Under the pieces are notes generated by a model. That model was not told the DNA's origin and did no database searches. It saw only the letters and a list, made by a program, of their open reading frames with translations. Shown here piece after piece: positions 1 through 64,000 of a stretch of DNA of 64,000 nucleotides. The first letter of the stretch is position 1, and every line of letters starts with the position of its first letter. Both the position numbers and the translations under genes were made by a program. The stretch is from Bacteroidales bacterium (lineage in GTDB: Bacteria > Bacteroidota > Bacteroidia > Bacteroidales > UBA12077), in contig JAEINU010000001.1 of the NCBI GenBank assembly GCA_016342685.1, forward strand, positions 558,001 to 622,000, in the 5' to 3' direction.

Positions 1-121
1 CTTGTTTAAACAAGTGAAATAAACAAACAGAATCTATTCCGCCACTAATACCTAATAGAATTTTATCGGATTTAGTGCATAAGTTTTGTTCTTTAATGTA
101 TTTTGAAAATTCAGTTTGCAT
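1..121 (-). CDS. tilS: tRNA(Ile)-lysidine synthase, N-terminal fragment cut by window edge
   Basis: The first 40 codons run leftward off the window from an ATG at 121. They contain the PP-loop ATPase motif S-G-G-I-D-S at residues 26-31, preceded by a hydrophobic strand (ILLGI), which is the N-terminal signature of TilS. TilS adenylates and then adds lysine to C34 of tRNA-Ile(CAU) so that it reads AUA codons. The start lies 6 bp beyond the pabB stop, so the two genes are probably cotranscribed. The rest of the protein is outside the window. Other PP-loop ATPases share SGGxDS, but the context around the motif fits TilS best. Confidence 0.8.
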   Translation of the reverse strand, partial: MQTEFSKYIKEQNLCTKSDKILLGISGGIDSVCLFHLFKQ

Positions 122-127
122 AATTTT

Positions 128-1435
128 TTATTTAAGAACTTCTATCATGGCTTTGGCTTTTATCATACATTCTTCATATTCCTTTTCTGGAATAGCCAAA
201 CTAGTAATTGCCCCACCAACGGTAAAAGATACATATTTTTTAATTTCGTTGTATAATATACTCCGAATTACAACATTAAAATCGAAGTCTTTATTAGGAG
301 TAATAAACCCAACGGCTCCAGAATAAATTCCTCGAAGTGATTTTTCATAGTATTCAATAAGCTCCATAGCTTTTACTTTTGGAGCACCGGTCATTGAGCC
401 CATAGGAAAGGCTTTTTCAATAACTTCAATAATATCAATATCGTTCGAAATTTCTGAAACAACAGTTGATATTAATTGATGAACTTGTTTAAAAGAGTAT
501 ACCCCGAAAAGTTCCTCTACTTTAACTGATCCTTTGAGTGCAGTTTTCGACAAATCATTTCTAACTAAATCTACAATCATCACATTTTCTGCTCTTTCCT
601 TTGGGTCTGTATAAAGTTCCTTTTTTAAGATGGAATCTTCAAGTTCTGTTGAACCTCTTTTTTTAGTTCCTTTTATAGGTTGCGAAATAATCTTATTGTC
701 TTTCTTTTTAAGAAATCTTTCAGGACTAGCCGATATCAAATAATGATTTAAATTTTTGTAATAGCAGGAAAAGGGAGTAGGGGAAATTTCTCGTAATTTA
801 AGATATGTATCAAGTGGATTAATTCCTGTTTCACTATAAAATTCCTGACAAAAATTTATTTCGTATACATCGCCAATTTGTATGTGACTTTTTAATTGCT
901 CGACTGTTTCGATATATTCTTTCTTTGTGTATCTCTGCTTTAATTTTAATTGATGATTTTTATTTTTTTCTTTAGAGATAGTCTGTGATTTTATTTTTTC
1001 TAAAAAGAGTTTAATTTCTTTTTCTGAAATATAGTTCTGGTTATAAAATGCCGAAATAGATTGGTTCTTTGAAACTATCGTGAGTTTTGGAATAAAAAAA
1101 TACAATTCAGGAAAAGCTAACTGATCCTCATTTAAAGAAGCCAAGTTTTCGGTCTCATTTTTTAAATCGTAAGAAAGATAACCAAAAATCCAATCTTTAT
1201 GTGCTTGGTTGAACTCTGAAAGATTTTCAAAATTGGATGCATCACTTGCTTTTAATTCTTTAGCAACTCCTATTGCTCCAATAAAATCATATTCAAAATA
1301 ATTATATTCAGAGGAAGTTTTATTGTAGTTACAAGTATCAAGAAAAATAAATTGATCGAACTTGTTTCCAAAATTTAATAGTTTCTTCTTAAAAGACTCT
1401 AAGTTGTTTATTTCAACCTTTATTTCTTTCAACAT
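128..1435 (-). CDS. pabB: Aminodeoxychorismate synthase component I (chorismate-binding)
   Basis: This 435-aa protein belongs to the anthranilate synthase component I/chorismate-utilising family. Near its C-terminal half it has P-I-K-G-T (residues 253-257), then DPKERAENVMIVDLVRNDL (from about 277) and GSMTGAPKVKAMELI (346-360). The Lys in PIKGT separates PabB from TrpE, which has PIAGT. PabB converts chorismate to 4-amino-4-deoxychorismate for folate synthesis, with ammonia from a PabA amidotransferase that is not in this window. The N-terminal domain is short, as is common for Bacteroidota PabB. tilS follows directly. A -7-like box (TACTTTTG on the minus strand, 1440-1447) abuts the start, which would give a very short leader. 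Confidence 0.88.
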   Translation of the reverse strand: MLKEIKVEINNLESFKKKLLNFGNKFDQFIFLDTCNYNKTSSEYNYFEYDFIGAIGVAKELKASDASNFENLSEFNQAHKDWIFGYLSYDLKNETENLASLNEDQLAFPELYFFIPKLTIVSKNQSISAFYNQNYISEKEIKLFLEKIKSQTISKEKNKNHQLKLKQRYTKKEYIETVEQLKSHIQIGDVYEINFCQEFYSETGINPLDTYLKLREISPTPFSCYYKNLNHYLISASPERFLKKKDNKIISQPIKGTKKRGSTELEDSILKKELYTDPKERAENVMIVDLVRNDLSKTALKGSVKVEELFGVYSFKQVHQLISTVVSEISNDIDIIEVIEKAFPMGSMTGAPKVKAMELIEYYEKSLRGIYSGAVGFITPNKDFDFNVVIRSILYNEIKKYVSFTVGGAITSLAIPEKEYEECMIKAKAMIEVLK

Positions 1436-1513
1436 CTGACAAAAGTATAAAAAGGCAAGCTATATTGAAAGCCTTAAATAAATTAAAGATACTTAAAGGA
1501 AATGTTTGGGATG

Positions 1514-3421
1514 CTATTTATAATCAATCGTGTAAGGAGCTGATGGCTCGAAATTAATAGGCTTTTGATAGTTTTCACCCGAAAGCAAGAAGTAAAACTG
1601 ATCACTATCGGCAGGAACTTTTGGATAAAATGCTAAACGTATCTGAAAAGTTTTGAAAACAAGGTTTTCATTTCGAACTCGAAAACCTAAGCCAATGCCA
1701 GAATATAACTCTTGTTTAAAAATGGAGTGATTTTCTGGGCCGACCAATCCAAGATCTGCAAATCCGAAAAATAAAAAACGAAAATTGTAAATGTGAATAT
1801 TAGTAAATGCAACCATTTCTGAATTAAAGGATAGTTTTTGCAGACCAAATAAATATTCACTTTCTAATCCCCAAATATTGGTGGTGTTTAAATAAACTCT
1901 TTCGTCGGGGAAGCGATTAATACCGCGGGTATAATTAATGCTCAGAAAATCACGAAGTTTGAGCTTGTTGTAATAGAGTAAATTGCTAATTGCTTGGGCT
2001 TTAATATTTATAACGCCTTGTTCAAGTTTGTTTGTGTAGAAATATGCTCCAAATTCAGATTGAAAATTTAAATATCCGATTCGGGGATAATAAGTTCCTC
2101 GTGAATACTTGAATCCCCAATAGGGGCGTTTAAAAAACTCATCTTTTTCTAACCCTCCATTAATTTGTAGAATTGTTCCTATAGGTATATCCTCTGTTTT
2201 CCCAAATCCATAAATTAAATTTGATTTATAGTGTTTTTGTCGTGAAAATGCGATGCTCGCTAATACAATTTGATTGTCGTGAAATTGAAAGTTGTAACGT
2301 TCGCTTATTTCAGGACCTTTGTTAAAACGATTGTCAATATATCTAAAACCCAATACAAGACGCGAACGATTCTGATACTGTAAATTCCCTGTCTTTATTA
2401 GAAATGATCGACCAAGCCAAAAGTCATATGTAAAATAATCTAAATCGATATCCTTAAGCAAAGTGTCCGTTTTCTTTATATCTCTAATTGTTATTTCTTT
2501 TTTAATCTTAAGATTACCAGCCCATTTTGTATTATAAGAAACAAACTTTCTTGTGAAATTGACCTCATACTTTTCTGTGTCGAATGCATTAGAATATTCT
2601 AAATTTGTTTTTATAAAAGTATTTCCGATATTTCCTATCCGATATTTAAATCCATAGCCTAATGGGTTTGCTTCCAGTGAACTCCACTGCATGTTTGCTA
2701 AAAGTCTATGGCCAATTCCTGCCAGATTGTTTTCGTAAATTTCAAATGCTCCAGATGTGGAGTTGTATAAGTCGACGTATATACCCGCAGAAAATACATC
2801 CTTTGTTATGATTAAAACATCAACCATATCTGGATTATCAGGTACAAGTGCAATTTCAATCGAGGCTCCTTTAATATAATCCAACTCACGCAAAAGCCTT
2901 TCGTTATCAACTAATTGTACAGGGTCTATTGTGTCGCCCGGATTAAAGAACAGATTGTTCTGAATAATAAATTTTCGAGACTTGATGTGGGTTTTATTGC
3001 CTGCTCTTTGAATCCAGCTTTTTGTTCCTTGATTAGGATTTGTTAAAGTTGGTCCAAATACATCTAGTTTTATTATATCAATATTGCGAATAGTCTTACC
3101 CGAATAAAGTTTATAATATTCTTCATTTCTTAGATTTTCTATTCCGACAAATTTTCCCTTTTGAGGTTTGTTGACTAGAAGTAAATCTAAAGCAGTTTTA
3201 GTAAGTTTATTTTTTGAGGCCTTATATACAAGGGAATCATAAAACAAATCATATTTTTCTTGATTGTTTATATAATTTGTATCTAATTCGGCAAGAGGTG
3301 ATATAATGGAATCTTCGGAATAAGTTATAAATATGTCAGCATTACCATCTTGACCATTACTTATAAATGGGAAAATAAAAAAAAGAACGACTACAAATAA
3401 TATTAATTCTCGAGTATTCAA
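1514..3421 (-). CDS. Outer-membrane beta-barrel protein with POTRA-like N-terminal region
   Basis: This 635-aa protein has a signal peptide (about residues 1-23, ending S-N-G-Q). A soluble part follows, with a POTRA-like segment at about 150-215 (the stretch around ...LVDNERLLRELDYIKGA). After that comes a long region of alternating aromatic and polar strands that looks like a transmembrane barrel to the C-terminus. The plan resembles BamA/TamA relatives (Omp85-like), but I see no exact family signature, so the role is unknown. Insertion or transport at the outer membrane is an inference. The gene lies downstream of the M49-like lipoprotein on the same strand, but a strong terminator separates them. 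Confidence 0.6.
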   Translation of the reverse strand: MNTRELILFVVVLFFIFPFISNGQDGNADIFITYSEDSIISPLAELDTNYINNQEKYDLFYDSLVYKASKNKLTKTALDLLLVNKPQKGKFVGIENLRNEEYYKLYSGKTIRNIDIIKLDVFGPTLTNPNQGTKSWIQRAGNKTHIKSRKFIIQNNLFFNPGDTIDPVQLVDNERLLRELDYIKGASIEIALVPDNPDMVDVLIITKDVFSAGIYVDLYNSTSGAFEIYENNLAGIGHRLLANMQWSSLEANPLGYGFKYRIGNIGNTFIKTNLEYSNAFDTEKYEVNFTRKFVSYNTKWAGNLKIKKEITIRDIKKTDTLLKDIDLDYFTYDFWLGRSFLIKTGNLQYQNRSRLVLGFRYIDNRFNKGPEISERYNFQFHDNQIVLASIAFSRQKHYKSNLIYGFGKTEDIPIGTILQINGGLEKDEFFKRPYWGFKYSRGTYYPRIGYLNFQSEFGAYFYTNKLEQGVINIKAQAISNLLYYNKLKLRDFLSINYTRGINRFPDERVYLNTTNIWGLESEYLFGLQKLSFNSEMVAFTNIHIYNFRFLFFGFADLGLVGPENHSIFKQELYSGIGLGFRVRNENLVFKTFQIRLAFYPKVPADSDQFYFLLSGENYQKPINFEPSAPYTIDYK

Positions 3422-3433
3422 TCTACTTTATTT

Positions 3434-3477
3434 AAAACATAAAAAGGTTCAATTAAAATATTGAACCTTTTTATGTT
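3434..3477 (-). terminator. Strong intrinsic terminator after the M49-like gene
   Basis: A perfect 18-bp inverted repeat (arms AACATAAAAAGGTTCAAT and its complement) has a 6-nt loop and a U-rich 3' arm when read on the minus strand. It sits 12 bp downstream of the M49-like stop. It insulates that gene from the outer-membrane protein gene that follows. Confidence 0.85.
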
Positions 3478-3489
3478 TGATTTATTGCT

Positions 3490-5121
3490 TTAATTTAAAC
3501 CAAGAATTTCTTTTCCTTGCTTAAATCTAATATCTCTAGGAATTCCAGCATTATTTATTTTATCTAAATCTTGCTGAAGAGTTTCTTTAATTTTTCCATC
3601 GGCTTCAACCCATGCTTTGGCAGCATCAAAATCTCCATTTCCTTGTATAATCAAGATTTTTTCGGTTAGTTCATTCATGGCAGCTTTCATTTTGTCGAAA
3701 TCAACTTTGTAAGTTCCTGTTGCTTCGTCTCTAGCGAAAGCACCTTTTTCTTCAAAGAAATAGAATCTCATCATATTTGCTTTTCCATGTGCGCTAGCAA
3801 CACTAAAGCGAGCTGATCTGAAAATGCTTGCCATAAATGTTACGAAGTTGTCCATAACCTCACCGTCAGTAAGTTCGCCCATTTCATATAATTTTGTAAC
3901 AACGTAAAGTCCTAAAATATCGGCTTTGCCTTCTTCAATAGAGGTGTAATAGTTTTGTAATGCTTCACGAACAGTTTTACTGCCATCAATAGTTGTTCCC
4001 ATACCTAACCCGTGGGCTACTTCATGAAACATGGTATTTTCGAAAAACGCGTCAAATTTTACGTGCTTTCTTTGTTCTTCGTTTATTACAACATTTGCTA
4101 TTGGAACCAATATTCTATCAAACTTAGCTCTCATTGAGTTTTTTAACTGTAGCTTACGACTTCCTTTATCTAATCTAACCTGTTCGTCGTTTGGAAGATT
4201 AATTGCAATAGTTTTACTTCCAGCATTGCAATCACCAGCATAATAAACAGCATCGTAAGCACCTAAATCTGAGTCGCTGCCAGGAGTTTCAGTTTTATAT
4301 TCTGCAGGAACTGGTAAATCTTTCTGAAATTGTGGTAAAAGAGCAGCAAATTTATCTAATTTCTTGCTCCATTCTGCATCTTTAATTAATATAAAAGCTT
4401 CGTGTGCAGCTTTATAACCATATCGTGCATCTCTGTAGTTCTCTATTGGACCAACAACAAAATCAATTGGGTTTGATTTCATTTCCATCCAAGCAACATC
4501 ACTTTCATAATAATCGTCGGTGGCTAAAGCTACAGCTCTAAGTTCAAGATATTTTTTAAATCCTTCATCTTCAGCAAGTGTTGCAGCTTTTTTTAGTAAT
4601 TCAATTGCTTTATCAGTTTCTTCTTTATATATCTCATGAAAAGGAATAGTGTATAACTCACCATTTTCATTTCTGCGGATTACCGTGTATAAACTTGTTT
4701 TATCTTCAGCTTGTAAAGCTTCGAACTCTTCGTTAGTCATGTCAATAGGATAATAATTTACACCTTCAGATATCGGTCCAACTCCTTCAATAAATGGAGT
4801 AAAATTATTCAACATTTCCCACGGGCCATAATTAATTTTCGCAAATTCTCTTGTTGCTGGATCTTGAATACTATTTAATAATTCTTCTTTATTTCCATAT
4901 ACTTGTTTCCAGAAGATATTATCCATTAATTCTGCAGCTTCGAATAAATAGCCTAGCATTTCTTTTTGATTAGTAGTTAAATGAGTTACATCAGAAGTTA
5001 ATTCAACTTCAACAAACTCGTCAACTTTCTTTTGTAGTTCCATCTCATTTGATTGATTTCCGCAACTAGCAATAATTATTGCTATAACAGGCAGCATGAT
5101 TGATAAAATTTTTTGTTTCAT
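3490..5121 (-). CDS. M49 (dipeptidyl-peptidase III)-like zinc peptidase lipoprotein
   Basis: This 543-aa protein has a lipoprotein signal whose lipobox Cys is residue 20 (I-I-A-S-C). It carries a zinc-peptidase motif H-E-V-A-H at 366-370, followed about 26 residues later by E-E-G-K-A-D (396-401). The second motif resembles the EExxAE/D glutamate ligand of family M49. Classical DPP III uses HEXXGH, with one more residue between the histidines, whereas this protein has plain HEXXH. M49 enzymes remove dipeptides from peptide N-termini. If the lipoprotein signal is used, the enzyme is membrane-anchored outside the cytoplasm. It appears monocistronic, with a strong terminator behind it. Family placement is moderately sure; substrate is unknown. 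Confidence 0.7.
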   Translation of the reverse strand: MKQKILSIMLPVIAIIIASCGNQSNEMELQKKVDEFVEVELTSDVTHLTTNQKEMLGYLFEAAELMDNIFWKQVYGNKEELLNSIQDPATREFAKINYGPWEMLNNFTPFIEGVGPISEGVNYYPIDMTNEEFEALQAEDKTSLYTVIRRNENGELYTIPFHEIYKEETDKAIELLKKAATLAEDEGFKKYLELRAVALATDDYYESDVAWMEMKSNPIDFVVGPIENYRDARYGYKAAHEAFILIKDAEWSKKLDKFAALLPQFQKDLPVPAEYKTETPGSDSDLGAYDAVYYAGDCNAGSKTIAINLPNDEQVRLDKGSRKLQLKNSMRAKFDRILVPIANVVINEEQRKHVKFDAFFENTMFHEVAHGLGMGTTIDGSKTVREALQNYYTSIEEGKADILGLYVVTKLYEMGELTDGEVMDNFVTFMASIFRSARFSVASAHGKANMMRFYFFEEKGAFARDEATGTYKVDFDKMKAAMNELTEKILIIQGNGDFDAAKAWVEADGKIKETLQQDLDKINNAGIPRDIRFKQGKEILGLN

Positions 5122-5250
5122 GTGATTTTTATTAAAAAGTTTTTAATTGCGCAAGATATAATAATACCCCTATAATTCATAATTAATAAAATATGTTAAA
5201 GGGAATAGGTATATGTTGCAATCTGGTTGTAATAATTAAATTACTTAAGT

Positions 5251-5727
5251 TTAATTTAATATTTTGAGTGCAAAGTCTTTAATGTTGCTATAGTTAATTC
5301 TCGAAGTACTTTGTTCTATATTGGCAACTTTTTTCACAATTGCTTTTTCAAAGAAGTTCATTTTTTCGAAATCTAATTCTCCACCAAAAAGACCGTGTGC
5401 AATTGCTTTATTTCTTATATCTTCGGGATATGCATCCTGAAATTGTTGTAAGGCCTTTTCTCCTTCAAATAAACAACAAAGAAATAATCCAAGTTTTTTA
5501 GTGAGTAGTTTCTCCTGATTTTTCTCAATAAATTTTTTAACTTTTTTATTAATCATTCCTGCATGAATTGAGCCACCTATAATTATAGTATCGAATTCGG
5601 CTAAATTTGCGTCTGTGGAAAATTCTAAATTTATGAGCGCAGTGTTTGTTTCAATTTCATTGGCAAGAGTATGAGCGCATTTGTCGGCGCAACCATGCTT
5701 TGTAGAGTAAATTATTGCAATTTTCAT
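5251..5727 (-). CDS. Flavodoxin-domain protein, HemG-like
   Basis: This is a protein of about 158 aa starting at MKIAIIYST. An in-frame ATG at 5751 would add eight residues, but the fold begins at the later Met. The phosphate-binding loop S-T-K-H-G is at residues 8-12, and I-I-I-G-G-S-I-H-A-G near residue 50 forms the second FMN loop. These features match the flavodoxin domain of menaquinone-dependent protoporphyrinogen oxidase (HemG) and related FMN proteins. The HemG role is only a possibility, since many Bacteroidota proteins share this domain. It follows a canonical flavodoxin gene on the same strand, 71 bp away. Confidence 0.68.
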   Translation of the reverse strand: MKIAIIYSTKHGCADKCAHTLANEIETNTALINLEFSTDANLAEFDTIIIGGSIHAGMINKKVKKFIEKNQEKLLTKKLGLFLCCLFEGEKALQQFQDAYPEDIRNKAIAHGLFGGELDFEKMNFFEKAIVKKVANIEQSTSRINYSNIKDFALKILN

Positions 5728-5798
5728 TTTAAAGTTACTTGATTCGGACAATAAATATAAAGTTTTTTTACAAGATTTATCGTTAAAAGTAAGTAAAA

Positions 5799-6308
5799 CT
5801 AATTCATATCAAGTTTTAATAATTCTGTCCAGAGAGATATTCGAAGTTTATTTTGTTCTTCATCGGAATCATCGTCAAGAGGTAATCCTACGAATTTATC
5901 ACCAAAAATCGATAATGATGATTCGAATTGATAACCCTCTGTTGGAAATTCACCAACAAAAGTTGCTCCTTTGCCTTCTAATGCGTCGAATATTATTCCT
6001 ATTGAATCGGCGAAGGAGTCTGGATAAATAGATGAGTCTCCTGTGCCAAATATGGCAATTTTTTTGTTCTTTAGGTCTGATTGTTTTAATACTTCATGCA
6101 AAAACTTGTCGAAATCGTTTTGTAGTATCCCAATTCCCCATGTAGACGATCCTAAGATAATATTATCATAGTTTTCAACATCTTTTATCTCGGCATATTT
6201 GACATTAAATATGTCAACAAGTCCCATTTCTAAATTACATCTAATTTTTTCTGCAATTTTTTCTGTATTTCCGGTAGTTGAACCATAAAAGATTCCTATT
6301 CTTTTCAT
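5799..6308 (-). CDS. fldA: Flavodoxin
   Basis: This 169-aa protein has the long-chain flavodoxin layout. The FMN phosphate loop G-S-T-T-G-N-T is at residues 9-15. The isoalloxazine loops are S-S-T-W-G-I-G (about 54-60) and G-T-G-D-S-S-I-Y-P-D (about 89-98), and the family-typical segment G-L-P-L-D-D-D lies near residue 141. Flavodoxin is a small soluble one- or two-electron carrier that replaces ferredoxin, for example in iron limitation. The N-terminus MKRIGIFYGS is the expected start. The neighbours are a HemG-like flavodoxin protein downstream and a TerC protein upstream. Confidence 0.9.
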   Translation of the reverse strand: MKRIGIFYGSTTGNTEKIAEKIRCNLEMGLVDIFNVKYAEIKDVENYDNIILGSSTWGIGILQNDFDKFLHEVLKQSDLKNKKIAIFGTGDSSIYPDSFADSIGIIFDALEGKGATFVGEFPTEGYQFESSLSIFGDKFVGLPLDDDSDEEQNKLRISLWTELLKLDMN

Positions 6309-6403
6309 CTGCTATTTATCTGTTTTTGAGTTTTGTTAATTAAAGAACAATAAAACTCAAAAGATGTTTACATCCTTATTTAATTATAGTGCCTTTTGTT
6401 TTT

Positions 6404-7120
6404 TTAATTTTCTCTTCTGTGATTTTTTTTTAAACGAATATTTAAAACTTCAACAAATAATGAAAAGAATACGGCAAAATATATATATCCTTTTGGAACA
6501 TGGGTACCTATTGCCTCTAAAATTAACATAAATCCTATAAGTATGAGAAACGATAGGGCTAACATTTGTAAGGTTGGATGATCATTAATAAATTTACTAA
6601 TTGCTCCGGCTGCAATCATCATAATTCCAATCGCAATTACAACAGCTGCAATCATAATAATTAAATGTTCTGTCATTCCAATTGCTGTTAGAATCGAATC
6701 AAACGAGAAAATCATATCTAACATTACAATTTGAAGTATTATTCCAATAACACCCACTTCCTTTTTTGTGTTCTCTTCATTGTTTTCCCCTTCAATTTTA
6801 TGATGAATCTCTGAGGTGCTTTTCGCTAAAAGAAAAATACCTCCTAAACCTAAGATGATATCTCGTCCACTAAAATCATACGCAAAAATTGAAAAAAGAG
6901 GCTTCGTAAAACCAATTATCCAGATTATTCCAATTAATAATGCTATTCTAAAAATTAAGGCTGCTGCTAATCCAAGGGTTCTTGTTTTGGCTTGCTGATG
7001 TTCAGGAAGTTTATTTGTGATAATAGAAATAAAAATTATATTATCTATTCCTAATATTATTTCTAAAAAAGTTAATGTAGCTAAAGCGATCCATGCTTCC
7101 AGTGTAAAAAATATTTCCAT
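6404..7120 (-). CDS. TerC family integral membrane protein
   Basis: This 238-aa multi-span membrane protein (about seven hydrophobic segments) has the two acidic signature segments of TerC: L-G-I-D-N-I-I-F (D26, N27) and L-D-M-I-F-S-F-D-S (D135, D141). TerC proteins are linked to tellurite resistance and to metal handling, including Mn2+ export during protein metallation at the membrane. No tellurite-resistance genes lie nearby, so a general metal homeostasis role is more likely. The middle loop (about residues 100-122) is charged and probably cytoplasmic. Confidence 0.85.
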   Translation of the reverse strand: MEIFFTLEAWIALATLTFLEIILGIDNIIFISIITNKLPEHQQAKTRTLGLAAALIFRIALLIGIIWIIGFTKPLFSIFAYDFSGRDIILGLGGIFLLAKSTSEIHHKIEGENNEENTKKEVGVIGIILQIVMLDMIFSFDSILTAIGMTEHLIIMIAAVVIAIGIMMIAAGAISKFINDHPTLQMLALSFLILIGFMLILEAIGTHVPKGYIYFAVFFSLFVEVLNIRLKKNHRREN

Positions 7121-7176
7121 TCAGAATAAATTTAAAAAAATAAACCAAATGTAATAATTTTGAAGGATGTTTTCAT

Positions 7177-7212
7177 AAAAAAAGGATGAATCATTTCTGA
7201 TTTATCCTTTTG
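7177..7212 (-). terminator. Intrinsic terminator after the GRAM-like gene
   Basis: A 13-bp stem (AAAGGATGAATCA with its complement, one G-T pair) has a 4-nt loop and a run of Ts on the minus strand. It lies about 37 bp past the stop of the gene at 7249-7557. Confidence 0.8.
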
Positions 7213-7248
7213 TAATAAACGGAATATATGTTATTTGAAATTGGTAGT

Positions 7249-7557
7249 TTAATAAATTTTATTTAATACTTTTCCCCAGGAATTTCTTTTCCCAATCTTA
7301 AATTTCAATTCTTTTCCTTCTTTTAATACTATGTTTAATCCATTTGGAAATATCTTAAGAGTGTTAAAAAAAAGAATTTCTCTAATTTGATTGGGTAATA
7401 TTTCCAAGTTGTAATTATGATTGTCGTTCTCAGAGGTTTTGAAATATACTCTTTGATTGGTTAAAATTAATTTCCCATCAATATTTTTATCTTCAGCAAA
7501 ATAATTTGAATCTCCCGCTTTTAATACTAATTCGTTCGCTTTTAAATCTACTACCAT
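7249..7557 (-). CDS. Small GRAM/PH-like domain protein
   Basis: This 102-aa soluble protein has the pattern G-K-L-I-L-T-N-Q-R-V-Y-F near residues 28-39. That is the strand pair typical of bacterial GRAM/PH-like domains, in which a ligand-binding barrel follows an L-T-x-x-R-hydrophobic core. The whole protein is about the size of one domain, and there is no signal peptide or membrane segment. In eukaryotes such domains bind lipids or proteins; the bacterial role is unknown. A long near-palindrome lies about 115 bp upstream and may be an operator. Confidence 0.55.
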   Translation of the reverse strand: MVVDLKANELVLKAGDSNYFAEDKNIDGKLILTNQRVYFKTSENDNHNYNLEILPNQIREILFFNTLKIFPNGLNIVLKEGKELKFKIGKRNSWGKVLNKIY

Positions 7558-7672
7558 GACTTTGTGTGTTTAATATTGTTAATTGCTATGTTAATTACAT
7601 TTTTTATGCCACATATCATAAATTGCATAAAATTAAGATCTTAGTGTTTGTTGTTTTTAATTGAAACGCACT

Positions 7673-7697
7673 TTATTGTTCGATATCGAAACAATAA
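7673..7697. promoter_or_regulatory. Near-perfect 25-bp palindrome upstream of the GRAM-like gene
   Basis: The left arm TTATTGTTCGAT and right arm ATCGAAACAATAA are complementary except for one extra base, with centre CGATATCG. A further AACAATAA half-copy follows about 20 bp away. It lies in the 252-bp spacer before the small GRAM-like gene. The symmetry suggests a site for a dimeric regulator, but no matching regulator is identified. Confidence 0.4.
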
Positions 7698-7756
7698 GTG
7701 TTCGGTTTTAAACAATAACTGTTTTATTAAAGACGAGTAAAGAATGTTTTTGATGC

Positions 7757-7789
7757 AAAAAAGCCTGATTTTAATTTAAAATCAGGCTT
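7757..7789 (-). terminator. Intrinsic terminator after the proS operon
   Basis: Arms AAGCCTGATTTT and AAAATCAGGCTT are separated by 5 nt. On the minus strand they are followed by a T run (TTTTTTGC). It ends the proS / 228-aa protein transcription unit. Confidence 0.85.
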
Positions 7790-7809
7790 CAGATCTTATT
7801 TAAACTATA

Positions 7810-8496
7810 TTATCCAACATCATCAGAGTTGAATTTAAATCCTAATCTTTTTCCTGTTTTTGTTTTTGCAAATTCCATTTTTTCATTTAATTGACCAACG
7901 GAGGCTATTTTAATGTTGTCGTAAGGAGGTACAAGTAGGTCAAAATCAATTGCATATATAATAATTTGCAAAACAATTTCCTTAATGACTTCCTTGCTCA
8001 AAACGGATTCTCCAAACTTATTATACAGATAATCTTTTTGTCTTTTACCCTCAACGAAGAAATGATTTTCTAAGTTTACAAAAAATCTGGAAACTAAATA
8101 ACCTAAGTCTTCAAGTCTGTTATATTTGAAAGAATCAGATAAGAAATTGTAAACGTTTATAATTCCACAGAAGCTGTAAATAATATTTTCTTTAACATAA
8201 TTGAGTTTCCAAATATTATGATCTCTATCAAATTCAAAAATATTTGAATGCATACTGAAAATTAAAATGTCTCCTGCAAATTTGAGTTGAGCTTCGAATT
8301 GGCCTCTTTCTTTGTATTCAAACTTTATCCTTGGATCTTTTACTTGAAGTGCTGAATTGTATTCTTTGACAATTTCTTGTAAAACTTCTTTTAATAATCC
8401 AAATGTTTCAAGAGTTTGATCGTAGGCATTTTGTTTAATTAGAGATTTCATTTCGAGAGCTGTTAAAATTTGCTCCTTTTTATCGTTTTCAGTCAT
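7810..8496 (-). CDS. Conserved hypothetical protein downstream of proS
   Basis: This 228-aa protein has no signal peptide and no clear membrane span. It is rich in Lys, Glu, Phe and Asn, with a mixed alpha/beta pattern. Notable stretches are K-Y-R-x-type charged N-terminal helices (residues 1-50) and an aromatic-rich middle (I-F-E-F-D-R-D-H-N-I-W). It starts 15 bp after the proS stop and shares its terminator, so it is very likely cotranscribed with proS. I do not recognise a named family. A housekeeping-linked Bacteroidota protein is the best description. Confidence 0.6.
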   Translation of the reverse strand: MTENDKKEQILTALEMKSLIKQNAYDQTLETFGLLKEVLQEIVKEYNSALQVKDPRIKFEYKERGQFEAQLKFAGDILIFSMHSNIFEFDRDHNIWKLNYVKENIIYSFCGIINVYNFLSDSFKYNRLEDLGYLVSRFFVNLENHFFVEGKRQKDYLYNKFGESVLSKEVIKEIVLQIIIYAIDFDLLVPPYDNIKIASVGQLNEKMEFAKTKTGKRLGFKFNSDDVG

Positions 8497-8511
8497 AATT
8501 CAAAATTTTAA

Positions 8512-9984
8512 TTAATATGCTTTTGCGAATAAGACTCTTTTATTAGATGGTTTACCAGAATATATGCATGTCCCATTTTCTTCAGGAGCATCAATAGGAA
8601 TACACCTTATTGTTGCTTTAGTTTCATCCTTAATTTTTTGTTCTGTTTCGGATGTGCCATCCCAATGGGCTAATATAAAACCACCTTTATTTTCAAGAAT
8701 ATCCTTAAAATCTTCGTAGTTATCTGCAGTATATGTATTTTCAGTTCTGAATTTTAGAGCTTTCTTGTAAATGTTATCTTGAATATCATTTAAAAGATTC
8801 TCGATGTAATCTTCAATTCCATCTTGTGATTTAGATTCTTTTACGAGCGTATCTCTTCTTGCTATTTCTAGAGTATTGTTTTCAAGATCACGAGGTCCAA
8901 TTGCTATTCTTACAGGAACTCCTTTTAATTCATATTCTGCAAATTTGAACCCAGGTTTATGGGTGTCTCTATTATCAAATTTAACAGAAATGCCTTTTGC
9001 TTCAAGGTTTTTCTTGATAGGTAGAATTTTTTCTGATATTTGATTTAGTTGTTCTTCACCTTTATAAATTGGAACAATAACTACTTGAATAGGGGCTAAT
9101 TTTGGCGGTAGTACTAATCCTAGATCATCAGAGTGGGCCATAATTAACGCACCAATTAATCGAGTAGATACACCCCAAGAGGTTGCCCAAACATAATCAA
9201 GTTTTCCTTCTTTGTCTGCAAATTTTACATCAAATGCTTTTGCAAAATTTTGTCCAAGAAAATGTGATGTCCCAGCCTGTAGAGCCTTTCCATCTTGCAT
9301 TAATGCTTCAATAGCATATGTATCCAATGCTCCTGCAAATCGTTCGTTTTCAGATTTAAGTCCTTTTATTACAGGCATGCCCATCCATTTCTCTGCAAAT
9401 TCGGCATAAACGTTAATCATTTGTTCTGTTTCTTCAATTGCTTCTTGTTTGGTTGCATGAGCCGTATGTCCTTCTTGCCATAAGAATTCAGCAGTACGTA
9501 AAAATAATCGGGTTCTCATTTCCCATCTTACAACATTAGCCCATTGATTTATTAGCAGTGGCAAATCTCTATACGATTGAATCCAATTTTTATAACTATT
9601 CCAGATTATTGTTTCCGATGTTGGTCGAACAATGAGTTCTTCCTCTAACTTAGCGTCAGGATCAACCACAATATTATTATTTCCATCATTTTTTAACCGA
9701 TAATGCGTAACAACAGCGCACTCTTTAGCAAAACCATCCACATGACTTGCTTCTTTTGAGAAAAATGATTTTGGGATAAATAGTGGAAAGTAGGCATTTG
9801 AATGACCAGTATCTTTAAACATTTTATCAAGTGCACCTTGCATTTTTTCCCATATAGAATAACCGTAAGGTTTAATTACCATTGATCCTCTTACAGCAGA
9901 GTTTTCAGCTAAATCAGCTTTTACAACTAACTCATTATACCACTGGGAGTAATTTTCTTCTCTTTTTGTTAATCCTTTTGCCAT
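8512..9984 (-). CDS. proS: Prolyl-tRNA synthetase, type 3 (archaeal/eukaryote-like)
   Basis: This 490-aa class II synthetase charges tRNA-Pro. I take the start at 9984 ([17 protein letters not shown]); an open frame continues 35 codons upstream, but that part is an AT-rich hydrophobic artefact. Motif 2 is visible around [20 protein letters not shown], with H-T-A-H just after it. The C-terminal anticodon domain begins near [10 protein letters not shown]. The protein ends with the extra domain and terminal Tyr characteristic of short, type-3 ProRS, rather than the long bacterial form with an editing insert. Most Bacteroidota use this form. A -7-like box (TATTTTTG, minus strand, 10041-10048) lies about 60 bp upstream. 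Confidence 0.93.
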
Positions 9985-10090
9985 ATATTGGTATGATTTT
10001 TGCTTGTTTTTTAATTGATTTTGAATTAGATTTCGATCAGCAAAAATAAAGAAATAAATTATAAAATATATTATAAACAGGAGGTTCATT

Positions 10091-11368
10091 ATGAAAACAA
10101 AAATTTACATAGTATTTGCCTTATCTATTATACTCGCCTCATGTACTTCTTTGCAACAAGCATCTGTTAGCGATGATCTTTACTATTCGCCAAAAGATGA
10201 AGTCGTTGCTAAAAATGACATGAATGTTATTGTAAGTAATGATAAGACAGATAAAACTCGATCTGAAAATATTTTTGAAGATGAAATTTCAGAAATACTT
10301 GCAGATGAATCTATTGAAAGTGTTGATACTGTGATTTATGAAGATTCACTTTATGAAAATTCATATTACGACATTGTAGTTAGAGATAGAGATGACGCAC
10401 ATCAAAGGCGCATAGAAGGTTTTATGAATCCATACTATGGAATGAATTATGGTGCCGTATACTTATCTGACGCATATTGGTATGCATCTTCATATGATCC
10501 ATACTTCTATAATATTGTTGTTATGGGTGATCAGGTATGGGTAGAGCCGCGATGGATGACCTCAAGCTTTGGTTACTGGCCAAGACATTCTTATCACTCT
10601 CCATATTATTCAAACTATTATGGATATTATGACCCTTTCTATTCTTCTTATTATTCATACTATTCACCATATTATTATCATAATCCATATCATCATCATC
10701 AATATTATCCAGGATCTAATAATAATTACGTGAGTTCTTCTTTTAATTCATACCGACAAAGATCTCTAGCATCTAGATGGTCTGCAGGAAGTGTAAATGG
10801 GAGAACTTCCAGAGAGCTTCCAGAGAATCATACTGGTAGAAATGTTTCGCGATCTAGTACTGTAAAATCTGGATTGGATAGACAAGGGGGAAGAACAAGT
10901 GAAAGAGTGAGCGCTGGAACTACCAGAACTACAGGAAGAGCAGTTACAACAAGAACCTCTGTATCAAGAAATACGAGAGACGTTAATAGTGCAAATAGAA
11001 CATATACTAGACCTAGTTCAACAAATCGGTCAACATATAGTACTTCAAATAGACCTACAACCAGATATAATCGACCAACAGGTTCAAATGTTAGTTCAGG
11101 AAGGTCAACAACAACAAGAAGCGGTACTTCTACATATTCACCTGCACGATCAAATAATACAAGCAGATCTTCTGGAAGCAATTATTCTACAAGTGGAACA
11201 AGTAGATCGTCAGGTTCTACAACAAGAAGTTCTACAACAAGAAGTTCTGGTAGTTCAGGAACCGTAAGAAGTTCAGGTTCTTCATCTAGAAGTTCGGGTT
11301 CATCTTCAGGAAGTTCAGGATCATCAAGTAGAAGTTCGTCTGGTTCAAGTAGTAGAGGCAGAAGGTAA
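10091..11368 (+). CDS. Lipoprotein with Tyr/His-rich centre and Ser/Arg/Thr/Gly low-complexity tail
   Basis: This 425-aa protein has a lipoprotein signal (I-L-A-S-C, Cys about residue 18). The acidic N-terminal part contains an R-R-I-E-G-F segment near residue 105. A Tyr- and His-rich patch (many YY, SPYY and HHH runs) occupies about 165-210. The C-terminal half, about 200 residues, is almost entirely Ser, Arg, Thr and Gly. Its DNA encodes short imperfect repeats of AGAAGTTC/GGTTCA units. It is probably an exposed, unstructured surface lipoprotein, and adhesion or matrix attachment is only a guess. The gene precedes the OmpP1/FadL-like porin by 25 bp and is probably cotranscribed with it. Confidence 0.65.
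11150..11362 (+). repeat. Imperfect tandem Ser/Arg/Gly-coding repeats
   Basis: Short units built from AGAAGTTC(A/T)GG and GGTTC(A/T)TC are reiterated with variation over about 200 bp at the 3' end of the lipoprotein gene. They encode S-S/R-S-S-G runs. Such DNA can expand or contract by slippage. Confidence 0.6.
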
Positions 11369-11393
11369 TAGGTTAAATATAAAATATGAAAAT

Positions 11394-12866
11394 ATGAAAA
11401 AGGTTTTTCTAATTACGATAGCAGTATTATTATATTCGTTGACATATTCGCAAAATAATTACGTAGATGATGCATTAAAACTTTCGTCTAATAATTATGG
11501 AGGAACAGCTCGTTTTGTTGGTATGGGAGGAGCGTTTGGAGCATTGGGTGGTGATTTTGGTTCAATATCAATTAATCCTGCTGGGCTTGGAGTATACAGA
11601 AGTTCAGAGTTTGTGTTTTCTCCAGCTTTAAGTTATAATTCAAATTCATCTTCATACATCAATAAAACGACTGATGAGAATGCATATAAAATGAATGTAA
11701 ATAACTTATCTTTTGTATCATCATACGATCTTGAGGGTAACGATTCAAGATGGGTTAATTTTAATATAGGTATTGGATTTAATCAAATTAATGATCTTAA
11801 TGATAATGTTATGTTCGAAGGAGTTAACAACTCTTCCTTAATGGAGGTTTTCGTGAACTACGCCAACAGTGATGCTACTCCAGAAACAGCGAATAATCTA
11901 AATGCAATGTATGAATATTTATTGTGGGATGCATACATTATAGATTCTTCGGGTGGAGTTTTTTTTAATGAGATAGATGATGAAGCATGGAATAATTCAA
12001 ATTTTGGCATTAATCAAAGAAAGATTATTGAAACTGAAGGTTACGTAAAAGATTTTAATATATCCTTTGCAGGTAACTATGCGCATAAATTATATGTTGG
12101 TGCCAGTATAGGTGTTACTTGGTTAAAATACGATCAGTATAGTTCACATTATGAGTATGAAACGTCTACTACACCAATTGATTATATGTCTGGATTCGAC
12201 TTTAGAGAACATTCAAGGACTACAGGAACCGGATTTAATTTAAAGCTTGGGGCTATATATAAACCTATTGAGTTTTTAAGACTTGGAGTTTCAATGCATC
12301 TACCAACTTTTTATACTTTAAATAAGGAATATTATAATGAAGTTTATGGTTGTTTTGATGCAGAAGCAGAAGGTTACGCTCGATCAGAAGATCAAAAATA
12401 TGAGTATCAATTACAAACTCCTTTAAGATTTGTTGGAAGTGTGGGGTTTCAAGTGGCAAAAATTGCTTTAATTGATATTGATTATGAACTTGTAGATTAT
12501 TCAACCATTGAACTTGGTGATGATTTTAATAGCGAAGGCGTAATTACAGATAACAATACAATAAGCGATATTTATCAGAAAACACATAATATAAGGGCAG
12601 GTGCAGAATTAAGGTTTGGATCAATTTATGTAAGAGGTGGAGGTAAGTATTCTACAAATCCTTATACTTATATTGATGATTACAGTCTAATTACTGTTTC
12701 TGGAGGATTGGGTTACCGTGAAAAGAATTTCTTTTTAGATTTAGCCTTTTCTCAAACCGTGTCGGACTATTATATTACAGCATATAACTGGCAATATAAT
12801 GATGCTTTAGCACATGTGGAAAATACAATTAATAATTTTGTTTTAACTTTTGGAGTTAAGTTTTAA
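11394..12866 (+). CDS. OmpP1/FadL-type outer-membrane protein
   Basis: This 490-aa protein has a signal peptide (about 1-19, ending T-Y-S-Q). It then has A-R-F-V-G-M-G-G-A-F-G-A-L-G-G-D and S-I-N-P-A-G-L-G-V-Y-R at about residues 40-70. This early G-M-G-G-A ... N-P-A-G pattern is the hallmark of FadL/TodX-family barrels, in which the N-terminus plugs the pore. The rest alternates as beta strands and ends in hydrophobic F-V-L-T-F-G-V-K-F, as expected of an outer-membrane barrel. The family moves hydrophobic compounds across the outer membrane; the substrate here is unknown. A strong terminator follows. Confidence 0.82.
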   Translation: MKKVFLITIAVLLYSLTYSQNNYVDDALKLSSNNYGGTARFVGMGGAFGALGGDFGSISINPAGLGVYRSSEFVFSPALSYNSNSSSYINKTTDENAYKMNVNNLSFVSSYDLEGNDSRWVNFNIGIGFNQINDLNDNVMFEGVNNSSLMEVFVNYANSDATPETANNLNAMYEYLLWDAYIIDSSGGVFFNEIDDEAWNNSNFGINQRKIIETEGYVKDFNISFAGNYAHKLYVGASIGVTWLKYDQYSSHYEYETSTTPIDYMSGFDFREHSRTTGTGFNLKLGAIYKPIEFLRLGVSMHLPTFYTLNKEYYNEVYGCFDAEAEGYARSEDQKYEYQLQTPLRFVGSVGFQVAKIALIDIDYELVDYSTIELGDDFNSEGVITDNNTISDIYQKTHNIRAGAELRFGSIYVRGGGKYSTNPYTYIDDYSLITVSGGLGYREKNFFLDLAFSQTVSDYYITAYNWQYNDALAHVENTINNFVLTFGVKF

Positions 12867-12884
12867 ATCGTTGTTAGGGTATTT

Positions 12885-12923
12885 AAAAAAAAGGGAGACT
12901 CAACGTATTGAGTCTCCCTTTTT
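12885..12923 (+). terminator. Intrinsic terminator after the OmpP1/FadL gene
   Basis: The stem GGGAGACTCAA with its complement TTGAGTCTCCC has a short loop (CGTA) and is followed by TTTTTT. It lies about 20 bp after the stop. Confidence 0.9.
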
Positions 12924-13062
12924 TATGAAAATATTGTATATTTATGTATTTTACGTATTTAATGCTAAAATTCTTTGAGTATTAGTAGTTAAATATTTAT
13001 TTTCGTAAACTATAATTTATATGAGGTATTTCAACTAATATCTCTTTTATAAAAATAAACAT

Positions 13063-15012
13063 ATGGATACTAAAGATCTGCAAAACTCTGATTCTGTTCA
13101 TGATGAACAGCAAAACATCGAAGTTAATTCAAAAACTAATGAAATTGATAATCTAGACCTGAAACAAGAAAAAGAGGAAGACTCTAATTCTGTTCAAGAA
13201 GCTCCTGAAAAGGAAATCGAAAAGTCTAACGAAGCTGAAACTGAGGTTGAAAGTAGCGTGGATGAAAAAGAAACAGAAAGAGTTGTAATAGATTATACGA
13301 CTTTATCTAGAGAAGAGTTAGTTTCTGAATTGTTAAAATTGATTGATAACCAACCAATAAATGACATTCGAAAAGACGTAGAAGCAATTAAAGCAAGCTT
13401 TTATAAAAAGCAAAAAGTTTTAAACGAAGAGTTAAGAAAGCAGTTCTTAAGTGAAGGAGGTATTATTGAGGATTTTGCACCTGTAGAATCTCCGATAGAA
13501 GAAGAATTAAAAGATCTGTTTAAAAGATATAGAAGATTAAAAGCAGAGTTTAATAGAAAGCAAGAGAAGGATAAAGAGGGTAATCTTGAAAAAAAGTATG
13601 AGATAATTGAAGAATTGAAAATCATTGTTACTAAAGATGAGTCAATTGGAGATACTTTTAAAGAGTTCAAGGAGCTTCAAAACAGATGGAAGGAGATAGG
13701 GCAGGTTCCTCAGCAAAAGTTAAAAGACTTATGGAATACTTATCATCATCATGTAGAAAAATTTTACGATTTTATTAATATCAATAAAGAATTAAGAGAT
13801 CTGGATTTGAAAAAAAATCTAGAAATTAAAAAGGATTTATGTGAGAAGGCTGAGAAATTGAGTGAAGAAAAGTCCGTTGTTACAGCTTTTAAAACATTGC
13901 AAAAATTTCATAGTCAGTGGAGAGAAATTGGACCAGTTCCGAATGAAGATAGAGATGTTGTTTGGGAAAGGTTTAAGGAAGCAACTCGAGTTATCAATAA
14001 AAAACATCAAGATTATTTCAAAAACTTGAAAGATGAACAGAAAGGTAACTTAGACAGAAAAGAAAAGTTGTGTGAACAAGCTGAAGAAATTGCATCAAAA
14101 GTTTTAAGTTCTCATAAAGAGTGGATTGTAGAAACTGAAGCTATAATCGAACTTCAAAAAGAATGGAGAACAATTGGCTTTGCTCCTAAAAAGGATAATA
14201 ATAAAATATATGCGCGTTTTAGAAATGCATGTGATGGATTCTTTGGAAAGAAGCGTGATTTTTATGTTCAGAATAAAGAACATCAGGATGTAAATATGCA
14301 AAAAAAGATTGCGCTTTGTGAAAAAGCAGAATCGTTGCAACACAGTACAGATTGGAAAGAAACAACAAGGGAGTTGATTGATTTACAGAAAGAATGGAAA
14401 GAAGTTGGTCCGGTTTCGAGAAAACAATCTGATAAAATTTGGAAACGATTCCGTGCAGCTTGTGATAATTTCTTCAATAAAAAATCAGAGTATTATTCAA
14501 ATATTGATCAGGAATATGATAAGAACTTGAAATTGAAGCTAGATCTTATTGAAAAGGTTAAAAGTTATGAATTCACCGATGATCCTAGTCAAAACTTTGA
14601 AGCTTTAAAGGATCTACATGAGGAGTTCTCAGAAGTTGGATTTGTTCCTTATAAAATAAAAGACAAAATACAGAACGATTTCAGAGAGGAATTAAATAAA
14701 CAATTCGATAAACTTAAAGTAGGGGAGTCGGAAAGAAAGTTATTGAAATTTCAGACCAGATTAGAAACGCTTCATCACAAACCAAAATCAGCATCAAAAA
14801 TACGACATGAACGAGATAAATTTTTTAATAAAATTAAAAAGCTTGAAAGTGACATTGCTCTTTGGGAAAATAACTTAGGTTTTTTTAGTGCAGATTCTAA
14901 ACAAGCACAAGAAATGCTTAAGGATTATCAGAAGAAAATTGATGATGCAAGAAAAGAAATGACAGTTTTAGAAGAAAAAGTTCGGATGATTGATAGGTCC
15001 GATGCCGAATAA
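13063..15012 (+). CDS. DUF349 repeat protein
   Basis: This 649-aa cytoplasmic protein has an acidic, disordered N-terminus (residues 1-85). It then has about six charged helical repeats with the recurring core W-(K/R)-(E/T)-(I/V)-G-x-(V/A)-P and R-F-(K/R)-x-A-x-(D/R). That pattern defines DUF349; examples are RWKEIGQVP, QWREIGPVP, EWRTIGFAP and EWKEVGPVS. The C-terminal part is a coiled coil. DUF349 proteins are widespread in Bacteroidota and Actinobacteria. Their role is not settled, although the fold suggests nucleic-acid or protein binding. pyrG begins 30 bp downstream and may be cotranscribed. Confidence 0.88.
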   Translation: MDTKDLQNSDSVHDEQQNIEVNSKTNEIDNLDLKQEKEEDSNSVQEAPEKEIEKSNEAETEVESSVDEKETERVVIDYTTLSREELVSELLKLIDNQPINDIRKDVEAIKASFYKKQKVLNEELRKQFLSEGGIIEDFAPVESPIEEELKDLFKRYRRLKAEFNRKQEKDKEGNLEKKYEIIEELKIIVTKDESIGDTFKEFKELQNRWKEIGQVPQQKLKDLWNTYHHHVEKFYDFININKELRDLDLKKNLEIKKDLCEKAEKLSEEKSVVTAFKTLQKFHSQWREIGPVPNEDRDVVWERFKEATRVINKKHQDYFKNLKDEQKGNLDRKEKLCEQAEEIASKVLSSHKEWIVETEAIIELQKEWRTIGFAPKKDNNKIYARFRNACDGFFGKKRDFYVQNKEHQDVNMQKKIALCEKAESLQHSTDWKETTRELIDLQKEWKEVGPVSRKQSDKIWKRFRAACDNFFNKKSEYYSNIDQEYDKNLKLKLDLIEKVKSYEFTDDPSQNFEALKDLHEEFSEVGFVPYKIKDKIQNDFREELNKQFDKLKVGESERKLLKFQTRLETLHHKPKSASKIRHERDKFFNKIKKLESDIALWENNLGFFSADSKQAQEMLKDYQKKIDDARKEMTVLEEKVRMIDRSDAE

Positions 15013-15039
15013 GATTTAGTTAAACATTTTAAACATTAA

Positions 15040-16659
<1,620 letters not shown>

Positions 16660-16670
16660 ACAAACAATAT

Positions 16671-16698
16671 GGCAAGTATTTTACTTGCCTAAATTTTA
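16671..16698 (+). terminator. Probable terminator between pyrG and yidC
   Basis: An 8-bp stem, GGCAAGTA/TACTTGCC, has a 3-nt loop and is followed by TAAATTTT. The U-tract is weak, so read-through into yidC is possible. Confidence 0.55.
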
Positions 16699-16722
16699 AT
16701 TAAAGATCTTAAATAAAAAAAA

Positions 16723-18588
16723 ATGGATAGGAATTCGATTTTAGGAATCATTTTAATTGCTGGTATTTTTATTGTTTGGACAACTCTAAATAAACCTTCG
16801 GAAGAAGAAATTGAAGCTGCAAAATACAAACGTGATTCAATTGAGTTGGCTAGGCAAGACCTGCTTATACAGCAAAAAATAGAGCAAGCTGCGCAACTTC
16901 AGAGTCAAAAGATTGAAACAAATGATGAAAAAAAATCTCAAGATGAAGAATTGAAAAGTTTGTATGGAAGTTTTGCAACTGCAGGAGTTGGAGAACAAGA
17001 ATTTATTACCCTTGAAAATGAATTGTTAAAAGTAAAAATAACAAATAAGGGAGGTAGGGTTTATTCTGTTGAGCTAAAAGACTATAAAACGTATACTCAA
17101 AAACCTCTTATTTTATTTGATGGAGATTCTACAGAATTTGGTTTAAACTTCTTTTCACAGAACAAAAGTATTGAAACAAATAATTTGTTTTTTGTTGCAT
17201 CAGAGAAGACCAATAAGTCTGTAAAAATGAGATTGTATGCAGGCGATGATAAATACATAGAATATGTATATACATTGCAACCCGAAAGTTATAAGGTTGA
17301 TTTTGACATCAATTTTGTAGGAATGAATCAGGTGTTTGCAAATAACATGAGCGTTGTTGACTTAAATTTCTCTATGTATTCTCCACAACAAGAGAAAGGT
17401 GCTAAAAATGAGACAATGTATACTACCATGGGATATAAATATTTCCAGGATGAGGTAAACACTTTAAGCGCCAGAGGAAAAGACGAAGCAAGAGAAGAAT
17501 TAAGCACAAAAATTAAGTGGGTTTCTTATCAACAACAATTTTTCTCTACAATTCTTGTTGCTAAAAATTCTTTTTCAAATGCAATTATAGAGTATAAGAG
17601 TATAGAGGATTCACCAAAATATTTAAAGTATTTTAAATCTACAATTGGAATTCCTTTCGAGTTTAGTGCGAAATCTACTGTTCCAATGTCTTTTTATTTT
17701 GGACCAAACCATTATACTACTTTAAAAAAGCAGAAGCTAGATTTTGAACAGATAATACCTCTTGGTTGGGGGATTTTTGGATGGGTAAACCGATTTGCTA
17801 TAATACCTGTATTTAATTTTCTAGGTAATTATATTGCAAACTATGGATTAATCATCCTAATTCTAACAATACTTATTAAGGTAGTATTGTTTCCATTAAC
17901 ATATAAGTCGTACTTGTCGACAGCAAAAATGCGTGTTCTTAAACCGGAAATTGATGAGATCAATAAAAAGTTTCCGAAGAAAGAGGATGCAATGAAAAAG
18001 CAACAGGCAACTATGGGGATGTATAAAAAGGTCGGAGTTAGCCCAATGGGAGGATGCTTACCTATGCTTGTGCAAATGCCTATTTTGTTTGCAATGTTTA
18101 AGTTTTTCCCTGCATCTATAGAGTTACGTCAGAAAGCATTTCTTTGGGCCGATGATTTATCTGCATATGATTCAATTTTCTCTTGGAATGTTGATATTCC
18201 ATTAATTAGTACTTTCTATGGTAATCATATAAGTTTATTTACCATTCTAATGGCTGTAGCGCTCGTATTTTCATCAAGATTAAATACAGGGCAAATGAAC
18301 GATACAAATCAGCAAATGCCAGGAATGAAGTTTATGATGACTTATATGATGCCAGTTATGATGTTGGTATTCTTTAATAGATATGCAGCAGGTTTAAGTT
18401 ATTATTACTTCTTATCTAACGTAATAACTCTTGGTCAAACCTTATTCATTCGACGTTTTGTTGATGATGAAGCTTTATTAAAGAAACTGCACGAGAATAA
18501 GAAAAAGGTAGTTAAGAAATCGAAGTGGCAAGAAAGATTGGAAGCAGCTGCTAAACAAAAAGGTCATAAACCACCAAAGAAAAAATAA
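16723..18588 (+). CDS. yidC: Membrane protein insertase YidC
   Basis: This 621-aa protein inserts and folds inner-membrane proteins, alone or with SecYEG. It has an N-terminal anchor (residues about 5-22), a large periplasmic domain (about 85-350), and the conserved insertase core with five membrane spans. Core segments include G-W-G-I-F-G-W-V-N-R-F, P-M-G-G-C-L-P-M-L-V-Q-M-P, and M-M-P-V-M-M-L-V-F-F-N-R-Y-A-A-G-L near the end. The basic C-terminal tail (many Lys, ending P-P-K-K-K) is of the ribosome-binding type. Length and layout match Bacteroidota and Gram-negative YidC. A strong terminator follows 16 bp after the stop. Confidence 0.95.
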   Translation: MDRNSILGIILIAGIFIVWTTLNKPSEEEIEAAKYKRDSIELARQDLLIQQKIEQAAQLQSQKIETNDEKKSQDEELKSLYGSFATAGVGEQEFITLENELLKVKITNKGGRVYSVELKDYKTYTQKPLILFDGDSTEFGLNFFSQNKSIETNNLFFVASEKTNKSVKMRLYAGDDKYIEYVYTLQPESYKVDFDINFVGMNQVFANNMSVVDLNFSMYSPQQEKGAKNETMYTTMGYKYFQDEVNTLSARGKDEAREELSTKIKWVSYQQQFFSTILVAKNSFSNAIIEYKSIEDSPKYLKYFKSTIGIPFEFSAKSTVPMSFYFGPNHYTTLKKQKLDFEQIIPLGWGIFGWVNRFAIIPVFNFLGNYIANYGLIILILTILIKVVLFPLTYKSYLSTAKMRVLKPEIDEINKKFPKKEDAMKKQQATMGMYKKVGVSPMGGCLPMLVQMPILFAMFKFFPASIELRQKAFLWADDLSAYDSIFSWNVDIPLISTFYGNHISLFTILMAVALVFSSRLNTGQMNDTNQQMPGMKFMMTYMMPVMMLVFFNRYAAGLSYYYFLSNVITLGQTLFIRRFVDDEALLKKLHENKKKVVKKSKWQERLEAAAKQKGHKPPKKK

Positions 18589-18604
18589 AGAAATATTATA
18601 TATG

Positions 18605-18633
18605 AAGGCTGATAATTATTATCAGCCTTTTTT
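18605..18633 (+). terminator. Intrinsic terminator after yidC
   Basis: The hairpin AAGGCTGATAA/TTATCAGCCTT is followed by TTTTTT, starting 16 bp past the yidC stop. Confidence 0.85.
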
Positions 18634-18711
18634 ATGTGTTAAAGTGAAATACTTTAAACACATAAACAATTTGGGATAGTAAACAGTTATTATACTTTAA
18701 TCGTTGGTTTT

Positions 18712-19281
18712 ATGACAAAAGAGTATTATAAATCAAAAGAATCTGTAAAAGAATACATAGAATTGGCAAAAGATGTTAATGGGAAGCAATTGATTGATAA
18801 ACTTAAGCAGTTTTTGTACTCTAATTCGGTTGTTCTCGAGCTTGGTTCTGGCCCAGGAAGTGATTGGAAAATTCTGAAAGAATCATTTAGAGTTATAGGT
18901 TCAGATAATTCATCTGAATTTTTGAATTATCTGATAAGGAATAATCCAAAAGGCGAGTTTTTCGAATTAGATGCTAGAACTGTAAAAATTGATAAAAAAT
19001 TTGATGGTATCTATTCAAATAAAGTGATGTACCATTTAAAAGATAATGAATTGAAGGATTCTGTTAAAAGACAATATGAAATTTTAAATTCTGAAGGAGT
19101 AATATGTCATTCTTTTTGGAGAGGAGAAGGATCAGAAATATTTAAAGGTCTTTTTGTAAATTATCATAATGAAATGACTTTAAGACAAACATATCAGAAG
19201 TATTTTGAGATTTTATTAATCGAAAGCTATGAAGAGTTTGATGAAAATGATTCTCTTTTGTTAATTGGAAGAAAAAAATAG
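18712..19281 (+). CDS. Class I SAM-dependent methyltransferase
   Basis: This 189-aa protein has SAM-binding motif I V-L-E-L-G-S-G-P-G-S at residues 41-50, the acidic ribose-binding end of the next strand (G-S-D-N, 63-66) and motif II-III-like segments (F-D-G-I-Y-S-N-K-V-M-Y-H-L near 100). This is the Rossmann methyltransferase core with little else, so the substrate cannot be read from sequence; small molecules or lipids are typical for such short forms. It is monocistronic: terminators flank both ends, and the next genes are tRNAs on the other strand. Confidence 0.8.
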   Translation: MTKEYYKSKESVKEYIELAKDVNGKQLIDKLKQFLYSNSVVLELGSGPGSDWKILKESFRVIGSDNSSEFLNYLIRNNPKGEFFELDARTVKIDKKFDGIYSNKVMYHLKDNELKDSVKRQYEILNSEGVICHSFWRGEGSEIFKGLFVNYHNEMTLRQTYQKYFEILLIESYEEFDENDSLLLIGRKK

Positions 19282-19391
19282 TGTAGAATAACATACGTTC
19301 AAATTTGAACTGGGATTTTGTTTTTATCTTACTATTCTTAATGGTTGAATGACAAGTGAAGATCGTATTTATACGTAAAATGCCATATAAC

Positions 19392-19423
19392 AAAAAAAGA
19401 TTGCCTTTTGGGCAATCTTTTTG
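19392..19423. terminator. Bidirectional terminator between methyltransferase and tRNA genes
   Basis: The stem AAAAGATTGCC/GGCAATCTTTT with a 5-nt loop has A-rich and T-rich flanks. It can end both the plus-strand methyltransferase transcript and the minus-strand tRNA operon that stops at 19427. Confidence 0.85.
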
Positions 19424-19426
19424 TTG

Positions 19427-19499
19427 AGCGGGAGACGAAACTCGAATTCGCGACCCTTAGCTTGGAAGGCTAATGCTCTACCAACTGAGCTACTCCCGC
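19427..19499 (-). tRNA. tRNA-Gly (anticodon TCC)
   Basis: This 73-nt gene folds as a cloverleaf. The acceptor is GCGGGAG paired with CTCCCGC, the D-arm contains TAGCTCAGTTGGTAGAGC, and the anticodon stem-loop TTAGC-CTTCCAA-GCTAA has anticodon TCC. The T-arm contains TTCGAGT. CCA is not encoded. It is the last of three tRNAs on this strand. Confidence 0.95.
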
Positions 19500-19517
19500 A
19501 ATCTGAAATTTATTAAG

Positions 19518-19600
19518 TGGGGAGAGCAGGATTCGAACCTACGAAGGCGTACGCCAGCAGAGTTACAGTCTGCCCCAGTTGGCCACTTTGGTATCTCCCC
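19518..19600 (-). tRNA. tRNA-Tyr (anticodon GTA)
   Basis: This 83-nt gene has a long variable arm, as expected for bacterial tRNA-Tyr. The acceptor is GGGGAGA/TCTCCCC, the anticodon loop is CTGTAAC (GTA) and the T-loop is TTCGAAT. CCA is not encoded. Confidence 0.95.
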
Positions 19601-19620
19601 AAAAACATTTCAATACATTG

Positions 19621-19694
19621 AGCCGATAGGCGGATTCGAACCGTCGACCTGCTGATTACAAATCAGCTGCTCTGACCAACTGAGCTACATCGGC
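19621..19694 (-). tRNA. tRNA-Thr (anticodon TGT)
   Basis: This 74-nt cloverleaf has acceptor GCCGATG/TATCGGC with one G-U pair. The anticodon stem is GCTGA/TCAGC around loop TTTGTAA (TGT), and the T-loop is TTCGAAT. It is the first gene of the Thr-Tyr-Gly operon. That order is the same as the ancestral thrU-tyrU-glyT arrangement. Confidence 0.95.
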
Positions 19695-19737
19695 AATATT
19701 TTATATTTAAAGAACGTTTTTGTTGTAATTGCGATTG

Positions 19738-19767
19738 CAAAAGTATTAAAAATCTTGAAATATCAAA
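19738..19767 (-). promoter_or_regulatory. Promoter of the Thr-Tyr-Gly tRNA operon
   Basis: On the minus strand, a TTTG -33 box (19764-19767) is followed after 18 bp by TACTTTTG (19738-19745). The latter matches the Bacteroidota -7 consensus TAnnTTTG. The inferred start is about 40 nt before tRNA-Thr. Confidence 0.65.
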
Positions 19768-19866
19768 CTTTTCTTAAGAAAAAAATAAGAAAAAAAAACT
19801 TCTGTAATTGTTGAATTAGCTAATGTTTTTGATAATGAGATTTTTAAAATTCTTTTAACAATAATA

Positions 19867-20370
19867 TTAATCTTTCATATTTTCCATTTCAACTTGCATC
19901 TGAGACATTTTTATGGCAGTTATTGCAGCTTCGTCTCCTTTATTTCCATGTTTTCCACCAGCACGATCTTGTGCTTGTTGCAAATCACTTGTTGTTAATA
20001 CACCAAAAATAAATGGAATGTTATGTTCTAAGTTCAATTCGGTCATTCCATGAGTTACACTTTGACACACATAATCAAAATGAGGTGTTTCTCCTTGTAT
20101 TACACAACCTAAAAGTATAATGGCATCCAAATCGGCATATTCGGCCATAAATTGGCCTCCTAATGTTAATTCTACGGTTCCAGGAACAAACTTTCTTAAA
20201 ATATTTTCTTCCTTTGCACCATGTTTAAGTAATGTATTAACAGCCCCTTTTAATAAAGCTCCTGTAATTTCTTCATTCCATTCTGCTGTAACAATCCCAA
20301 ATTTCATGTTTTTAGCTGATGGAACCTTCTTAATATCGTAATCTGAGAGATTTTTTAAGTTTGTAGCCAT
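19867..20370 (-). CDS. ribH: 6,7-dimethyl-8-ribityllumazine synthase
   Basis: This 167-aa enzyme makes the last intermediate of riboflavin synthesis from ribityl-aminouracil and 3,4-dihydroxybutanone phosphate. Signature segments are V-P-G-T-V-E-L at 62-68 (V-P-G-x-x-E-L/I in the family) and [13 protein letters not shown] at 88-100 with the catalytic His97. Then comes F-G-V-L-T-T near residue 122. The length fits the icosahedral RibH subunit. No FMN riboswitch was found upstream. It lies beside, and not clearly in operon with, a TPR membrane protein that ends in a terminator upstream. Confidence 0.95.
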
Positions 20371-20407
20371 GAGTTTATTTTTTGTTTGTAAAGTTAATTT
20401 ATAAAAT

Positions 20408-20437
20408 AAAAAAAATCCTGAGAAATTCAGGATTTTT
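20408..20437 (-). terminator. Intrinsic terminator after the TPR membrane-protein gene
   Basis: The stem AAAAATCCTGA/TCAGGATTTTT with a 5-nt loop lies about 20 bp after the stop of the gene at 20459-21148, read on the minus strand. It separates that gene from ribH. Confidence 0.8.
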
Positions 20438-20458
20438 AAATATATATATAATTCCTTA

Positions 20459-21148
20459 TTATTTTTCGATTAACATCTCAACTCTAGCAATGTATTTAGA
20501 TATTTGACGGCCTTCCGACGTGTTTGGAAAATCTTTTTCAATTTTTTGATAAGATTCTAATGCTTCATCATACTCTCCATTTTGTTCTTGAACAAGACCT
20601 ATTTTCATTAAATATATAGGAGCTGTGAATTCATTATCCGAAGAAGTTACAGCTTTGTTATAAAAAACTAAAGCATCATCCATATTATTCAATTCAATGT
20701 AAGCATCACCAATAGCACCAAAAGCAATAGGAGCTATCATCTTATCATCAGATTCAAATTGCTTTAAATATTCAATAGCATTTTCATACTGTCCTAAATG
20801 TAAATAACTAATTCCAGTATAATAGTTAGCTAGATTTGCTGATTTAGTTATACTGTATTCTTCAATAATATCAAGAAAACCTAAATAGTTACCATCACCA
20901 TTAAGTGCAAGATTAAACGAATCCTTTGCAAAATATTGCTCGGCCATCCACATTTGAGATTGCGCTTCTTTTTCTTTCGGGCTCATAACAAATCTCTTAT
21001 ATCCTAAATAACCACCAACTATTATTATTATCGCTAAAACAATAATTGTTATACTCTTCTGGTTTTCTTCAATATAATGTTCTGTTTTACTTAATGCATT
21101 TTCTACTGCTTCAAATTGATCTTGATCTGCTACGTTCTTTTTACTCAT
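20459..21148 (-). CDS. Membrane-anchored tetratricopeptide repeat protein (YfgM-like)
   Basis: This 229-aa protein has a charged N-terminus and one membrane span (about residues 33-50, rich in Ile/Val/Gly). At least four TPR units fill about 70-225. Typical TPR positions (W/Y, A, G/A, Y, A, P) are visible in [14 protein letters not shown] and [13 protein letters not shown]. The N-in topology with a TPR tail is like YfgM, a periplasmic SecYEG/YidC-associated chaperone. That role is an analogy only. A -7-like box (TACATTTG, minus strand, 21192-21199) lies within a CATTTG-N5-CAAATG inverted repeat upstream. Confidence 0.78.
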
Positions 21149-21312
21149 CGTTTATATAAATTAAAATATTTTTCTAAAAACATTTGAAACGCAAATGTAA
21201 TTCTTTTGGGTAATTTTTAAAATCTTTTGTTTATAAAAATTGATATTTAATCGTTTGATCGTTTTTAATTTATTGGAATATTAAGAATCTTTGTAAAAAA
21301 TATGTTTGTAAA

Positions 21313-22428
21313 ATGAATTTACAAGATTTATCGCTTATAAATTTCAAGAACTATAGTGAGGTTGAATTAAATTTCTCATCAAAAATAAATTGTTTCATAG
21401 GACAAAACGGTGTTGGAAAAACAAATTTGTTAGATGCGATTTATTATTTATCCATGTGTAAAAGTTATTTGAATCCTATCGATAGCCAAAATATTCGGTA
21501 TGAGGAGGATTTTTTTGTGATTCAAGGGAAATACGATTACAAAGAGGCGAATGAAAATATTTATTGTGGTATAAAGCGAAATAAAAAGAAACAGTTCAAG
21601 CGAAATAAAAAGGAATATCAAAAATTAGCAGATCACATTGGTTTATTACCTATTGTTATGATTTCTCCAATGGATAATAATTTAATATTGGATGGAAGTG
21701 ATGAGCGACGTAAATTTATGGATGGCGTAATTTCTCAGTATGATAAAGCGTATCTTGATTCTTTAATTAAATATAACAGAGCCTTAGCACAACGAAATAA
21801 GTTGTTAAAGGATTTTTATCAGACAAGATCTTTTGATGAAGATACCATTGAGGTTTGGAATGAACAGCTTGTAATGCTTGGAGAGAAAATACATTCGGTT
21901 CGAGTTAAATTCGTTGAGGAGTTAATACCCATTTTTCAGGATTATTATACACGAATATCGGGTAATAATGAACAGGTGCAGTTGGTTTACGATTCTCAGT
22001 TATTTGAAGGAGAATATAGAGACTTGTTGAAAGATACAATTGGTAAAGATCGAATGGTTCAGCATACTACTGTTGGCGTGCATAAAGATGATTTAATACT
22101 TACATTGGAAAAGTATCCAATAAAAAAAGCAGGTTCGCAAGGACAACAAAAAACATATCTGGTTTCGTTGAAATTAGCGCAATTCGATTTTATAAAAAAA
22201 GTAAGTGGGATAAAACCTATTTTATTGCTTGATGATATTTTTGATAAATTCGATAAGTATAGAGTTCGTCAAATAATTGAACTGGTTGCCGAGAATCATT
22301 TTGGACAAATATTTATTACAGATACAAGCCAAGATAGATTAGAAGAAATTTTAAAAGACGTTGATATTCCATTTCAGTTATTTTTAATTGATACAAAGGG
22401 GGATGTTTCTACTAATAAAGAAAGTTAA
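21313..22428 (+). CDS. recF: DNA replication/repair protein RecF
   Basis: This 371-aa SMC-like ATPase loads RecA at gaps together with RecO and RecR. The Walker A motif is G-Q-N-G-V-G-K-T at 30-37, inside N-C-F-I-G-Q-N-G-V-G-K-T-N-L-L-D-A-I-Y. Near the C-terminus are the ABC signature-like G-S-Q-G-Q-Q-K and the Walker B L-L-L-D-D-I-F. These match RecF and not SbcC or RecN. The stop overlaps the next start by one base, so recF and the DUF721 gene form one operon, a common pairing in Bacteroidota. Confidence 0.95.
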   Translation: MNLQDLSLINFKNYSEVELNFSSKINCFIGQNGVGKTNLLDAIYYLSMCKSYLNPIDSQNIRYEEDFFVIQGKYDYKEANENIYCGIKRNKKKQFKRNKKEYQKLADHIGLLPIVMISPMDNNLILDGSDERRKFMDGVISQYDKAYLDSLIKYNRALAQRNKLLKDFYQTRSFDEDTIEVWNEQLVMLGEKIHSVRVKFVEELIPIFQDYYTRISGNNEQVQLVYDSQLFEGEYRDLLKDTIGKDRMVQHTTVGVHKDDLILTLEKYPIKKAGSQGQQKTYLVSLKLAQFDFIKKVSGIKPILLLDDIFDKFDKYRVRQIIELVAENHFGQIFITDTSQDRLEEILKDVDIPFQLFLIDTKGDVSTNKES

Positions 22429-22718
22429 TGAGAAAGAAGAATACACAAAAGATTGATGAGGTTATAAAAGAATATTTAAAAGCTCTTAAGATTGATGATA
22501 AGCTAAAAGAAGTTGAGCTTATTAAATCTTGGGAAAGTATTGTTGGAAAAACAATCTCAAGATCTACAAAAAATATTTTTATACACCAAAGAAGATTATA
22601 CGTTCAATTAAATTCTTCAATAATAAGAAACGAATTGTTTATGCTTCGTGAAGGTTTAAAAAAGGCTTTAAATGATAAAGTCGGAGAAAGTATAATTGAT
22701 GATATTATATTAAAATAG
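22428..22718 (+). CDS. DUF721 (DciA-like) protein
   Basis: This 96-aa protein shares a base with the recF stop (TAATG). Residues 5-30 form a helix, followed by W-E-S-I-V-G-K-T-I-S-R-S-T-K-N-I-F-I and R-L-Y-V-Q-L-N-S-S-I-I-R-N-E-L. The W-x-x-I-V-G and L-Y-V-x-x-x-S-x-x-x-x-E-L patterns mark DUF721. Members include DciA, the ancestral partner that helps load the replicative helicase DnaB. The match is on pattern and position beside recF. The helicase role here is inferred. Confidence 0.8.
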   Translation: MRKKNTQKIDEVIKEYLKALKIDDKLKEVELIKSWESIVGKTISRSTKNIFIHQRRLYVQLNSSIIRNELFMLREGLKKALNDKVGESIIDDIILK

Positions 22719-23049
22719 AACTTCAAGTTTTTATTTTTTGATCAGGTAATGTTGATGTTTAAAAAAGTTAATTGAATATTGTTTCGTGACTTCTGATGAT
22801 ATATCTAAATTAAATAGTAGCTTGTATCTTATTAAAGTTTCGAACGATACCAAAAATAGTGATAAAAGAATAATAAAGAAGTAAACCAAATTAGAAAAAG
22901 GGATGTCCAAAAAATCATTGTTTGTCATCTCCAACTTGATTAGAGATCCTGTTTTAATGTTAAACGTGAGATTCCCTTTTTACTCGTTTCGTTCAAGGGA
23001 ATGACAGTTTTACTACTTTTTGCACATCTTATTTTCTTACAATATTTTG
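22719..23049. other. 331-bp spacer between DUF721 gene and ndk
   Basis: The spacer lies between two converging genes. It contains a weak 67-codon minus-strand open frame (22731-22934), which I do not accept as a gene because no family, signal or start evidence supports it. It also holds a composite dispersed repeat at 22924-23005, described separately. Confidence 0.6.
22924..23005. repeat. Composite dispersed hairpin repeat, copy A
   Basis: There are two parts: GTCATCTCCAACTTGATTAG... at 22924-22950, and a hairpin at 22966-23005 with arms ATTCCCTT/AAGGGAAT flanked by GTGAG and GACAG. The first part aligns with the complement of 50800-50825, which shares GTCAT, ACTTGAT and a CCT end. This looks like a decayed, dispersed intergenic element of the palindromic REP/MITE type. 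Confidence 0.5.
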
Positions 23050-23469
23050 TTAGTATCTTTCTCTCTGATTAAAAAAGAAATCAGCTTCACGATTCATGTT
23101 TTCTACAGTATCAGAACCGTGTATTGCATTTTTTTGTAACGATTCTGCAAACATTTTACGAATAGTTCCTTCTTCTGCCATGTTTGGGTTTGTACTTCCA
23201 ATTAGCTTTCTAAAATCTTGAATGGCATTTTCTTTTTCAAGTAAAAGAGCAATTATAGGTCCCGAACTCATAAAATCGCATAAATCACTGTAAAATTCTT
23301 TAGCTCTGTGCATTTCATAAAAACGCTCGGCTTCTTCTTTTGTTAACTTTGTTGATCGAATAGCCGAAATTCTAAAATCAGCTTGATTTATCATGGCTAA
23401 AATTGGTCCAACATGATTTTTACGACAAGCAGAAGGCTTTATCATTGCAAATGTGTATCCTAATGGCAT
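23050..23469 (-). CDS. ndk: Nucleoside diphosphate kinase
   Basis: This 139-aa enzyme, of normal length, transfers the gamma-phosphate between NTPs and NDPs. Key features are T-F-A-M-I-K-P at 6-12 (Lys binds phosphate) and the active-site His117 in N-A-I-H-G-S-D-T. The family usually has SDS after HG; Thr in place of Ser at the last position is conservative. It appears to be a single-gene unit with the start at ATG 23469. No good promoter boxes were found just upstream. Confidence 0.93.
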   Translation of the reverse strand: MPLGYTFAMIKPSACRKNHVGPILAMINQADFRISAIRSTKLTKEEAERFYEMHRAKEFYSDLCDFMSSGPIIALLLEKENAIQDFRKLIGSTNPNMAEEGTIRKMFAESLQKNAIHGSDTVENMNREADFFFNQRERY

Positions 23470-23540
23470 ATTTTTGTTTTTTGTGATTAAACTAAGTTAT
23501 AAAATATTTATTATTAACTTATATTATGAACAGATTATTT

Positions 23541-23548
23541 TATCTTTG
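23541..23548 (+). promoter_or_regulatory. Candidate -7 box for nrnA
   Basis: TATCTTTG matches the TAnnTTTG -7 consensus and lies 27 bp before the GTG start of nrnA. No clear -33 box is seen. Confidence 0.4.
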
Positions 23549-23574
23549 ATTCATTAGTTATAAATACATATATA

Positions 23575-24603
23575 GTGAAATTAATTTCAGAATCTAAAAT
23601 AAACACACTAAGTGATTTAATTGTTCAATCGGAGAAAATAATAATAATAACACATTATAATCCGGATGGAGATGCAATGGGATCATCTTTGGCCCTATAT
23701 CATTATTTAATTAAAAAAGGTAAAAGCCCTATTTTAGTTACTCCTAACGATTATCCTGAATTTTTACATTGGTTGCCGGGTAATGAAAAAGTTGTTGTTT
23801 ATAAACGACAAAATGGAACTGTTTTAAATGCTATTAAGGAAGCCGATTTAATATTTACCTTAGATTTTAATGATTTGGATCGAACCGAAGGAATGGAGAA
23901 GTTCTTAGGAGAATCTAAGGCAAAAAAAGTTCTAATCGATCATCATCCTGATCCTGGTAATTTCGCCGATTTAATTATATCTGAAACATTCTATAGTTCT
24001 ACTGCCGAATTGGTTTTTCATATTATTGAAAGCATGAATGATTTGGACCTAATGACACCAGAAATTGCAGAATGTATTTATACAGGAATAATGACAGATA
24101 CAGGGTCGTTCAATTATAATTCATCTAGACCTTATACTTATTATGTTGTTTCAAAATTGATTGAAAAAGGAATTAATAAGGATAAAATTTACGGAAATAT
24201 TTACGATAATTACTCAGTAGAAAGAATGAGATTGTTTGGTTATTGTTTAAATCAGAAGATGGAGGTATTCCCTGAGTTTCACACTGCATTCATTTCATTA
24301 TCGCAAAAAGAATTGCGAGATTTCAAATTTGTGCCCGGAGATACAGAAGGGTTTGTTAATTATCCATTATCTATAAAAGGGATAAGGTTTTCTGCTTTCT
24401 TTATTGAAAAAGATAAGCAGGTTAAAATTTCGTTTCGATCTAAGGGGAATTTTGCCACAAATAAATTTTCGCAAAAGCATTTTAATGGAGGTGGACACAT
24501 AAATGCATCGGGAGGATCATCGAGTTTAACTCTTGATGAAACAATTATAAAATTCAAGGAACTACTTTCAAACTACAAAAAAGATTTAGAAAAGAATGAT
24601 TAA
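23575..24603 (+). CDS. nrnA: DHH/DHHA1 phosphoesterase (oligoribonuclease/pAp phosphatase type)
   Basis: This 342-aa protein starts at GTG 23575 (M-K-L-I-S-E-S-K). Metal-binding motifs are T-H-Y-N-P-D-G-D-A-M-G-S at 26-37, D-F-N-D-L-D-R near 97, and D-H-H-P-D-P-G at 122-128. The DHHA1 substrate motif G-G-G-H-I-N-A-S-G-G is near residue 305. This matches NrnA-type enzymes, which degrade nano-RNA and dephosphorylate pAp in species lacking Orn. The activity is inferred from the family. Two FKBP lipoprotein genes follow with overlap or minimal spacing, forming an operon. Confidence 0.87.
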   Translation: MKLISESKINTLSDLIVQSEKIIIITHYNPDGDAMGSSLALYHYLIKKGKSPILVTPNDYPEFLHWLPGNEKVVVYKRQNGTVLNAIKEADLIFTLDFNDLDRTEGMEKFLGESKAKKVLIDHHPDPGNFADLIISETFYSSTAELVFHIIESMNDLDLMTPEIAECIYTGIMTDTGSFNYNSSRPYTYYVVSKLIEKGINKDKIYGNIYDNYSVERMRLFGYCLNQKMEVFPEFHTAFISLSQKELRDFKFVPGDTEGFVNYPLSIKGIRFSAFFIEKDKQVKISFRSKGNFATNKFSQKHFNGGGHINASGGSSSLTLDETIIKFKELLSNYKKDLEKND

Positions 24604-24613
24604 AGGACTTATT

Positions 24614-25150
24614 ATGAAGGTTTTTGTTTTGATTTTATTTGTAGTTTTCTTTTCTTGCAGAAACGAAAACAAAAAGACCGAAAAGCATTTTAATAAGCCA
24701 ACAAAGGAATCATTGGAACAAATTAACCGTCATCTTGTAAATAAAGATTCAGAGTTAATAAAAAGCTATGTAGATAGGCGGAATTGGAATATGCAAACAT
24801 CTGAAACAGGATTGTGGTATATGATTAATGAACAAGGTGTTGGGGAAAAGATCGAGAAAGGCGACTATGTAACTTATAATTATGAAATAAGATTGTTTGA
24901 TGGAACTTTATGTTATTCGTCAGATAATCTAGGTGTTAAGAGTATTATTGCTGGGCAGGGTGGCGTTGAATCTGGATTGGAAGAAGGGCTCTTGTTATTA
25001 AATAAAAAAAGTAAGGCACGATTTATTATGCCTCCTCACTTAGCTCATGGTTTAATAGGTGACGAAAATCGAATTCCAGCTCGTGCAATACTCATATATG
25101 ATGTTGAAATTTTAGAAATTAAATCTTTAAATACTCAATCTAATGATTAA
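24614..25150 (+). CDS. FKBP-type peptidyl-prolyl isomerase lipoprotein, GldI-like
   Basis: This is a lipoprotein of about 178 aa. I choose M at 24614 (M-K-V-F-V-L-I-L-F...F-F-S-C) because it gives a clean signal and lipobox; an ATG at 24596 would overlap nrnA. The C-terminal FKBP domain covers about 75-175, with G-D-Y-V-T-Y-N-Y-E-I-R-L-F-D-G-T, then V-E-S-G-L-E-E-G and A-H-G-L-I-G-D...I-P-A-R-A-I-L-I-Y-D-V-E-I-L. Such lipoprotein FKBPs include GldI of Bacteroidota gliding motility, but most members just fold envelope proteins. The next gene is a second FKBP lipoprotein that overlaps by 8 bp. Confidence 0.82.
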   Translation: MKVFVLILFVVFFSCRNENKKTEKHFNKPTKESLEQINRHLVNKDSELIKSYVDRRNWNMQTSETGLWYMINEQGVGEKIEKGDYVTYNYEIRLFDGTLCYSSDNLGVKSIIAGQGGVESGLEEGLLLLNKKSKARFIMPPHLAHGLIGDENRIPARAILIYDVEILEIKSLNTQSND

Positions 25151-26051
25151 AAAAATACTTTGGCTTATTATTTTAATACCTTGTATTATTTCTTGTGATT
25201 CCTTTTCTAAATATTCTGGATTTAGCAAAACAAAAACGGATATTTACTACCAGTTAATTAAATTTGGGGAAAGCTCTGTGAAGGCAAAACCTGGAGATTA
25301 TATAACGGTTGATATTGCTTATACTACGGTTAACGACTCTGTTTTCTTCGAAGGTAGACGAAAAATCCAAATCACAAATCCAAAATTTCCAGGGGCAATT
25401 GATGAATGTTTTTTAATGTTAGCCGAAGAAGAAAAGGCCATTTTTATAATTTCAGCAATCGACTTCTTTAATAAAACTCTTGACACAAGTCTTCCTGATT
25501 TTATTAATGTTGATGATCCAATGAAAGTTATTGTTGATGTTATAGATATTCAGACAGAGGAAGAATATATAATGGATAAAGAAGCATTTTTACATTGGAT
25601 AGAAGATTTTGGCGATTATGAAAAAGTAATTTTAAGACAATATGTTGAGCAGAAAAAAATTGACATTGAACCAACTGAGTCAGGATTGTTTCATATAGTT
25701 TTAAATGAAGGAATTGGCGAGAAAGTCTACGTTGGAGATACTGTAATTGTGCATTTTGAGGGAAGATTTTTTAATGGAAAATTCTTTGATTCTACAAAAA
25801 GAAGAAACTCTCCATTTCAGTTTGTTTATGGTCGTAAGTGGCAGATTATTGAAGGTTTAGAAGAGGCTATTGGCAGGATGGTTGAAGGAGAAAAAGCATT
25901 ATTCATTATTCCATCGAAAATTGCTTTTGGTGAGTCTGGTAGTTCTACAGGTATTATTCCACCATATACATCAACCTTATTCGAAGTGGAATTACTTGAA
26001 GTAAAACCGGGGCCTAGGGAAAAAGATATGGATTTAAATAAATATGATTAA
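25143..26051 (+). CDS. Two-domain FKBP-type peptidyl-prolyl isomerase lipoprotein
   Basis: This 302-aa lipoprotein has lipobox C-I-I-S-C at about residue 18. The N-terminal FKBP-like domain (about 45-140) is degenerate: it keeps G-D-Y-I-T-V-D-I-A-Y but lacks the usual G-x-V-I-x-G-x-E core. The C-terminal domain (about 185-290) is canonical, with G-D-T-V-I-V-H-F-E-G-R-F, F-D-S-T, and I-P-P-Y-T-S-T-L-F-E-V-E-L. Only the second domain is likely to be catalytic. It overlaps the preceding FKBP gene by 8 bp and ends at a bidirectional terminator, so nrnA-FKBP-FKBP form one unit. Confidence 0.8.
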   Translation: MIKKILWLIILIPCIISCDSFSKYSGFSKTKTDIYYQLIKFGESSVKAKPGDYITVDIAYTTVNDSVFFEGRRKIQITNPKFPGAIDECFLMLAEEEKAIFIISAIDFFNKTLDTSLPDFINVDDPMKVIVDVIDIQTEEEYIMDKEAFLHWIEDFGDYEKVILRQYVEQKKIDIEPTESGLFHIVLNEGIGEKVYVGDTVIVHFEGRFFNGKFFDSTKRRNSPFQFVYGRKWQIIEGLEEAIGRMVEGEKALFIIPSKIAFGESGSSTGIIPPYTSTLFEVELLEVKPGPREKDMDLNKYD

Positions 26052-26053
26052 AG

Positions 26054-26082
26054 AAAAAAGCCGATGAAAATCGGCTTTTTTT
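26054..26082. terminator. Bidirectional terminator
   Basis: AAAAAAGCCGAT-GAAA-ATCGGCTTTTTT is a 12-bp stem with a GAAA tetraloop between converging genes. It overlaps the stop codon of the minus-strand gene at 26081. Confidence 0.9.
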
Positions 26083-27046
26083 AATAAGAAGTGTATTTAA
26101 ATTTATATTGAATTCTGTAATTATAAAGAGCATAAAAAACCTCTACGCTTTCTAAAATTCCCTTTTTATTGTAAAAATATGATTTCTTCGAATTCTCATT
26201 TGGATTACTATCATACCATTGTTCTTCAATTAAATTATTCTGAGAATCATATTTGTATATATTACTAACAATTATATTTCCTTTAGGCTGTTCTTTTTTG
26301 ATTTTTACTAAATTACCCTTAGCGTCATATTCATAGATTTCTTTATACATAAAGTTTTCTAGAGTATATTTAGTTTTTTCGAGAACTAAATTTTCCTTAA
26401 AAGTAAATTCATATTTCTCGGTAACTACGTCCTTATCATCATATTCGATTGTCTCAATAATATTATTGTTGCTATCGTATTTATTTACAATGCTTCCGGT
26501 TTCTTTATCATTGCTATTGTAAATTGAGATATTGCAGCTATTTCCTTTATAGTTAAAGATTCTTTTGTGTTCAACATTCCCATAAATATCCGATCTAACA
26601 ATTTTACTAACTCTATTTTCAGTGTTGTAAGAATATTTAATAATCTGATAATCTGATCCATTATATCTTTCTTCTCTGATTTTTCTAGCAGAATTGTCAT
26701 AAGTAATATTTTGTTTAAACATTACTTTATTTTCGTCGCCATTGTAGTTTATAAACTCAACCTTATTCTCATTATTATCGTATTTATAGCTTAATTTTTG
26801 GTCAACAGTACCTGATTGATAATATATTTCTTCTATAATGTTCCCATTATGATCAAACCTTTTTGAAAAATTCTTATATCCATTTCTCTTAGGCTTTCCC
26901 TTTTCATATTTATGATTCCATTGAATTTGTGTTTGAATTCGATTTTTTGCAATATTTTCCTTCCATTTCAATTCGCCGGGAACTTGAGCAATTGAGAAAA
27001 GTATTGTTGCAAAAAATAGTAAGAATAGAGATAAATATTTTTTCAT
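26081..27046 (-). CDS. Secreted YD/RHS-like repeat protein
   Basis: This 321-aa protein has a signal peptide (about 1-20, ending S-I-A-Q). The mature part is built of short repeated strands such as Y-D-N-N-E-N, Y-D-S-N-N-N-I-I-E, Y-D-A-K-G-N-L-V-K and Y-D-S-Q-N-N-L-I-E-E. These follow the Y-D-x-x-G/N-N-(L/I) rule of RHS/YD repeats. There are about a dozen units and no toxin tip or RHS core. Standalone YD-like proteins are common in Bacteroidota and of unknown function. It has its own unit, with a 307-bp spacer upstream and a terminator that overlaps its stop codon. Confidence 0.65.
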   Translation of the reverse strand: MKKYLSLFLLFFATILFSIAQVPGELKWKENIAKNRIQTQIQWNHKYEKGKPKRNGYKNFSKRFDHNGNIIEEIYYQSGTVDQKLSYKYDNNENKVEFINYNGDENKVMFKQNITYDNSARKIREERYNGSDYQIIKYSYNTENRVSKIVRSDIYGNVEHKRIFNYKGNSCNISIYNSNDKETGSIVNKYDSNNNIIETIEYDDKDVVTEKYEFTFKENLVLEKTKYTLENFMYKEIYEYDAKGNLVKIKKEQPKGNIIVSNIYKYDSQNNLIEEQWYDSNPNENSKKSYFYNKKGILESVEVFYALYNYRIQYKFKYTSY

Positions 27047-27353
27047 TATGATAAAATTTCGTTTTTTAAATATTTTTTATGAATCACGAAATAAAAATTA
27101 GTGTGTATTATTTGTTATTAATCAGCAGCTTGGTCAATTATTCTCAAATTTACCAAAAAATCTAATAGATTCTAAATATAAGCATTCAAAAATCATGCAC
27201 AAATAAAAGCCATAAATGTTTATTTGAAAAGTATAATTTTTTAATGAAAAAATTATTAACTCATTTTAAATGATGCTATAAGCTAAACTATTATTGTTTT
27301 TTTAAATTATCAAATATTGATTTAGTATTTTTACACTTTAATAAGATAGAAAT
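27047..27353. other. 307-bp AT-rich divergent spacer before trmD
   Basis: There are no coding signals on either strand. One minus-strand TAAATTTG box (27145-27152) could serve the YD-repeat gene, about 95 nt upstream of its start. No convincing RNA gene or repeat was seen. Confidence 0.6.
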
Positions 27354-28031
27354 ATGAGAATCGATATAATAACCGTTTTACCAAACTTGCTTGATAGCCC
27401 TTTTAATCATAGTATTATTAAGAGAGCACAACAAAATGGGCAGGTTGAGATTTATGTGCATAACTTAAGAGACTATTCTACGAATAAGCACAAAAATGTT
27501 GATGATTATGCTTTTAGTGGAGAGGCAGGAATGGTTATGATGATTGAGCCAATTGATAAGGCCATTGAAACTCTTAAGTCGGAACGACATTATGATGAGA
27601 TTATTTACACCTCACCCGATGGTATAAAATACAATCAGAGAGAAGCAAATAAATTGGCTACACTCGAAAATATTATAATTCTTTGTGGACATTATAAAGG
27701 AATTGATCAGCGAATAAGAGATCATTTGATAACAATGGAAATTTCTATTGGGGATTATGTTTTAACAGGTGGTGAGCTCGCTGCAGCAGTAATTGTAGAT
27801 AGTGTTGTAAGACTAATTCCAGGGGCAATTTCCGATGAAGTTTCGGCTTTAACGGATTCTTTTCAGGATAATTTATTGGCTCCTCCAGTATATACTCGCC
27901 CTTCCGATTATAAAGGATGGAAAGTGCCTGAGATACTTTTATCGGGAGATTCTAAAAAGATTGAACAATGGAAAGAAGATCAATCGATGGAGCGAACTCG
28001 CCGATTGCGCCCCGACTTATTAGAAGAATAA
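27354..28031 (+). CDS. trmD: tRNA (guanine-N1)-methyltransferase
   Basis: This 225-aa SPOUT-fold enzyme methylates G37 of tRNAs with a preceding G36. Signatures are [10 protein letters not shown] at the start, G-H-Y-K-G-I-D-Q-R near 127, and the trefoil-knot SAM site [13 protein letters not shown] near 146. The C-terminus ([11 protein letters not shown]) is typical. Unlike many genomes, it is not next to rimM or rplS here; it stands alone between the YD-repeat gene and a converging envelope operon. Confidence 0.95.
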
Positions 28032-28037
28032 ATCTAT

Positions 28038-28370
28038 TTACATAAAAGTCATCAAAAAGCAGTCTAAGAAATCAATTAAAATATGTAAAATAAGACCAAT
28101 TCCAATAATTCTTGATTTCTTGAAAAATATAGCTACAACATATATTGCGATCGCAAAATAACTATGTAAGAAATGAAATCCAATGCTACACCTTGTCGAA
28201 TCAAAAATGGGTGTAGCAAATAAATGATCTAAATCAATAGACATGGATAATAACATTAAAATCCATACTAATTTAAACGATTTTGGAAAAAATAAGATTG
28301 CAACAATAACTGGCAACAAAAAATGTAAACCGTAATGAATAAAGAAACGAAGGTCTGGTAATGAATGCAT
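28038..28370 (-). CDS. Small membrane protein, DUF6122-like
   Basis: This protein of about 110 aa has three or four hydrophobic helices and conserved His/Asp spots: I-H-Y-G-L-H-F near the N-terminus, S-I-D-L-D-H-L-F at about 45, and G-F-H-F-L-H-S-Y. These fit Bacteroidota DUF6122. I start at M-H-S-L-P-D-L (28370), 8 bp after the upstream stop; the earlier ATG at 28403 would overlap that gene by 26 bp. The His/Asp pattern resembles YdjM-like metal-dependent membrane hydrolases, but no function is known. It is the last gene of a three-gene minus-strand run. Confidence 0.65.
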   Translation of the reverse strand: MHSLPDLRFFIHYGLHFLLPVIVAILFFPKSFKLVWILMLLSMSIDLDHLFATPIFDSTRCSIGFHFLHSYFAIAIYVVAIFFKKSRIIGIGLILHILIDFLDCFLMTFM

Positions 28371-28377
28371 TAAAAGA

Positions 28378-29106
28378 TTATTCAAAAAGCTTATATGAAA
28401 CACCTAAATTAATTCTTACCTGATACATCTCATAATCAATATTTTCAAACTCTTTTTCGAAAATACTTTTAAATCCAATATTGAGTCTTGACCATAAATA
28501 AAACCGATGATTTATATCATAGCTGTAACCAATTAGAATTCCATAATCAAATGAATCTATATTTTCGTTAAAATCGTAAGGTATAGTTACTTCAGGGCCT
28601 GGCAAAACGGCATTATCTGTGATGTTTTTATCTGGTGAATAAATTCCATTTATACCTTTGGTTTCGAATCTGCCTTCTAATATTCTTGAATAATACATTC
28701 CGAATAAAAAACGACGACCTTCTTTTAATTTATAAAATGCTAAAAATGGGAATTCAACCATTCTTAGTTCAACATCAGTTTCTGTTTTTCCTGAGTAATA
28801 CATGGGGGTTCCATCGTCGTAATAAAAAGCCTGACTTACGACATCGGCATCTGCAGAAAAAGCAATTAAATGGTAATTAAGTTCCAAAGCTATTTGCCAT
28901 TTATCGTTTAGATTATATTCAGCTCCTAATCCCATTGATGGATAAGGTTTAGGAGTGCCACCTGCACCCTCTGGAATATCGGATAAGGGAAAAGGAATTG
29001 CTCCACCTAAGTCCACAGCCAAATTTGGATAAAAATTAAATTTTCGCTCCTGAGAATAACAGTTTAAAGTAGATAGTATGAAGATTAGAATAAAGATTCT
29101 TTTCAT
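28378..29106 (-). CDS. Small outer-membrane beta-barrel protein
   Basis: This 242-aa protein has a signal peptide (about 1-19, ending C-Y-S-Q). The mature part is rich in alternating aromatic/polar strands and Gly-Tyr turns (Y-G-I-L-I-G-Y-S-Y). The C-terminus, V-S-Y-K-L-F-E, ends one residue after an aromatic, which is near the usual outer-membrane barrel signal. The size suggests 8-10 strands, in the porin-family (PorT/OmpA-like) class of Bacteroidota barrels. No specific role can be read. It lies between a PCMD lipoprotein and the DUF6122-like gene, with short spacers. Confidence 0.65.
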   Translation of the reverse strand: MKRIFILIFILSTLNCYSQERKFNFYPNLAVDLGGAIPFPLSDIPEGAGGTPKPYPSMGLGAEYNLNDKWQIALELNYHLIAFSADADVVSQAFYYDDGTPMYYSGKTETDVELRMVEFPFLAFYKLKEGRRFLFGMYYSRILEGRFETKGINGIYSPDKNITDNAVLPGPEVTIPYDFNENIDSFDYGILIGYSYDINHRFYLWSRLNIGFKSIFEKEFENIDYEMYQVRINLGVSYKLFE

Positions 29107-29118
29107 ATTTTAAGGCTT

Positions 29119-30168
29119 TTAATCATAAATAAATTCCAGATCATCAATAACTAAGGTGCTTCCGACAGCACCTCTCCATAAATCACCATCTTTACTTGAT
29201 GAAAATACAACGGTAATGTGTGTTGGTGTTAATTGCGAAGTATAATTGAAAGTAATAGTGGTCTCAATTAACTCATCTGTAGTTGAATTAGAATATAACT
29301 CTGCTTTTGCAATTTCAGTTACTGAATCTCCATTTCTATTTTCAAGAATTGCATAAATAGCACATTGATCTTCACCGGAAATACCTTCTTCATCAAATCC
29401 TCCAAAAATATTATTGGAATTTTTTAATGTTGCTTGCTTATACCATTTGCCCGATGTGTATTTGTATTTAATTTTAAATGCTTTGGGCGAGAATGCAAAT
29501 GGAGTTCCAAAAATTGTAGCTTTCTTTGGATCAGATGGATTGGCTATAGCACCACTTAAATTAAATGTTCCTGTAAATAAGGTTGCTGCAGTTAAAGGAA
29601 GAGTTTTTACAGAATCGGTACGTATCTGAACCAAAGTATTGTTATTTGCAATTATTGGTTGAGTTCCATAAATAGAATAAGTACTTGTTCCCATATTTGC
29701 TGTTGACCAAATTGAAGTTTCTACAGAAGAACCTATTTCTTTGTAAAATTCTCCGTTTAAACCTTTATTATCTATCCAATTCTCAAAATTGGAATTTTGT
29801 AGTTGTTTGTGAATTAAAGTAATTTCCCAACTAACTAAATTCCCATCTTCCGATTCAATATCAAAAGAATACACTTCATCAGAATTGGTGAAAATAATTT
29901 CCCCACCATTTTTTAATGATGTTTTTGCACCTTTTGAAATAGATAATTCTGCATGTAATGTTAATGGAAATGATTGTAAGTTGAGATCATTGTTAATGTA
30001 TAACAATACTCTATTTGACTCATTTATTATTTCTGATTTAATGAGTTCTATATCTAAGTTAGAGATATCAACTATATCAAAATCTTTAAGTTCTGCATCT
30101 TTCAATTTCTCATTATTACAAGATAAAATCGAAATTACAATAACTAGAAGGAAGAGTGTTTTTTTCAT
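29119..30168 (-). CDS. PCMD-domain surface lipoprotein
   Basis: This 349-aa lipoprotein has lipobox I-L-S-C (Cys about residue 17). An N-terminal all-beta domain (about 25-125) is followed by N-S-N-F-E-N-W at about 129 and W-S-T-A-N-M-G-T. These two features open the PCMD (putative carbohydrate metabolism) jelly-roll that fills the rest. The domain is common on surface lipoproteins of gut and marine Bacteroidota and is thought to bind glycans, although this is unproven. It is the first gene of the operon with the small barrel protein and DUF6122-like protein. Confidence 0.75.
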   Translation of the reverse strand: MKKTLFLLVIVISILSCNNEKLKDAELKDFDIVDISNLDIELIKSEIINESNRVLLYINNDLNLQSFPLTLHAELSISKGAKTSLKNGGEIIFTNSDEVYSFDIESEDGNLVSWEITLIHKQLQNSNFENWIDNKGLNGEFYKEIGSSVETSIWSTANMGTSTYSIYGTQPIIANNNTLVQIRTDSVKTLPLTAATLFTGTFNLSGAIANPSDPKKATIFGTPFAFSPKAFKIKYKYTSGKWYKQATLKNSNNIFGGFDEEGISGEDQCAIYAILENRNGDSVTEIAKAELYSNSTTDELIETTITFNYTSQLTPTHITVVFSSSKDGDLWRGAVGSTLVIDDLEFIYD

Positions 30169-30322
30169 TGTTTAAAATTCTAAAGGTTTGCATAAAAATA
30201 GAAATTTATTTACTTCTTATTCATGTTTAGATGAAAAATTAGACAAATTTTTTCCTAAAAATATTATCTTGTATTTTATTGTTAGAATAGTATGGCTTTA
30301 TTAGAAATTAAATCTAGTCAAA

Positions 30323-31228
30323 ATGAAAAACATAATTATAACAGGAGGTTCTGGATTGGTTGGAATGCATCTTTCTGAAAAACTTAGAAAGAAAGGTTAT
30401 AATGTATTTGTTTTTAGCAGGTCAAAAAAAAATGTATCTGAATCAACTTCTTATTGGGATTATAAGAATAATATCATCAATAAGGATATTTTACAAAAGG
30501 CGAATTATATAGTGCACTTGGCAGGAGTAAATATAAGTTCAAAAAGATGGACAACGCATCGAAAGAAAGACATTGTAGAGAGTCGGGTAAAAACGGCCGA
30601 GTTTCTATTGAACTCAATTGATCAAGCTAATAATTCGCTAGAGTCTTTTATATCTGCTTCGGCAGTTGGTTATTATGGAGCAGTTACAAGTAATAATATT
30701 TTTACGGAGGAAGATAATTCAGCATCTGATTTCCTTGGAGTTACATGCAAAGAATGGGAGCAAACAGTAGATAAATTCAAGGCCTTGGGAATAAGAACTG
30801 TAAAATTACGCACAGGAATTGTTTTAGCAAAAGAAGGAGGGGCATTGCCTAAAATGATTCCTCCAATAAAATTGGGAATTGGATCGGCAATTGGTTCTGG
30901 AAAGCAATATATGCCCTGGATTCATATTGATGATTTATGCGATATTTATATAAAAGCAATTGAAGATGAAAATATGCAGGGGGTATATAATGCTATTGCT
31001 CCTGAGTATGTGAATAATTTTGAATTTACTAGATCTTTGGCTAAAGTGCTCAAAAAACCATTCTGGTTTCCTCAATTACCTTCAGTTTTAATGAAGTTGC
31101 TATTTGGCGAAATGGCGAATATTTTATTAAAAGGTAGCCGGGTTTCTTCTGAAAAAATCTTAAAATCAGGATTCGAATTTAAATATAGGAACCTGAAAGA
31201 TGCGCTTCAATCTTTAAATTTATGCTAG
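30323..31228 (+). CDS. TIGR01777-type NAD-dependent epimerase/dehydratase (SDR39U1/YfcH-like)
   Basis: This 301-aa atypical short-chain dehydrogenase begins with the Rossmann motif I-T-G-G-S-G-L-V-G-M-H-L at residues 5-16. It has S-A-S-A-V-G-Y-Y-G near 114 and the family-specific stretches W-T-x-x-R-K, L-R-T-G-I-V-L and P-W-I-H-I-D-D-L. These distinguish the TIGR01777 group (YfcH, SDR39U1). Substrates are not known for bacterial members. It stands alone, with no close operon partner. Confidence 0.87.
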   Translation: MKNIIITGGSGLVGMHLSEKLRKKGYNVFVFSRSKKNVSESTSYWDYKNNIINKDILQKANYIVHLAGVNISSKRWTTHRKKDIVESRVKTAEFLLNSIDQANNSLESFISASAVGYYGAVTSNNIFTEEDNSASDFLGVTCKEWEQTVDKFKALGIRTVKLRTGIVLAKEGGALPKMIPPIKLGIGSAIGSGKQYMPWIHIDDLCDIYIKAIEDENMQGVYNAIAPEYVNNFEFTRSLAKVLKKPFWFPQLPSVLMKLLFGEMANILLKGSRVSSEKILKSGFEFKYRNLKDALQSLNLC

Positions 31229-31313
31229 GTCTTAACTAAAAAATCTCATAATAACTTCGTATAAAATCTCAAATAAATTAAATTTGAACTTATCTAATGA
31301 AAATTAAATTTGT

Positions 31314-33323
31314 ATGAGAAAAGTTATTAAACCTTTTATAATAGTATTGATTCTTGTAGTAATCGGATATTTTGTATTTAAAATATATTTAACTCCAAAC
31401 GATCGGTTTAAAGCTATAAATATTATTCCTTCGAATTCAGCCTTGCTTGTAGAAATTGATGACCCTTTAAATACTTGGCAAAAAATTAATAAATCGTCAG
31501 TTTGGAATAACTTCACAACTAATGAGTTATTCGAAGAAATTAATTCAACAATATTATCGGCCGATTCTTTATTATCTAATAATAAGTTATTGTTTAAAGT
31601 TTTTGGTTCGCGATATGTTTTATTATCGGTTCACGAAAGACCCAATAGAGAATTTGAATCTATCATTGTAGCTGATCTTGAACGGTATTCGAAACTTGCA
31701 TCAATAAAAAAATATATTCTAGGATTGGACAATGAAAATATCAACATTACAAAAAGAGAGTATAAGGAGTTTGATATTTACGATATTTTCTTTAAAAAAG
31801 ATCATTCATCAATATACTTATCGTTTCATAAAAACTTAGCCGTTCTCAGTTATGACCAGCATCTTTTGGAAGAATCTTTAGATTGTATAATGAATCCTGT
31901 ATTGGGGAGGAATGACCAATTTGTGCAGATACACAACCAAATTTTTGGCGATGGTTTAATGCGTTTATACATTAACTACTCACAAGTTTTAAAAACCCTC
32001 GACTCGCAAGGTGTGAATATTTCTAAAGAGTTATTCGACTTTATCAATTCTGCATATTTTTCAGGATTTAAAATGGATGCTTTTGACGATCAACTTAATA
32101 TAGAGGGTTATACAAATATAAAAACGGATCAGATTTCGTATTTAAAAGCATTGGCAAAATCAGGATCTGGAGGATTTAAAACTCAAAAAATAATTCCCAA
32201 ATCGTTGCATTTTGCAGTGCGTTTAGGATTTGAAAGTTTTAATGGTTTTCTGAATGAGTTTGAAGAAATGCTTAGGATCGAGGGGGTTTACGATGAATAC
32301 TTAAGTAATTATAACAAAGTAGAGAAGAAGTTAGATATTGACATACAAGAGAATTTTATTGATTGGATTGATGATGAGATTACAATTTTTTCTATTGAAC
32401 CAAGATATAAGAATATGCAAGATGAGTTTTTTTTAGCCATAAAAGCTAAAAATAGAAGATCGGCTATTTCGAATCTTGAGTTTATTAAAAACCAAATTGA
32501 AAAGAAAACCCCTGCAAAATTTACATCAATTGAATATAAGGGGTACGATATTAATTATTTGCAAGTTACGGGTTTAATTAAACTCCTTTTTGGGAATGCA
32601 TTTTTAAAAATGGATAAACCTTACTATGCTGTAATTGAAGATGTTGTTGTGTTTAGTAATCATCCGCAATCAATAAAAGATTTAATAAACGATTACAAAA
32701 ACGACGAAACAATAAAGCAATGGAATACATTTCAAACTTTTTATAAAGGAAATTTTGGTTCTGAATCGAATATTTTTGCTTTCGCTAATATTCCTTTTTA
32801 TGTGAATTCATATTCAAAAAGTGTTAAGGCTGAGTTAAAAAATGATCTGAAATCAAATACCGACTTTTTTCAGAAATCTCCATTTATAGCTTTGGATATG
32901 CTTTCTAAGGGAGATTTGTTTCAAACAAAACTAGTGTTGTATTCTAATGATAGTTTATATAAAACAGAATTGTTGGATATTAAGGAGCGAAATATTTCAA
33001 AAGAAGATGTAGCTCCACTAGAGATGAATATACTTGAAGAACCCTTGCTTGAAAATCGAAATAAGCTAGAGAATAAAGATAATTTTGAAATAGATGATCT
33101 TGCAATAATAGATTTAGCAGCTAAAGAACATTACGAATATTTCGACGATAGCACCATCCGAATTGAGGTTGAGGTGCATAATGGGATTAAGGATGGAAGA
33201 TATATTGAATATTACGAGAATAGAGAAATAAAACTCAAAGGGAAATTTGAAAATGACATTCAGGTTGGAACATGGAAATATTATAACTCTGATGGGGAAC
33301 TTATTGAAAAGAAAAAATATTAA
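31314..33323 (+). CDS. DUF3352-like membrane-anchored protein with C-terminal MORN-type repeats
   Basis: This 669-aa protein has one N-terminal membrane span (about 7-25) and a large non-cytoplasmic part. The stretch I-I-P-S-N-S-A-L-L-V-E-I-D-D-P at about 37-51 is the start typical of DUF3352 proteins. The body (60-560) has repeated beta-rich blocks. The last 50 residues (D-G-R-Y-I-E-Y-Y-E-N, G-K-F-E-N-D-I-Q-V-G-T-W-K-Y-Y) look like two MORN-2 repeats, usually seen in surface or toxin-antitoxin-like proteins. The combination is unusual. TAAATTTG boxes lie just before the start (31279-31286 and 31305-31312). No function is known. Confidence 0.62.
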   Translation: MRKVIKPFIIVLILVVIGYFVFKIYLTPNDRFKAINIIPSNSALLVEIDDPLNTWQKINKSSVWNNFTTNELFEEINSTILSADSLLSNNKLLFKVFGSRYVLLSVHERPNREFESIIVADLERYSKLASIKKYILGLDNENINITKREYKEFDIYDIFFKKDHSSIYLSFHKNLAVLSYDQHLLEESLDCIMNPVLGRNDQFVQIHNQIFGDGLMRLYINYSQVLKTLDSQGVNISKELFDFINSAYFSGFKMDAFDDQLNIEGYTNIKTDQISYLKALAKSGSGGFKTQKIIPKSLHFAVRLGFESFNGFLNEFEEMLRIEGVYDEYLSNYNKVEKKLDIDIQENFIDWIDDEITIFSIEPRYKNMQDEFFLAIKAKNRRSAISNLEFIKNQIEKKTPAKFTSIEYKGYDINYLQVTGLIKLLFGNAFLKMDKPYYAVIEDVVVFSNHPQSIKDLINDYKNDETIKQWNTFQTFYKGNFGSESNIFAFANIPFYVNSYSKSVKAELKNDLKSNTDFFQKSPFIALDMLSKGDLFQTKLVLYSNDSLYKTELLDIKERNISKEDVAPLEMNILEEPLLENRNKLENKDNFEIDDLAIIDLAAKEHYEYFDDSTIRIEVEVHNGIKDGRYIEYYENREIKLKGKFENDIQVGTWKYYNSDGELIEKKKY

Positions 33324-33629
33324 TTAGCCTAAAAAGTAATTGTATATATACTTCGAAACAAAATAAATAACTGCAATTATAAGGACAGATATAGTTGAGG
33401 AGATAATAAAACTTTTCTGTTTCTGTTTTATAATCTGAATTTTAATTTTTCGTTTTAATGTGGAAAGTTCCTTTTCATTTAAACTATTTCTATCGTTGAA
33501 TTTATGATATTTAGCTTTTATCTTAGAAACAGCAGTTCGCATTTGTTCATATTTTGAACGTTGCTCTTGTTTTAAAATGCGGTTGTTTTGCAATCTTCTA
33601 ATTGCTTCTAATGCGTGTCCTGATCCCAT
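33324..33629 (-). CDS. Small C-terminally membrane-anchored hypothetical protein
   Basis: This protein of about 101 aa starts at M-G-S-G-H-A-L-E-A-I-R-R-L, 5 bp after the channel gene stop. The longer open frame to 33719 only reads through the end of that gene in another frame. Residues 5-75 are basic, charged helices (many K/R/E). Residues 77-95 form one membrane span near the C-terminus. The pattern is a tail-anchored or inward helical protein with no recognised domain. Operon position behind a potassium-channel-like gene suggests a linked role, but this is only an inference. Confidence 0.55.
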   Translation of the reverse strand: MGSGHALEAIRRLQNNRILKQEQRSKYEQMRTAVSKIKAKYHKFNDRNSLNEKELSTLKRKIKIQIIKQKQKSFIISSTISVLIIAVIYFVSKYIYNYFLG

Positions 33630-33634
33630 ACGAA

Positions 33635-35383
33635 TTATCTCAAAATTTTCCGAACAAATGCTACTGTAAAATACGACATCAAGAATAATCCTACAAATCC
33701 TTCGAGTCCCGAAAGCCATCTAAAAGCTCCCGAAGGATAGTAATCACCGTAACCAATAGTTAAAAATGTAATTGCACTGTGGTAAAAAGATACAGCAACT
33801 TTTCCCAGTTTATCAGGATCTCCCAGAGAAGAAACTATTTTCGTGTCAATAAAAAAGGGTAGTATTAAGTATAAAAGTGAAAAGAAAATGTATCCAAATA
33901 CCATGCTCGTTAAAACTCTTAACGGATTTGTAGCATACAATCCAATTTTATCGAATACCAACCATTGAAATGCATACGATGGATATTTCCATAACCTACT
34001 TATCGGTTTATCGTGAATAGCATCTTGTAAATCGGCATCTAGTTCATTTCGTTTAAATTCTACATATGCCTTATCTTCATCAGTATATTGACCGGTATTA
34101 TTAAAATTTTCTTTTAAAATTCGGAATTGCTCGGCATAATCTCTCTTACTTGGAGAATTTTGTGAGTATATTAATTTTTTCACATCATTTATATACCAAT
34201 CGATGTAAATTCTACCAATTAACCTCATTCCCGAGAAGTTGATCGTTTTAATATCAAGATCAAAATCGTAAGGTTTAATGTCAATTATGTCACGTGCAAT
34301 TGTATCCGATAAATCTATATGCTCGCACTTAGATACTCTTAGATCAGCGTAATAATCTAAATGGCAAGACTTTAGCGATAGTTGTTTTATGTGCGAATTG
34401 TTAAAACTTAAATTTCCTTTGCCGAAATTGGCATTGTCGAGAAACAACAGTGTATTATCCAATTCTGCTTGTTCGAAAGATAAGTTTCCATCTCCCCATA
34501 TAGTTCTACGGAAAGTTATTTTTCCTGCTAAATGTTGACAAGCTTCGAATGTTTTTTCACCGTTTCCAAAGATCGATCGATTAAAACTAACTTTGGCATT
34601 TGCAAATTCGGTAGTGCGAAAATCGATTCTGCCATTTCCAAATTCGGTACGTTCAAAAATGAGCTCTTTACAATGGAATCGGGCAAAATGAAAATCAATT
34701 TTTCCATCTTCGAATCTTGCAACTTTAAAAGATACTCGATTTGATTTAAACTCAGAATTTATAAATGTTACATTTCCTTTATTGAACTCTGTATTTACAA
34801 ATAGAACATTGCCTTCGCCAAAATGTGCGTACTGGAAATTTTTATGTCCAGTACCAAAATAGGAGTTTTTGAAGTTTACTTCACCATTTCCAAAATTGAC
34901 ATTCGAAAAATCAGTGTTTCCATCGTTAAAAAATACATAGCTAAAATTTATTCCTCCATTATTAAATTGCGATGAGTTAAAATTAACAGCTCCGTTAAGG
35001 AAATGTGCATTTTCAAAATTCTTATACTCATCATCAAACTCAGCAAAGGAAAAATCTGTTGCAATTCGAGAATCAAAAAATGTATTAAAAGCTGAAAATT
35101 GATGTATCTTAACTAGAGCTTTTTTTTCAATATTTCTACTTTCTTTATAATCAATTAATGAAAAATTCTCGACATAACAATTATCTAAATTAATAGCTTG
35201 TTCTTTGTCTATTAGTTTGTATATGTGTTCTTTATCAATGTATCCAAGTTCGATATAGGTAATCTCTTTTTTACTTTCATCTAAAAATGAAATAGTAGCA
35301 GTGTTCTCATATTCCTTTCCGTTTTCAGCTTTGAAAGGGGCATCTTTAACTTTTATTTTGTAGCTGTAAAAATCTTTTATCAT
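33635..35383 (-). CDS. Ion channel with 18-copy 12-residue repeat domain
   Basis: In this 582-aa protein, residues 1-110 are a mixed alpha/beta N-terminus. Residues 116-331 are 18 contiguous 12-residue repeats with consensus F-x-x-G-x-(V/I)-x-F-x-x-(A/S/T)-x, likely a beta-solenoid. Residues about 440-580 hold two membrane spans around a pore loop, with selectivity filter T-I-G-Y-G-D, the signature of potassium channels. The spacing is 12, not the five residues of pentapeptide repeats, although profile searches may call them that. The repeats probably form a cytoplasmic sensor or assembly domain. A -7 box TATATTTG (minus strand, 35406-35413) lies about 20 bp upstream. Confidence 0.8.
   Translation of the reverse strand: MIKDFYSYKIKVKDAPFKAENGKEYENTATISFLDESKKEITYIELGYIDKEHIYKLIDKEQAINLDNCYVENFSLIDYKESRNIEKKALVKIHQFSAFNTFFDSRIATDFSFAEFDDEYKNFENAHFLNGAVNFNSSQFNNGGINFSYVFFNDGNTDFSNVNFGNGEVNFKNSYFGTGHKNFQYAHFGEGNVLFVNTEFNKGNVTFINSEFKSNRVSFKVARFEDGKIDFHFARFHCKELIFERTEFGNGRIDFRTTEFANAKVSFNRSIFGNGEKTFEACQHLAGKITFRRTIWGDGNLSFEQAELDNTLLFLDNANFGKGNLSFNNSHIKQLSLKSCHLDYYADLRVSKCEHIDLSDTIARDIIDIKPYDFDLDIKTINFSGMRLIGRIYIDWYINDVKKLIYSQNSPSKRDYAEQFRILKENFNNTGQYTDEDKAYVEFKRNELDADLQDAIHDKPISRLWKYPSYAFQWLVFDKIGLYATNPLRVLTSMVFGYIFFSLLYLILPFFIDTKIVSSLGDPDKLGKVAVSFYHSAITFLTIGYGDYYPSGAFRWLSGLEGFVGLFLMSYFTVAFVRKILR
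34391..35038 (-). repeat. Eighteen in-frame 36-bp (12-codon) units
   Basis: These units encode residues 116-331 of the channel protein. Every unit is exactly 12 codons with no insertion. The DNA sequences have diverged while the protein pattern (Phe at position 1, Gly at 4, Phe at 8) is kept, so the array is old and under selection rather than freshly duplicated. Confidence 0.85.
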
Positions 35384-35528
35384 TAATTATAATCTCTAGT
35401 TAATTCAAATATAATAATTTTTCGATTAGCTTTTGCTTATTATTAGCTATGTTTTAATTGATTAAGCTTGATAGTAACAATTATTGTTTTTATTCGTAAT
35501 CTTAAATGTTAAACAAAAAAATCTAGCT

Positions 35529-36026
35529 ATGAAAATTACTTTGAATAAAATGGTTCTAATCCTTGCTATATTCATGTTTGGATTTATTTCTTGCGAAGAT
35601 GATGATAAAGATAAAGATTCATCTGACGATACTCTGTATGTTAAATTCGAAAATTACAACGAATCGGAATATACCATCACTGGTATTCAATTATTGAACA
35701 TGGGAGTAGCAGGTACTTATGAAGAACCAGTTGGTGAATTTGGGGAAAATGTTTTAACGGATGGGCAAATAATTGCTCCCGGAGAACATGCTTTTTTTAC
35801 CTTAGATATTCCCAGCTCGCACTATGCATATTATAGACTAACGGTTGATGATGGAAATGGAACCCAGATAGTTTTGCACGAGCAACTTGATTACACTGAA
35901 TCTTACGATGGAACTATTACACATTGGGGGGGGGGAGATAGAACGGTTCAAGTGACCATTAAAACTGATATTCTTACAGGTTTAATCTGGATACAAAGTT
36001 GGTCTGATTGGGTTGGTATCGAATAA
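35529..36026 (+). CDS. Small lipoprotein carrying a G10 homopolymer
   Basis: This 165-aa lipoprotein starts at 35529 (M-K-I-T-L-N-K-M-V-L-I-L...F-I-S-C-E-D-D-D, lipobox Cys 22). The upstream ATG at 35484 adds a poor N-terminus. After a D/K/S-rich linker it is beta-rich, with no family I recognise. A run of ten Gs (35926-35935) encodes W-G-G-G near residue 133, inside a gene of otherwise AT-rich codons. Loss or gain of one G would truncate the protein within a few codons, removing about 30 residues. It is divergent from the channel gene. Confidence 0.7.
   Translation: MKITLNKMVLILAIFMFGFISCEDDDKDKDSSDDTLYVKFENYNESEYTITGIQLLNMGVAGTYEEPVGEFGENVLTDGQIIAPGEHAFFTLDIPSSHYAYYRLTVDDGNGTQIVLHEQLDYTESYDGTITHWGGGDRTVQVTIKTDILTGLIWIQSWSDWVGIE
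35926..35935 (+). repeat. Poly-G (10) tract, candidate phase-variable site
   Basis: Ten consecutive Gs lie within the lipoprotein gene. Nine Gs would end the frame at a TGA about eight codons on; eleven would end it at a TAG within five codons. Long G runs in an AT-rich genome are known slippage sites. Confidence 0.75.
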
Positions 36027-36041
36027 GCTATAAAAATAAAT

Positions 36042-36082
36042 TAATAAGGAGCTTCTGTATTTCAAAAAAAGCTCCTTATTTG
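36042..36082. terminator. Bidirectional terminator between lipoprotein and DUF5808 genes
   Basis: Arms AATAAGGAGCT and AGCTCCTTATT around a 16-nt loop lie between converging genes. The U-tract is modest on the plus side. Confidence 0.6.
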
Positions 36083-36086
36083 TGTT

Positions 36087-36281
36087 TTATATTATCTGAT
36101 AAAGAGTAATTGCTAAAGCTATACCTAGGATAATAATATATGTAAATATATTTCCAAAATTAAGTGTCCATCCTCTGTAACGATCTTGCTTTGGCACGAT
36201 TAATCTTTTATCCTTAGGATTAAAATAAAATATGCCTAGTTTATAATTATCCGGATTGTTTATATCTCGATTTAAACTCAT
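36087..36281 (-). CDS. DUF5808-like small membrane protein
   Basis: This 64-aa protein has F-Y-F-N-P-K-D-K-R-L-I-V-P-K at about 18-31 and R-G-W-T-L-N-F-G-N at about 35-43, then one membrane span to the C-terminus. The N-P-x-D-x-R-x-x-V-P-K ... G-W-T-x-N-F pattern is DUF5808, often found at the end of SdpI-like proteins. Its start overlaps the hydrolase stop by four bases (ATGA type), so it is the last gene of the DUF2089 operon. Confidence 0.7.
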   Translation of the reverse strand: MSLNRDINNPDNYKLGIFYFNPKDKRLIVPKQDRYRGWTLNFGNIFTYIIILGIALAITLYQII

Positions 36282-37228
36282 TTCGTTTGGCTTATAAAAT
36301 TTACTATTGTTGTAATTAAATCAGAATTAATTTTTAAATCAGGATTCGTATACGACTGGATATTTTCTTGCAAATCTCCCGATATTGTTTTTAATACATG
36401 ATTCATATTATCAATTTCAATTACCTCTGTTTTTGAAGCTTTTGCAAGGATTTTTGCTTCATTAAGATCAATCTGAATATCTTTATTTCCATTAATAATT
36501 ATAATGGGAGTGTGGATATTCTTAATTAATTCTTCTGGACTGTATTTAAACCACGAAATTAAAAAAGTTTGTGCACTGGGTCTGAAAAGCGCATTTAACT
36601 GAGGAGGTACATTTTTCACAATATCACCAGCTTTTAGACTATCAACAATTTGTTCTACTTGTGAATAGAAGGCGGGAGGCAATTTAGGTTTAAGCTGATT
36701 TTTTAAGATGATATCTGCTGAATTCCCAGCCCCAGCAAGTGATATAAAGCCTTTGATATTATTTTTCTGTAAAGCAATTAAACCCAATAATGAACCTTCA
36801 CTATGCCCTATCACATATATATTGTCATAATTTTCTTCTTTAAGATAGGATAGAATTGATTCTACATCTTGGGCGAATAAATCGATAGTTAAATCCGATT
36901 CTTTAAAATCAGAATACGAACTTTTACCTATGCCTCGTTTATCGAAACGTAAAGTGGCAATATTATTTTGGTTTAAATCTTCTGCTAAAAATTTTATGTA
37001 GTTGTTCTCTACTCCCTGCTGATTTCCATTTAAGTCAGTAGCACCCGACCCAGCAATTATTAATGCAATTGCAGGATTTTTAACTTTTGCAGGTTTTGAT
37101 AATACGGCATGTAAGGAGATATCTGAAAGAGGAATGCTTAGTGTGTCGGTTTTTACTTCTACTTTTTGTGAAAAACAGAAAGAACTTAAAGTAAAAAGAC
37201 TAATAAATAATAAGGTAATTTTTTTCAT
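36278..37228 (-). CDS. Secreted alpha/beta hydrolase
   Basis: This 316-aa protein has a signal peptide (about 1-20, ending C-F-S-Q). The serine hydrolase nucleophile elbow is G-H-S-E-G-S at 141-146 (Ser143), the likely acid is the Asp in N-G-N-K-D-I-Q near 250, and the base is the His in N-M-N-H-V-L near 280. The N-terminal G-S-G-A-T-D-L-N-G-N-Q segment and F-D-K-R-G-I-G-K-S are typical of this exported hydrolase group. The substrate is unknown; esterase or peptidase activity is possible. It sits between YIP1-like and DUF5808 genes. Confidence 0.83.
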   Translation of the reverse strand: MKKITLLFISLFTLSSFCFSQKVEVKTDTLSIPLSDISLHAVLSKPAKVKNPAIALIIAGSGATDLNGNQQGVENNYIKFLAEDLNQNNIATLRFDKRGIGKSSYSDFKESDLTIDLFAQDVESILSYLKEENYDNIYVIGHSEGSLLGLIALQKNNIKGFISLAGAGNSADIILKNQLKPKLPPAFYSQVEQIVDSLKAGDIVKNVPPQLNALFRPSAQTFLISWFKYSPEELIKNIHTPIIIINGNKDIQIDLNEAKILAKASKTEVIEIDNMNHVLKTISGDLQENIQSYTNPDLKINSDLITTIVNFISQTK

Positions 37229-37232
37229 GTGA

Positions 37233-37829
37233 TTAGATTATTTGGATTAATTGATTTGTAATGAGACTGGTTATAATTATTGAAACAAGCAAGCCTGCAA
37301 TAAATAGGATAACTGATTTTACTCCCTTTATATTTGCCGAAGTTCTAAATGCATTAAACATTAAAGTTATAAACCAAATAGTTAGAGCTAATGTAAATAG
37401 AATTATTAAAATAGAAATAATAATTTCATAATCTGTAACATCAGCAAATTCACCAGTTTTTAGAATGGTATAGTAGATATATTTTTCAAAATTATCGAGC
37501 GAAGTTGAAAAACCAGTAAGTGTAGCAATTAAATATGGAAATCGTGATAATGCTTGTGTACCAAAAATATCAACGATTCTAATTTTTGAAGGCGATGCAA
37601 GAATTGCAATTATGTAAAAAACAATAGAAACAACAATCCAATTCGATATGCACTGAATTAAATAATATATATATGGAAAATCCGAACTTGATTTTACCGA
37701 AATCACATCAGGAAAATGAATGTTTGTGTAAAATGCTAGTATCGATGTTGCAATTAATATTGCTATACCTAAAAGCAAGGATTTAATACCCGCAATGTAT
37801 TTAAAGGGATTAAAAAGAATCTGTATCAT
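37233..37829 (-). CDS. YIP1-family membrane protein
   Basis: This 198-aa protein has five predicted membrane spans. It starts with N-P-F-K-Y-I-A-G-I-K and carries G-T-Q-A-L-S-R-F-P-Y-L near residue 90. The overall layout matches the bacterial YIP1 (PF04893) family, whose role is unclear. It begins 2 bp after the DUF2089 gene stop and ends 4 bp before the hydrolase start, so the four genes are tightly packed in one operon. Confidence 0.68.
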   Translation of the reverse strand: MIQILFNPFKYIAGIKSLLLGIAILIATSILAFYTNIHFPDVISVKSSSDFPYIYYLIQCISNWIVVSIVFYIIAILASPSKIRIVDIFGTQALSRFPYLIATLTGFSTSLDNFEKYIYYTILKTGEFADVTDYEIIISILIILFTLALTIWFITLMFNAFRTSANIKGVKSVILFIAGLLVSIIITSLITNQLIQII

Positions 37830-37831
37830 GA

Positions 37832-38107
37832 TTATTTATTTTGAAGATTATTTATTTTTTCAATCAACTCATCGAGCATGTTTCTTACAGTAGGGTAGCT
37901 AAGTTTTAGCTTTTGTGCCATTACTTTTAGGCTGCCGCTGCACTGCATAAAAGATATTATAAAATCTTGCTCATTCTGTTCCAGCTTTAGCAATAAAGGA
38001 AGATTGTAAAAACCGTTAATTGTTGTTTCACATTCGTCGCAATGCAGACTTTGTACCTTCAATTCGGAATTGCAACTTGGACAAGTAATAGGTAGTTTTT
38101 TATTCAT
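37832..38107 (-). CDS. DUF2089-like zinc-ribbon HTH regulator
   Basis: This 91-aa protein has two Cys pairs (C9, C12, C23, C26) forming a zinc ribbon. A helical region follows, with F-I-I-S-F-M-Q-C-S-G-S-L-K and K-L-K-L-S-Y-P-T-V-R-N-M-L-D-E-L. The last part is the helix-turn-helix seen in DUF2089 proteins. As first gene of the operon it is probably the regulator of the YIP1, hydrolase and DUF5808 genes. Direct repeats just upstream (38144-38202) are candidate binding sites for it. Confidence 0.78.
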   Translation of the reverse strand: MNKKLPITCPSCNSELKVQSLHCDECETTINGFYNLPLLLKLEQNEQDFIISFMQCSGSLKVMAQKLKLSYPTVRNMLDELIEKINNLQNK

Positions 38108-38143
38108 AATTTATCGATTTATTTTACAATAGTATAAAATAAA

Positions 38144-38202
38144 TTAATAAAATGAAAGTAAAACTTAATAAAATGAAAGTAACATTAAATAAAATTAATA
38201 AT
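38144..38202. promoter_or_regulatory. 21-bp-spaced direct repeats before the DUF2089 operon
   Basis: TTAATAAAATGAAAGTAA occurs at 38144-38161 and again at 38165-38182, exactly 21 bp apart (two helical turns). A partial third copy (TTAAATAAAATTAATAA) follows. They lie 37-95 bp upstream of the minus-strand DUF2089 start and are likely operator iterons. Confidence 0.6.
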
Positions 38203-38287
38203 TTTCTTAGAAAAGAGTCTGGTTTCAAAATCAGTTTAATATTATGTAATTTTAATTTTTAAGATTTTAGAAACTAACTGTTATATT

Positions 38288-38551
38288 ATGATATATATGT
38301 TATGCCGAAATCTCGTTAAGGATTTTACTAAGTGGAAAGCTATTTTCGATTCTCAACTAAGTTTGCAAGAAGATTCTGGTTTGATTTTAAAAGATCTCTG
38401 GACAGAACTTGATAATGTAAATAATGTGTTCTTCATTTTTGAGGTAACGAATATGCAAAAAGCCAAAGAATTAATTAACGATCCTGAATCGGCTAAAGTA
38501 GGAGAGCGTTCTGGGGTTATTGATGGTGAATGTCATTTCATTGAAAAATAG
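38288..38551 (+). CDS. Small dimeric alpha/beta-barrel-like protein
   Basis: This 87-aa protein begins M-I-Y-M-L-C-R-N-L-V-K-D-F-T-K-W-K and continues with F-F-I-F-E-V-T-N-M-Q-K-A-K-E-L. The V-x-D-F-x-x-W-K ... F-E-V-x-D-x-x-K-A pattern resembles ferredoxin-like (Dabb/ABM-like) small proteins in which each monomer gives half a barrel. No catalytic residue is identifiable. It is a lone gene between the DUF2089 repeats and the SulP promoter. Confidence 0.5.
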   Translation: MIYMLCRNLVKDFTKWKAIFDSQLSLQEDSGLILKDLWTELDNVNNVFFIFEVTNMQKAKELINDPESAKVGERSGVIDGECHFIEK

Positions 38552-38618
38552 ACAGAATAAAATTATACGTCTTTTTTAATTAAAATACAGAAGATTCCCT
38601 AGCTTTTTAAAATTGATG

Positions 38619-38648
38619 TTTGCCAAATGATATAAATAATTATCTTTG
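38619..38648 (+). promoter_or_regulatory. Promoter of the SulP gene
   Basis: TTTG at 38619-38622, an 18-bp spacer and TATCTTTG at 38641-38648 give a textbook Bacteroidota -33/-7 pair. The inferred leader before the SulP start is about 145 nt, long enough to carry regulation. Confidence 0.65.
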
Positions 38649-38795
38649 CAGGCTCAAATGAAAAAAGGATATTCTACATATAGTTTTCTAATAACTTCTA
38701 CTATTTTTTAGTGTAGAGGATTTCCAACAAATTTATTGGTTTATTATTCTCGGAGTAAAACATTCCGTTAATGTTTAACTATTTAAAAAAATTGA

Positions 38796-40325
38796 ATGAA
38801 AAAGTATTTTAACTTATTTAATTTATCGCAGAAAGTCGATTACAAAACCGAGGTTTTATCGGGATTAACCGTAGCATTGGCTCTTGTTCCAGAAGCTGTG
38901 GCTTTCGCTTTAATTGCTGGCTTATCTCCTTTGACAGGTTTGTACGCTGCTTTTGTAATGGGATTGGTTACTTCTATTTTAGGTGGTCGTCCGGGAATGA
39001 TTTCCGGAGCAACCGGAGCTATTGCAGTTGTATTAATTGCCTTGGTTAAATCGCATGGAGTTGAGTACATATTTGCTACGGTTATTTTAGCTGGGATATT
39101 TCAAATGTTGGCAGGTATTTTAAAATTAGGTAAATTAATTAGATTGGTTCCTCATCCAGTAATTTTTGGATTTGTAAACGGATTAGCAATTATAATTTTT
39201 CTTTCTCAGTTAGATCAATTTAAGGATGTTTCAGGTAGCTGGTTAACAGGAAGTTCTTTATATATTTTATTAGGTTTGGTTTTGCTTACAATGTTAATAA
39301 TATGGGGATTACCCAAAATTACGAAAGCAATCCCAGCTTCTTTAACCGCAATTTTAGTGGTGTTTGGTATTGTTGCATTGTTTGGAATTGATACAAAAAC
39401 TGTTGGCGATATTGCTTCAATTAAAGGTGGCTTTCCTCCATTTCATATTCCTCAAATTGCTTGGACATTCGAAACACTTAAATTGATATTTCCATATGCT
39501 GCAATCGTAGCAGGTGTTGGTTTAATTGAAAGTTTACTAACATTAAATATTGTTGATGAAATTACAGAAACTCGCGGAAGTGGGAATAAAGAAGCCGTTG
39601 CACAAGGCGCTGCTAATATTCTTTCTGGCGTTTTTTCTGGAATGGGTGGTTGTGCTATGATTGGTCAGAGTTTGATTAATATTTCATCTGGTGCAAGAGC
39701 CAGATTATCTGGAATTGTAGCTTCTATTATGCTTCTGGTTTTTATAATGTTTGGTGCAAATTTAATCGAAAAACTTCCAATGGCTGCCTTAACAGGATTA
39801 ATGATTATGGTCGCAATAGGAACTTTCGAATGGGCTAGTTTAAGAACATTCACCAAAATGCCAAAGTCAGATATATTTGTAATGGTGCTGGTTACGTTTG
39901 TCACTGCTGTTTTACATAATCTGGCTTTAGCGGTTGTTATTGGAGTTATTATTGCAGCTTTGGTTTTTGCTTGGGATAATGCAAAACGTATTCGAGCACG
40001 AAAACGAATTGATGAAAATGGAGCGAAATACTACGAAATTTATGGTCCATTATTCTTTGGATCTGTTGCTGCATTTAATGAGAAATTCGATGTGCTAAAT
40101 GATCCCGATGAGGTGATTATTGATTTTGCTGAAAGTAGGGTGGTCGATATGTCTGCTATTGAATCTCTAAATCGTATCACAGAACGATATCAGAAAGTAG
40201 GAAAGAAAGTTCATCTTAAACACTTAAGTCTGGATTGTAAAAAGCTGTTAAAGAATGCTGATGAAATTATTGATGTGAATGTTATGGAAGATCCAACTTA
40301 TAAGGTGGTTGTTAACAAATTATAA
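38796..40325 (+). CDS. SulP-family anion transporter with STAS domain
   Basis: This 509-aa protein has about ten to twelve membrane spans (residues 15-395) and a C-terminal STAS domain (about 410-505). SulP signatures include E-A-V-A-F-A-L-I-A-G-L-S-P-L-T-G-L-Y-A-A near 33-52 and G-G-R-P-G-M-I-S-G-A-T-G-A near 63. The STAS part has V-I-I-D-F-A-E-S-R-V-V-D-M-S-A-I. SulP members move sulfate, bicarbonate or other anions, and the sequence alone does not fix which. It forms a single-gene unit with a long leader. Confidence 0.88.
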   Translation: MKKYFNLFNLSQKVDYKTEVLSGLTVALALVPEAVAFALIAGLSPLTGLYAAFVMGLVTSILGGRPGMISGATGAIAVVLIALVKSHGVEYIFATVILAGIFQMLAGILKLGKLIRLVPHPVIFGFVNGLAIIIFLSQLDQFKDVSGSWLTGSSLYILLGLVLLTMLIIWGLPKITKAIPASLTAILVVFGIVALFGIDTKTVGDIASIKGGFPPFHIPQIAWTFETLKLIFPYAAIVAGVGLIESLLTLNIVDEITETRGSGNKEAVAQGAANILSGVFSGMGGCAMIGQSLINISSGARARLSGIVASIMLLVFIMFGANLIEKLPMAALTGLMIMVAIGTFEWASLRTFTKMPKSDIFVMVLVTFVTAVLHNLALAVVIGVIIAALVFAWDNAKRIRARKRIDENGAKYYEIYGPLFFGSVAAFNEKFDVLNDPDEVIIDFAESRVVDMSAIESLNRITERYQKVGKKVHLKHLSLDCKKLLKNADEIIDVNVMEDPTYKVVVNKL

Positions 40326-40407
40326 ATAACAATTTGATGTATTGTAGATATTTATTTTAGTCTTAATTCTGCAGTTTTGATTCTTTTGCTAAATTTATAT
40401 CACCACC

Positions 40408-40617
40408 TTAGTAAGCTGTTGTTTCATTTATTAAATAACTTATACTATCATAATCTGGATTATAATCAAAACCAATGCCTATCCATCTATCACCGCCATA
40501 ATTAACCTGAATATCTAAAACGCGAGTATTATTTTCTCTATAACCTGTTGGTAATCCTACGCCTCTGTAAATTGTTGTAGTACTATTTTTTCTTAATTTA
40601 AATAATTTATTGTTTAT
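40408..40617 (-). pseudogene. Start-less coding remnant
   Basis: On the minus strand an open frame runs about 70 codons to a TAA at 40408-40410. It reads as protein-like sequence (for example R-G-V-G-L-P-T-G-Y-R-E-N-N-T-R and Y-G-G-D-R-W-I-G-I-G-F-D-Y), but the frame contains no ATG, GTG or TTG before an in-frame stop at 40648-40650. It lies immediately behind the EFR1 ferredoxin gene, in a different frame. It is probably the 3' end of a lost gene. I do not recognise the parent family. Confidence 0.45.
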
Positions 40618-41414
40618 TAATTTATTAGCATTTGATTTAATTGTATTTCAGGGTGATGATATTGAGATAGATTTGAATCAAAGTTGGGATGTGAAATTGC
40701 AAATTTAGGGCACCATTGAATACATGCATGACATAATTCGCAATTATGATTAAATTGGAGCTTTCCATTTTCTAAATTTATATTTTGCCGAGGACATACT
40801 TTTACACAAATTCCACAGTTATTACATTCGTTGTTTATTATGAAAGATTCATCAGCTGTCTTAAAGAAATCAAGTCCTAAACTATGAAACTTTGATCCAA
40901 ATATATTTGCAACAAATGAGCTTGTCTCAGGATTATGTTTTTCAATATTTTCAATATTTTTAACAATTTCATTTAGTCTATCATCTGCTGTTTTTATACT
41001 CTTTCTTTTTTTATCTAATCCAATTATAATTTTATCTAAAGAATTCTTCTTCATTAAACTAGAGCATTCTGATTTAACAACAAAACCAGCATCCAAATTG
41101 GAGCCAATTTTCTTTAATTCATTTTGTATCTCGATGAGGGTTTTAGCTGGAATTCCAACGCAGGTTGCAATTGCAAAGACGTATGGTTTATTTTTTATTA
41201 TTAGTTTTTTAATGAAATCAATCACAATTCGTGGAGCTCCCCATGCATATACAGGAAAAATAAAACCAATTCTTTCTGTCGATGATTCGATAGATTCATG
41301 TAGTATTTCTTTTGCAATCGACACAAGTTTACATTCTTCTATTTTTGAATTTAGATTTTGTGCTAAGTGTAAAGAATTACCTGTTGCTGAAAAATAATAT
41401 ATTGTAGTTTTCAT
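40617..41414 (-). CDS. EFR1-family flavodoxin-ferredoxin fusion
   Basis: In this 265-aa protein, residues 1-170 are a flavodoxin-like domain (Y-F-S-A-T-G-N-S-L-H at 7-16; P-V-Y-A-W-G-A-P near 55). Residues about 195-250 hold two 4Fe-4S ferredoxin motifs, C-N-N-C-G-I-C-V-K-V-C-P and C-E-L-C-H-A-C-I-Q-W-C-P. This matches the EFR1 (flavodoxin plus ferredoxin) family, likely an internal electron relay. It follows the small flavodoxin gene by about 75 bp, with the Crp/Fnr regulator upstream. Redox partners are unknown. Confidence 0.88.
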   Translation of the reverse strand: MKTTIYYFSATGNSLHLAQNLNSKIEECKLVSIAKEILHESIESSTERIGFIFPVYAWGAPRIVIDFIKKLIIKNKPYVFAIATCVGIPAKTLIEIQNELKKIGSNLDAGFVVKSECSSLMKKNSLDKIIIGLDKKRKSIKTADDRLNEIVKNIENIEKHNPETSSFVANIFGSKFHSLGLDFFKTADESFIINNECNNCGICVKVCPRQNINLENGKLQFNHNCELCHACIQWCPKFAISHPNFDSNLSQYHHPEIQLNQMLIN

Positions 41415-41489
41415 TTTTTTTAAAGATTTTTGTTGATTAAAGAAATTTATAGTTAATGTTTTGTGGAGTATCTACATTTATTGTATAAG

Positions 41490-41918
41490 CTAATTGTTTG
41501 TTAAAATATGATTATCTAACAATTCTTCTATATCACTGAAAAGAAAACCATTTCTAGATTTTATTTCTAATATTACATTCTGTATATACGTGCCCAGGTA
41601 TTTTTTCATTTTAGTAAACATACTTCCTGTTAAAACTTTATAAGTAGTGAATAAAATCACTTTACATTTTTTGGGAATTAGGATCGATTGGGCAAACTGT
41701 TTCCATAGTTTATCGGGATGTTGAGCAAAAAAAACTAAACCTTGAGTCCAGCTGCCTAAAAATAGATAATCGATACCATCTAAATCTTCTTTTTTGTATT
41801 CTTCTATGGGAATAATATTTGCATTAATTCCTTTTCCGAGGCAGTATAATTTTATTTCATTTCCAAATTGACGGGTTGTACCTGTTTTGCTGTGGTGAAT
41901 AATTAAAGCGTTTTTCAT
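41490..41918 (-). CDS. Small flavodoxin-like protein
   Basis: In this 142-aa protein the N-terminus A-L-I-I-H-H-S-K-T-G-T-T-R (4-16) forms an FMN phosphate loop, and F-L-G-S-W-T-Q-G near 53 is the second loop. It is shorter than a standard flavodoxin and lacks a clear third FMN loop. Its promoter contains a Crp/Fnr-type palindrome at about -41 and a TAATTTTG -7 box. It is likely cotranscribed with the EFR1 protein gene downstream, as one redox unit. Confidence 0.68.
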   Translation of the reverse strand: MKNALIIHHSKTGTTRQFGNEIKLYCLGKGINANIIPIEEYKKEDLDGIDYLFLGSWTQGLVFFAQHPDKLWKQFAQSILIPKKCKVILFTTYKVLTGSMFTKMKKYLGTYIQNVILEIKSRNGFLFSDIEELLDNHILTNN

Positions 41919-41942
41919 AATCTTTTGTTTTAATGTTTAAAA

Positions 41943-41950
41943 CAAAATTA
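41943..41950 (-). promoter_or_regulatory. -7 box of the flavodoxin-EFR1 operon
   Basis: TAATTTTG on the minus strand matches TAnnTTTG. It gives an inferred start near 41939, about 20 nt before the flavodoxin ATG. Confidence 0.55.
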
Positions 41951-41970
41951 TTGAATGTGAAAAGAGATAC

Positions 41971-41988
41971 ATTTGCCATTTGGCAAAT
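41971..41988. promoter_or_regulatory. Crp/Fnr-like palindrome ATTTGCC-ATTT-GGCAAAT
   Basis: The 7-bp arms are perfect, with a 4-bp spacer. The centre is about 41 bp upstream of the inferred flavodoxin start, the classic position for activation by a Crp/Fnr dimer. The Crp/Fnr gene lies next door upstream. Confidence 0.6.
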
Positions 41989-42013
41989 AATGAAAAAACG
42001 CATTAAAAAATAA

Positions 42014-42592
42014 TTATTTCCATTGATTCCTTATCCGGCTCAAAGAACTTTGAGTAATTCCAAGGTATGAAGAAATATATTTTAAGGGAACATTTTGCGC
42101 CAGATTAGGAAAATGCTTAATAAAGTATTGATATTTTTCAATTGCAGAACCCATATGAAGAAAGTTCTGTTTGTCAATCATTTGTGTAAGAGACTTTGTG
42201 GCAAGGATATTCAAAACATTTTCCCATTTGGGGACTTTTAATTTTAATTTATTGTTCTCTTGTTTTTTTATTGTGAGTATCTGACAACTAGTAATTGCCT
42301 GAATATTGATCTGAGCAGGTTTGGAGTCTTCATAACTTCTAATGTCTGTAAATAGAATATTATCGTCGATAAAATATTTTACAATTTCATTTCCATCTGA
42401 ATCATGAATAAATGTGCGTAAAATACCTTTTTCTAAAAAGCCTAAGCTGTAACATCTTTCACCTAAATTTAGAAAGAAATCATTTGGATTAAGTTTTTCC
42501 AGTATAAAATAACTAAGAACTTTTTCGATTTCTTGATCTGATATTATTTTTAGTTTTTCTAACTGTTCAACAAATGCACTTGATAACTCCAT
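42014..42592 (-). CDS. Crp/Fnr-family transcriptional regulator
   Basis: In this 192-aa protein, residues 1-120 are a cyclic-nucleotide-binding-like beta roll (N-P-N-D-F-F-L-N-L-G-E-R-C-Y-S-L-G-F-L-E-K-G-I-L-R). The C-terminus has the recognition helix Y-L-G-I-T-Q-S-S-L-S-R-I-R. No Cys cluster of the FNR 4Fe-4S type is evident, so oxygen sensing is not indicated. The ligand is unknown. It is divided from the flavodoxin-EFR1 operon only by a spacer with a matching palindrome, and it probably regulates that operon. Confidence 0.85.
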   Translation of the reverse strand: MELSSAFVEQLEKLKIISDQEIEKVLSYFILEKLNPNDFFLNLGERCYSLGFLEKGILRTFIHDSDGNEIVKYFIDDNILFTDIRSYEDSKPAQINIQAITSCQILTIKKQENNKLKLKVPKWENVLNILATKSLTQMIDKQNFLHMGSAIEKYQYFIKHFPNLAQNVPLKYISSYLGITQSSLSRIRNQWK

Positions 42593-42709
42593 GAAAATGT
42601 TACATTTTTTTATAAAGTTAAAAAAATGTTTTTATGGTTAATCATTTTGTACTTAGAATTATTCGTAGATGATAAAACTAAGTTTTTTACTATTTGGAAA
42701 CTATTCATA

Positions 42710-43309
42710 TTAGTCAAGTAGTGCTAATTTATAGATCATAGGAATAACAATATTTTCTTTTGATTTATAATGCTCTATTCTTTTTATAGAGTTTATGCCT
42801 TGAATTTTGACTTTCTGATATAATTCATCATAATCTTTGAAGATTTGCAGTGCAATAAATTCTTGTGATTTACAAATAGGAAATAAATTGGCTGATTTCC
42901 AACTCTTACTTACTTTTTCTGTTTCGTCTGCAATGTATGCCCATTCAGAATTTATGGAGTGATCTGCAATAATAATGTTGGATGCTAGACTTTGTGCATG
43001 CTTTATTGCCAATTCAGGGTTTTGCATTTCGTGAAGGCAAAATTCGAATAGTACAACATCCGCTTGCTCAGTGTAGTTCTCAAAATCAGAATGTACTAAT
43101 TGAAATTTGTATTCAAGTTGAGATTTTTTTAAGTTGATATTTAATTGTTTGAGTGCAAATTCATCATTATCAATTGCGATTACTTTTTTGGAATTTCTTC
43201 CGTATTCAATTAATTGACCACCACCTGCACCAACTGAAATTATTGTTTTGTTATTAAAATCATAAAATGCTAATATATTGTTTATTAGAGCTTTAAAGTC
43301 TTTAATCAT
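42710..43309 (-). CDS. SAM-dependent methyltransferase
   Basis: This 199-aa protein has motif I I-I-S-V-G-A-G-G-G-Q-L at 23-33, motif II acidic residue in I-A-I-D-N-D-E (44-50) and a F-E-F-C-L-H-E-M stretch near 94 that may position the substrate. It is a compact Rossmann methyltransferase with no substrate domain. It is separated from the addB gene by only 55 bp and may be in its operon. Confidence 0.75.
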   Translation of the reverse strand: MIKDFKALINNILAFYDFNNKTIISVGAGGGQLIEYGRNSKKVIAIDNDEFALKQLNINLKKSQLEYKFQLVHSDFENYTEQADVVLFEFCLHEMQNPELAIKHAQSLASNIIIADHSINSEWAYIADETEKVSKSWKSANLFPICKSQEFIALQIFKDYDELYQKVKIQGINSIKRIEHYKSKENIVIPMIYKLALLD

Positions 43310-43364
43310 TTATTAATAGTATTTTATTATGTGACACTAAGATGATCTGAATCTAAATTCATAT

Positions 43365-46244
43365 TTACCGATGACAAATCTTTCTAAACTCACAATAATC
43401 GCAATTTCTGGTTTCTTCGGTTTGTGAAAATGTAATCTCAGGATTGTAAATATCGCTTATTAATTCAGTTAATCTTTCGGTGTATTCATCAACAACCGAG
43501 TTAAAATTATCAATAACTGTTTCGGTGCGATTTTCTTTTTGTTTAATTCTGTAATCGAAGTTATTATCGTAGATTTTACGAACTGAATATACTCCAGGAA
43601 CAATGTTTTGGCTCGGATTCTTTATTTCCTTGTAAAATTTCGAATATAAGAAGGTCTGAAAAACGACTGAGTTTTGGTTTTTCTTTTCTTCAGAAAACAG
43701 TGATTCAATATTTTTAAACTCTAGTTTATCGCCTCCACTTTTGTAATCGATAATGCGAATGTTGTTATGTAATTCATCTACACGATCAATTTTTCCACCT
43801 AACTTTACGGTTTCGAAAGTGCCATTTGTTGTTATTGGAATTTCAATTTGGTAGGTATCTTCAAGAGATAAAATTTTAAATGGAGCAATACTTTCATCGA
43901 TCTTTAAAATCTGATAAATGTACTTTTCAATTACTTCTCGAATTATAATGTTTTTACCCGAATAGCTTATTTTAGCTGATTTAAAATATTCCTTTTCAAA
44001 AGCATGATCTATAGCTTCTGTAATTTCTGTTTTATCTTTTTTGAGTTTCTGGATTGTTTCCTTGCTAATTTCAACTCCAACAAAATCTTTATAAAGAAAA
44101 TCCATTGCTTCGTGCAAAATGTTCCCAAAAAGTGGAGCGTCAATTTCTTCGGTAATATCATCTTGTTCTCGTAATTCAGCAATGTAGCGGAAGTAGAATT
44201 GTAGTTTGCATCGCAAATAAGTACTTAATCCACTTGGCGACAAATACTTTTCTCCACCTTTTGATGGTAGAAATTTGTTGAGTTTTTTAAGAACTTCTTC
44301 GGTTTTTTCAATTGTGAGTTCTTTGGCTTGAGTAATATTTATATCGTATCGAAGACTTTTCTCGCTTATTGAATGTTCCGATTCAAACTTTAACTGGTAT
44401 AAGAATCGGCTCATTTCGCCTGTTTGCATTCCATCTGAGCTGGAGTTGTAAATCAAGGTTATATTCTTTGCTCTCTGTAGTAATCGATAAAAGTAATAGC
44501 CATAAATAGCATCTTGATGTTCGATGGTTGGTAAACCAAAACCACGACGTAGGTTATAAGGAATAAACGATAATGAAGCTTCGGTTTTAGGTAAAGTGCC
44601 TTCGTTTAAGGATGTGATAAACAGGTTTTCGAAATCGAGTAATCGGGTTTCCAGAATACCCATTATTTGTAATCCTGATAAAGGTTCTCCTGTAAATGGA
44701 ACACGTAAATTACGAATGATTTTACGTATTAATCGAATGTATGTTTCCATCTTAATCTCAATCTTTTGCTCGTGCAAAACATCTTTTATTCGATTAATTG
44801 CCAGATAAATATGATAAATGTATTCCTTTTCTAAAGATGTGGTGTGAATCGTATTTTCTTCACCCGATTTTTTTAATGAATTATACACCTGATGCAGAAT
44901 ATTCAACATATATTCCGATAATTCAAGATAAGTATTGATCTTGGTAAAAATTACCTTAAAGAACTCACAAGTAGAAAGTTCTTCTTTTGAAATAACAATG
45001 CGATTATGTTTTTTAATGAACTGCAATAGTTCATTAGCTTCTTTTTCAAATTGTGTATTTACATATTGATGATTTAAAATTGCCAATACATTTTTGTGAT
45101 AAAATGTGATTCCTGATTTACTTTCTTTGGCATTTTTCTGGAGATCAATAACATGTTCCAGTAAACTGTAAATAGGAGTATTGCTCACAGGATAACCCAT
45201 GGTAACATTGATCTTATCAATTGAATCAGGAATTGAATGTAGAACAGGAACAAGCATTTCTTCGTCGGCTAAAACAATTGCTGTTTTATTTGGCGATTCG
45301 GTGGGATTTTCCTTACTCTCCTGCAGAATTTGCGTAATCACTTTTGCCTGACCAATGTCGGAAGGAACAGAAATAATATCTATTTTCTTTTCTTCCGATA
45401 GAGATTTAAAAATATCTTGGCTTAAAAAATTGGCAGGCTGTTTATATTCCTGAATATTTTGTCGTAGGAAAAATCCTGCTTCGTGATGTTTATTGTTGAT
45501 ATAACTTTCGTCGTAATCCCAGTAAAAATCAGCTAATTTATTATTCTGTAAGTAATCAAATAGTTTTTTCTCGCAGCTATTTAGTGCGTTAAATCCAATA
45601 AAAATATATTTAGAATGTGGTAATTCAATTTTTTCGTTTCCTTTAATTTTGTTGGCAACAGAGCGATAAATCATTCCTTCATAAGCAATTCCCAACTCCT
45701 TAAGTTTCTTATTAAAAAGTTTGTAAATTTCTAGCAGAACATTCCAAATGCTAATAAAATCTTCTTGATGTGCTGATTGTTTTTCAATATCGAAGCTTTT
45801 CCAAAATTGCTTTATTGCTTCAATTTGTTCTTCTGATAGATAATTGAACTGATCTTGAATAGATTTTAAGGATCTTAGATTTTTAAATAAATCTTCAGGG
45901 TTAACTAAGTATTTGTCAATATCATCGAAATCGTTCAGCATCATTTCGCCCCAAAAGTAGAAATCGTCGAAACTTTCTTCTGTTTTTTTAGCCTGCTTAT
46001 AAATGTTGTATAGCTCGAAAAGTAACTTAATATTATCTGCAATATTAAATCCAGATATTTCCTGCATTAGTTCATTAGTGGTAGTAGTTGCCGGAGCCCA
46101 AATTGGCTTATTTGTTAGCTCAGATAAATATTTTTTGAAATATAAACTTGCCCTACGATTAGGAAATACAATACATAGATTTGATATTTCATCTGCATAC
46201 CTTGTATAAAGGTCATCTGCGACGTATTTAAGGAATGAGTTCAT
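43365..46244 (-). CDS. addB: AddB-like nuclease/inactive-helicase subunit
   Basis: This protein of about 959 aa starts at M-N-S-F-L-K-Y-V (46244); an ATG five codons upstream is also open. The N-terminal helicase-like region lacks a Walker A motif (V-F-P-N-R-R-A-S instead), as in AddB. The C-terminal PD-(D/E)XK nuclease has I-I-D-Y-K-S-G. Cysteines at L-R-C-K and the C-terminal C-D-Y-C...C-H-R end fit the AddB iron-sulfur cluster. With AddA it forms the end-resecting helicase-nuclease. A radical SAM gene lies between the two subunits. Confidence 0.85.
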   Translation of the reverse strand: MNSFLKYVADDLYTRYADEISNLCIVFPNRRASLYFKKYLSELTNKPIWAPATTTTNELMQEISGFNIADNIKLLFELYNIYKQAKKTEESFDDFYFWGEMMLNDFDDIDKYLVNPEDLFKNLRSLKSIQDQFNYLSEEQIEAIKQFWKSFDIEKQSAHQEDFISIWNVLLEIYKLFNKKLKELGIAYEGMIYRSVANKIKGNEKIELPHSKYIFIGFNALNSCEKKLFDYLQNNKLADFYWDYDESYINNKHHEAGFFLRQNIQEYKQPANFLSQDIFKSLSEEKKIDIISVPSDIGQAKVITQILQESKENPTESPNKTAIVLADEEMLVPVLHSIPDSIDKINVTMGYPVSNTPIYSLLEHVIDLQKNAKESKSGITFYHKNVLAILNHQYVNTQFEKEANELLQFIKKHNRIVISKEELSTCEFFKVIFTKINTYLELSEYMLNILHQVYNSLKKSGEENTIHTTSLEKEYIYHIYLAINRIKDVLHEQKIEIKMETYIRLIRKIIRNLRVPFTGEPLSGLQIMGILETRLLDFENLFITSLNEGTLPKTEASLSFIPYNLRRGFGLPTIEHQDAIYGYYFYRLLQRAKNITLIYNSSSDGMQTGEMSRFLYQLKFESEHSISEKSLRYDINITQAKELTIEKTEEVLKKLNKFLPSKGGEKYLSPSGLSTYLRCKLQFYFRYIAELREQDDITEEIDAPLFGNILHEAMDFLYKDFVGVEISKETIQKLKKDKTEITEAIDHAFEKEYFKSAKISYSGKNIIIREVIEKYIYQILKIDESIAPFKILSLEDTYQIEIPITTNGTFETVKLGGKIDRVDELHNNIRIIDYKSGGDKLEFKNIESLFSEEKKNQNSVVFQTFLYSKFYKEIKNPSQNIVPGVYSVRKIYDNNFDYRIKQKENRTETVIDNFNSVVDEYTERLTELISDIYNPEITFSQTEETRNCDYCEFRKICHR

Positions 46245-46249
46245 TTTTA

Positions 46250-46286
46250 CAAGTTCCAAGTTTAAAGTTTAAAGTTTCGAGTTGTG
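46250..46286. repeat. AAGTT(C/T)(C/A)AAAGTTT low-complexity repeat
   Basis: Short direct repeats of AAGTTTAAAGTTT type lie in the 95-bp spacer between addB and the radical SAM gene. This type of spacer filler recurs at 47331-47424 in a variant form. Confidence 0.4.
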
Positions 46287-46339
46287 CATCGAATCATAAG
46301 TTTCTATTTCTGATTTCTATATTTATCATTGATAATTGT

Positions 46340-47290
46340 TTATTGATCATTGTAAAACTTTCCTTGCCAAGTATCCAATTCTTCAAGTCGTTTTTCAAAT
46401 TTATTAAGAATTTGGTCGTTTCTAATTAATCCCCAACCCGGACCAGCTAAAAATCGTGGTGGTACTTCACCAGCAAAACGCTCAACTACAAATTCAGGAT
46501 TTAGCTTTTCCAAAAACTGAATAAAGAATTCAATGTATTCTGGTAACTCAAAAAAGTTAAAATTCTCTGGAAACTTTTTATATTCTTGCTCCATAGCTGT
46601 ATCCTTAATAATTTGTAACTGATGAAACTTCACAGTGTCGAGTGGGAGAGATGAAATTTTCTCAGCTTCGTTTAAAAGATATTCTTTCGATTCACCAGGC
46701 AATCCGAAAATGAAATGAGCACCTGTTTTTAATCCATATTTTTTTGTTTTCTCTAAAGCCTCTTGGGCTTCTTCAAAACTATGTCCACGATTAATTCTTT
46801 TTAGCGTTTTGTTGTTGCACGACTCAATTCCATATTCCAGAATTACATAATATTTCTCCGAAAGCTTTTGAAAGTACTCCAACTTTTCATCATCAATACA
46901 ATCTGGTCGAGTTCCTATTACTAAGCCTGCTATTCCCGGAATTTGCAATGCTTCATCGTAAATCTTCTTTAAGTGTTCCAATGGAGCATAAGTATTGGAG
47001 TAAGCTTGAAAATATGCTAAAAATTTATTTGCTCTTCTATACCTTTTTTCGTGAAACTCAATTCCTTCATTTATTTGCTGTGTCACTGATTTCTCAGGAA
47101 TGCAATACGAAGGATTAAAAGCATCGTTATTGCAATAGGTACATCCTCCGGTTCCTTTTGTACCATCACGATTTGGACAAGTAAATCCAGCATCGATCGT
47201 CACTTTTTGTACTCGTTCACCGAATGTGCGTTTAAAGTATTCGCTATATGAATTAAATCTTCTGTTATGGCCCCAAGGGTGTTGTGTCAT
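46340..47290 (-). CDS. TIGR01212-family radical SAM protein (YhcC-like)
   Basis: This 316-aa protein has cluster Cys residues C38, C50 and C53 in [16 protein letters not shown], an extended C-x11-C-x2-C spacing typical of the TIGR01212/YhcC family, unlike the usual C-x3-C-x2-C. Other signatures include G-T-R-P-D-C near 125, Y-G-I-E-S-C-N near 154 and H-F-I-F-G-L-P-G-E near 195. The reaction is unknown for this family. It sits between addA and addB on the same strand. Confidence 0.88.
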
Positions 47291-47330
47291 GTTGGTTTTT
47301 ATCTATTTATAGTATTGTTACTTAATTTTT

Positions 47331-47424
47331 AAGCTTTTCGCTATGTGATTTAAGCTTCAAGCCTCTTGCTTTATGCTACAAGATCTATTTGTACATGAAG
47401 CATGTAACTTGTTGCGTGAAGCTA
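47331..47424. repeat. AAGCTTCAAG/GCTACAAG-type degenerate repeats
   Basis: The spacer contains AAGCTTTTCGC, AAGCTTCAAGCC, GCTACAAGA and GTGAAGCT units in mixed orientation. They look like remnants of short repeated hairpins and have no coding role that I can see. Confidence 0.35.
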
Positions 47425-50400
47425 TTCGACCTTTCGAATAATATTCAAATCCACATACCAGAGAAATCCTTCTACTTCTTTATCTTCCATTTCTTTTAAA
47501 AGTTCGATGTAAGATTTTACTTGCTTGTGATGTTTTGGTTCTTCTTGCTCTCCAAATTTATAATCAATAATTACAGATTTTTCATTCGTACTAATTACTC
47601 TGTCTGGGCGTAAGGATTTTCCATTTGTTAAAATAATTTCAGCTTCGTTTCGAACTGTCCATTTGTCACTAAACCAGTCTTTTATTTGCTCGTTCTTTAA
47701 TATGCCTTCAATCTTTTGTTTGATTTCTGATTTCTCTTCAGGAGAAAGTTTTCCATCAAAAATAAGTTTGTCAATGGCTTTGGAAATATCTTTTTCGGTT
47801 TCGATATTCTCAAAGATCTCGTGCATTACTTTTCCGTGATTTACTTTTTCGTATGGACTATTTTCTTGTCCAGTAAAAAAAGAATTGTCGTGTAATTTTA
47901 AACGGAGTTTGTTCTTTATATCAAAAGATTCAAACTGTTTAATTTCAAATTCTGTACTCAACAATTTTTTATTTTCTCCAGCTTGTTTTAAAGATCCATA
48001 CGCAAAAGTATTTTTCTCGGCATTCCAATAATCAGTAAACTCAATTAGTTCTTTTTCCGATGCAAAATTCTTGTAGTTCTGATAAGTGAAATGTAATAAA
48101 TCACCCACGTTTTTTATTCCGTTTGGTTTTTCTTTTACAGGCGAGAAAGTGAATAAATTCTCTTTAGCACGAGTAAAAGCAACGTATAATAAATTTAGAT
48201 TATCGACATAAGCATGTAGCTTTTCTTTCTGGTAATCATCTTTAAAAACAGTATTTGTTAATCCCTTTGAATATTTAATCGGAATTAAATCTAAAGAACT
48301 AAAAGGTTCTGCATCCGTTTTACACCACATTATGTTTGTTTGAAATGGTTTGTGGTCAATTTCCCAATTGCAAAAAGGAATAATTACATTTCGGAATTCC
48401 AATCCTTTCGAACTATGAATGGTTATGATTCTAATGGCATCCTGATTTTCTGATATCGATAAAGTTTTCTTTTGTCCATCTTCTTTCCACCAATTCAGGA
48501 ATGAATGTACATCCGAAGCCGATCGTTTACTAAAATCAAGAATGATATCTAAAAATGCTTTTAAATAGGGCTGTTCCGATTCAATCTCATTTAACTTAAA
48601 TAGCTTTATTAATTGGTCGGTTAACTCATAAATTGGAAGCTGTTTTATTTGCTCAAACGAATCGATAAATTCCTTTGGAAACAATTCCAACAACCATTTG
48701 TCATCCTCATCTTTTGAATGATTTCGAAGGATTTCATGAATTGCACTATTTTCAAGTTTATCAGCTTTTAAATATTGATGATATTCATGAGCAATAAACG
48801 ATAAATTAATTTCATCTTTTGGATTTTGGATATACTCCAGAACAGAAACTAGAAAACCTACCAGCGATGAGTTTGCTATGAAAAGGGAATCGTTCGAAAT
48901 AAAATCAAATTTGTATTTGCTTGATGCTTGATGTTTATATTCAATTAAAGTGTTTGCAATACCTTGACCTTCTTTGCCCGAGCGTACAAGAATTGCAATG
49001 TCTTTAAGTTGAAATCCTTTATCTTGTAGATTTTCAATTACTTTAGGAATTCTGGTTTTTACTTCATCTTTCCACGAATCAAATTCATTTTCGTGTAAAA
49101 AAGTATGATTTATATAACCTCCTTCTTTGCCATTGGTTTCTGGAATCTCCTGAAAAACATCAGCGTAAGCATCCGAAATCTTTGATTCGTAAGTGTTTGT
49201 TGATTCTTGATTTGATTCAAATTCATTATTGAAGTGTTGCTGAATGATTTGTGATGAATAACAAAAAACAGCATTGTTAAAATCAATAATATTCTTTTTA
49301 CTTCTCCAGTTGGTATTTAAAGTTTCTGCTTCGGGAGAGAACTGGGCAAATTCTTTCTGAATTTCGTCCGAAAGTATTTTCCAATCACTATTCCGCCAGC
49401 GGTAAATTGATTGCTTAACATCACCAACAACTAAATTCTTACTTCCTTGTGCCAAGCTATTACCTATTAGTGGTCTGAAATTATGCCATTGTGTTTTCGA
49501 TGTATCCTGGAATTCATCAATCATGAAGTGTTTATAGATGTTCCCGGTCTTTTCGTAAATGAATGGTGAATCATTATCATCAATAATGATTTGTAATAAT
49601 TTTGCAGCATCCGAAATTAAAAAGATGTTTTGTTCTTCGCAATATTCATGAAGCTTTCGCGATAAATCTGTTAAAATTCCTAGCGTATGTATGTACTTTA
49701 ATACTTCCTTGGCTGAGTTGTATTGTGTGTAGTTATTGTTGTAATAATCAACAGCTTCTATTAATAATTCAAATAAACTATTGCTTACAAGAGATTCAAT
49801 AACATCTTTTTTAGGACTCTTTGCGGTAAACCATTCGTCAAGACTATCGGTTCCTTTTATTGTTCTAGCTTTAGGTTCAAATTCGTTGCTTTTAACTATT
49901 TTGTTAAAGTAATTGGGAACACTTGATTTGCCCCATTTAAAATCTTCAATTGCTAAACCATTTTGTTGAATTGATTCTAAAGCTTTATTTGCAATTGAAA
50001 TAAGGGTGTTTTCAAATTGACTTATGATTTTCCTGACTTCCTTAAGGTAATTTTTTAGAAAATCTTTATCACTCATTTTATCGATCAACTGTTTATCGAA
50101 AGCTTTAAACTCTTCTTTGAAGATTTCATTCGCTAATTTCTGAATGTCATCTTTAAAGTCCCACTTGTTTCCCTTTTCAATTTTATCTGATGCTAAATCC
50201 GATAACCAGTCTTGTAGCTCTTTATTATCATCTAATTCAAGTAAGAGTTCATCGATAACTTTGGCAAGAATTTCATTCTGATTTAATTCAATGGAGTATC
50301 CAGGCTGAATTCCAATTTCACGAGTAAATGAACGGATGATCTTCTGAAAGAATTTATCAATTGTGGAAACTGAAAATCTTGAAAAATCATGTAATAGAGT

Positions 50401-50679
50401 TGATAAAATATTATTTGCTTTAAATTTTAACTCAGAATCTGTTAGATTATATTCAGATTTAAGATTTTCTGCATAATCAGATTCTTCGCCTTTTGCTAAT
50501 ATGTTAAGCTCAGTCAGAATCCTATTCTTCATTTCGGCAGTTGCTTTATTCGTGAAAGTAACTGCTAAAATGCGACGATAATTTTCGTTGTATTTAAAAA
50601 TCAGCTTAAGAAATTCACCCGTAAGCCTGAAAGTCTTTCCAGATCCTGCTGACGCCTTATATATAGAGAGTTGAGACAT
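47422..50679 (-). CDS. addA: AddA-like UvrD/RecB helicase-nuclease
   Basis: This 1085-aa protein has Walker A A-S-A-G-S-G-K-T at 9-16 and Walker B/helicase motifs including D-E-F-Q-D-T-S near 370. Motif V, I-T-I-H-S-S-K-G-L-E-F, is near 755, and a C-terminal PD-(D/E)XK nuclease has D-R-V-I-S and I-I-D-Y-K-F-G-E near 1045. The single-subunit layout (helicase plus nuclease) is that of AddA, partner to AddB. The order on the minus strand is addA, radical SAM, addB. Confidence 0.9.
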   Translation of the reverse strand: MSQLSIYKASAGSGKTFRLTGEFLKLIFKYNENYRRILAVTFTNKATAEMKNRILTELNILAKGEESDYAENLKSEYNLTDSELKFKANNILSTLLHDFSRFSVSTIDKFFQKIIRSFTREIGIQPGYSIELNQNEILAKVIDELLLELDDNKELQDWLSDLASDKIEKGNKWDFKDDIQKLANEIFKEEFKAFDKQLIDKMSDKDFLKNYLKEVRKIISQFENTLISIANKALESIQQNGLAIEDFKWGKSSVPNYFNKIVKSNEFEPKARTIKGTDSLDEWFTAKSPKKDVIESLVSNSLFELLIEAVDYYNNNYTQYNSAKEVLKYIHTLGILTDLSRKLHEYCEEQNIFLISDAAKLLQIIIDDNDSPFIYEKTGNIYKHFMIDEFQDTSKTQWHNFRPLIGNSLAQGSKNLVVGDVKQSIYRWRNSDWKILSDEIQKEFAQFSPEAETLNTNWRSKKNIIDFNNAVFCYSSQIIQQHFNNEFESNQESTNTYESKISDAYADVFQEIPETNGKEGGYINHTFLHENEFDSWKDEVKTRIPKVIENLQDKGFQLKDIAILVRSGKEGQGIANTLIEYKHQASSKYKFDFISNDSLFIANSSLVGFLVSVLEYIQNPKDEINLSFIAHEYHQYLKADKLENSAIHEILRNHSKDEDDKWLLELFPKEFIDSFEQIKQLPIYELTDQLIKLFKLNEIESEQPYLKAFLDIILDFSKRSASDVHSFLNWWKEDGQKKTLSISENQDAIRIITIHSSKGLEFRNVIIPFCNWEIDHKPFQTNIMWCKTDAEPFSSLDLIPIKYSKGLTNTVFKDDYQKEKLHAYVDNLNLLYVAFTRAKENLFTFSPVKEKPNGIKNVGDLLHFTYQNYKNFASEKELIEFTDYWNAEKNTFAYGSLKQAGENKKLLSTEFEIKQFESFDIKNKLRLKLHDNSFFTGQENSPYEKVNHGKVMHEIFENIETEKDISKAIDKLIFDGKLSPEEKSEIKQKIEGILKNEQIKDWFSDKWTVRNEAEIILTNGKSLRPDRVISTNEKSVIIDYKFGEQEEPKHHKQVKSYIELLKEMEDKEVEGFLWYVDLNIIRKVE

Positions 50680-50799
50680 TGTTTTATGTTCATTAGGTTT
50701 TATAAAATTAGTTAAAATAATTTCGAATTAGTAAAATTGTTATTAACAAGCCATATGCTTTATTAATTGAACAGAGATAAGTAGTTTATTTAATTTATG

Positions 50800-50876
50800 A
50801 GGTTCTGCATCAAGTGCGGAATGACAAAGGGTATGTTTTCGATTTCTAATGTGATTCCTGCGAAAGCAGAAATCAC
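50800..50876. repeat. Composite dispersed hairpin repeat, copy B
   Basis: Two hairpins, TTCTGCA-TCAA-TGCGGAA-like (50800-50825) and GTGATTCCTGC-GAAA-GCAGAAATCAC (50851-50876, one mismatch), lie in tandem. The first matches the complement of 22924-22950. The pair fits a mobile-like intergenic palindrome family. Confidence 0.55.
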
Positions 50877-50918
50877 AATTTTTAAATATGTTAGCTTAAT
50901 TATCTTCATTGATTCTAA

Positions 50919-50951
50919 GTTGTAATTAATAATTAAAAATAAATAACTTTG
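50919..50951 (+). promoter_or_regulatory. mnmA promoter
   Basis: GTTG at about -33 (50919-50922), 21 bp spacing and TAACTTTG (50944-50951). The inferred leader before the mnmA ATG is about 25 nt. Confidence 0.6.
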
Positions 50952-50980
50952 CAGTCGGATTTTATTTGGAGATTTAAGCG

Positions 50981-52150
50981 ATGAAAAAAGTAGTTATTGG
51001 CATGTCGGGTGGAGTAGATTCAAGTGTTGCAGCATATCTGTTAAAACAGCAGGGATATGAAGTAATTGGCTTGTTTATGAAGAATTGGGACGATGCTTCG
51101 GTTACTTTAACAAGTAGTTGTACATGGGAAGACGATATTATGTTTGCCGAAATGGTTTGCAAGAAATTGGATATCCCTTTACATTCTGTTGATTTAAGTG
51201 ATTTCTACAAAGAGAGAGTAGTTGAGTATATGTTTGCTGAATATGAGCGTGGACGTACTCCAAATCCAGATGTATTGTGTAATCGCGAAATAAAATTTGA
51301 TGTTTTTATAGATGAATGTATAAAGCTCGGAGCTGATTATGTTGCAACGGGGCATTATTGTCAGAAGGAAACGATTGAAATTGATGGAGTAGAAACTCAT
51401 CGACTAATAGCTGGTGCTGATCCAAATAAAGATCAAAGTTATTTTTTGTGTCAATTGAGTCAAGCGCAGTTATCAAAAGCGATGTTTCCAATTGGAAATA
51501 TTTTAAAACCTGAAGTTCGAAGAATAGCAGAAGAACAAGGTTTAGCAACAGCAACTCGAAAAGATTCCCAAGGTATTTGTTTTGTCGGAAAAGTTGATTT
51601 ACCGACTTTCTTACAACAAAAGCTTGAAGCTAAAAAAGGAGATATTGTTGAAATTCCTGAGTCGTATTATGAAAACTTAAATACTTCAGATGAATTAGAA
51701 GATTTGTCGAAACCATATATCTATAAACGAGAAGATGGAAAAGTAATTGCAGATCATCGTGGAGCACATTTTTATACTATTGGTCAACGAAAAGGTCTAA
51801 ATATAGGGGGTACAGGAAAACCAATGTATGTAATTGCCATTGATGTTGTAGATAATATTGTATATGTTGGTCGTGGAGATCAGCATTCTGGTTTATATCG
51901 TAAGGCTCTATTTATTTCAAACGAAGAGTCTCATTGGATACGTACTGATTTAAGTTTGAATCTCGAAGAGTCAAAAGATTTTTTGGTTCGAATCCGTTAT
52001 CGTCAACCCTTACAAAATGGAACATTAATTTCAAAGCCAGAAGGTTTATATGTTAAATTCGATAAAGCTCAAAGGGGCATTGCACCCGGCCAGTTTGCTG
52101 CGTGGTACGATGATGATGAGCTGATTGGATCTGGAGTTATTGCAAATTAA
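50981..52150 (+). CDS. mnmA: tRNA-specific 2-thiouridylase MnmA
   Basis: This 389-aa enzyme thiolates U34 of Lys, Glu and Gln tRNAs. The PP-loop S-G-G-V-D-S-S is at 9-15. Catalytic cysteines are C100 (N-P-D-V-L-C-N) and C200 (D-S-Q-G-I-C-F). G-H-Y-C near 124 and the C-terminal I-R-Y-R-Q and I-A-P-G-Q-F-A segments match MnmA. It has its own promoter and a terminator behind it. Confidence 0.95.
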   Translation: MKKVVIGMSGGVDSSVAAYLLKQQGYEVIGLFMKNWDDASVTLTSSCTWEDDIMFAEMVCKKLDIPLHSVDLSDFYKERVVEYMFAEYERGRTPNPDVLCNREIKFDVFIDECIKLGADYVATGHYCQKETIEIDGVETHRLIAGADPNKDQSYFLCQLSQAQLSKAMFPIGNILKPEVRRIAEEQGLATATRKDSQGICFVGKVDLPTFLQQKLEAKKGDIVEIPESYYENLNTSDELEDLSKPYIYKREDGKVIADHRGAHFYTIGQRKGLNIGGTGKPMYVIAIDVVDNIVYVGRGDQHSGLYRKALFISNEESHWIRTDLSLNLEESKDFLVRIRYRQPLQNGTLISKPEGLYVKFDKAQRGIAPGQFAAWYDDDELIGSGVIAN

Positions 52151-52156
52151 AATAAT

Positions 52157-52186
52157 AAAAAGCTGCCCATTATTGACAGCTTTTTA
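52157..52186. terminator. Bidirectional terminator after mnmA
   Basis: AAAAAGCTG ... CAGCTTTTT hairpin with an 11-nt loop between converging genes (mnmA and the Sus-operon lipoprotein). Confidence 0.75.
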
Positions 52187-52199
52187 TTTATGCAAAATC

Positions 52200-53060
52200 T
52201 TATTTTGTATCTAAAGTAAAATTAACTTCAGTATATTCATCTCCACCATCGGTAAAATCTGCATCATCCCAATGTAACTCAAAATTGATTTTAATTGTAT
52301 TTCCACCAACCCAAGATCCGCTTCCAACATACCAATAAGCATAATCTGCATCAGATAAACCCCAATATTTACCAGCTTCTAATGTTATATTTCCATTATC
52401 TAAATTCATGATTAACTCGATGTCTCCTTCTAATCCTTCACCGGTAATAAATTTCTCTCCCCAATCTGCAAATATTGCACCTAAAAATCCGGGATCTCCA
52501 TCTGTAGCTTTCACTATTAAAGTAGTTGCATCTTTTTGTTCAATTTCAATGCCACTTACGTTATCGGTAAAATCATATGCCGGGTAATACTCAGTTCCCG
52601 ACCATGTGCCAACAAAATCAGTAATAGGTGCAGGTTTAAATTTTGTAACCTCCAAAACATACTCGCTATAGCCACCATATCCAGCTTGTAGATAATTATC
52701 AGTAAACTTTATGGTGTATGTAAATATCTGGTCAACAACTAATTTACTGTGATCAACAGATAAAGTTATAATTAAAGTATCACTAACACTAAAATCAACT
52801 ATGGTTTTATCTAATGAAATAACATCTATAGGTGCTCCTTCAGAGTTAATTCCTTCAATTTCTGCTTTACTATTTTCATTGAAACTTCTATGTGCAATAG
52901 GAATTTCAATACTTATGTTTTCGGTGGCACTATGAAAAGAGCCATTTTCAAGAAATGCTGCAGTATCAGAATATTTAGTCATTATATGATCTTCTTCACA
53001 TGAAGAAAATACTAATGCAAATAAAGTTATTGCTACATATATAAATCCTTTTGTTTTCAT
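52200..53060 (-). CDS. Surface lipoprotein of the Sus-like operon
   Basis: This lipoprotein of about 286 aa starts at 53060 (M-K-T-K-G-F-I-Y-V-A; lipobox F-S-S-C). The ATG at 53084 gives a weaker signal. An N-terminal immunoglobulin-like beta region (about 25-130) precedes a second beta domain with Trp/Tyr-rich segments (W-S-G-T-E-Y-Y-P; Y-W-G-L-S-D-A-D-Y-A-Y-W). This layout fits the third, glycan-binding lipoprotein (SusE/F-like or SGBP) of SusCD operons. The ligand is unknown. Confidence 0.62.
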   Translation of the reverse strand: MKTKGFIYVAITLFALVFSSCEEDHIMTKYSDTAAFLENGSFHSATENISIEIPIAHRSFNENSKAEIEGINSEGAPIDVISLDKTIVDFSVSDTLIITLSVDHSKLVVDQIFTYTIKFTDNYLQAGYGGYSEYVLEVTKFKPAPITDFVGTWSGTEYYPAYDFTDNVSGIEIEQKDATTLIVKATDGDPGFLGAIFADWGEKFITGEGLEGDIELIMNLDNGNITLEAGKYWGLSDADYAYWYVGSGSWVGGNTIKINFELHWDDADFTDGGDEYTEVNFTLDTK

Positions 53061-53092
53061 ATTTTTCTCTTTTAAATTAAACATTGAATTAA

Positions 53093-54634
53093 TTAAGGAT
53101 TTTGATCGGTTGCTTGATTCATGTTAATATTTCCATCAAATTCCTTTTGAGGAATCATCATAATCCATTCCCATGATTCAGGATCAGTAATTGTTAGTTG
53201 AATTGAGTGATTCGATCCTGCATAAGCCCTGTCAAAACCGGTTTTTAATCTTTCAATATCAAAAACTCTAAATCCTTCTCCCCACAATTCTATTCTTCTT
53301 TGCAATATAATAAGGTCTAATAGATTGTTTACAGGACCCGCTGTTCCTAAACTTAGAGTATTCCCGCTGGGAATTGCGGCAAGAGTTGCAGCAAAATTTG
53401 GATCTTTGTATCCAACTACATCGTCTAATAATTCTCTAGCTGTTGTGTAGCTCGTTAACATACACCTGGCTTCGGCTTCAATTAAATACATTTCGGCCAT
53501 TCTCATATACAGTAAATCGGATGACCAACTACCTGCCTGTTCTATGGTAAATTTAATTTGATTATACCTAAAGTCGGGTCCGGTAGCATCATCTGCAGAG
53601 GTATTAGGATCTACAAACCAATCTTTACGCACATCATTTGCGTCTATTTGATCATATAACCATCTCGATACGCATTTTCGTGAATCTTGAGCATATCCGC
53701 CTGCTCCAGCATCCATGTGTGTCCAAAAGCCAGTCCACGAAAGTGTTTGTTCATCATTAACCTCAGATGCCCACATCCATTCTTGATTTGAAACAGAGTT
53801 GAATCCTGTATACACATCAGCTGTAGACATTAAGCTAACACCTGGTTTCCCTCTTGCAAAAGAAGCGTTAGTTGCCGCTGTATTCCAATCTTCCTGTGTT
53901 AGTGCAACTCGTGCTTTTAATCCGTAAGCTACATACAAATCGATATGAGAAATATGATATTGAGATGAGGCGCTTTGAAATAATGTAATTGCTTCATCTA
54001 AATCTGAATTGATTTGCGTGTAAACTTCTTCTACAGTTCCTCTGCCTTTTCCTTCGGTATCTTTATTTGTAGGTTCAGTATATAATGGAACGCCGGGATC
54101 ACTCTGGTGACCAATATAGGTTCTTTGATATAATCGTATTAAATTGAAATACGAACTTGCGCGTAAAGCAAGAGCTTGCGCCTTAATACTATTTCTATCA
54201 TTATCGTCACCTGTTGTATTATCGATATTGGCAAGTATAAAATTGGCATTATTAATAAATTTGTAATGCATATTCCACCATGCGTATGGTCTGTCGCCGG
54301 TGCTATTTACCTCACTGCGAACCCAATAGTTGTAGTCGTACCAAAACCAAGCAGAACCACCTTCATTTTGCGACATGTCATCACCAAAAAGATCAACAGC
54401 CAAACCTAAAGCTGCAACACCAGCATTTTCATCTTCGAAGTATTCGACCCATTCGCTGCCATCAACAAAAAATGCTCTATACATTCCATTTAAAGCAGTA
54501 AATGCGTTTTCTACAGTTGTAAAAACTGTTTTTTCGTCGGCCTTATTTGTTGGCACTGTTTCTAAAACATCATCACGACAAGATAGTAGCGCGAAGATTA
54601 ATATAACCGAATATATTATTTTTTTCATTTTCAT
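53093..54634 (-). CDS. SusD/RagB-family nutrient-binding lipoprotein
   Basis: This 513-aa lipoprotein has lipobox A-L-L-S-C. The N-terminus T-V-E-N-A-F-T-A-L-N-G-M-Y and the TPR-like helical region are typical of SusD; so are the R-A-x-x-Y-F-N-L-I-R-L-Y-Q-R-T-Y near 165 and W-G-E-G-F-R-V-F-D-I-E-R near 450. With SusC it forms the outer-membrane importer lid. It is cotranscribed with susC (11-bp gap). No glycosidase or regulator gene is adjacent. Confidence 0.93.
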   Translation of the reverse strand: MKMKKIIYSVILIFALLSCRDDVLETVPTNKADEKTVFTTVENAFTALNGMYRAFFVDGSEWVEYFEDENAGVAALGLAVDLFGDDMSQNEGGSAWFWYDYNYWVRSEVNSTGDRPYAWWNMHYKFINNANFILANIDNTTGDDNDRNSIKAQALALRASSYFNLIRLYQRTYIGHQSDPGVPLYTEPTNKDTEGKGRGTVEEVYTQINSDLDEAITLFQSASSQYHISHIDLYVAYGLKARVALTQEDWNTAATNASFARGKPGVSLMSTADVYTGFNSVSNQEWMWASEVNDEQTLSWTGFWTHMDAGAGGYAQDSRKCVSRWLYDQIDANDVRKDWFVDPNTSADDATGPDFRYNQIKFTIEQAGSWSSDLLYMRMAEMYLIEAEARCMLTSYTTARELLDDVVGYKDPNFAATLAAIPSGNTLSLGTAGPVNNLLDLIILQRRIELWGEGFRVFDIERLKTGFDRAYAGSNHSIQLTITDPESWEWIMMIPQKEFDGNINMNQATDQNP

Positions 54635-54645
54635 AATTTTTATTT

Positions 54646-57600
54646 CTAAAATTTAATATCAATTCCAGCAGATAAAGTCTTTAATGGAACGTACTCATAG
54701 TTCTGACTTCCAGCAAAGTTATATTGGGGATCCATACCTTTTAGTTTAGTAAATAACGCAAGGTTATCTGCAGTAATAAATACTCTTAATGAGTTTACTC
54801 TAATTTTCTCAACTAAATTGTCTGGGAAGGTATAGCCTAAGCTGATATTTTTAATGCTTAAGTATGAGGCGTCAATTAATCGGTCATTTGTTGTATAATT
54901 AATTTTACCGTGAACTAGACGTGGTACATCAGTTACATCTCCAGGCTCTTGCCATCTTCTTTCAACGTCGGTATGGAAATTATCTCCCGCATTACGAGTT
55001 GAGAATAAGGAGCTATAAACATTATCTAATACATAACCTCCAACAGAATATGTTAAAAGAATTGATAAATCAACACCCTTATAACTGAAATTATTGTTAA
55101 TGCTTCCATAAAAATCAGGAATTCTGCTTCCATGAATCTCCTTATTAGCAGCTGCTTCATTGTAACTATCAGTAATTCTTTCTTGAATGATTATATTGCC
55201 ACTACCATCGTCAACTTCTTCTTTAATTAAATAGAGCTGATTTCCAGTTGCAGGGTCAACTCCTGCTGATGTAGGAAGGTAAAATGAATTAATTGGTTCT
55301 CCTTTTTTAATTATAAAACTTCCAGTAACCAATTCCTGACCTTCTGTAACAAGTTCAGTAATTTCATTTCTTACATAACTTAACTGGGTTGTAAAAGTCC
55401 ATTTAAAATCACCCTTAAATAACTGTGCAGATAAATCAAAATCCATTCCTTTATTTACCATTTCTCCTATATTATCCCAGTATCCGTTAAAACCTGTTGA
55501 TGTGGCTAGGGGTCTGTATAATAATAAGTCGGATGTGGTTTTGTGATAATACTCAGCACCAAAAGAAATGCGATCAAATAAAAGAGTTTCAATACCTATA
55601 TTGAAATTTTTATTCTTTTCCCATTCTACTTCTTTATTTTCTAAAGATTCTAGCCATACGCCGCCATAACCTGCATTTGGATATTCTGATGAATAGAAAC
55701 TTTGCCATACATAGTAATTGGCAGGATTATCTTCAAAACTAGATGAGCCATCATCAATATTTAGAATGGCATCGTTACCTTGTGAGCCGTAACTAGCTTT
55801 AAATGTTGCATTTGTTAGCCAATTGTAGGGTTGCATAAAGTTTTCTTCGCTTAATCTCCACGATGCACCAGCAGACCAGAATTGCCCCCATCTAACTTTT
55901 TTATAGAATCTTGATGAGCCATCTGTTCTCCAGCTTAATGAAACATAATATTTATTAGAATAATCATAATTCAATCTACTTAAATAGGATTCAATTTTAT
56001 AAGTATGTGTAAATGAGCTTGCACCTGTAGTAGTTGCAGCACCATCAAGTTCAGTTAATCCTTCAAACAAATAATTTTGTTTCTCAGCATAAAATCTTGA
56101 ATACTTATAATCGTAATATTCGTGTCCTGCTAGTAAATCTATTGTATGGTTATCTAAAGATTTATTATAATTTAGTAATTCATTTAAAGTGTAACTCAAT
56201 GTTCTAAAGTTCGTTTTGTAACCTGCGCCGTGAATTGCAGAAGCATCACCATGTAACGGGTTGTTGTATATTAATCTATCTGCTCCGTTATAGTCAAATC
56301 CGAAATTAACAGTGAATTTAATGTCTTTAAGTACGGGAATTTCTTTTTCGGTATCAAGGTCAAAGTATATTCTACTACTTAAATTATCGGAATTTAATGA
56401 ACGTGAATCATCAAATAGAGTAGCAATACTATTGAAGTTATTAGCATATGGTCTGGTTTCTCCATAATCGAATTTTTTTTCACCATCTGCATCATAAACA
56501 AAACTACCATCGGGATTTCTTTCATAAACAGGATAAATAGGTGCTATTGCTAATGTTGAAAACCACACATTATTGTATCCTGTTCCTATATTTGATAAAT
56601 AATTTTGTTCGGTTAATGAGTAATTGGTGTTCATACCTACTTTTAACCATTCCTTTAATTTAGAGTCAAGATTTAATCGGGCAGAATATCTATTAAAATT
56701 TGAATTTGCAACAATACCTTTGTCATCAAGATAACTTAAGGAAATTAGATATTGATTTTTTTCGTTTCCACCATTTATACTCAACTGATATTCTTGCCGT
56801 AAATTATCATCTCTTAAAGTTTCATCAAACCATTTGTCATGATATTTTAGGGAAGCATTATCCACTACCTTTCCTGTTGCTGGATCAATTAATAATTCAG
56901 AACTAACATTAAAGGGATTGTAAACTTCTCCACCTAATCGTTCCATGTAACTTTGTGTTGTGACATCACCATTTAAAGCTAAATTTGTTGCTTCTGCTTC
57001 GGTACTTCCATCAGCTAAAAAGGAATTCTTATAAGATTCATAAAAAAGTTCCATATAAGTTCTTTCATCAACAGTTGAATAGTTTTCTACAGAAGGAGAA
57101 GAAGTTCCAAAGGTTGCTTTGAAATTTATTTCGGGTTCGCCCTTAGAGCCTTTCTTAGTCGTAATAATTATAACTCCATTAGCACCTCTGGCGCCATAAA
57201 GTGCCGAAGCCGATGCATCTTTTAATACTGACATGGATTTAATATCATTAGGGTTGATACTATTAATGTTGCCATCATAAGGAATTCCATCTACTACATA
57301 AAGTGGTTCATTTGACGCATTAATTGAGCCAAATCCACGGATTCTAATATTTAAATCTGATCCTGGTTGTCCACCTCCAGATGTGGTCTGAATACCAGGG
57401 ATAACTCCCTCCAAGGCTTTTGTGGCAGATGAAACATTTCTTCTTTCAATTGTTTGATTATCTACCATTTTAGCAGAACCGGTAAAGGATTCTTTTTTAC
57501 TTGTACCGTACGCAATAACTATTACTTCGTCCATTTCAAGGATTTCTTCATCCATAATAACATCAATAATAGTTCGTCCATTAATAGGTTCAATCTTTAA

Positions 57601-57840
57601 TTTCATTCCAACAGCAGTAAATAATAAATTTTGAGTATTTCCAGGTACTGTCAAATTGAAGTTCCCATCAATATCGGTTGCTGTTCCGATTGTTTCCATG
57701 TTTTGTGCAACCACAGAAACCCCAGGAATAGGTAATCCATCTTTTGAACTGGTTACCTTTCCTGTAATCTGCACTTGGGCATGTAAAGTTTGAAAACTTA
57801 CAAGCAACAAGAATGCAAGTAACATTTTTAATTTTCTCAT
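54646..57840 (-). CDS. SusC/RagA-family TonB-dependent transporter
   Basis: This 1064-aa protein has a signal peptide (about 1-21) and a carboxypeptidase-like beta-sandwich (G-K-V-T-S-S-K-D-G-L-P-I-P-G-V-S-V) at 26-100. The TonB-box region is followed by a plug with S-A-L-Y-G-A-R-G-A-N-G-V-I-I-I-T-T-K-K-G near 210. A 22-strand barrel follows, ending S-A-G-I-D-I-K-F. It imports oligosaccharides or peptides with the SusD lid. No anti-sigma/ECF pair or hybrid sensor lies next to it, so control may act through the operator-like repeats upstream. Confidence 0.93.
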   Translation of the reverse strand: MRKLKMLLAFLLLVSFQTLHAQVQITGKVTSSKDGLPIPGVSVVAQNMETIGTATDIDGNFNLTVPGNTQNLLFTAVGMKLKIEPINGRTIIDVIMDEEILEMDEVIVIAYGTSKKESFTGSAKMVDNQTIERRNVSSATKALEGVIPGIQTTSGGGQPGSDLNIRIRGFGSINASNEPLYVVDGIPYDGNINSINPNDIKSMSVLKDASASALYGARGANGVIIITTKKGSKGEPEINFKATFGTSSPSVENYSTVDERTYMELFYESYKNSFLADGSTEAEATNLALNGDVTTQSYMERLGGEVYNPFNVSSELLIDPATGKVVDNASLKYHDKWFDETLRDDNLRQEYQLSINGGNEKNQYLISLSYLDDKGIVANSNFNRYSARLNLDSKLKEWLKVGMNTNYSLTEQNYLSNIGTGYNNVWFSTLAIAPIYPVYERNPDGSFVYDADGEKKFDYGETRPYANNFNSIATLFDDSRSLNSDNLSSRIYFDLDTEKEIPVLKDIKFTVNFGFDYNGADRLIYNNPLHGDASAIHGAGYKTNFRTLSYTLNELLNYNKSLDNHTIDLLAGHEYYDYKYSRFYAEKQNYLFEGLTELDGAATTTGASSFTHTYKIESYLSRLNYDYSNKYYVSLSWRTDGSSRFYKKVRWGQFWSAGASWRLSEENFMQPYNWLTNATFKASYGSQGNDAILNIDDGSSSFEDNPANYYVWQSFYSSEYPNAGYGGVWLESLENKEVEWEKNKNFNIGIETLLFDRISFGAEYYHKTTSDLLLYRPLATSTGFNGYWDNIGEMVNKGMDFDLSAQLFKGDFKWTFTTQLSYVRNEITELVTEGQELVTGSFIIKKGEPINSFYLPTSAGVDPATGNQLYLIKEEVDDGSGNIIIQERITDSYNEAAANKEIHGSRIPDFYGSINNNFSYKGVDLSILLTYSVGGYVLDNVYSSLFSTRNAGDNFHTDVERRWQEPGDVTDVPRLVHGKINYTTNDRLIDASYLSIKNISLGYTFPDNLVEKIRVNSLRVFITADNLALFTKLKGMDPQYNFAGSQNYEYVPLKTLSAGIDIKF

Positions 57841-57875
57841 AAAATTTAGATTTAGTTAATAATTACGCTTTGGAG

Positions 57876-57898
57876 ATTGACATTTAACTAATGTCAAT
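57876..57898. promoter_or_regulatory. Inverted repeat ATTGACATT-TAACT-AATGTCAAT before susC
   Basis: Perfect 9-bp arms centred about 47 bp upstream of the susC start. It could be an operator or a leader hairpin. Confidence 0.5.
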
Positions 57899-57935
57899 AT
57901 TTAGGGTGCGTTAAAATATTAAAATGTTCATTTCT

Positions 57936-57995
57936 AAATAACTATTTAGTATTAGTTATTTATTAAACATATGTTATTTTTTTGAACTAAATAAC
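57936..57995. promoter_or_regulatory. Cluster of four AAATAAC/GTTATTT half-sites
   Basis: AAATAAC (57936), GTTATTT (57955), GTTATTT (57973) and AAATAAC (57989) begin 16 to 19 bp apart, forming two inverted pairs. This is a candidate binding array for the susCD regulator. Confidence 0.45.
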
Positions 57996-58357
57996 ATGCA
58001 GGAATAGAGGGTGCTGTTATGGTCTTCTACAATTCTTTGACAAAAATGAATTTAAAATTGTCTGTTTAATTATTTAGATTAAAAAGTAACCGTTTACCCT
58101 TAAAGGATTTAATGTTTTTTTATCAAAAAACGCTTTTGATAAGAGAGGATTTGCTTTATTGATCAGTATAGATGCAATAAAACATTTGCGTATCTGATTT
58201 TATATCAGCAAATTAATAAAAAGAAATGATTTATAAAATTTTTTATGGAAAGAATTTTAATAAATAGAAAGTCCGCTTAGTGTTTTAGTATATGTGGTGT
58301 GCGATTAAACATAATATTGGTAGTGATAAAAAATTACAATAAAAACTAAGGCTTTGA

Positions 58358-58744
58358 TTAATCTATTAATTTTATAGGTTGGTTGTTGTCATCAACTGCT
58401 GCAAAAAAGAAACTTCCACTAACAGCTAGTTCTCTATTTTCGGTATATTTTTGTTCAATATATATTTGGACTTTAATCTCAAGTTTAACAGAACCTATAT
58501 TTTTAACTGTTCCAACCAGTTCTGCTATTGTGCCATATGGAATAGGTTTTTTAAAATCAATTTTGCCCGTAGAAATTGTAACTACTTTCTTGCGACAAAA
58601 ACGTGTGGCTGTAATATATGCAACTTCGTCCATCCATTGTAATGCAATTCCACCAAATAGTGTGTTATGATCGTTAATCAGATTCTTAAATACAATTTTA
58701 ACCTGTCTTGTTTCTGATTTATTTATTTGTTCTTCGATATTCAT
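58358..58744 (-). CDS. Hotdog-fold acyl-CoA thioesterase
   Basis: This 128-aa protein has N-D-H-N-T-L-F-G-G-I-A-L-Q-W-M-D-E-V-A at 24-42 (catalytic Asp39) and D-F-K-K-P-I-P-Y-G near 67. These are the YciA/ACOT-type hotdog thioesterase signatures. It likely hydrolyses short or medium acyl-CoAs. It is transcribed divergently from the DUF134 operon and shares a spacer containing a TATATTTG -7 box and an inverted repeat. Confidence 0.83.
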   Translation of the reverse strand: MNIEEQINKSETRQVKIVFKNLINDHNTLFGGIALQWMDEVAYITATRFCRKKVVTISTGKIDFKKPIPYGTIAELVGTVKNIGSVKLEIKVQIYIEQKYTENRELAVSGSFFFAAVDDNNQPIKLID

Positions 58745-58778
58745 TCCTTAAAATTTTTACAAATATATTGAAAAAATA

Positions 58779-58809
58779 TTTGCATTATGAACATAAGTTC
58801 ATAACTTTG
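58779..58809 (+). promoter_or_regulatory. Promoter of the DUF134-NifX-MinD operon
   Basis: TTTG (58779-58782), 19-bp spacing and TAACTTTG (58802-58809) make a strong -33/-7 pair. The inferred leader before the GTG start is about 25 nt. Confidence 0.7.
58786..58803. promoter_or_regulatory. Operator-like palindrome TATGAAC-ATAA-GTTCATA
   Basis: Perfect 7-bp arms with a 4-bp spacer lie between the -33 and -7 boxes of the plus-strand operon and over the -33 region of the divergent thioesterase. They are placed to control both directions. Confidence 0.6.
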
Positions 58810-58836
58810 TATCAAATATTAATTAATAGTTATATT

Positions 58837-59292
58837 GTGCCACGACCTAAGAATAATAGAATTGTACATGAACCGCCAATTTTTACTGATTTTAAACCAA
58901 TTGGGGTAAAAGGAGTTGCTCTTGAGCAAGTTCTTTTAAATTTAGATGAGTTTGAAGCTTTTCGATTAGCTGATCATTTAGGTTTATCACATGAAGAGGC
59001 TGCTGGAGAAATGGAAATATCACGTCCTACATTTACTAGACTCATTGAAAAGGCAAGAAAGAAAGTTGCCGAATTTGTAATTGAAGGGAAAATGTTGAGC
59101 ATTGATGGTGGAAATATTCATTTCAGAAATAATATTATAAAATGCCAGAGTTGCGGACATATGTTCAAAACTAAATTTAATGATATAATTACAGAGTGTC
59201 CAGCATGTCATTCTGAAAATTTATTGAATCTCGCAGGTGGTTTTGGACATGGTAAATGCTGTAGTCACAGAAATCAACAAAAAGGGAGGTAA
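58837..59292 (+). CDS. DUF134 HTH/zinc-ribbon regulator
   Basis: This 151-aa protein starts at GTG 58837 (M-P-R-P-K-N-N-R); the upstream frame to 58708 is AT-rich noise. The sigma-region-4-like HTH reads L-D-E-F-E-A-F-R-L-A-D-H-L-G-L-S-H-E-E-A-A and I-S-R-P-T-F-T-R-L-I-E-K-A. The C-terminus has C-Q-S-C-G-H ... C-P-A-C-H, a zinc ribbon. DUF134 proteins are often linked to NifX/MinD gene clusters and are probable regulators. It is the first gene of this operon, behind the palindromic promoter. Confidence 0.87.
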   Translation: MPRPKNNRIVHEPPIFTDFKPIGVKGVALEQVLLNLDEFEAFRLADHLGLSHEEAAGEMEISRPTFTRLIEKARKKVAEFVIEGKMLSIDGGNIHFRNNIIKCQSCGHMFKTKFNDIITECPACHSENLLNLAGGFGHGKCCSHRNQQKGR

Positions 59293-59294
59293 TT

Positions 59295-59582
59295 ATGCCA
59301 AGAAGAGATCAAACAGGTCCCGAAGGAATGGGACAAATGACAGGACGACGCATGGGAATATGCGCTGGAGGTCAAAAACAGGAATCGTATTTAAATTTTG
59401 GATTAGGAAGAGGATTCCGTGGACGACAAAATATGAGATTTACTTCATCTCATAATCAAACAGATTCTTTACAAAGGAATCAAAACTCTAAAATGTCGAA
59501 TAAGGAATTTATTGAATCCGAAATCGAGAATCTGAAAGAACGCTTACTCGTGTTAGAAAGTGAGCTTGAGAACTTAAGTTAA
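59295..59582 (+). CDS. DUF5320-like small protein
   Basis: This 95-aa protein begins M-P-R-R-D-Q-T-G-P-E-G-M-G-Q-M-T-G-R-R-M-G, the repeated G-P-x-G-M-G/T-G-R N-terminus of DUF5320. The C-terminus is a short coiled coil. It overlaps no gene but starts 2 bp after the DUF134 stop. A GGGAGG stretch at the end of that gene acts as an unusually strong ribosome site for this phylum. The family is found mostly next to NifX/MinD and DUF134 genes; its function is unknown. Confidence 0.78.
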   Translation: MPRRDQTGPEGMGQMTGRRMGICAGGQKQESYLNFGLGRGFRGRQNMRFTSSHNQTDSLQRNQNSKMSNKEFIESEIENLKERLLVLESELENLS

Positions 59583-59597
59583 AATTGTGGTTTAGTT

Positions 59598-59664
59598 AAG
59601 ACCATTAGCAACTTGTGATATCATAGTTTAGTTTGGTTTAGTATTTCATAAAGCTAATGGTCTT
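59598..59664 (+). other. Long intra-operon stem-loop
   Basis: A 12-bp perfect stem AAGACCATTAGC / GCTAATGGTCTT with a 43-nt loop sits between DUF5320 and the 57-aa gene. There is no strong U tract, so it is more likely an RNA processing or attenuation structure than a terminator. Confidence 0.55.
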
Positions 59665-59684
59665 TCTTTAAAAATAAACTAAAT

Positions 59685-59858
59685 ATGGGTAAGGGAAGAA
59701 ATAAAGGAGGTGCATTTGGTCCCGGTGGTTTTTGTATTTGCACAAAATGTGGCGAAAAATTACCACACCAACAAGGAGTTAAATGTACAAGTATAAAGTG
59801 TCCCAAGTGCGGACATACAATGATTAGAGAAGAATTATTAAATCAAAATAAACAGTAA
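59685..59858 (+). CDS. Cys-rich 57-aa zinc-ribbon-like peptide
   Basis: This 57-aa protein, M-G-K-G-R-N-K-G-G-A-F-G-P-G-G-F, then carries C-I-C-T-K-C and C-T-S-I-K-C-P-K-C. The Gly-rich start and two Cys clusters suggest metal or cluster binding. It lies between the long stem-loop and the first NifX-like gene, with a 17-bp gap to the next start. It appears to be a small conserved partner of these clusters, though I cannot name a family. Confidence 0.7.
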   Translation: MGKGRNKGGAFGPGGFCICTKCGEKLPHQQGVKCTSIKCPKCGHTMIREELLNQNKQ

Positions 59859-59875
59859 TTATTAAATAGAAAAAA

Positions 59876-60214
59876 ATGAAAAAGAAATTTGCTATACCAA
59901 CACTTAATGAGAAGCTTACAGCACATTTTGGACATTGTGAAAAATTTGCAATTGTTGATGTTGAAGATGATAAAGTGGTAAACGAAGCGTTTATTGTTCC
60001 ACCAGTTCATGAACCTGGTGTATATCCAAAGTTTTTAGCTGATCAGGGAGTTCATGTAATTATTGCTGGTGGAATGGGACAAAAAGCTCAGGATTTATTT
60101 GCAATGAATAACATCGAAGTTCATATGGGTGTTCAGGATGGTTCTCCATCAGAGCTAGTTATGAGTTATTTAAGTAATGAATTACAGACTGGTCAGAATT
60201 TGTGTGATCATTAA
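59876..60214 (+). CDS. NifX/NifB-type iron-molybdenum cofactor domain protein (1)
   Basis: This 112-aa protein begins K-K-F-A-I-P-T-L-N-E-K-L-T-A-H-F-G-H-C-E-K-F-A-I-V. The H-F-G-x-C-x-x-F and V-I-I-A-G-G-M-G patterns near 60-68 are the NifX/NafY-like (Fe-Mo dinitrogenase cofactor) domain, which binds metal-sulfur clusters. No nif genes are present. It resembles the ORP (orange protein) class that carries a Mo-Cu sulfur cluster. Confidence 0.85.
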   Translation: MKKKFAIPTLNEKLTAHFGHCEKFAIVDVEDDKVVNEAFIVPPVHEPGVYPKFLADQGVHVIIAGGMGQKAQDLFAMNNIEVHMGVQDGSPSELVMSYLSNELQTGQNLCDH

Positions 60215-60232
60215 TTAAGATAATATAATATA

Positions 60233-61090
60233 ATGAAAATTGCTATTGCAAGCGGAAAAGGCGGTACAGGAAAAACGACATTGTCGACAAACCTTGCTGC
60301 CTTTTTTGCTGATAAAAACCAAGTTGTTTTGGCTGATTTGGACGTAGAAGAACCTAATTCAGGATTGTTTATAACAGGAAAGACAGAACAAATTGATGTA
60401 AAGTATAAAATGATTCCGGAATGGAATGAAGATACTTGTACATTATGTGGCAAATGCCAAGAGAATTGTAACTTTCATGCAGTGATACGCTTAGGAAGCC
60501 AGATATTGGTATTTCCTGAATTGTGTCATAGCTGTTATGCATGCTCAGAGCTTTGTCCTACAAATTCGCTTCCGATGGTAAAGCAACGCATGGGCGAGTT
60601 GAAACACATTAAAAGTGGAAAGATCGATTTTATCGAAAGTCGTTTGGATATTGGACAGGAGCAAGCTGTTCCATTAATTGGACAAACCATTCATTATATC
60701 GAAAGTAAGTTTCCAAAGAAAACATTGAAAATTTTTGACGCCCCACCAGGAACATCATGTCCTGTTATTGAGGCTACAAAAGATGTTGATTTTGTTATTC
60801 TTGTGACTGAACCAACACCTTTTGGATTACACGATTTAAAGTTAGCTGTGGATACTATGGTTGAATTGGGAAAACCGCATGCAGTAGTAATAAATCGTTA
60901 TGGAATTGGCAACAACGATGTTGTTGATTATTGTGTAGAAAACAATATTCCTATTCTTGCAAAAATTCCTAATAGCAGAAAGTTAGCTGAATTATATTCA
61001 AAGGGAGAGCTAGTTTATAAGGAGCTTCCTGAATTTAAAGAAGAACTTCAGAAAATAGAAACTTACATTTTAAATCTGGAAATAGAATGA
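60233..61090 (+). CDS. MinD/Mrp-type ATPase with two 4Fe-4S ferredoxin motifs (1)
   Basis: This 285-aa protein has a deviant Walker A K-G-G-T-G-K-T-T (9-16). The ferredoxin insert follows, with C69, C72, C75, C79 and C98, C101, C104, C108 (two CxxCxxCxxxC clusters). D-A-P-P-G-T-S-C is the switch II region. The family is MinD/Mrp-like ATPases with a ferredoxin insert, as in archaea and Deltaproteobacteria. It probably couples ATP use to cluster transfer to the neighbouring NifX proteins. Confidence 0.9.
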   Translation: MKIAIASGKGGTGKTTLSTNLAAFFADKNQVVLADLDVEEPNSGLFITGKTEQIDVKYKMIPEWNEDTCTLCGKCQENCNFHAVIRLGSQILVFPELCHSCYACSELCPTNSLPMVKQRMGELKHIKSGKIDFIESRLDIGQEQAVPLIGQTIHYIESKFPKKTLKIFDAPPGTSCPVIEATKDVDFVILVTEPTPFGLHDLKLAVDTMVELGKPHAVVINRYGIGNNDVVDYCVENNIPILAKIPNSRKLAELYSKGELVYKELPEFKEELQKIETYILNLEIE

Positions 61091-61962
61091 AAGAAATTGT
61101 AATTATTTCTGGGAAAGGCGGAACAGGTAAAACTTCTATCACTGCATCGTTTGCTATTTTAGCAGGATCGGAAGCAGTTATAGCAGATTGCGATGTGGAT
61201 GCCGCGGATATGCACTTATTAATGCAACCTGTAATAAAAAAATCAGTAGATTTCTATAGCGGAGTTATTGCTTTAATAGATGAGAATAAATGTACGAATT
61301 GTGGAATATGTGCTGATATATGTAGATTTAACGCCATACCTTTAGTTGATAATCAACATACAGTTAAGGATTTAGATTGTGAAGGATGTGGTTATTGTGC
61401 AAAAGTTTGTCCTGAAAAGGCAATTACAATGTATGAGCAAAATGTGGGCGACTGGTTTATTTCACAAACAAAAATTGAGAATACTTTAGTTCATGCTAAA
61501 TTAGGAATTGGAGCAGAAAACTCTGGAAAACTAGTTGCAAAAGTTAAGAAAGAAGCCAACCAAATAGCCGAGAAGGAAGATAAGGAATACATAATTGTAG
61601 ATGGATCGCCGGGTATCGGATGTCCTGTTGTTTCTTCTTTATCGGGAGCAAATTATGCAGTATTAGTAACAGAGCCTTCCATGTCTGGATTACACGACTT
61701 AAAACGTGTGTACGAACTAGTTAAAAAGTTTAACATTAAGGCGGGTTGTATTATCAATAAGTCGGATATCAATTTAGATATGACAAATAAAGTTATTCAG
61801 TTTTTAAAGGAAGAATCCATCACCCATATCTCAAGTTTACCATACGATGAGAGTTTTACAAAGGCAATGACTGTGGGCGAAACAATTGTTGAATACGATC
61901 ATTCAGAATTGAAAGATCTTCTAGTGAAAAGCTGGGAAATAGTTAAGCTAGAAGTCAATTAA
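61087..61962 (+). CDS. MinD/Mrp-type ATPase with two 4Fe-4S ferredoxin motifs (2)
   Basis: This 291-aa protein overlaps the first ATPase gene by 4 bp (ATGA type). Walker A is K-G-G-T-G-K-T-S, and its eight Cys have the same positions as in the first paralogue (69, 72, 75, 79 and 98, 101, 104, 108). D-G-S-P-G-I-G-C replaces D-A-P-P-G-T-S-C. The two probably act as a heterodimer, an inference from overlap and equal spacing. Confidence 0.9.
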   Translation: MKEIVIISGKGGTGKTSITASFAILAGSEAVIADCDVDAADMHLLMQPVIKKSVDFYSGVIALIDENKCTNCGICADICRFNAIPLVDNQHTVKDLDCEGCGYCAKVCPEKAITMYEQNVGDWFISQTKIENTLVHAKLGIGAENSGKLVAKVKKEANQIAEKEDKEYIIVDGSPGIGCPVVSSLSGANYAVLVTEPSMSGLHDLKRVYELVKKFNIKAGCIINKSDINLDMTNKVIQFLKEESITHISSLPYDESFTKAMTVGETIVEYDHSELKDLLVKSWEIVKLEVN

Positions 61963-61986
61963 ATGAATAATTAAAAATTAGAACAA

Positions 61987-62325
61987 ATGAAAATAGCATT
62001 TACAGCAAAAGGAACCGAATGGAATTCAGAAATGGATCCCCGATTTGGAAGAACAGAATATATTTTGGTTTACGATGATGAAAAAGATGAGTTTACATCA
62101 TATGATAATCGTGAGATAGAGAACGAAGCTCATGGAGCAGGTCCAAAAACATCACAACAATTATTTGAGATGGGACCACAAGTTTTAATTACAGGAAATG
62201 GACCTGGTGGAAATGCTGCTACAGTTTTAGAAAAAGCAGGTATTAAAATTTTTATTGGTGCCGGAACAATGACAGTTAAAGAAGCTTTTGAAGCTTATCA
62301 AAATAATAATTTAAAAGGATTTTAA
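61987..62325 (+). CDS. NifX/NifB-type iron-molybdenum cofactor domain protein (2)
   Basis: This 112-aa protein begins K-I-A-F-T-A-K-G and has D-P-R-F-G-R-T-E-Y-I, then T-G-N-G-P-G-G-N near 70. The D-x-R-F-G-R-x-x-x-x pattern is the second NifX/ORP subtype and lacks the His-Cys pair of the first protein. It sits downstream of the paired ATPases and 3 bp before the FAD protein. The two NifX-like proteins are probably different partners of the ATPases. Confidence 0.85.
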   Translation: MKIAFTAKGTEWNSEMDPRFGRTEYILVYDDEKDEFTSYDNREIENEAHGAGPKTSQQLFEMGPQVLITGNGPGGNAATVLEKAGIKIFIGAGTMTVKEAFEAYQNNNLKGF

Positions 62326-62328
62326 TTT

Positions 62329-63693
62329 ATGAAAACAGATGTTTTAGTTATTGGAAGTAGCGCTGCAGGATTAGTAGCTGCAACAACAGGAAAAAGAATT
62401 TATAAAGATAAAGAGTTTACGGTTGTTACAAAGCAAGCTAAAACACTTATTCCTTGCGGAATTCCATACGTTTTTGGTTCAGTAGGTTCAACAGATAATA
62501 ATATTTTACCAGCTGAGAAAATGTTTGAAGCGAGCGGAATAAAACAAATATATAATGATGTTCAGTCTATTGATCGTGAAAATAAAAGTGTATTACTTGA
62601 AAATGGCGAAGTAATTGAATACGATAAGCTTGTTCTTGGCACAGGATCGAATCCTTACAAACCAGAATGGCTAAAAGGAGTTAATCTAGAGAATGTTTTT
62701 TCTGTGCCAAAGAATAAAGTGTATTTAGATGAAATGCAGTTGAAAATAGAGTCATGTAAAAAGATAATTACTATTGGTGCTGGATTTATTGGTGTTGAAA
62801 TTTCTGATGAATTTGTTAAAGCAAAGAAGGATGTTACACTAATTGAGAAACTTCCGCATATTTTGGGTTTAGCTTTTGATGAAGATGTTTCTATAAAAGC
62901 GGAGACTATACTTAAGGAACGTGGAGTAAATGTAAAGACAGGTGTTGGTGTAAAGGAAATACTTGGTTCAAATAAAGTAGAAGGGGTGTTATTAGATAAT
63001 GGTGAAAAAATTGAAGCAGATGCAATAATACTTTCAATGGGATACAAGCCTAATTCAGAACTTGCTGCTAAATCCGGTTTGGCAATAAGTGACAAAGGTT
63101 TTATTAAGGTAGATGAATATATGCGTACTGAAGATCCTGATGTTTTTGCAGTAGGTGATTGCGCAGAAAAAAGAGATTTTGTAACACGTAAACCTAGTCC
63201 AATAATGTTGGCTTCTACAGCTTGTGCTGAATCTCGAATTGCAGGAATGAACTTATTCAAGTTATCGGCAATCAAAACATTTAGTGGTACTATTTCGATT
63301 TTTTCAACCGCATTGGGAAATACTGGATTTGGTGTTGCAGGATTAACAGAAACAATTGCAAAACAAGAAAATTTTGATTTTGTAACAGGAGTTTTTGAAG
63401 GTATCGACCGACATCCGGGAACACTTTCCGATACTCATACTCAGTTTGTTAAATTGATTGTAGGTAAGGAATCAGGCGTTATTTTAGGTGGCGAAGTTGC
63501 GGGCGGTTTGTCGATTGGTGAATTAACAAATACTATAGGCATTATTATTCAGAACCGAATGACAATTAATTCATTGCTTACAGCACAAATTGGAACACAT
63601 CCATTATTAACTGCTTCTCCTGCTGGATATCCATTAATTAAAGCAGCAGAAAATGCTTCTGGGAAAATAATGTTTACTGAAAAGATTGTTTAA
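62329..63693 (+). CDS. CoA-disulfide-reductase-like FAD oxidoreductase
   Basis: This 454-aa protein has the FAD motif V-I-G-S-S-A-A-G at 7-14, a redox Cys43 in L-I-P-C-G-I-P-Y (as in CoA-disulfide reductase and NADH oxidase) and the NAD motif G-A-G-F-I-G-V-E near 155. F-A-V-G-D-C-A-E is near 275 and a C-terminal dimerisation domain follows. Likely a thiol- or polysulfide-linked NAD(P)H oxidoreductase that donates electrons to the cluster proteins of this operon; partners and substrate are not proven. It is the last gene. Confidence 0.86.
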   Translation: MKTDVLVIGSSAAGLVAATTGKRIYKDKEFTVVTKQAKTLIPCGIPYVFGSVGSTDNNILPAEKMFEASGIKQIYNDVQSIDRENKSVLLENGEVIEYDKLVLGTGSNPYKPEWLKGVNLENVFSVPKNKVYLDEMQLKIESCKKIITIGAGFIGVEISDEFVKAKKDVTLIEKLPHILGLAFDEDVSIKAETILKERGVNVKTGVGVKEILGSNKVEGVLLDNGEKIEADAIILSMGYKPNSELAAKSGLAISDKGFIKVDEYMRTEDPDVFAVGDCAEKRDFVTRKPSPIMLASTACAESRIAGMNLFKLSAIKTFSGTISIFSTALGNTGFGVAGLTETIAKQENFDFVTGVFEGIDRHPGTLSDTHTQFVKLIVGKESGVILGGEVAGGLSIGELTNTIGIIIQNRMTINSLLTAQIGTHPLLTASPAGYPLIKAAENASGKIMFTEKIV

Positions 63694-64000
63694 AAACTAT
63701 TTTGAATGGTGTCTAAAATTAATTAATCATACTTCGATAAATTCAGTATGGTAAACTTTAAATTAATATGTCACACTGAACTTGTCGAAGTGTAATTTTG
63801 AATGAGATATTGAGTTTGTTTAATTATATTTCATTTATGTGATTTTAGGTACCCTTTTTATCAATAAACTTGAGTTTTGGGACTAAATATTTTAACTAAA
63901 AATACAGCATCAGTGAAATTCTGTGCAGAGAATGGATAAAAATTAATTAATGAAAAAACTCTGATTTATCATTCTGATGTATTTATAAATTGATAACGAA
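63694..64000. other. 307-bp tail with a dispersed hairpin
   Basis: No gene or strong terminator is seen to the window end. The main content is an inverted repeat at 63730-63792. A small in-frame M-K-K-L at 63951 is at the edge and too short to judge. Confidence 0.55.
63730..63792. repeat. ACTTCGA-N-TTCAGT dispersed inverted repeat
   Basis: Arms of 21 bp (TACTTCGATAAATTCAGTATG and the reverse complement of 63772-63792) are identical at 17 positions, the other four being transitions. This fits a widespread palindromic family. As RNA it would fold as a hairpin and may end or protect the operon transcript. Confidence 0.55.

What the first reader, a model, noticed from the sequence alone, without database searches (positions are those of the whole stretch)
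58837..63693. ORP-like NifX/MinD-ferredoxin cluster with CoADR-like flavoprotein in a Bacteroidota
Seen: DUF134, DUF5320, a Cys-rich 57-aa peptide, two NifX-domain proteins, two ferredoxin-insert MinD ATPases and a CoADR-like FAD enzyme, all on one strand with gaps of 2 to about 100 bp or small overlap. Known: orange-protein (ORP) operons of Desulfovibrio pair NifX-like ORP with MinD-type ferredoxin ATPases, and ORP carries a Mo-Cu sulfur cluster. Inferred: this cluster makes or repairs a metal-sulfur centre or controls thiol/polysulfide redox, with a new flavin partner and a Bacteroidota-type promoter. No nif structural genes are present, so it is not nitrogen fixation.
Basis: partly seen in the sequence, partly recalled or inferred. 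Interest (0 to 1): 0.82.

Follow-up and report, generated by a model that had tools for sequence, protein, structure and literature searches.

The report
Orange-protein-like gene cluster with DUF134 operator
An anaerobe's operon resembling the orange-protein complex of sulfate reducers is joined to a flavin enzyme, and a shared DNA palindrome, probably read by a regulator of unknown function (DUF134), ties scattered genes of the same kind into one regulon in some related genomes.

Summary
In detail: eight closely packed same-strand genes (DUF134, DUF5320, Cys-rich peptide, NifXa, two ferredoxin-insert MinD ATPases, NifXb, flavoprotein) at the stated coordinates. It is a variant of the orange-protein (ORP) system: NifXb matches ORP, NifXa the C-terminal domain of MrpORP, and a relative cluster with a related MinD pair carries a full MrpORP. 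The flavoprotein is a real but optional partner: in 296 sampled Bacteroidota genomes 6 of 7 with the MinD pair also have it, but 12 of 18 with it lack the pair. It keeps Cys43 but fails the CoA-disulfide reductase cut-offs. New here: a palindrome TGAAC-N4-GTTCA lies between the promoter boxes. In related genomes it also precedes unlinked flavoprotein, CGGC/radical-SAM, DUF89, NifX and MinD genes. DUF134 genes of many Bacteroidota carry such palindromes, whose bases co-vary with one recognition-helix residue, so DUF134 is the likely reader. Best reading: metal-sulfur cluster assembly by a NifH-like ATPase heterodimer, with a persulfide- or thiol-reducing flavoprotein. Cluster, substrate and signal are unknown; nif kinship was tested for NifH only.

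The parts
58780..58809 (+). Bacteroidota-type promoter: TTG (58780-58782) and TAACTTTG (58802-58809) on either side of the palindrome
   Evidence: TAnnTTTG begins 0-3 nt after the palindrome in 18 of 28 sites that I listed; 0.33% of background 14-nt windows hold it
58788..58801 (.). operator palindrome TGAACATAAGTTCA, likely DUF134 binding site
58837..59292 (+). DUF134 protein (GTG start): helix-turn-helix plus C-terminal Cys pairs; probable autoregulatory repressor
59295..59582 (+). DUF5320 small protein
59685..59858 (+). 57-aa Cys-rich peptide; a like stretch is fused to the C-terminus of DUF134 in L020, L021, L027, L039
59876..60214 (+). NifXa, akin to the C-terminal domain of MrpORP
60233..61090 (+). 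MinD-ferredoxin ATPase a; two 4Fe-4S motifs and invariant Cys176
61087..61962 (+). MinD-ferredoxin ATPase b; two 4Fe-4S motifs and invariant Cys179
61987..62325 (+). NifXb, matches ORP 2wfb, 1rdu and MTH1175 1eo1
62329..63693 (+). FAD flavoprotein with Cys43 and two conserved His-Pro motifs (362-363, 424-425)

Best explanation
This is an unfused, DUF134-controlled version of the ORP system with an added flavoprotein. Mechanism: (1) MinDa and MinDb form an ATP-switched heterodimer; each carries a 2[4Fe-4S] ferredoxin insert, and a cysteine at the NifH bridging-cluster position suggests a shared cluster or thiol at the interface (pairing well supported; cluster inferred). (2) The dimer, perhaps with an Mrp/NBP35 protein coded elsewhere, delivers low-potential electrons or Fe-S units to the two NifX proteins, which hold a metal-sulfur cluster (inferred from ORP, IssA and MrpORP). 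(3) The flavoprotein uses NAD(P)H and Cys43 to reduce a persulfide, polysulfide or disulfide, giving sulfide or free thiols for this chemistry (inferred). (4) DUF134, perhaps with the Cys-rich peptide, binds TGAAC-N4-GTTCA between the promoter boxes and represses the operon until a metal, sulfur or redox signal reaches its cysteines (DNA site supported by sequence; binding, repression and signal inferred).
For: Pairing: genomes with the pair have exactly two matches in 7 of 7, 11 of 11 and 87 of 90; in L032 a and b are one 608-aa protein directly after the flavoprotein. Chemistry: the eight ferredoxin cysteines and Cys176/Cys179 are invariant in 37 of 37 and 36 of 36 sequences gathered, and profile alignment puts that Cys on the cysteine of NifH DVLGDVVC (probability 97.7 and 96.7). 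Fe-S link: L134 codes for an IscU/NifU-like, Mrp and NifX fusion, over the MrpORP cut-off, beside a related MinD pair; MrpORP gives Fe-S to ORP-complex proteins in vitro (PMC6345978, passages). Sulfur link: DsrE within the L009 cluster, methionine-gamma-lyase-like enzymes (below their cut-offs) in L006 and L205. Flavoprotein link: 6 of 7 genomes with the pair against 18 of 296 overall (p 1.4e-7, relatedness ignored) and the same operator before unlinked copies L008 and L028. Regulator: 18 of 34 strict sites in 14 picked genomes lie before module genes; DUF134 helix residue and operator co-vary.
Against: I found no metal, cluster, binding or expression datum for these very proteins. NifXb has no cysteine. 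The flavoprotein occurs without the pair in 12 of 18 Bacteroidota genomes (11 of them one family), and 81 of 90 Desulfobacterota genomes with the pair lack it at E 1e-90: it is not essential to the system. Of nine unlinked flavoprotein loci with Bacteroidota or Chlorobiota titles, two have an exact operator upstream, one a one-mismatch site about 290 bp off, six none. Four of the 14 genomes have no strict site before module genes. Variant operators were not found at the clusters L079-L082. No NifH Cys97 equivalent. No separate Mrp gene in the window or the 10 kb after it.
Confidence: 0.5

Rival explanations
1. Thiol/polysulfide redox homeostasis: the flavoprotein is the working enzyme, and NifX/MinD store or buffer iron and sulfide (IssA-like) or relay electrons when sulfane sulfur is abundant.
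For: Cys43 fold shared with persulfide reductases such as A. fulgidus 6pfz (PMC7969121, passages); DsrE and methionine-gamma-lyase-like neighbours; IssA, a NifX-family protein, stores Fe and S as thioferrate (PMC5524996, passages).
Against: No rhodanese domain among the Pfam matches; CoADR cut-offs not met; 81 of 90 Desulfobacterota genomes with the MinD pair lack the flavoprotein; both NifX proteins are 112 aa, without the long IssA tail.
Confidence: 0.22
2. ATP-driven reductase: the MinD pair works like NifH/BchL, pushing electrons uphill to an enzyme not in this operon; NifX proteins and flavoprotein are accessories.
For: NifH-position Cys and ferredoxin inserts; Foldseek hits of MinDb include NifH (7ut9, 2nip) and BchL (3fwy, 8vqj) after MinD.
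Against: I recognised no NifDK-like partner among the genes that I labelled, but did not search for one; no Cys97 equivalent; MinD proteins rank above NifH.
Confidence: 0.13
3. Spatial or cell-division role, as proposed for the Desulfovibrio ORP complex.
For: MinD-type fold; ORP proteins of D. vulgaris were put forward for cell division (PMC6345978, PMC4672049, passages).
Against: Company of sulfur, Fe-S, radical-SAM and flavin genes; the pair is rare in sampled Bacteroidota (7 of 296), unlike a general division function.
Confidence: 0.06
4. The palindrome is read by another regulator, for example an ArsR/SmtB protein (whose operators, from recall, look alike), not by DUF134.
For: Resemblance to ArsR/SmtB sites is recalled and untested; clusters L131 and L138 carry the site while the DUF134 gene of their genomes lies on another contig or about 6 kb away.
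Against: DUF134 genes carry the site at a near-constant distance wherever they lie, and helix residue and half-site base co-vary.
Confidence: 0.1

Closest known systems
ORP complex of Desulfovibrio vulgaris (Orp3, Orp4, Orp5, Orp8, Orp9/MrpORP)
   Same: Two MinD-type ATPases with two 4Fe-4S motifs each, an ORP-like NifX protein, a MrpORP-type NifX domain; a small Cys-rich protein is present in both (kinship not tested)
   Different: NifX domain not fused to Mrp; palindrome, DUF134 and a -33/-7 promoter in place of sigma54 with DVU2106; DUF5320 and flavoprotein added
CoA-disulfide / NADH persulfide reductases (6pfz, 3cgb, 4fx9)
   Same: FAD/NAD fold and active-site Cys43 (PCGIPY)
   Different: Scores far below curated cut-offs; no rhodanese domain; His-Pro motifs at 362 and 424 where 6pfz has Tyr-bearing stretches
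NifH/BchL Fe proteins
   Same: P-loop fold; Cys aligned with that of DVLGDVVC
   Different: Ferredoxin insert, no Cys97 equivalent, a/b pair
IssA thioferrate storage protein
   Same: NifX-family domain
   Different: No long C-terminal tail; sits with paired ATPases
AF2378-AF2380 of Archaeoglobus fulgidus
   Same: NifX and CbiA-type genes together, reported as highly expressed and linked to D. vulgaris genes of syntrophic growth (PMC3949148, passage)
   Different: Archaeal; flavoprotein and DUF134 not mentioned in the passage seen

Membership tests
ORP complex | NifX-type protein akin to ORP | tested here: met
   NifXb vs 2wfb E 5.2e-10
ORP complex | two MinD-like ATPases, each with two 4Fe-4S motifs | tested here: met
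ORP complex | fused MrpORP | tested here: not met
   NifXa stands alone, no Mrp in window or next 10 kb; a full MrpORP sits in relative cluster L134
ORP complex | small Fe-S protein Orp5 | tested here: inconclusive
   a Cys-rich 57-aa peptide is present; not compared with Orp5
ORP complex | sigma54 control by a DVU2106-type activator | tested here: not met
   -33/-7 boxes with palindrome; no such activator among the labelled genes of the cluster and after it
ORP complex | Mo-Cu sulfide cluster and protein complex | not testable with these tools
   needs protein
CoA-disulfide reductase | curated family score | tested here: not met
   TIGR03385 227 bits, cut-off 578.8; NF007123 235, cut-off 458
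CoA-disulfide reductase | single active-site Cys near position 43 | tested here: met
   59 of 59 distinct sequences
CoA-disulfide reductase | C-terminal Tyr residues of the active site (their importance is recalled) | tested here: not met
   alignment to 6pfz: AYAPPYS faces GTHPLLT; RAHYYP faces RHPGTL
NifH Fe protein | curated family score | tested here: not met
   two weak matches, none over the cut-off, in the genome
NifH Fe protein | Cys132-type ligand after switch II (its role is recalled) | tested here: met
NifH Fe protein | Cys97-type ligand (recalled) | tested here: not met
   no Cys in MinDa between 108 and 176
Nitrogen fixation (nif) system | NifDK genes | not tested
   only NifH was searched

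The most novel reading that the evidence does not exclude
A cofactor factory without nitrogenase: a NifH-like a/b ATPase pair, NifX carriers, an Mrp or IscU-Mrp-NifX scaffold, a radical-SAM enzyme, a cysteine/methionine lyase and a persulfide-reducing flavoprotein, held in one DUF134 regulon, build and insert a still unknown heterometal-sulfur cofactor in anaerobes.
Probability: 0.15. Interest if true: 0.88.

Novelty: new variant of a known kind. Interest (0 to 1): 0.62.

Why it matters
The MinD pair of the ORP system is common in some anaerobes (90 of 148 sampled Desulfobacterota genomes), while its function is unsettled in the papers seen. An operator that marks its genes even when they are scattered offers a way to list its parts by sequence, and adds a flavoprotein, CGGC, radical-SAM, DUF89 and a sulfur-lyase as candidates. 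It also gives DUF134, a family of unknown function, a concrete DNA target with a residue-to-base rule that one gel-shift experiment can test. In the library searched, two papers mention DUF5320 and two DUF134; I did not open them, and by title they treat other subjects. Three spellings of the palindrome gave no paper.

Tried and rejected
Rejected: that the flavoprotein always follows the second NifX; that it is a CoA-disulfide reductase; that the module is plainly a nif system (no NifH over the cut-off; NifDK not tested); that the radical-SAM partner is NifB (the best matches of the four radical-SAM proteins scanned are tungsten-cofactor maturase, PFL activase and viperin-type models, all far below cut-off; no NifB model at E 1e-6).

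Led nowhere or against me: promoter and terminator scans were at shuffle level (59 against 56.3, and 5 against 4.9). The DUF134 model was only fair (pLDDT 70.7) and Foldseek gave no match at E 0.001; short local matches to DeoR and sigma region 4 DNA-binding domains are suggestive only. A one-mismatch pattern search of the own genome was hardly richer than its control (15 against 12, both strands counted). Variant operators TGTGC and TGAGC were not found at the flavoprotein-MinD clusters L079-L082. In family f18, probably green sulfur bacteria, 29 DUF134 loci had no such palindrome upstream (L224 has TGAACTGCCGTTCA, but inside the called gene), and 11 genomes have the flavoprotein without the MinD pair. 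Two other NifX genes of the genome (L053, L054) have no neighbours matching the module references.

Selection to bear in mind: the 12 genomes, the 10 and the 14 were picked by me from flavoprotein loci and the own genome; the 20 stretches were picked from the non-f18 genomes (one gene, L269, had been fetched as L239). The 28 sites were listed by hand. Sorting the 34 sites into module and other was done by eye. Relatedness was not corrected in any p value.
Full report
WHAT IS THERE. DUF134 starts at a GTG (58837). The contig continues past the window: 310 bp after the flavoprotein, on the same strand, come a UbiE-type methyltransferase, a metallo-beta-lactamase-fold protein, a DUF89/ARMT1 protein, DUF4405, a CGGC protein and an AAA ATPase. 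Metallo-beta-lactamase, DUF89 and CGGC genes recur beside relatives of this cluster. A thioesterase gene is divergent upstream (58358-58744).

KINSHIP. NifXb matches the orange protein 2wfb, 1rdu and MTH1175 1eo1 (E 5e-10 to 2e-13). NifXa matches the C-terminal domain of the MrpORP model over most of its length (122.6 bits, model positions 264-365 of 365). The MinD pair has the two ferredoxin motifs reported for Orp3 and Orp4 (PMC6345978, passages). In L134 a 547-aa protein joins IscU/NifU-like, Mrp and NifX parts and scores 491.6 bits for MrpORP (cut-off 450), in one run with relatives of MinDa and MinDb. So the window cluster is an unfused relative of the ORP system.

THE PAIR. Genomes with the pair have exactly two matches in 7 of 7, 11 of 11 and 87 of 90. 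In L032 both are fused as a-b directly after the flavoprotein. All eight ferredoxin cysteines are invariant, as is one more cysteine just after switch II: Cys176 in 37 of 37 MinDa and Cys179 in 36 of 36 MinDb gathered from the loci then held. Profile alignment with NifH and BchL-type relatives places it on the cysteine of DVLGDVVC (probability 97.7 and 96.7); that this is the NifH bridging-cluster ligand Cys132 is recalled. There is no equivalent of the second NifH ligand. The MinDb model (pLDDT 91.0) matches MinD first, then NifH, BchL and ApbC.

THE FLAVOPROTEIN. One scan found 47 loci, 41 of them at 56-78% identity in many phyla, archaea included, and 6 distant ones left aside. Nine of the 41 hold the MinD pair in the fetched stretch (L006, L009, L020, L021, L027, L030, L032, L037, L045; a 33-bit match in L038 was not counted); many stretches are cut by contig ends. 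It follows NifXb directly in three (L006, L009, L045) and Mrp in three (L020, L021, L027); in G320 it lies between the two MinD genes. Of 12 genomes that I picked from loci without linked MinD genes, 11 carry the pair elsewhere; the twelfth is a 0.8-Mb archaeal bin. In 296 sampled Bacteroidota genomes 18 have the flavoprotein at E 1e-100, 7 the pair at E 1e-25 and 6 both (p 1.4e-7); in 5 of the 6 they lie within 10 kb. In 148 Desulfobacterota genomes 90 have the pair (E 1e-20), 9 the flavoprotein (E 1e-90), all 9 among the 90 (p 0.01), linked in one of 9 (G320). So it is an optional partner. Eleven of the 12 Bacteroidota genomes with flavoprotein alone belong to one family (f18), probably green sulfur bacteria judging from NifH and BchL-type genes in four of them and genome size (inference). 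Cys43 and His362-Pro363 are invariant in 59 of 59 distinct sequences; His424 is kept in 56 of 57 that reach it. Against 6pfz, AYAPPYS and RAHYYP are replaced by GTHPLLT and RHPGTL. CoADR cut-offs are missed by a wide margin. I call it a Cys43 His-Pro flavoprotein, substrate unknown.

THE OPERATOR. Between the TTG and TAACTTTG boxes of the window lies TGAACATAAGTTCA. The same palindrome, with at most one mismatch in its arms, sits before DUF134 in L006, L009, L020, L021, L027, L039 and L045, and before the Cloacimonadota cluster L132. It also precedes clusters that begin with other genes (L131, DUF5320-like; L138, NifX). Of nine unlinked flavoprotein loci with Bacteroidota or Chlorobiota titles, L008 and L028 have it exactly, L040 has a one-mismatch site about 290 bp upstream, and L005, L007, L010, L012, L017 and L043 have none in the 190 bp looked at; in L039 the flavoprotein follows a DUF134 gene that has it. 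In ten genomes of unlinked loci, eight have DUF134; eight of the nine genes over the cut-off have the site with at most one mismatch, the paralogue L165 does not, nor does the fragment L166.

THE REGULON. In 14 picked genomes WTGAACNNNNGTTCAW occurs 34 times, the reversed control 8 times. Eighteen of the 34 lie within about 200 bp before module genes, allowing for gene starts called too early (several sites overlap the first codons of the longest frame); of the other 16, fifteen lie in reading frames and one between genes (sorted by eye). In G455 all four sites are module sites, at four unlinked places: DUF134-NifXa-methionine-gamma-lyase-like, DUF5320-Cys peptide-MinDa-MinDb, the flavoprotein, and CGGC-radical SAM. 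In G306 four of five are: DUF89-radical SAM, DUF5320, NifX-MinD-Mrp, and the flavoprotein. In the window's own genome there are two: the cluster and one inside a gene. Four of the 14 genomes (G456, G457, G459, G466) have no module site by this strict pattern, though each has a near-match before DUF134.

DUF134 AS READER. DUF134 is found over its cut-off in 75 of 296 Bacteroidota genomes, far more than the 7 with the MinD pair, so it must have other targets too. In 20 stretches around DUF134 genes of non-f18 genomes (my choice), all 20 have a TGnnC-N4-GnnCA-type site 198-248 bp before the helix codon, 18 as exact palindromes, L264 and L266 with one mismatch. Among 1304 genes of the loci held 31 have an exact one in the 130 bp upstream; the 31 include module genes. 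In a fixed window before the helix of all distinct DUF134 rows the site is present in 19 of 21 Thr rows (the other two are cut short), 2 of 3 Ser rows, 13 of 41 Gly rows (the 28 without are 27 of f18 and L037), 3 of 5 Gln rows and 0 of 1 Trp row; the one Ala row is cut in that window, but has TGAGAATATTCTCA closer by. The bases follow the residue x of the helix SRxTF-x-R: Thr or Ser goes with TGAAC on both arms (14 of 21) or on one (7 of 21); Gly with TGAGC on both arms (10 of 13), TGGGC (1), or on one arm (2, one of them a TGAAC/TGAGC hybrid); Ala with TGAGA (1); Gln with TGTGC (3 of 3). Fisher p is 4e-7 for fourth base A against G by residue on the table, with Gln and TGATC rows left out and relatedness ignored. 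The helix begins at residue 63 in the model, so the residue (Thr67) is near its start. The Cys-rich peptide has a counterpart fused to the end of DUF134 in L020, L021, L027 and L039 (E 9e-6 to 5e-8 in a search of 8 sequences; L037 0.004, the other three above 0.05), which suggests that the two act together, for example as sensor.

READING. Put together: a likely repressor with a cysteine-rich part, a NifH-like ATPase heterodimer with built-in ferredoxins, NifX proteins of the kind that hold metal-sulfur clusters (IssA, PMC5524996 passages; MrpORP), and a flavoprotein with a single redox cysteine. Metal-sulfur cluster assembly or repair fits best; thiol and polysulfide control is the main rival. 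Nothing here identifies the metal or the target enzyme. A. fulgidus genes AF2378-AF2380, of the same kind, were reported as highly expressed and linked to D. vulgaris genes of syntrophic growth (PMC3949148, passage; the works it cites were not seen).

KNOWN OR NEW. The ORP system is known. New, as far as the searches made reach, are the flavoprotein partnership, the regulon and the DUF134 operator rule. The library lacks most subscription papers, and most hits were seen as listings only, so prior description cannot be excluded.

Noticed in passing
L134 5308-6951 (-), genome G302: One 547-aa protein joins IscU/NifU-like, Mrp/NBP35 and NifX parts and passes the MrpORP cut-off; a natural scaffold-carrier fusion.
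   Followed up: partly
L032 7422-9248 (+): MinDa and MinDb fused into one 608-aa protein directly after the flavoprotein.
   Followed up: yes
L220-L238, L240-L249 (family f18, probably green sulfur bacteria): DUF134 genes (29 loci) without the palindrome found elsewhere, and in 11 genomes the flavoprotein without the MinD pair; their operator and the flavoprotein's role there are open.
   Followed up: partly
L084 5685, 5711 and 8981: A DUF134 with Ala in the helix has two TGAGA-type palindromes in tandem before its cluster and a third after MinDb.
   Followed up: no
L126 (G353:C133:74960-76318): A flavoprotein reading frame with one in-frame TGA; likewise an in-frame TAA in the DUF134 match L159. 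Broken gene or sequencing error not checked.
   Followed up: no
window 53093-57840 (-): SusD/SusC-like pair upstream (judged from the sequences, no family search), consistent with a Bacteroidota host.
   Followed up: no
window 19426-19694 (-): tRNA-Gly, tRNA-Tyr, tRNA-Thr cluster.
   Followed up: no
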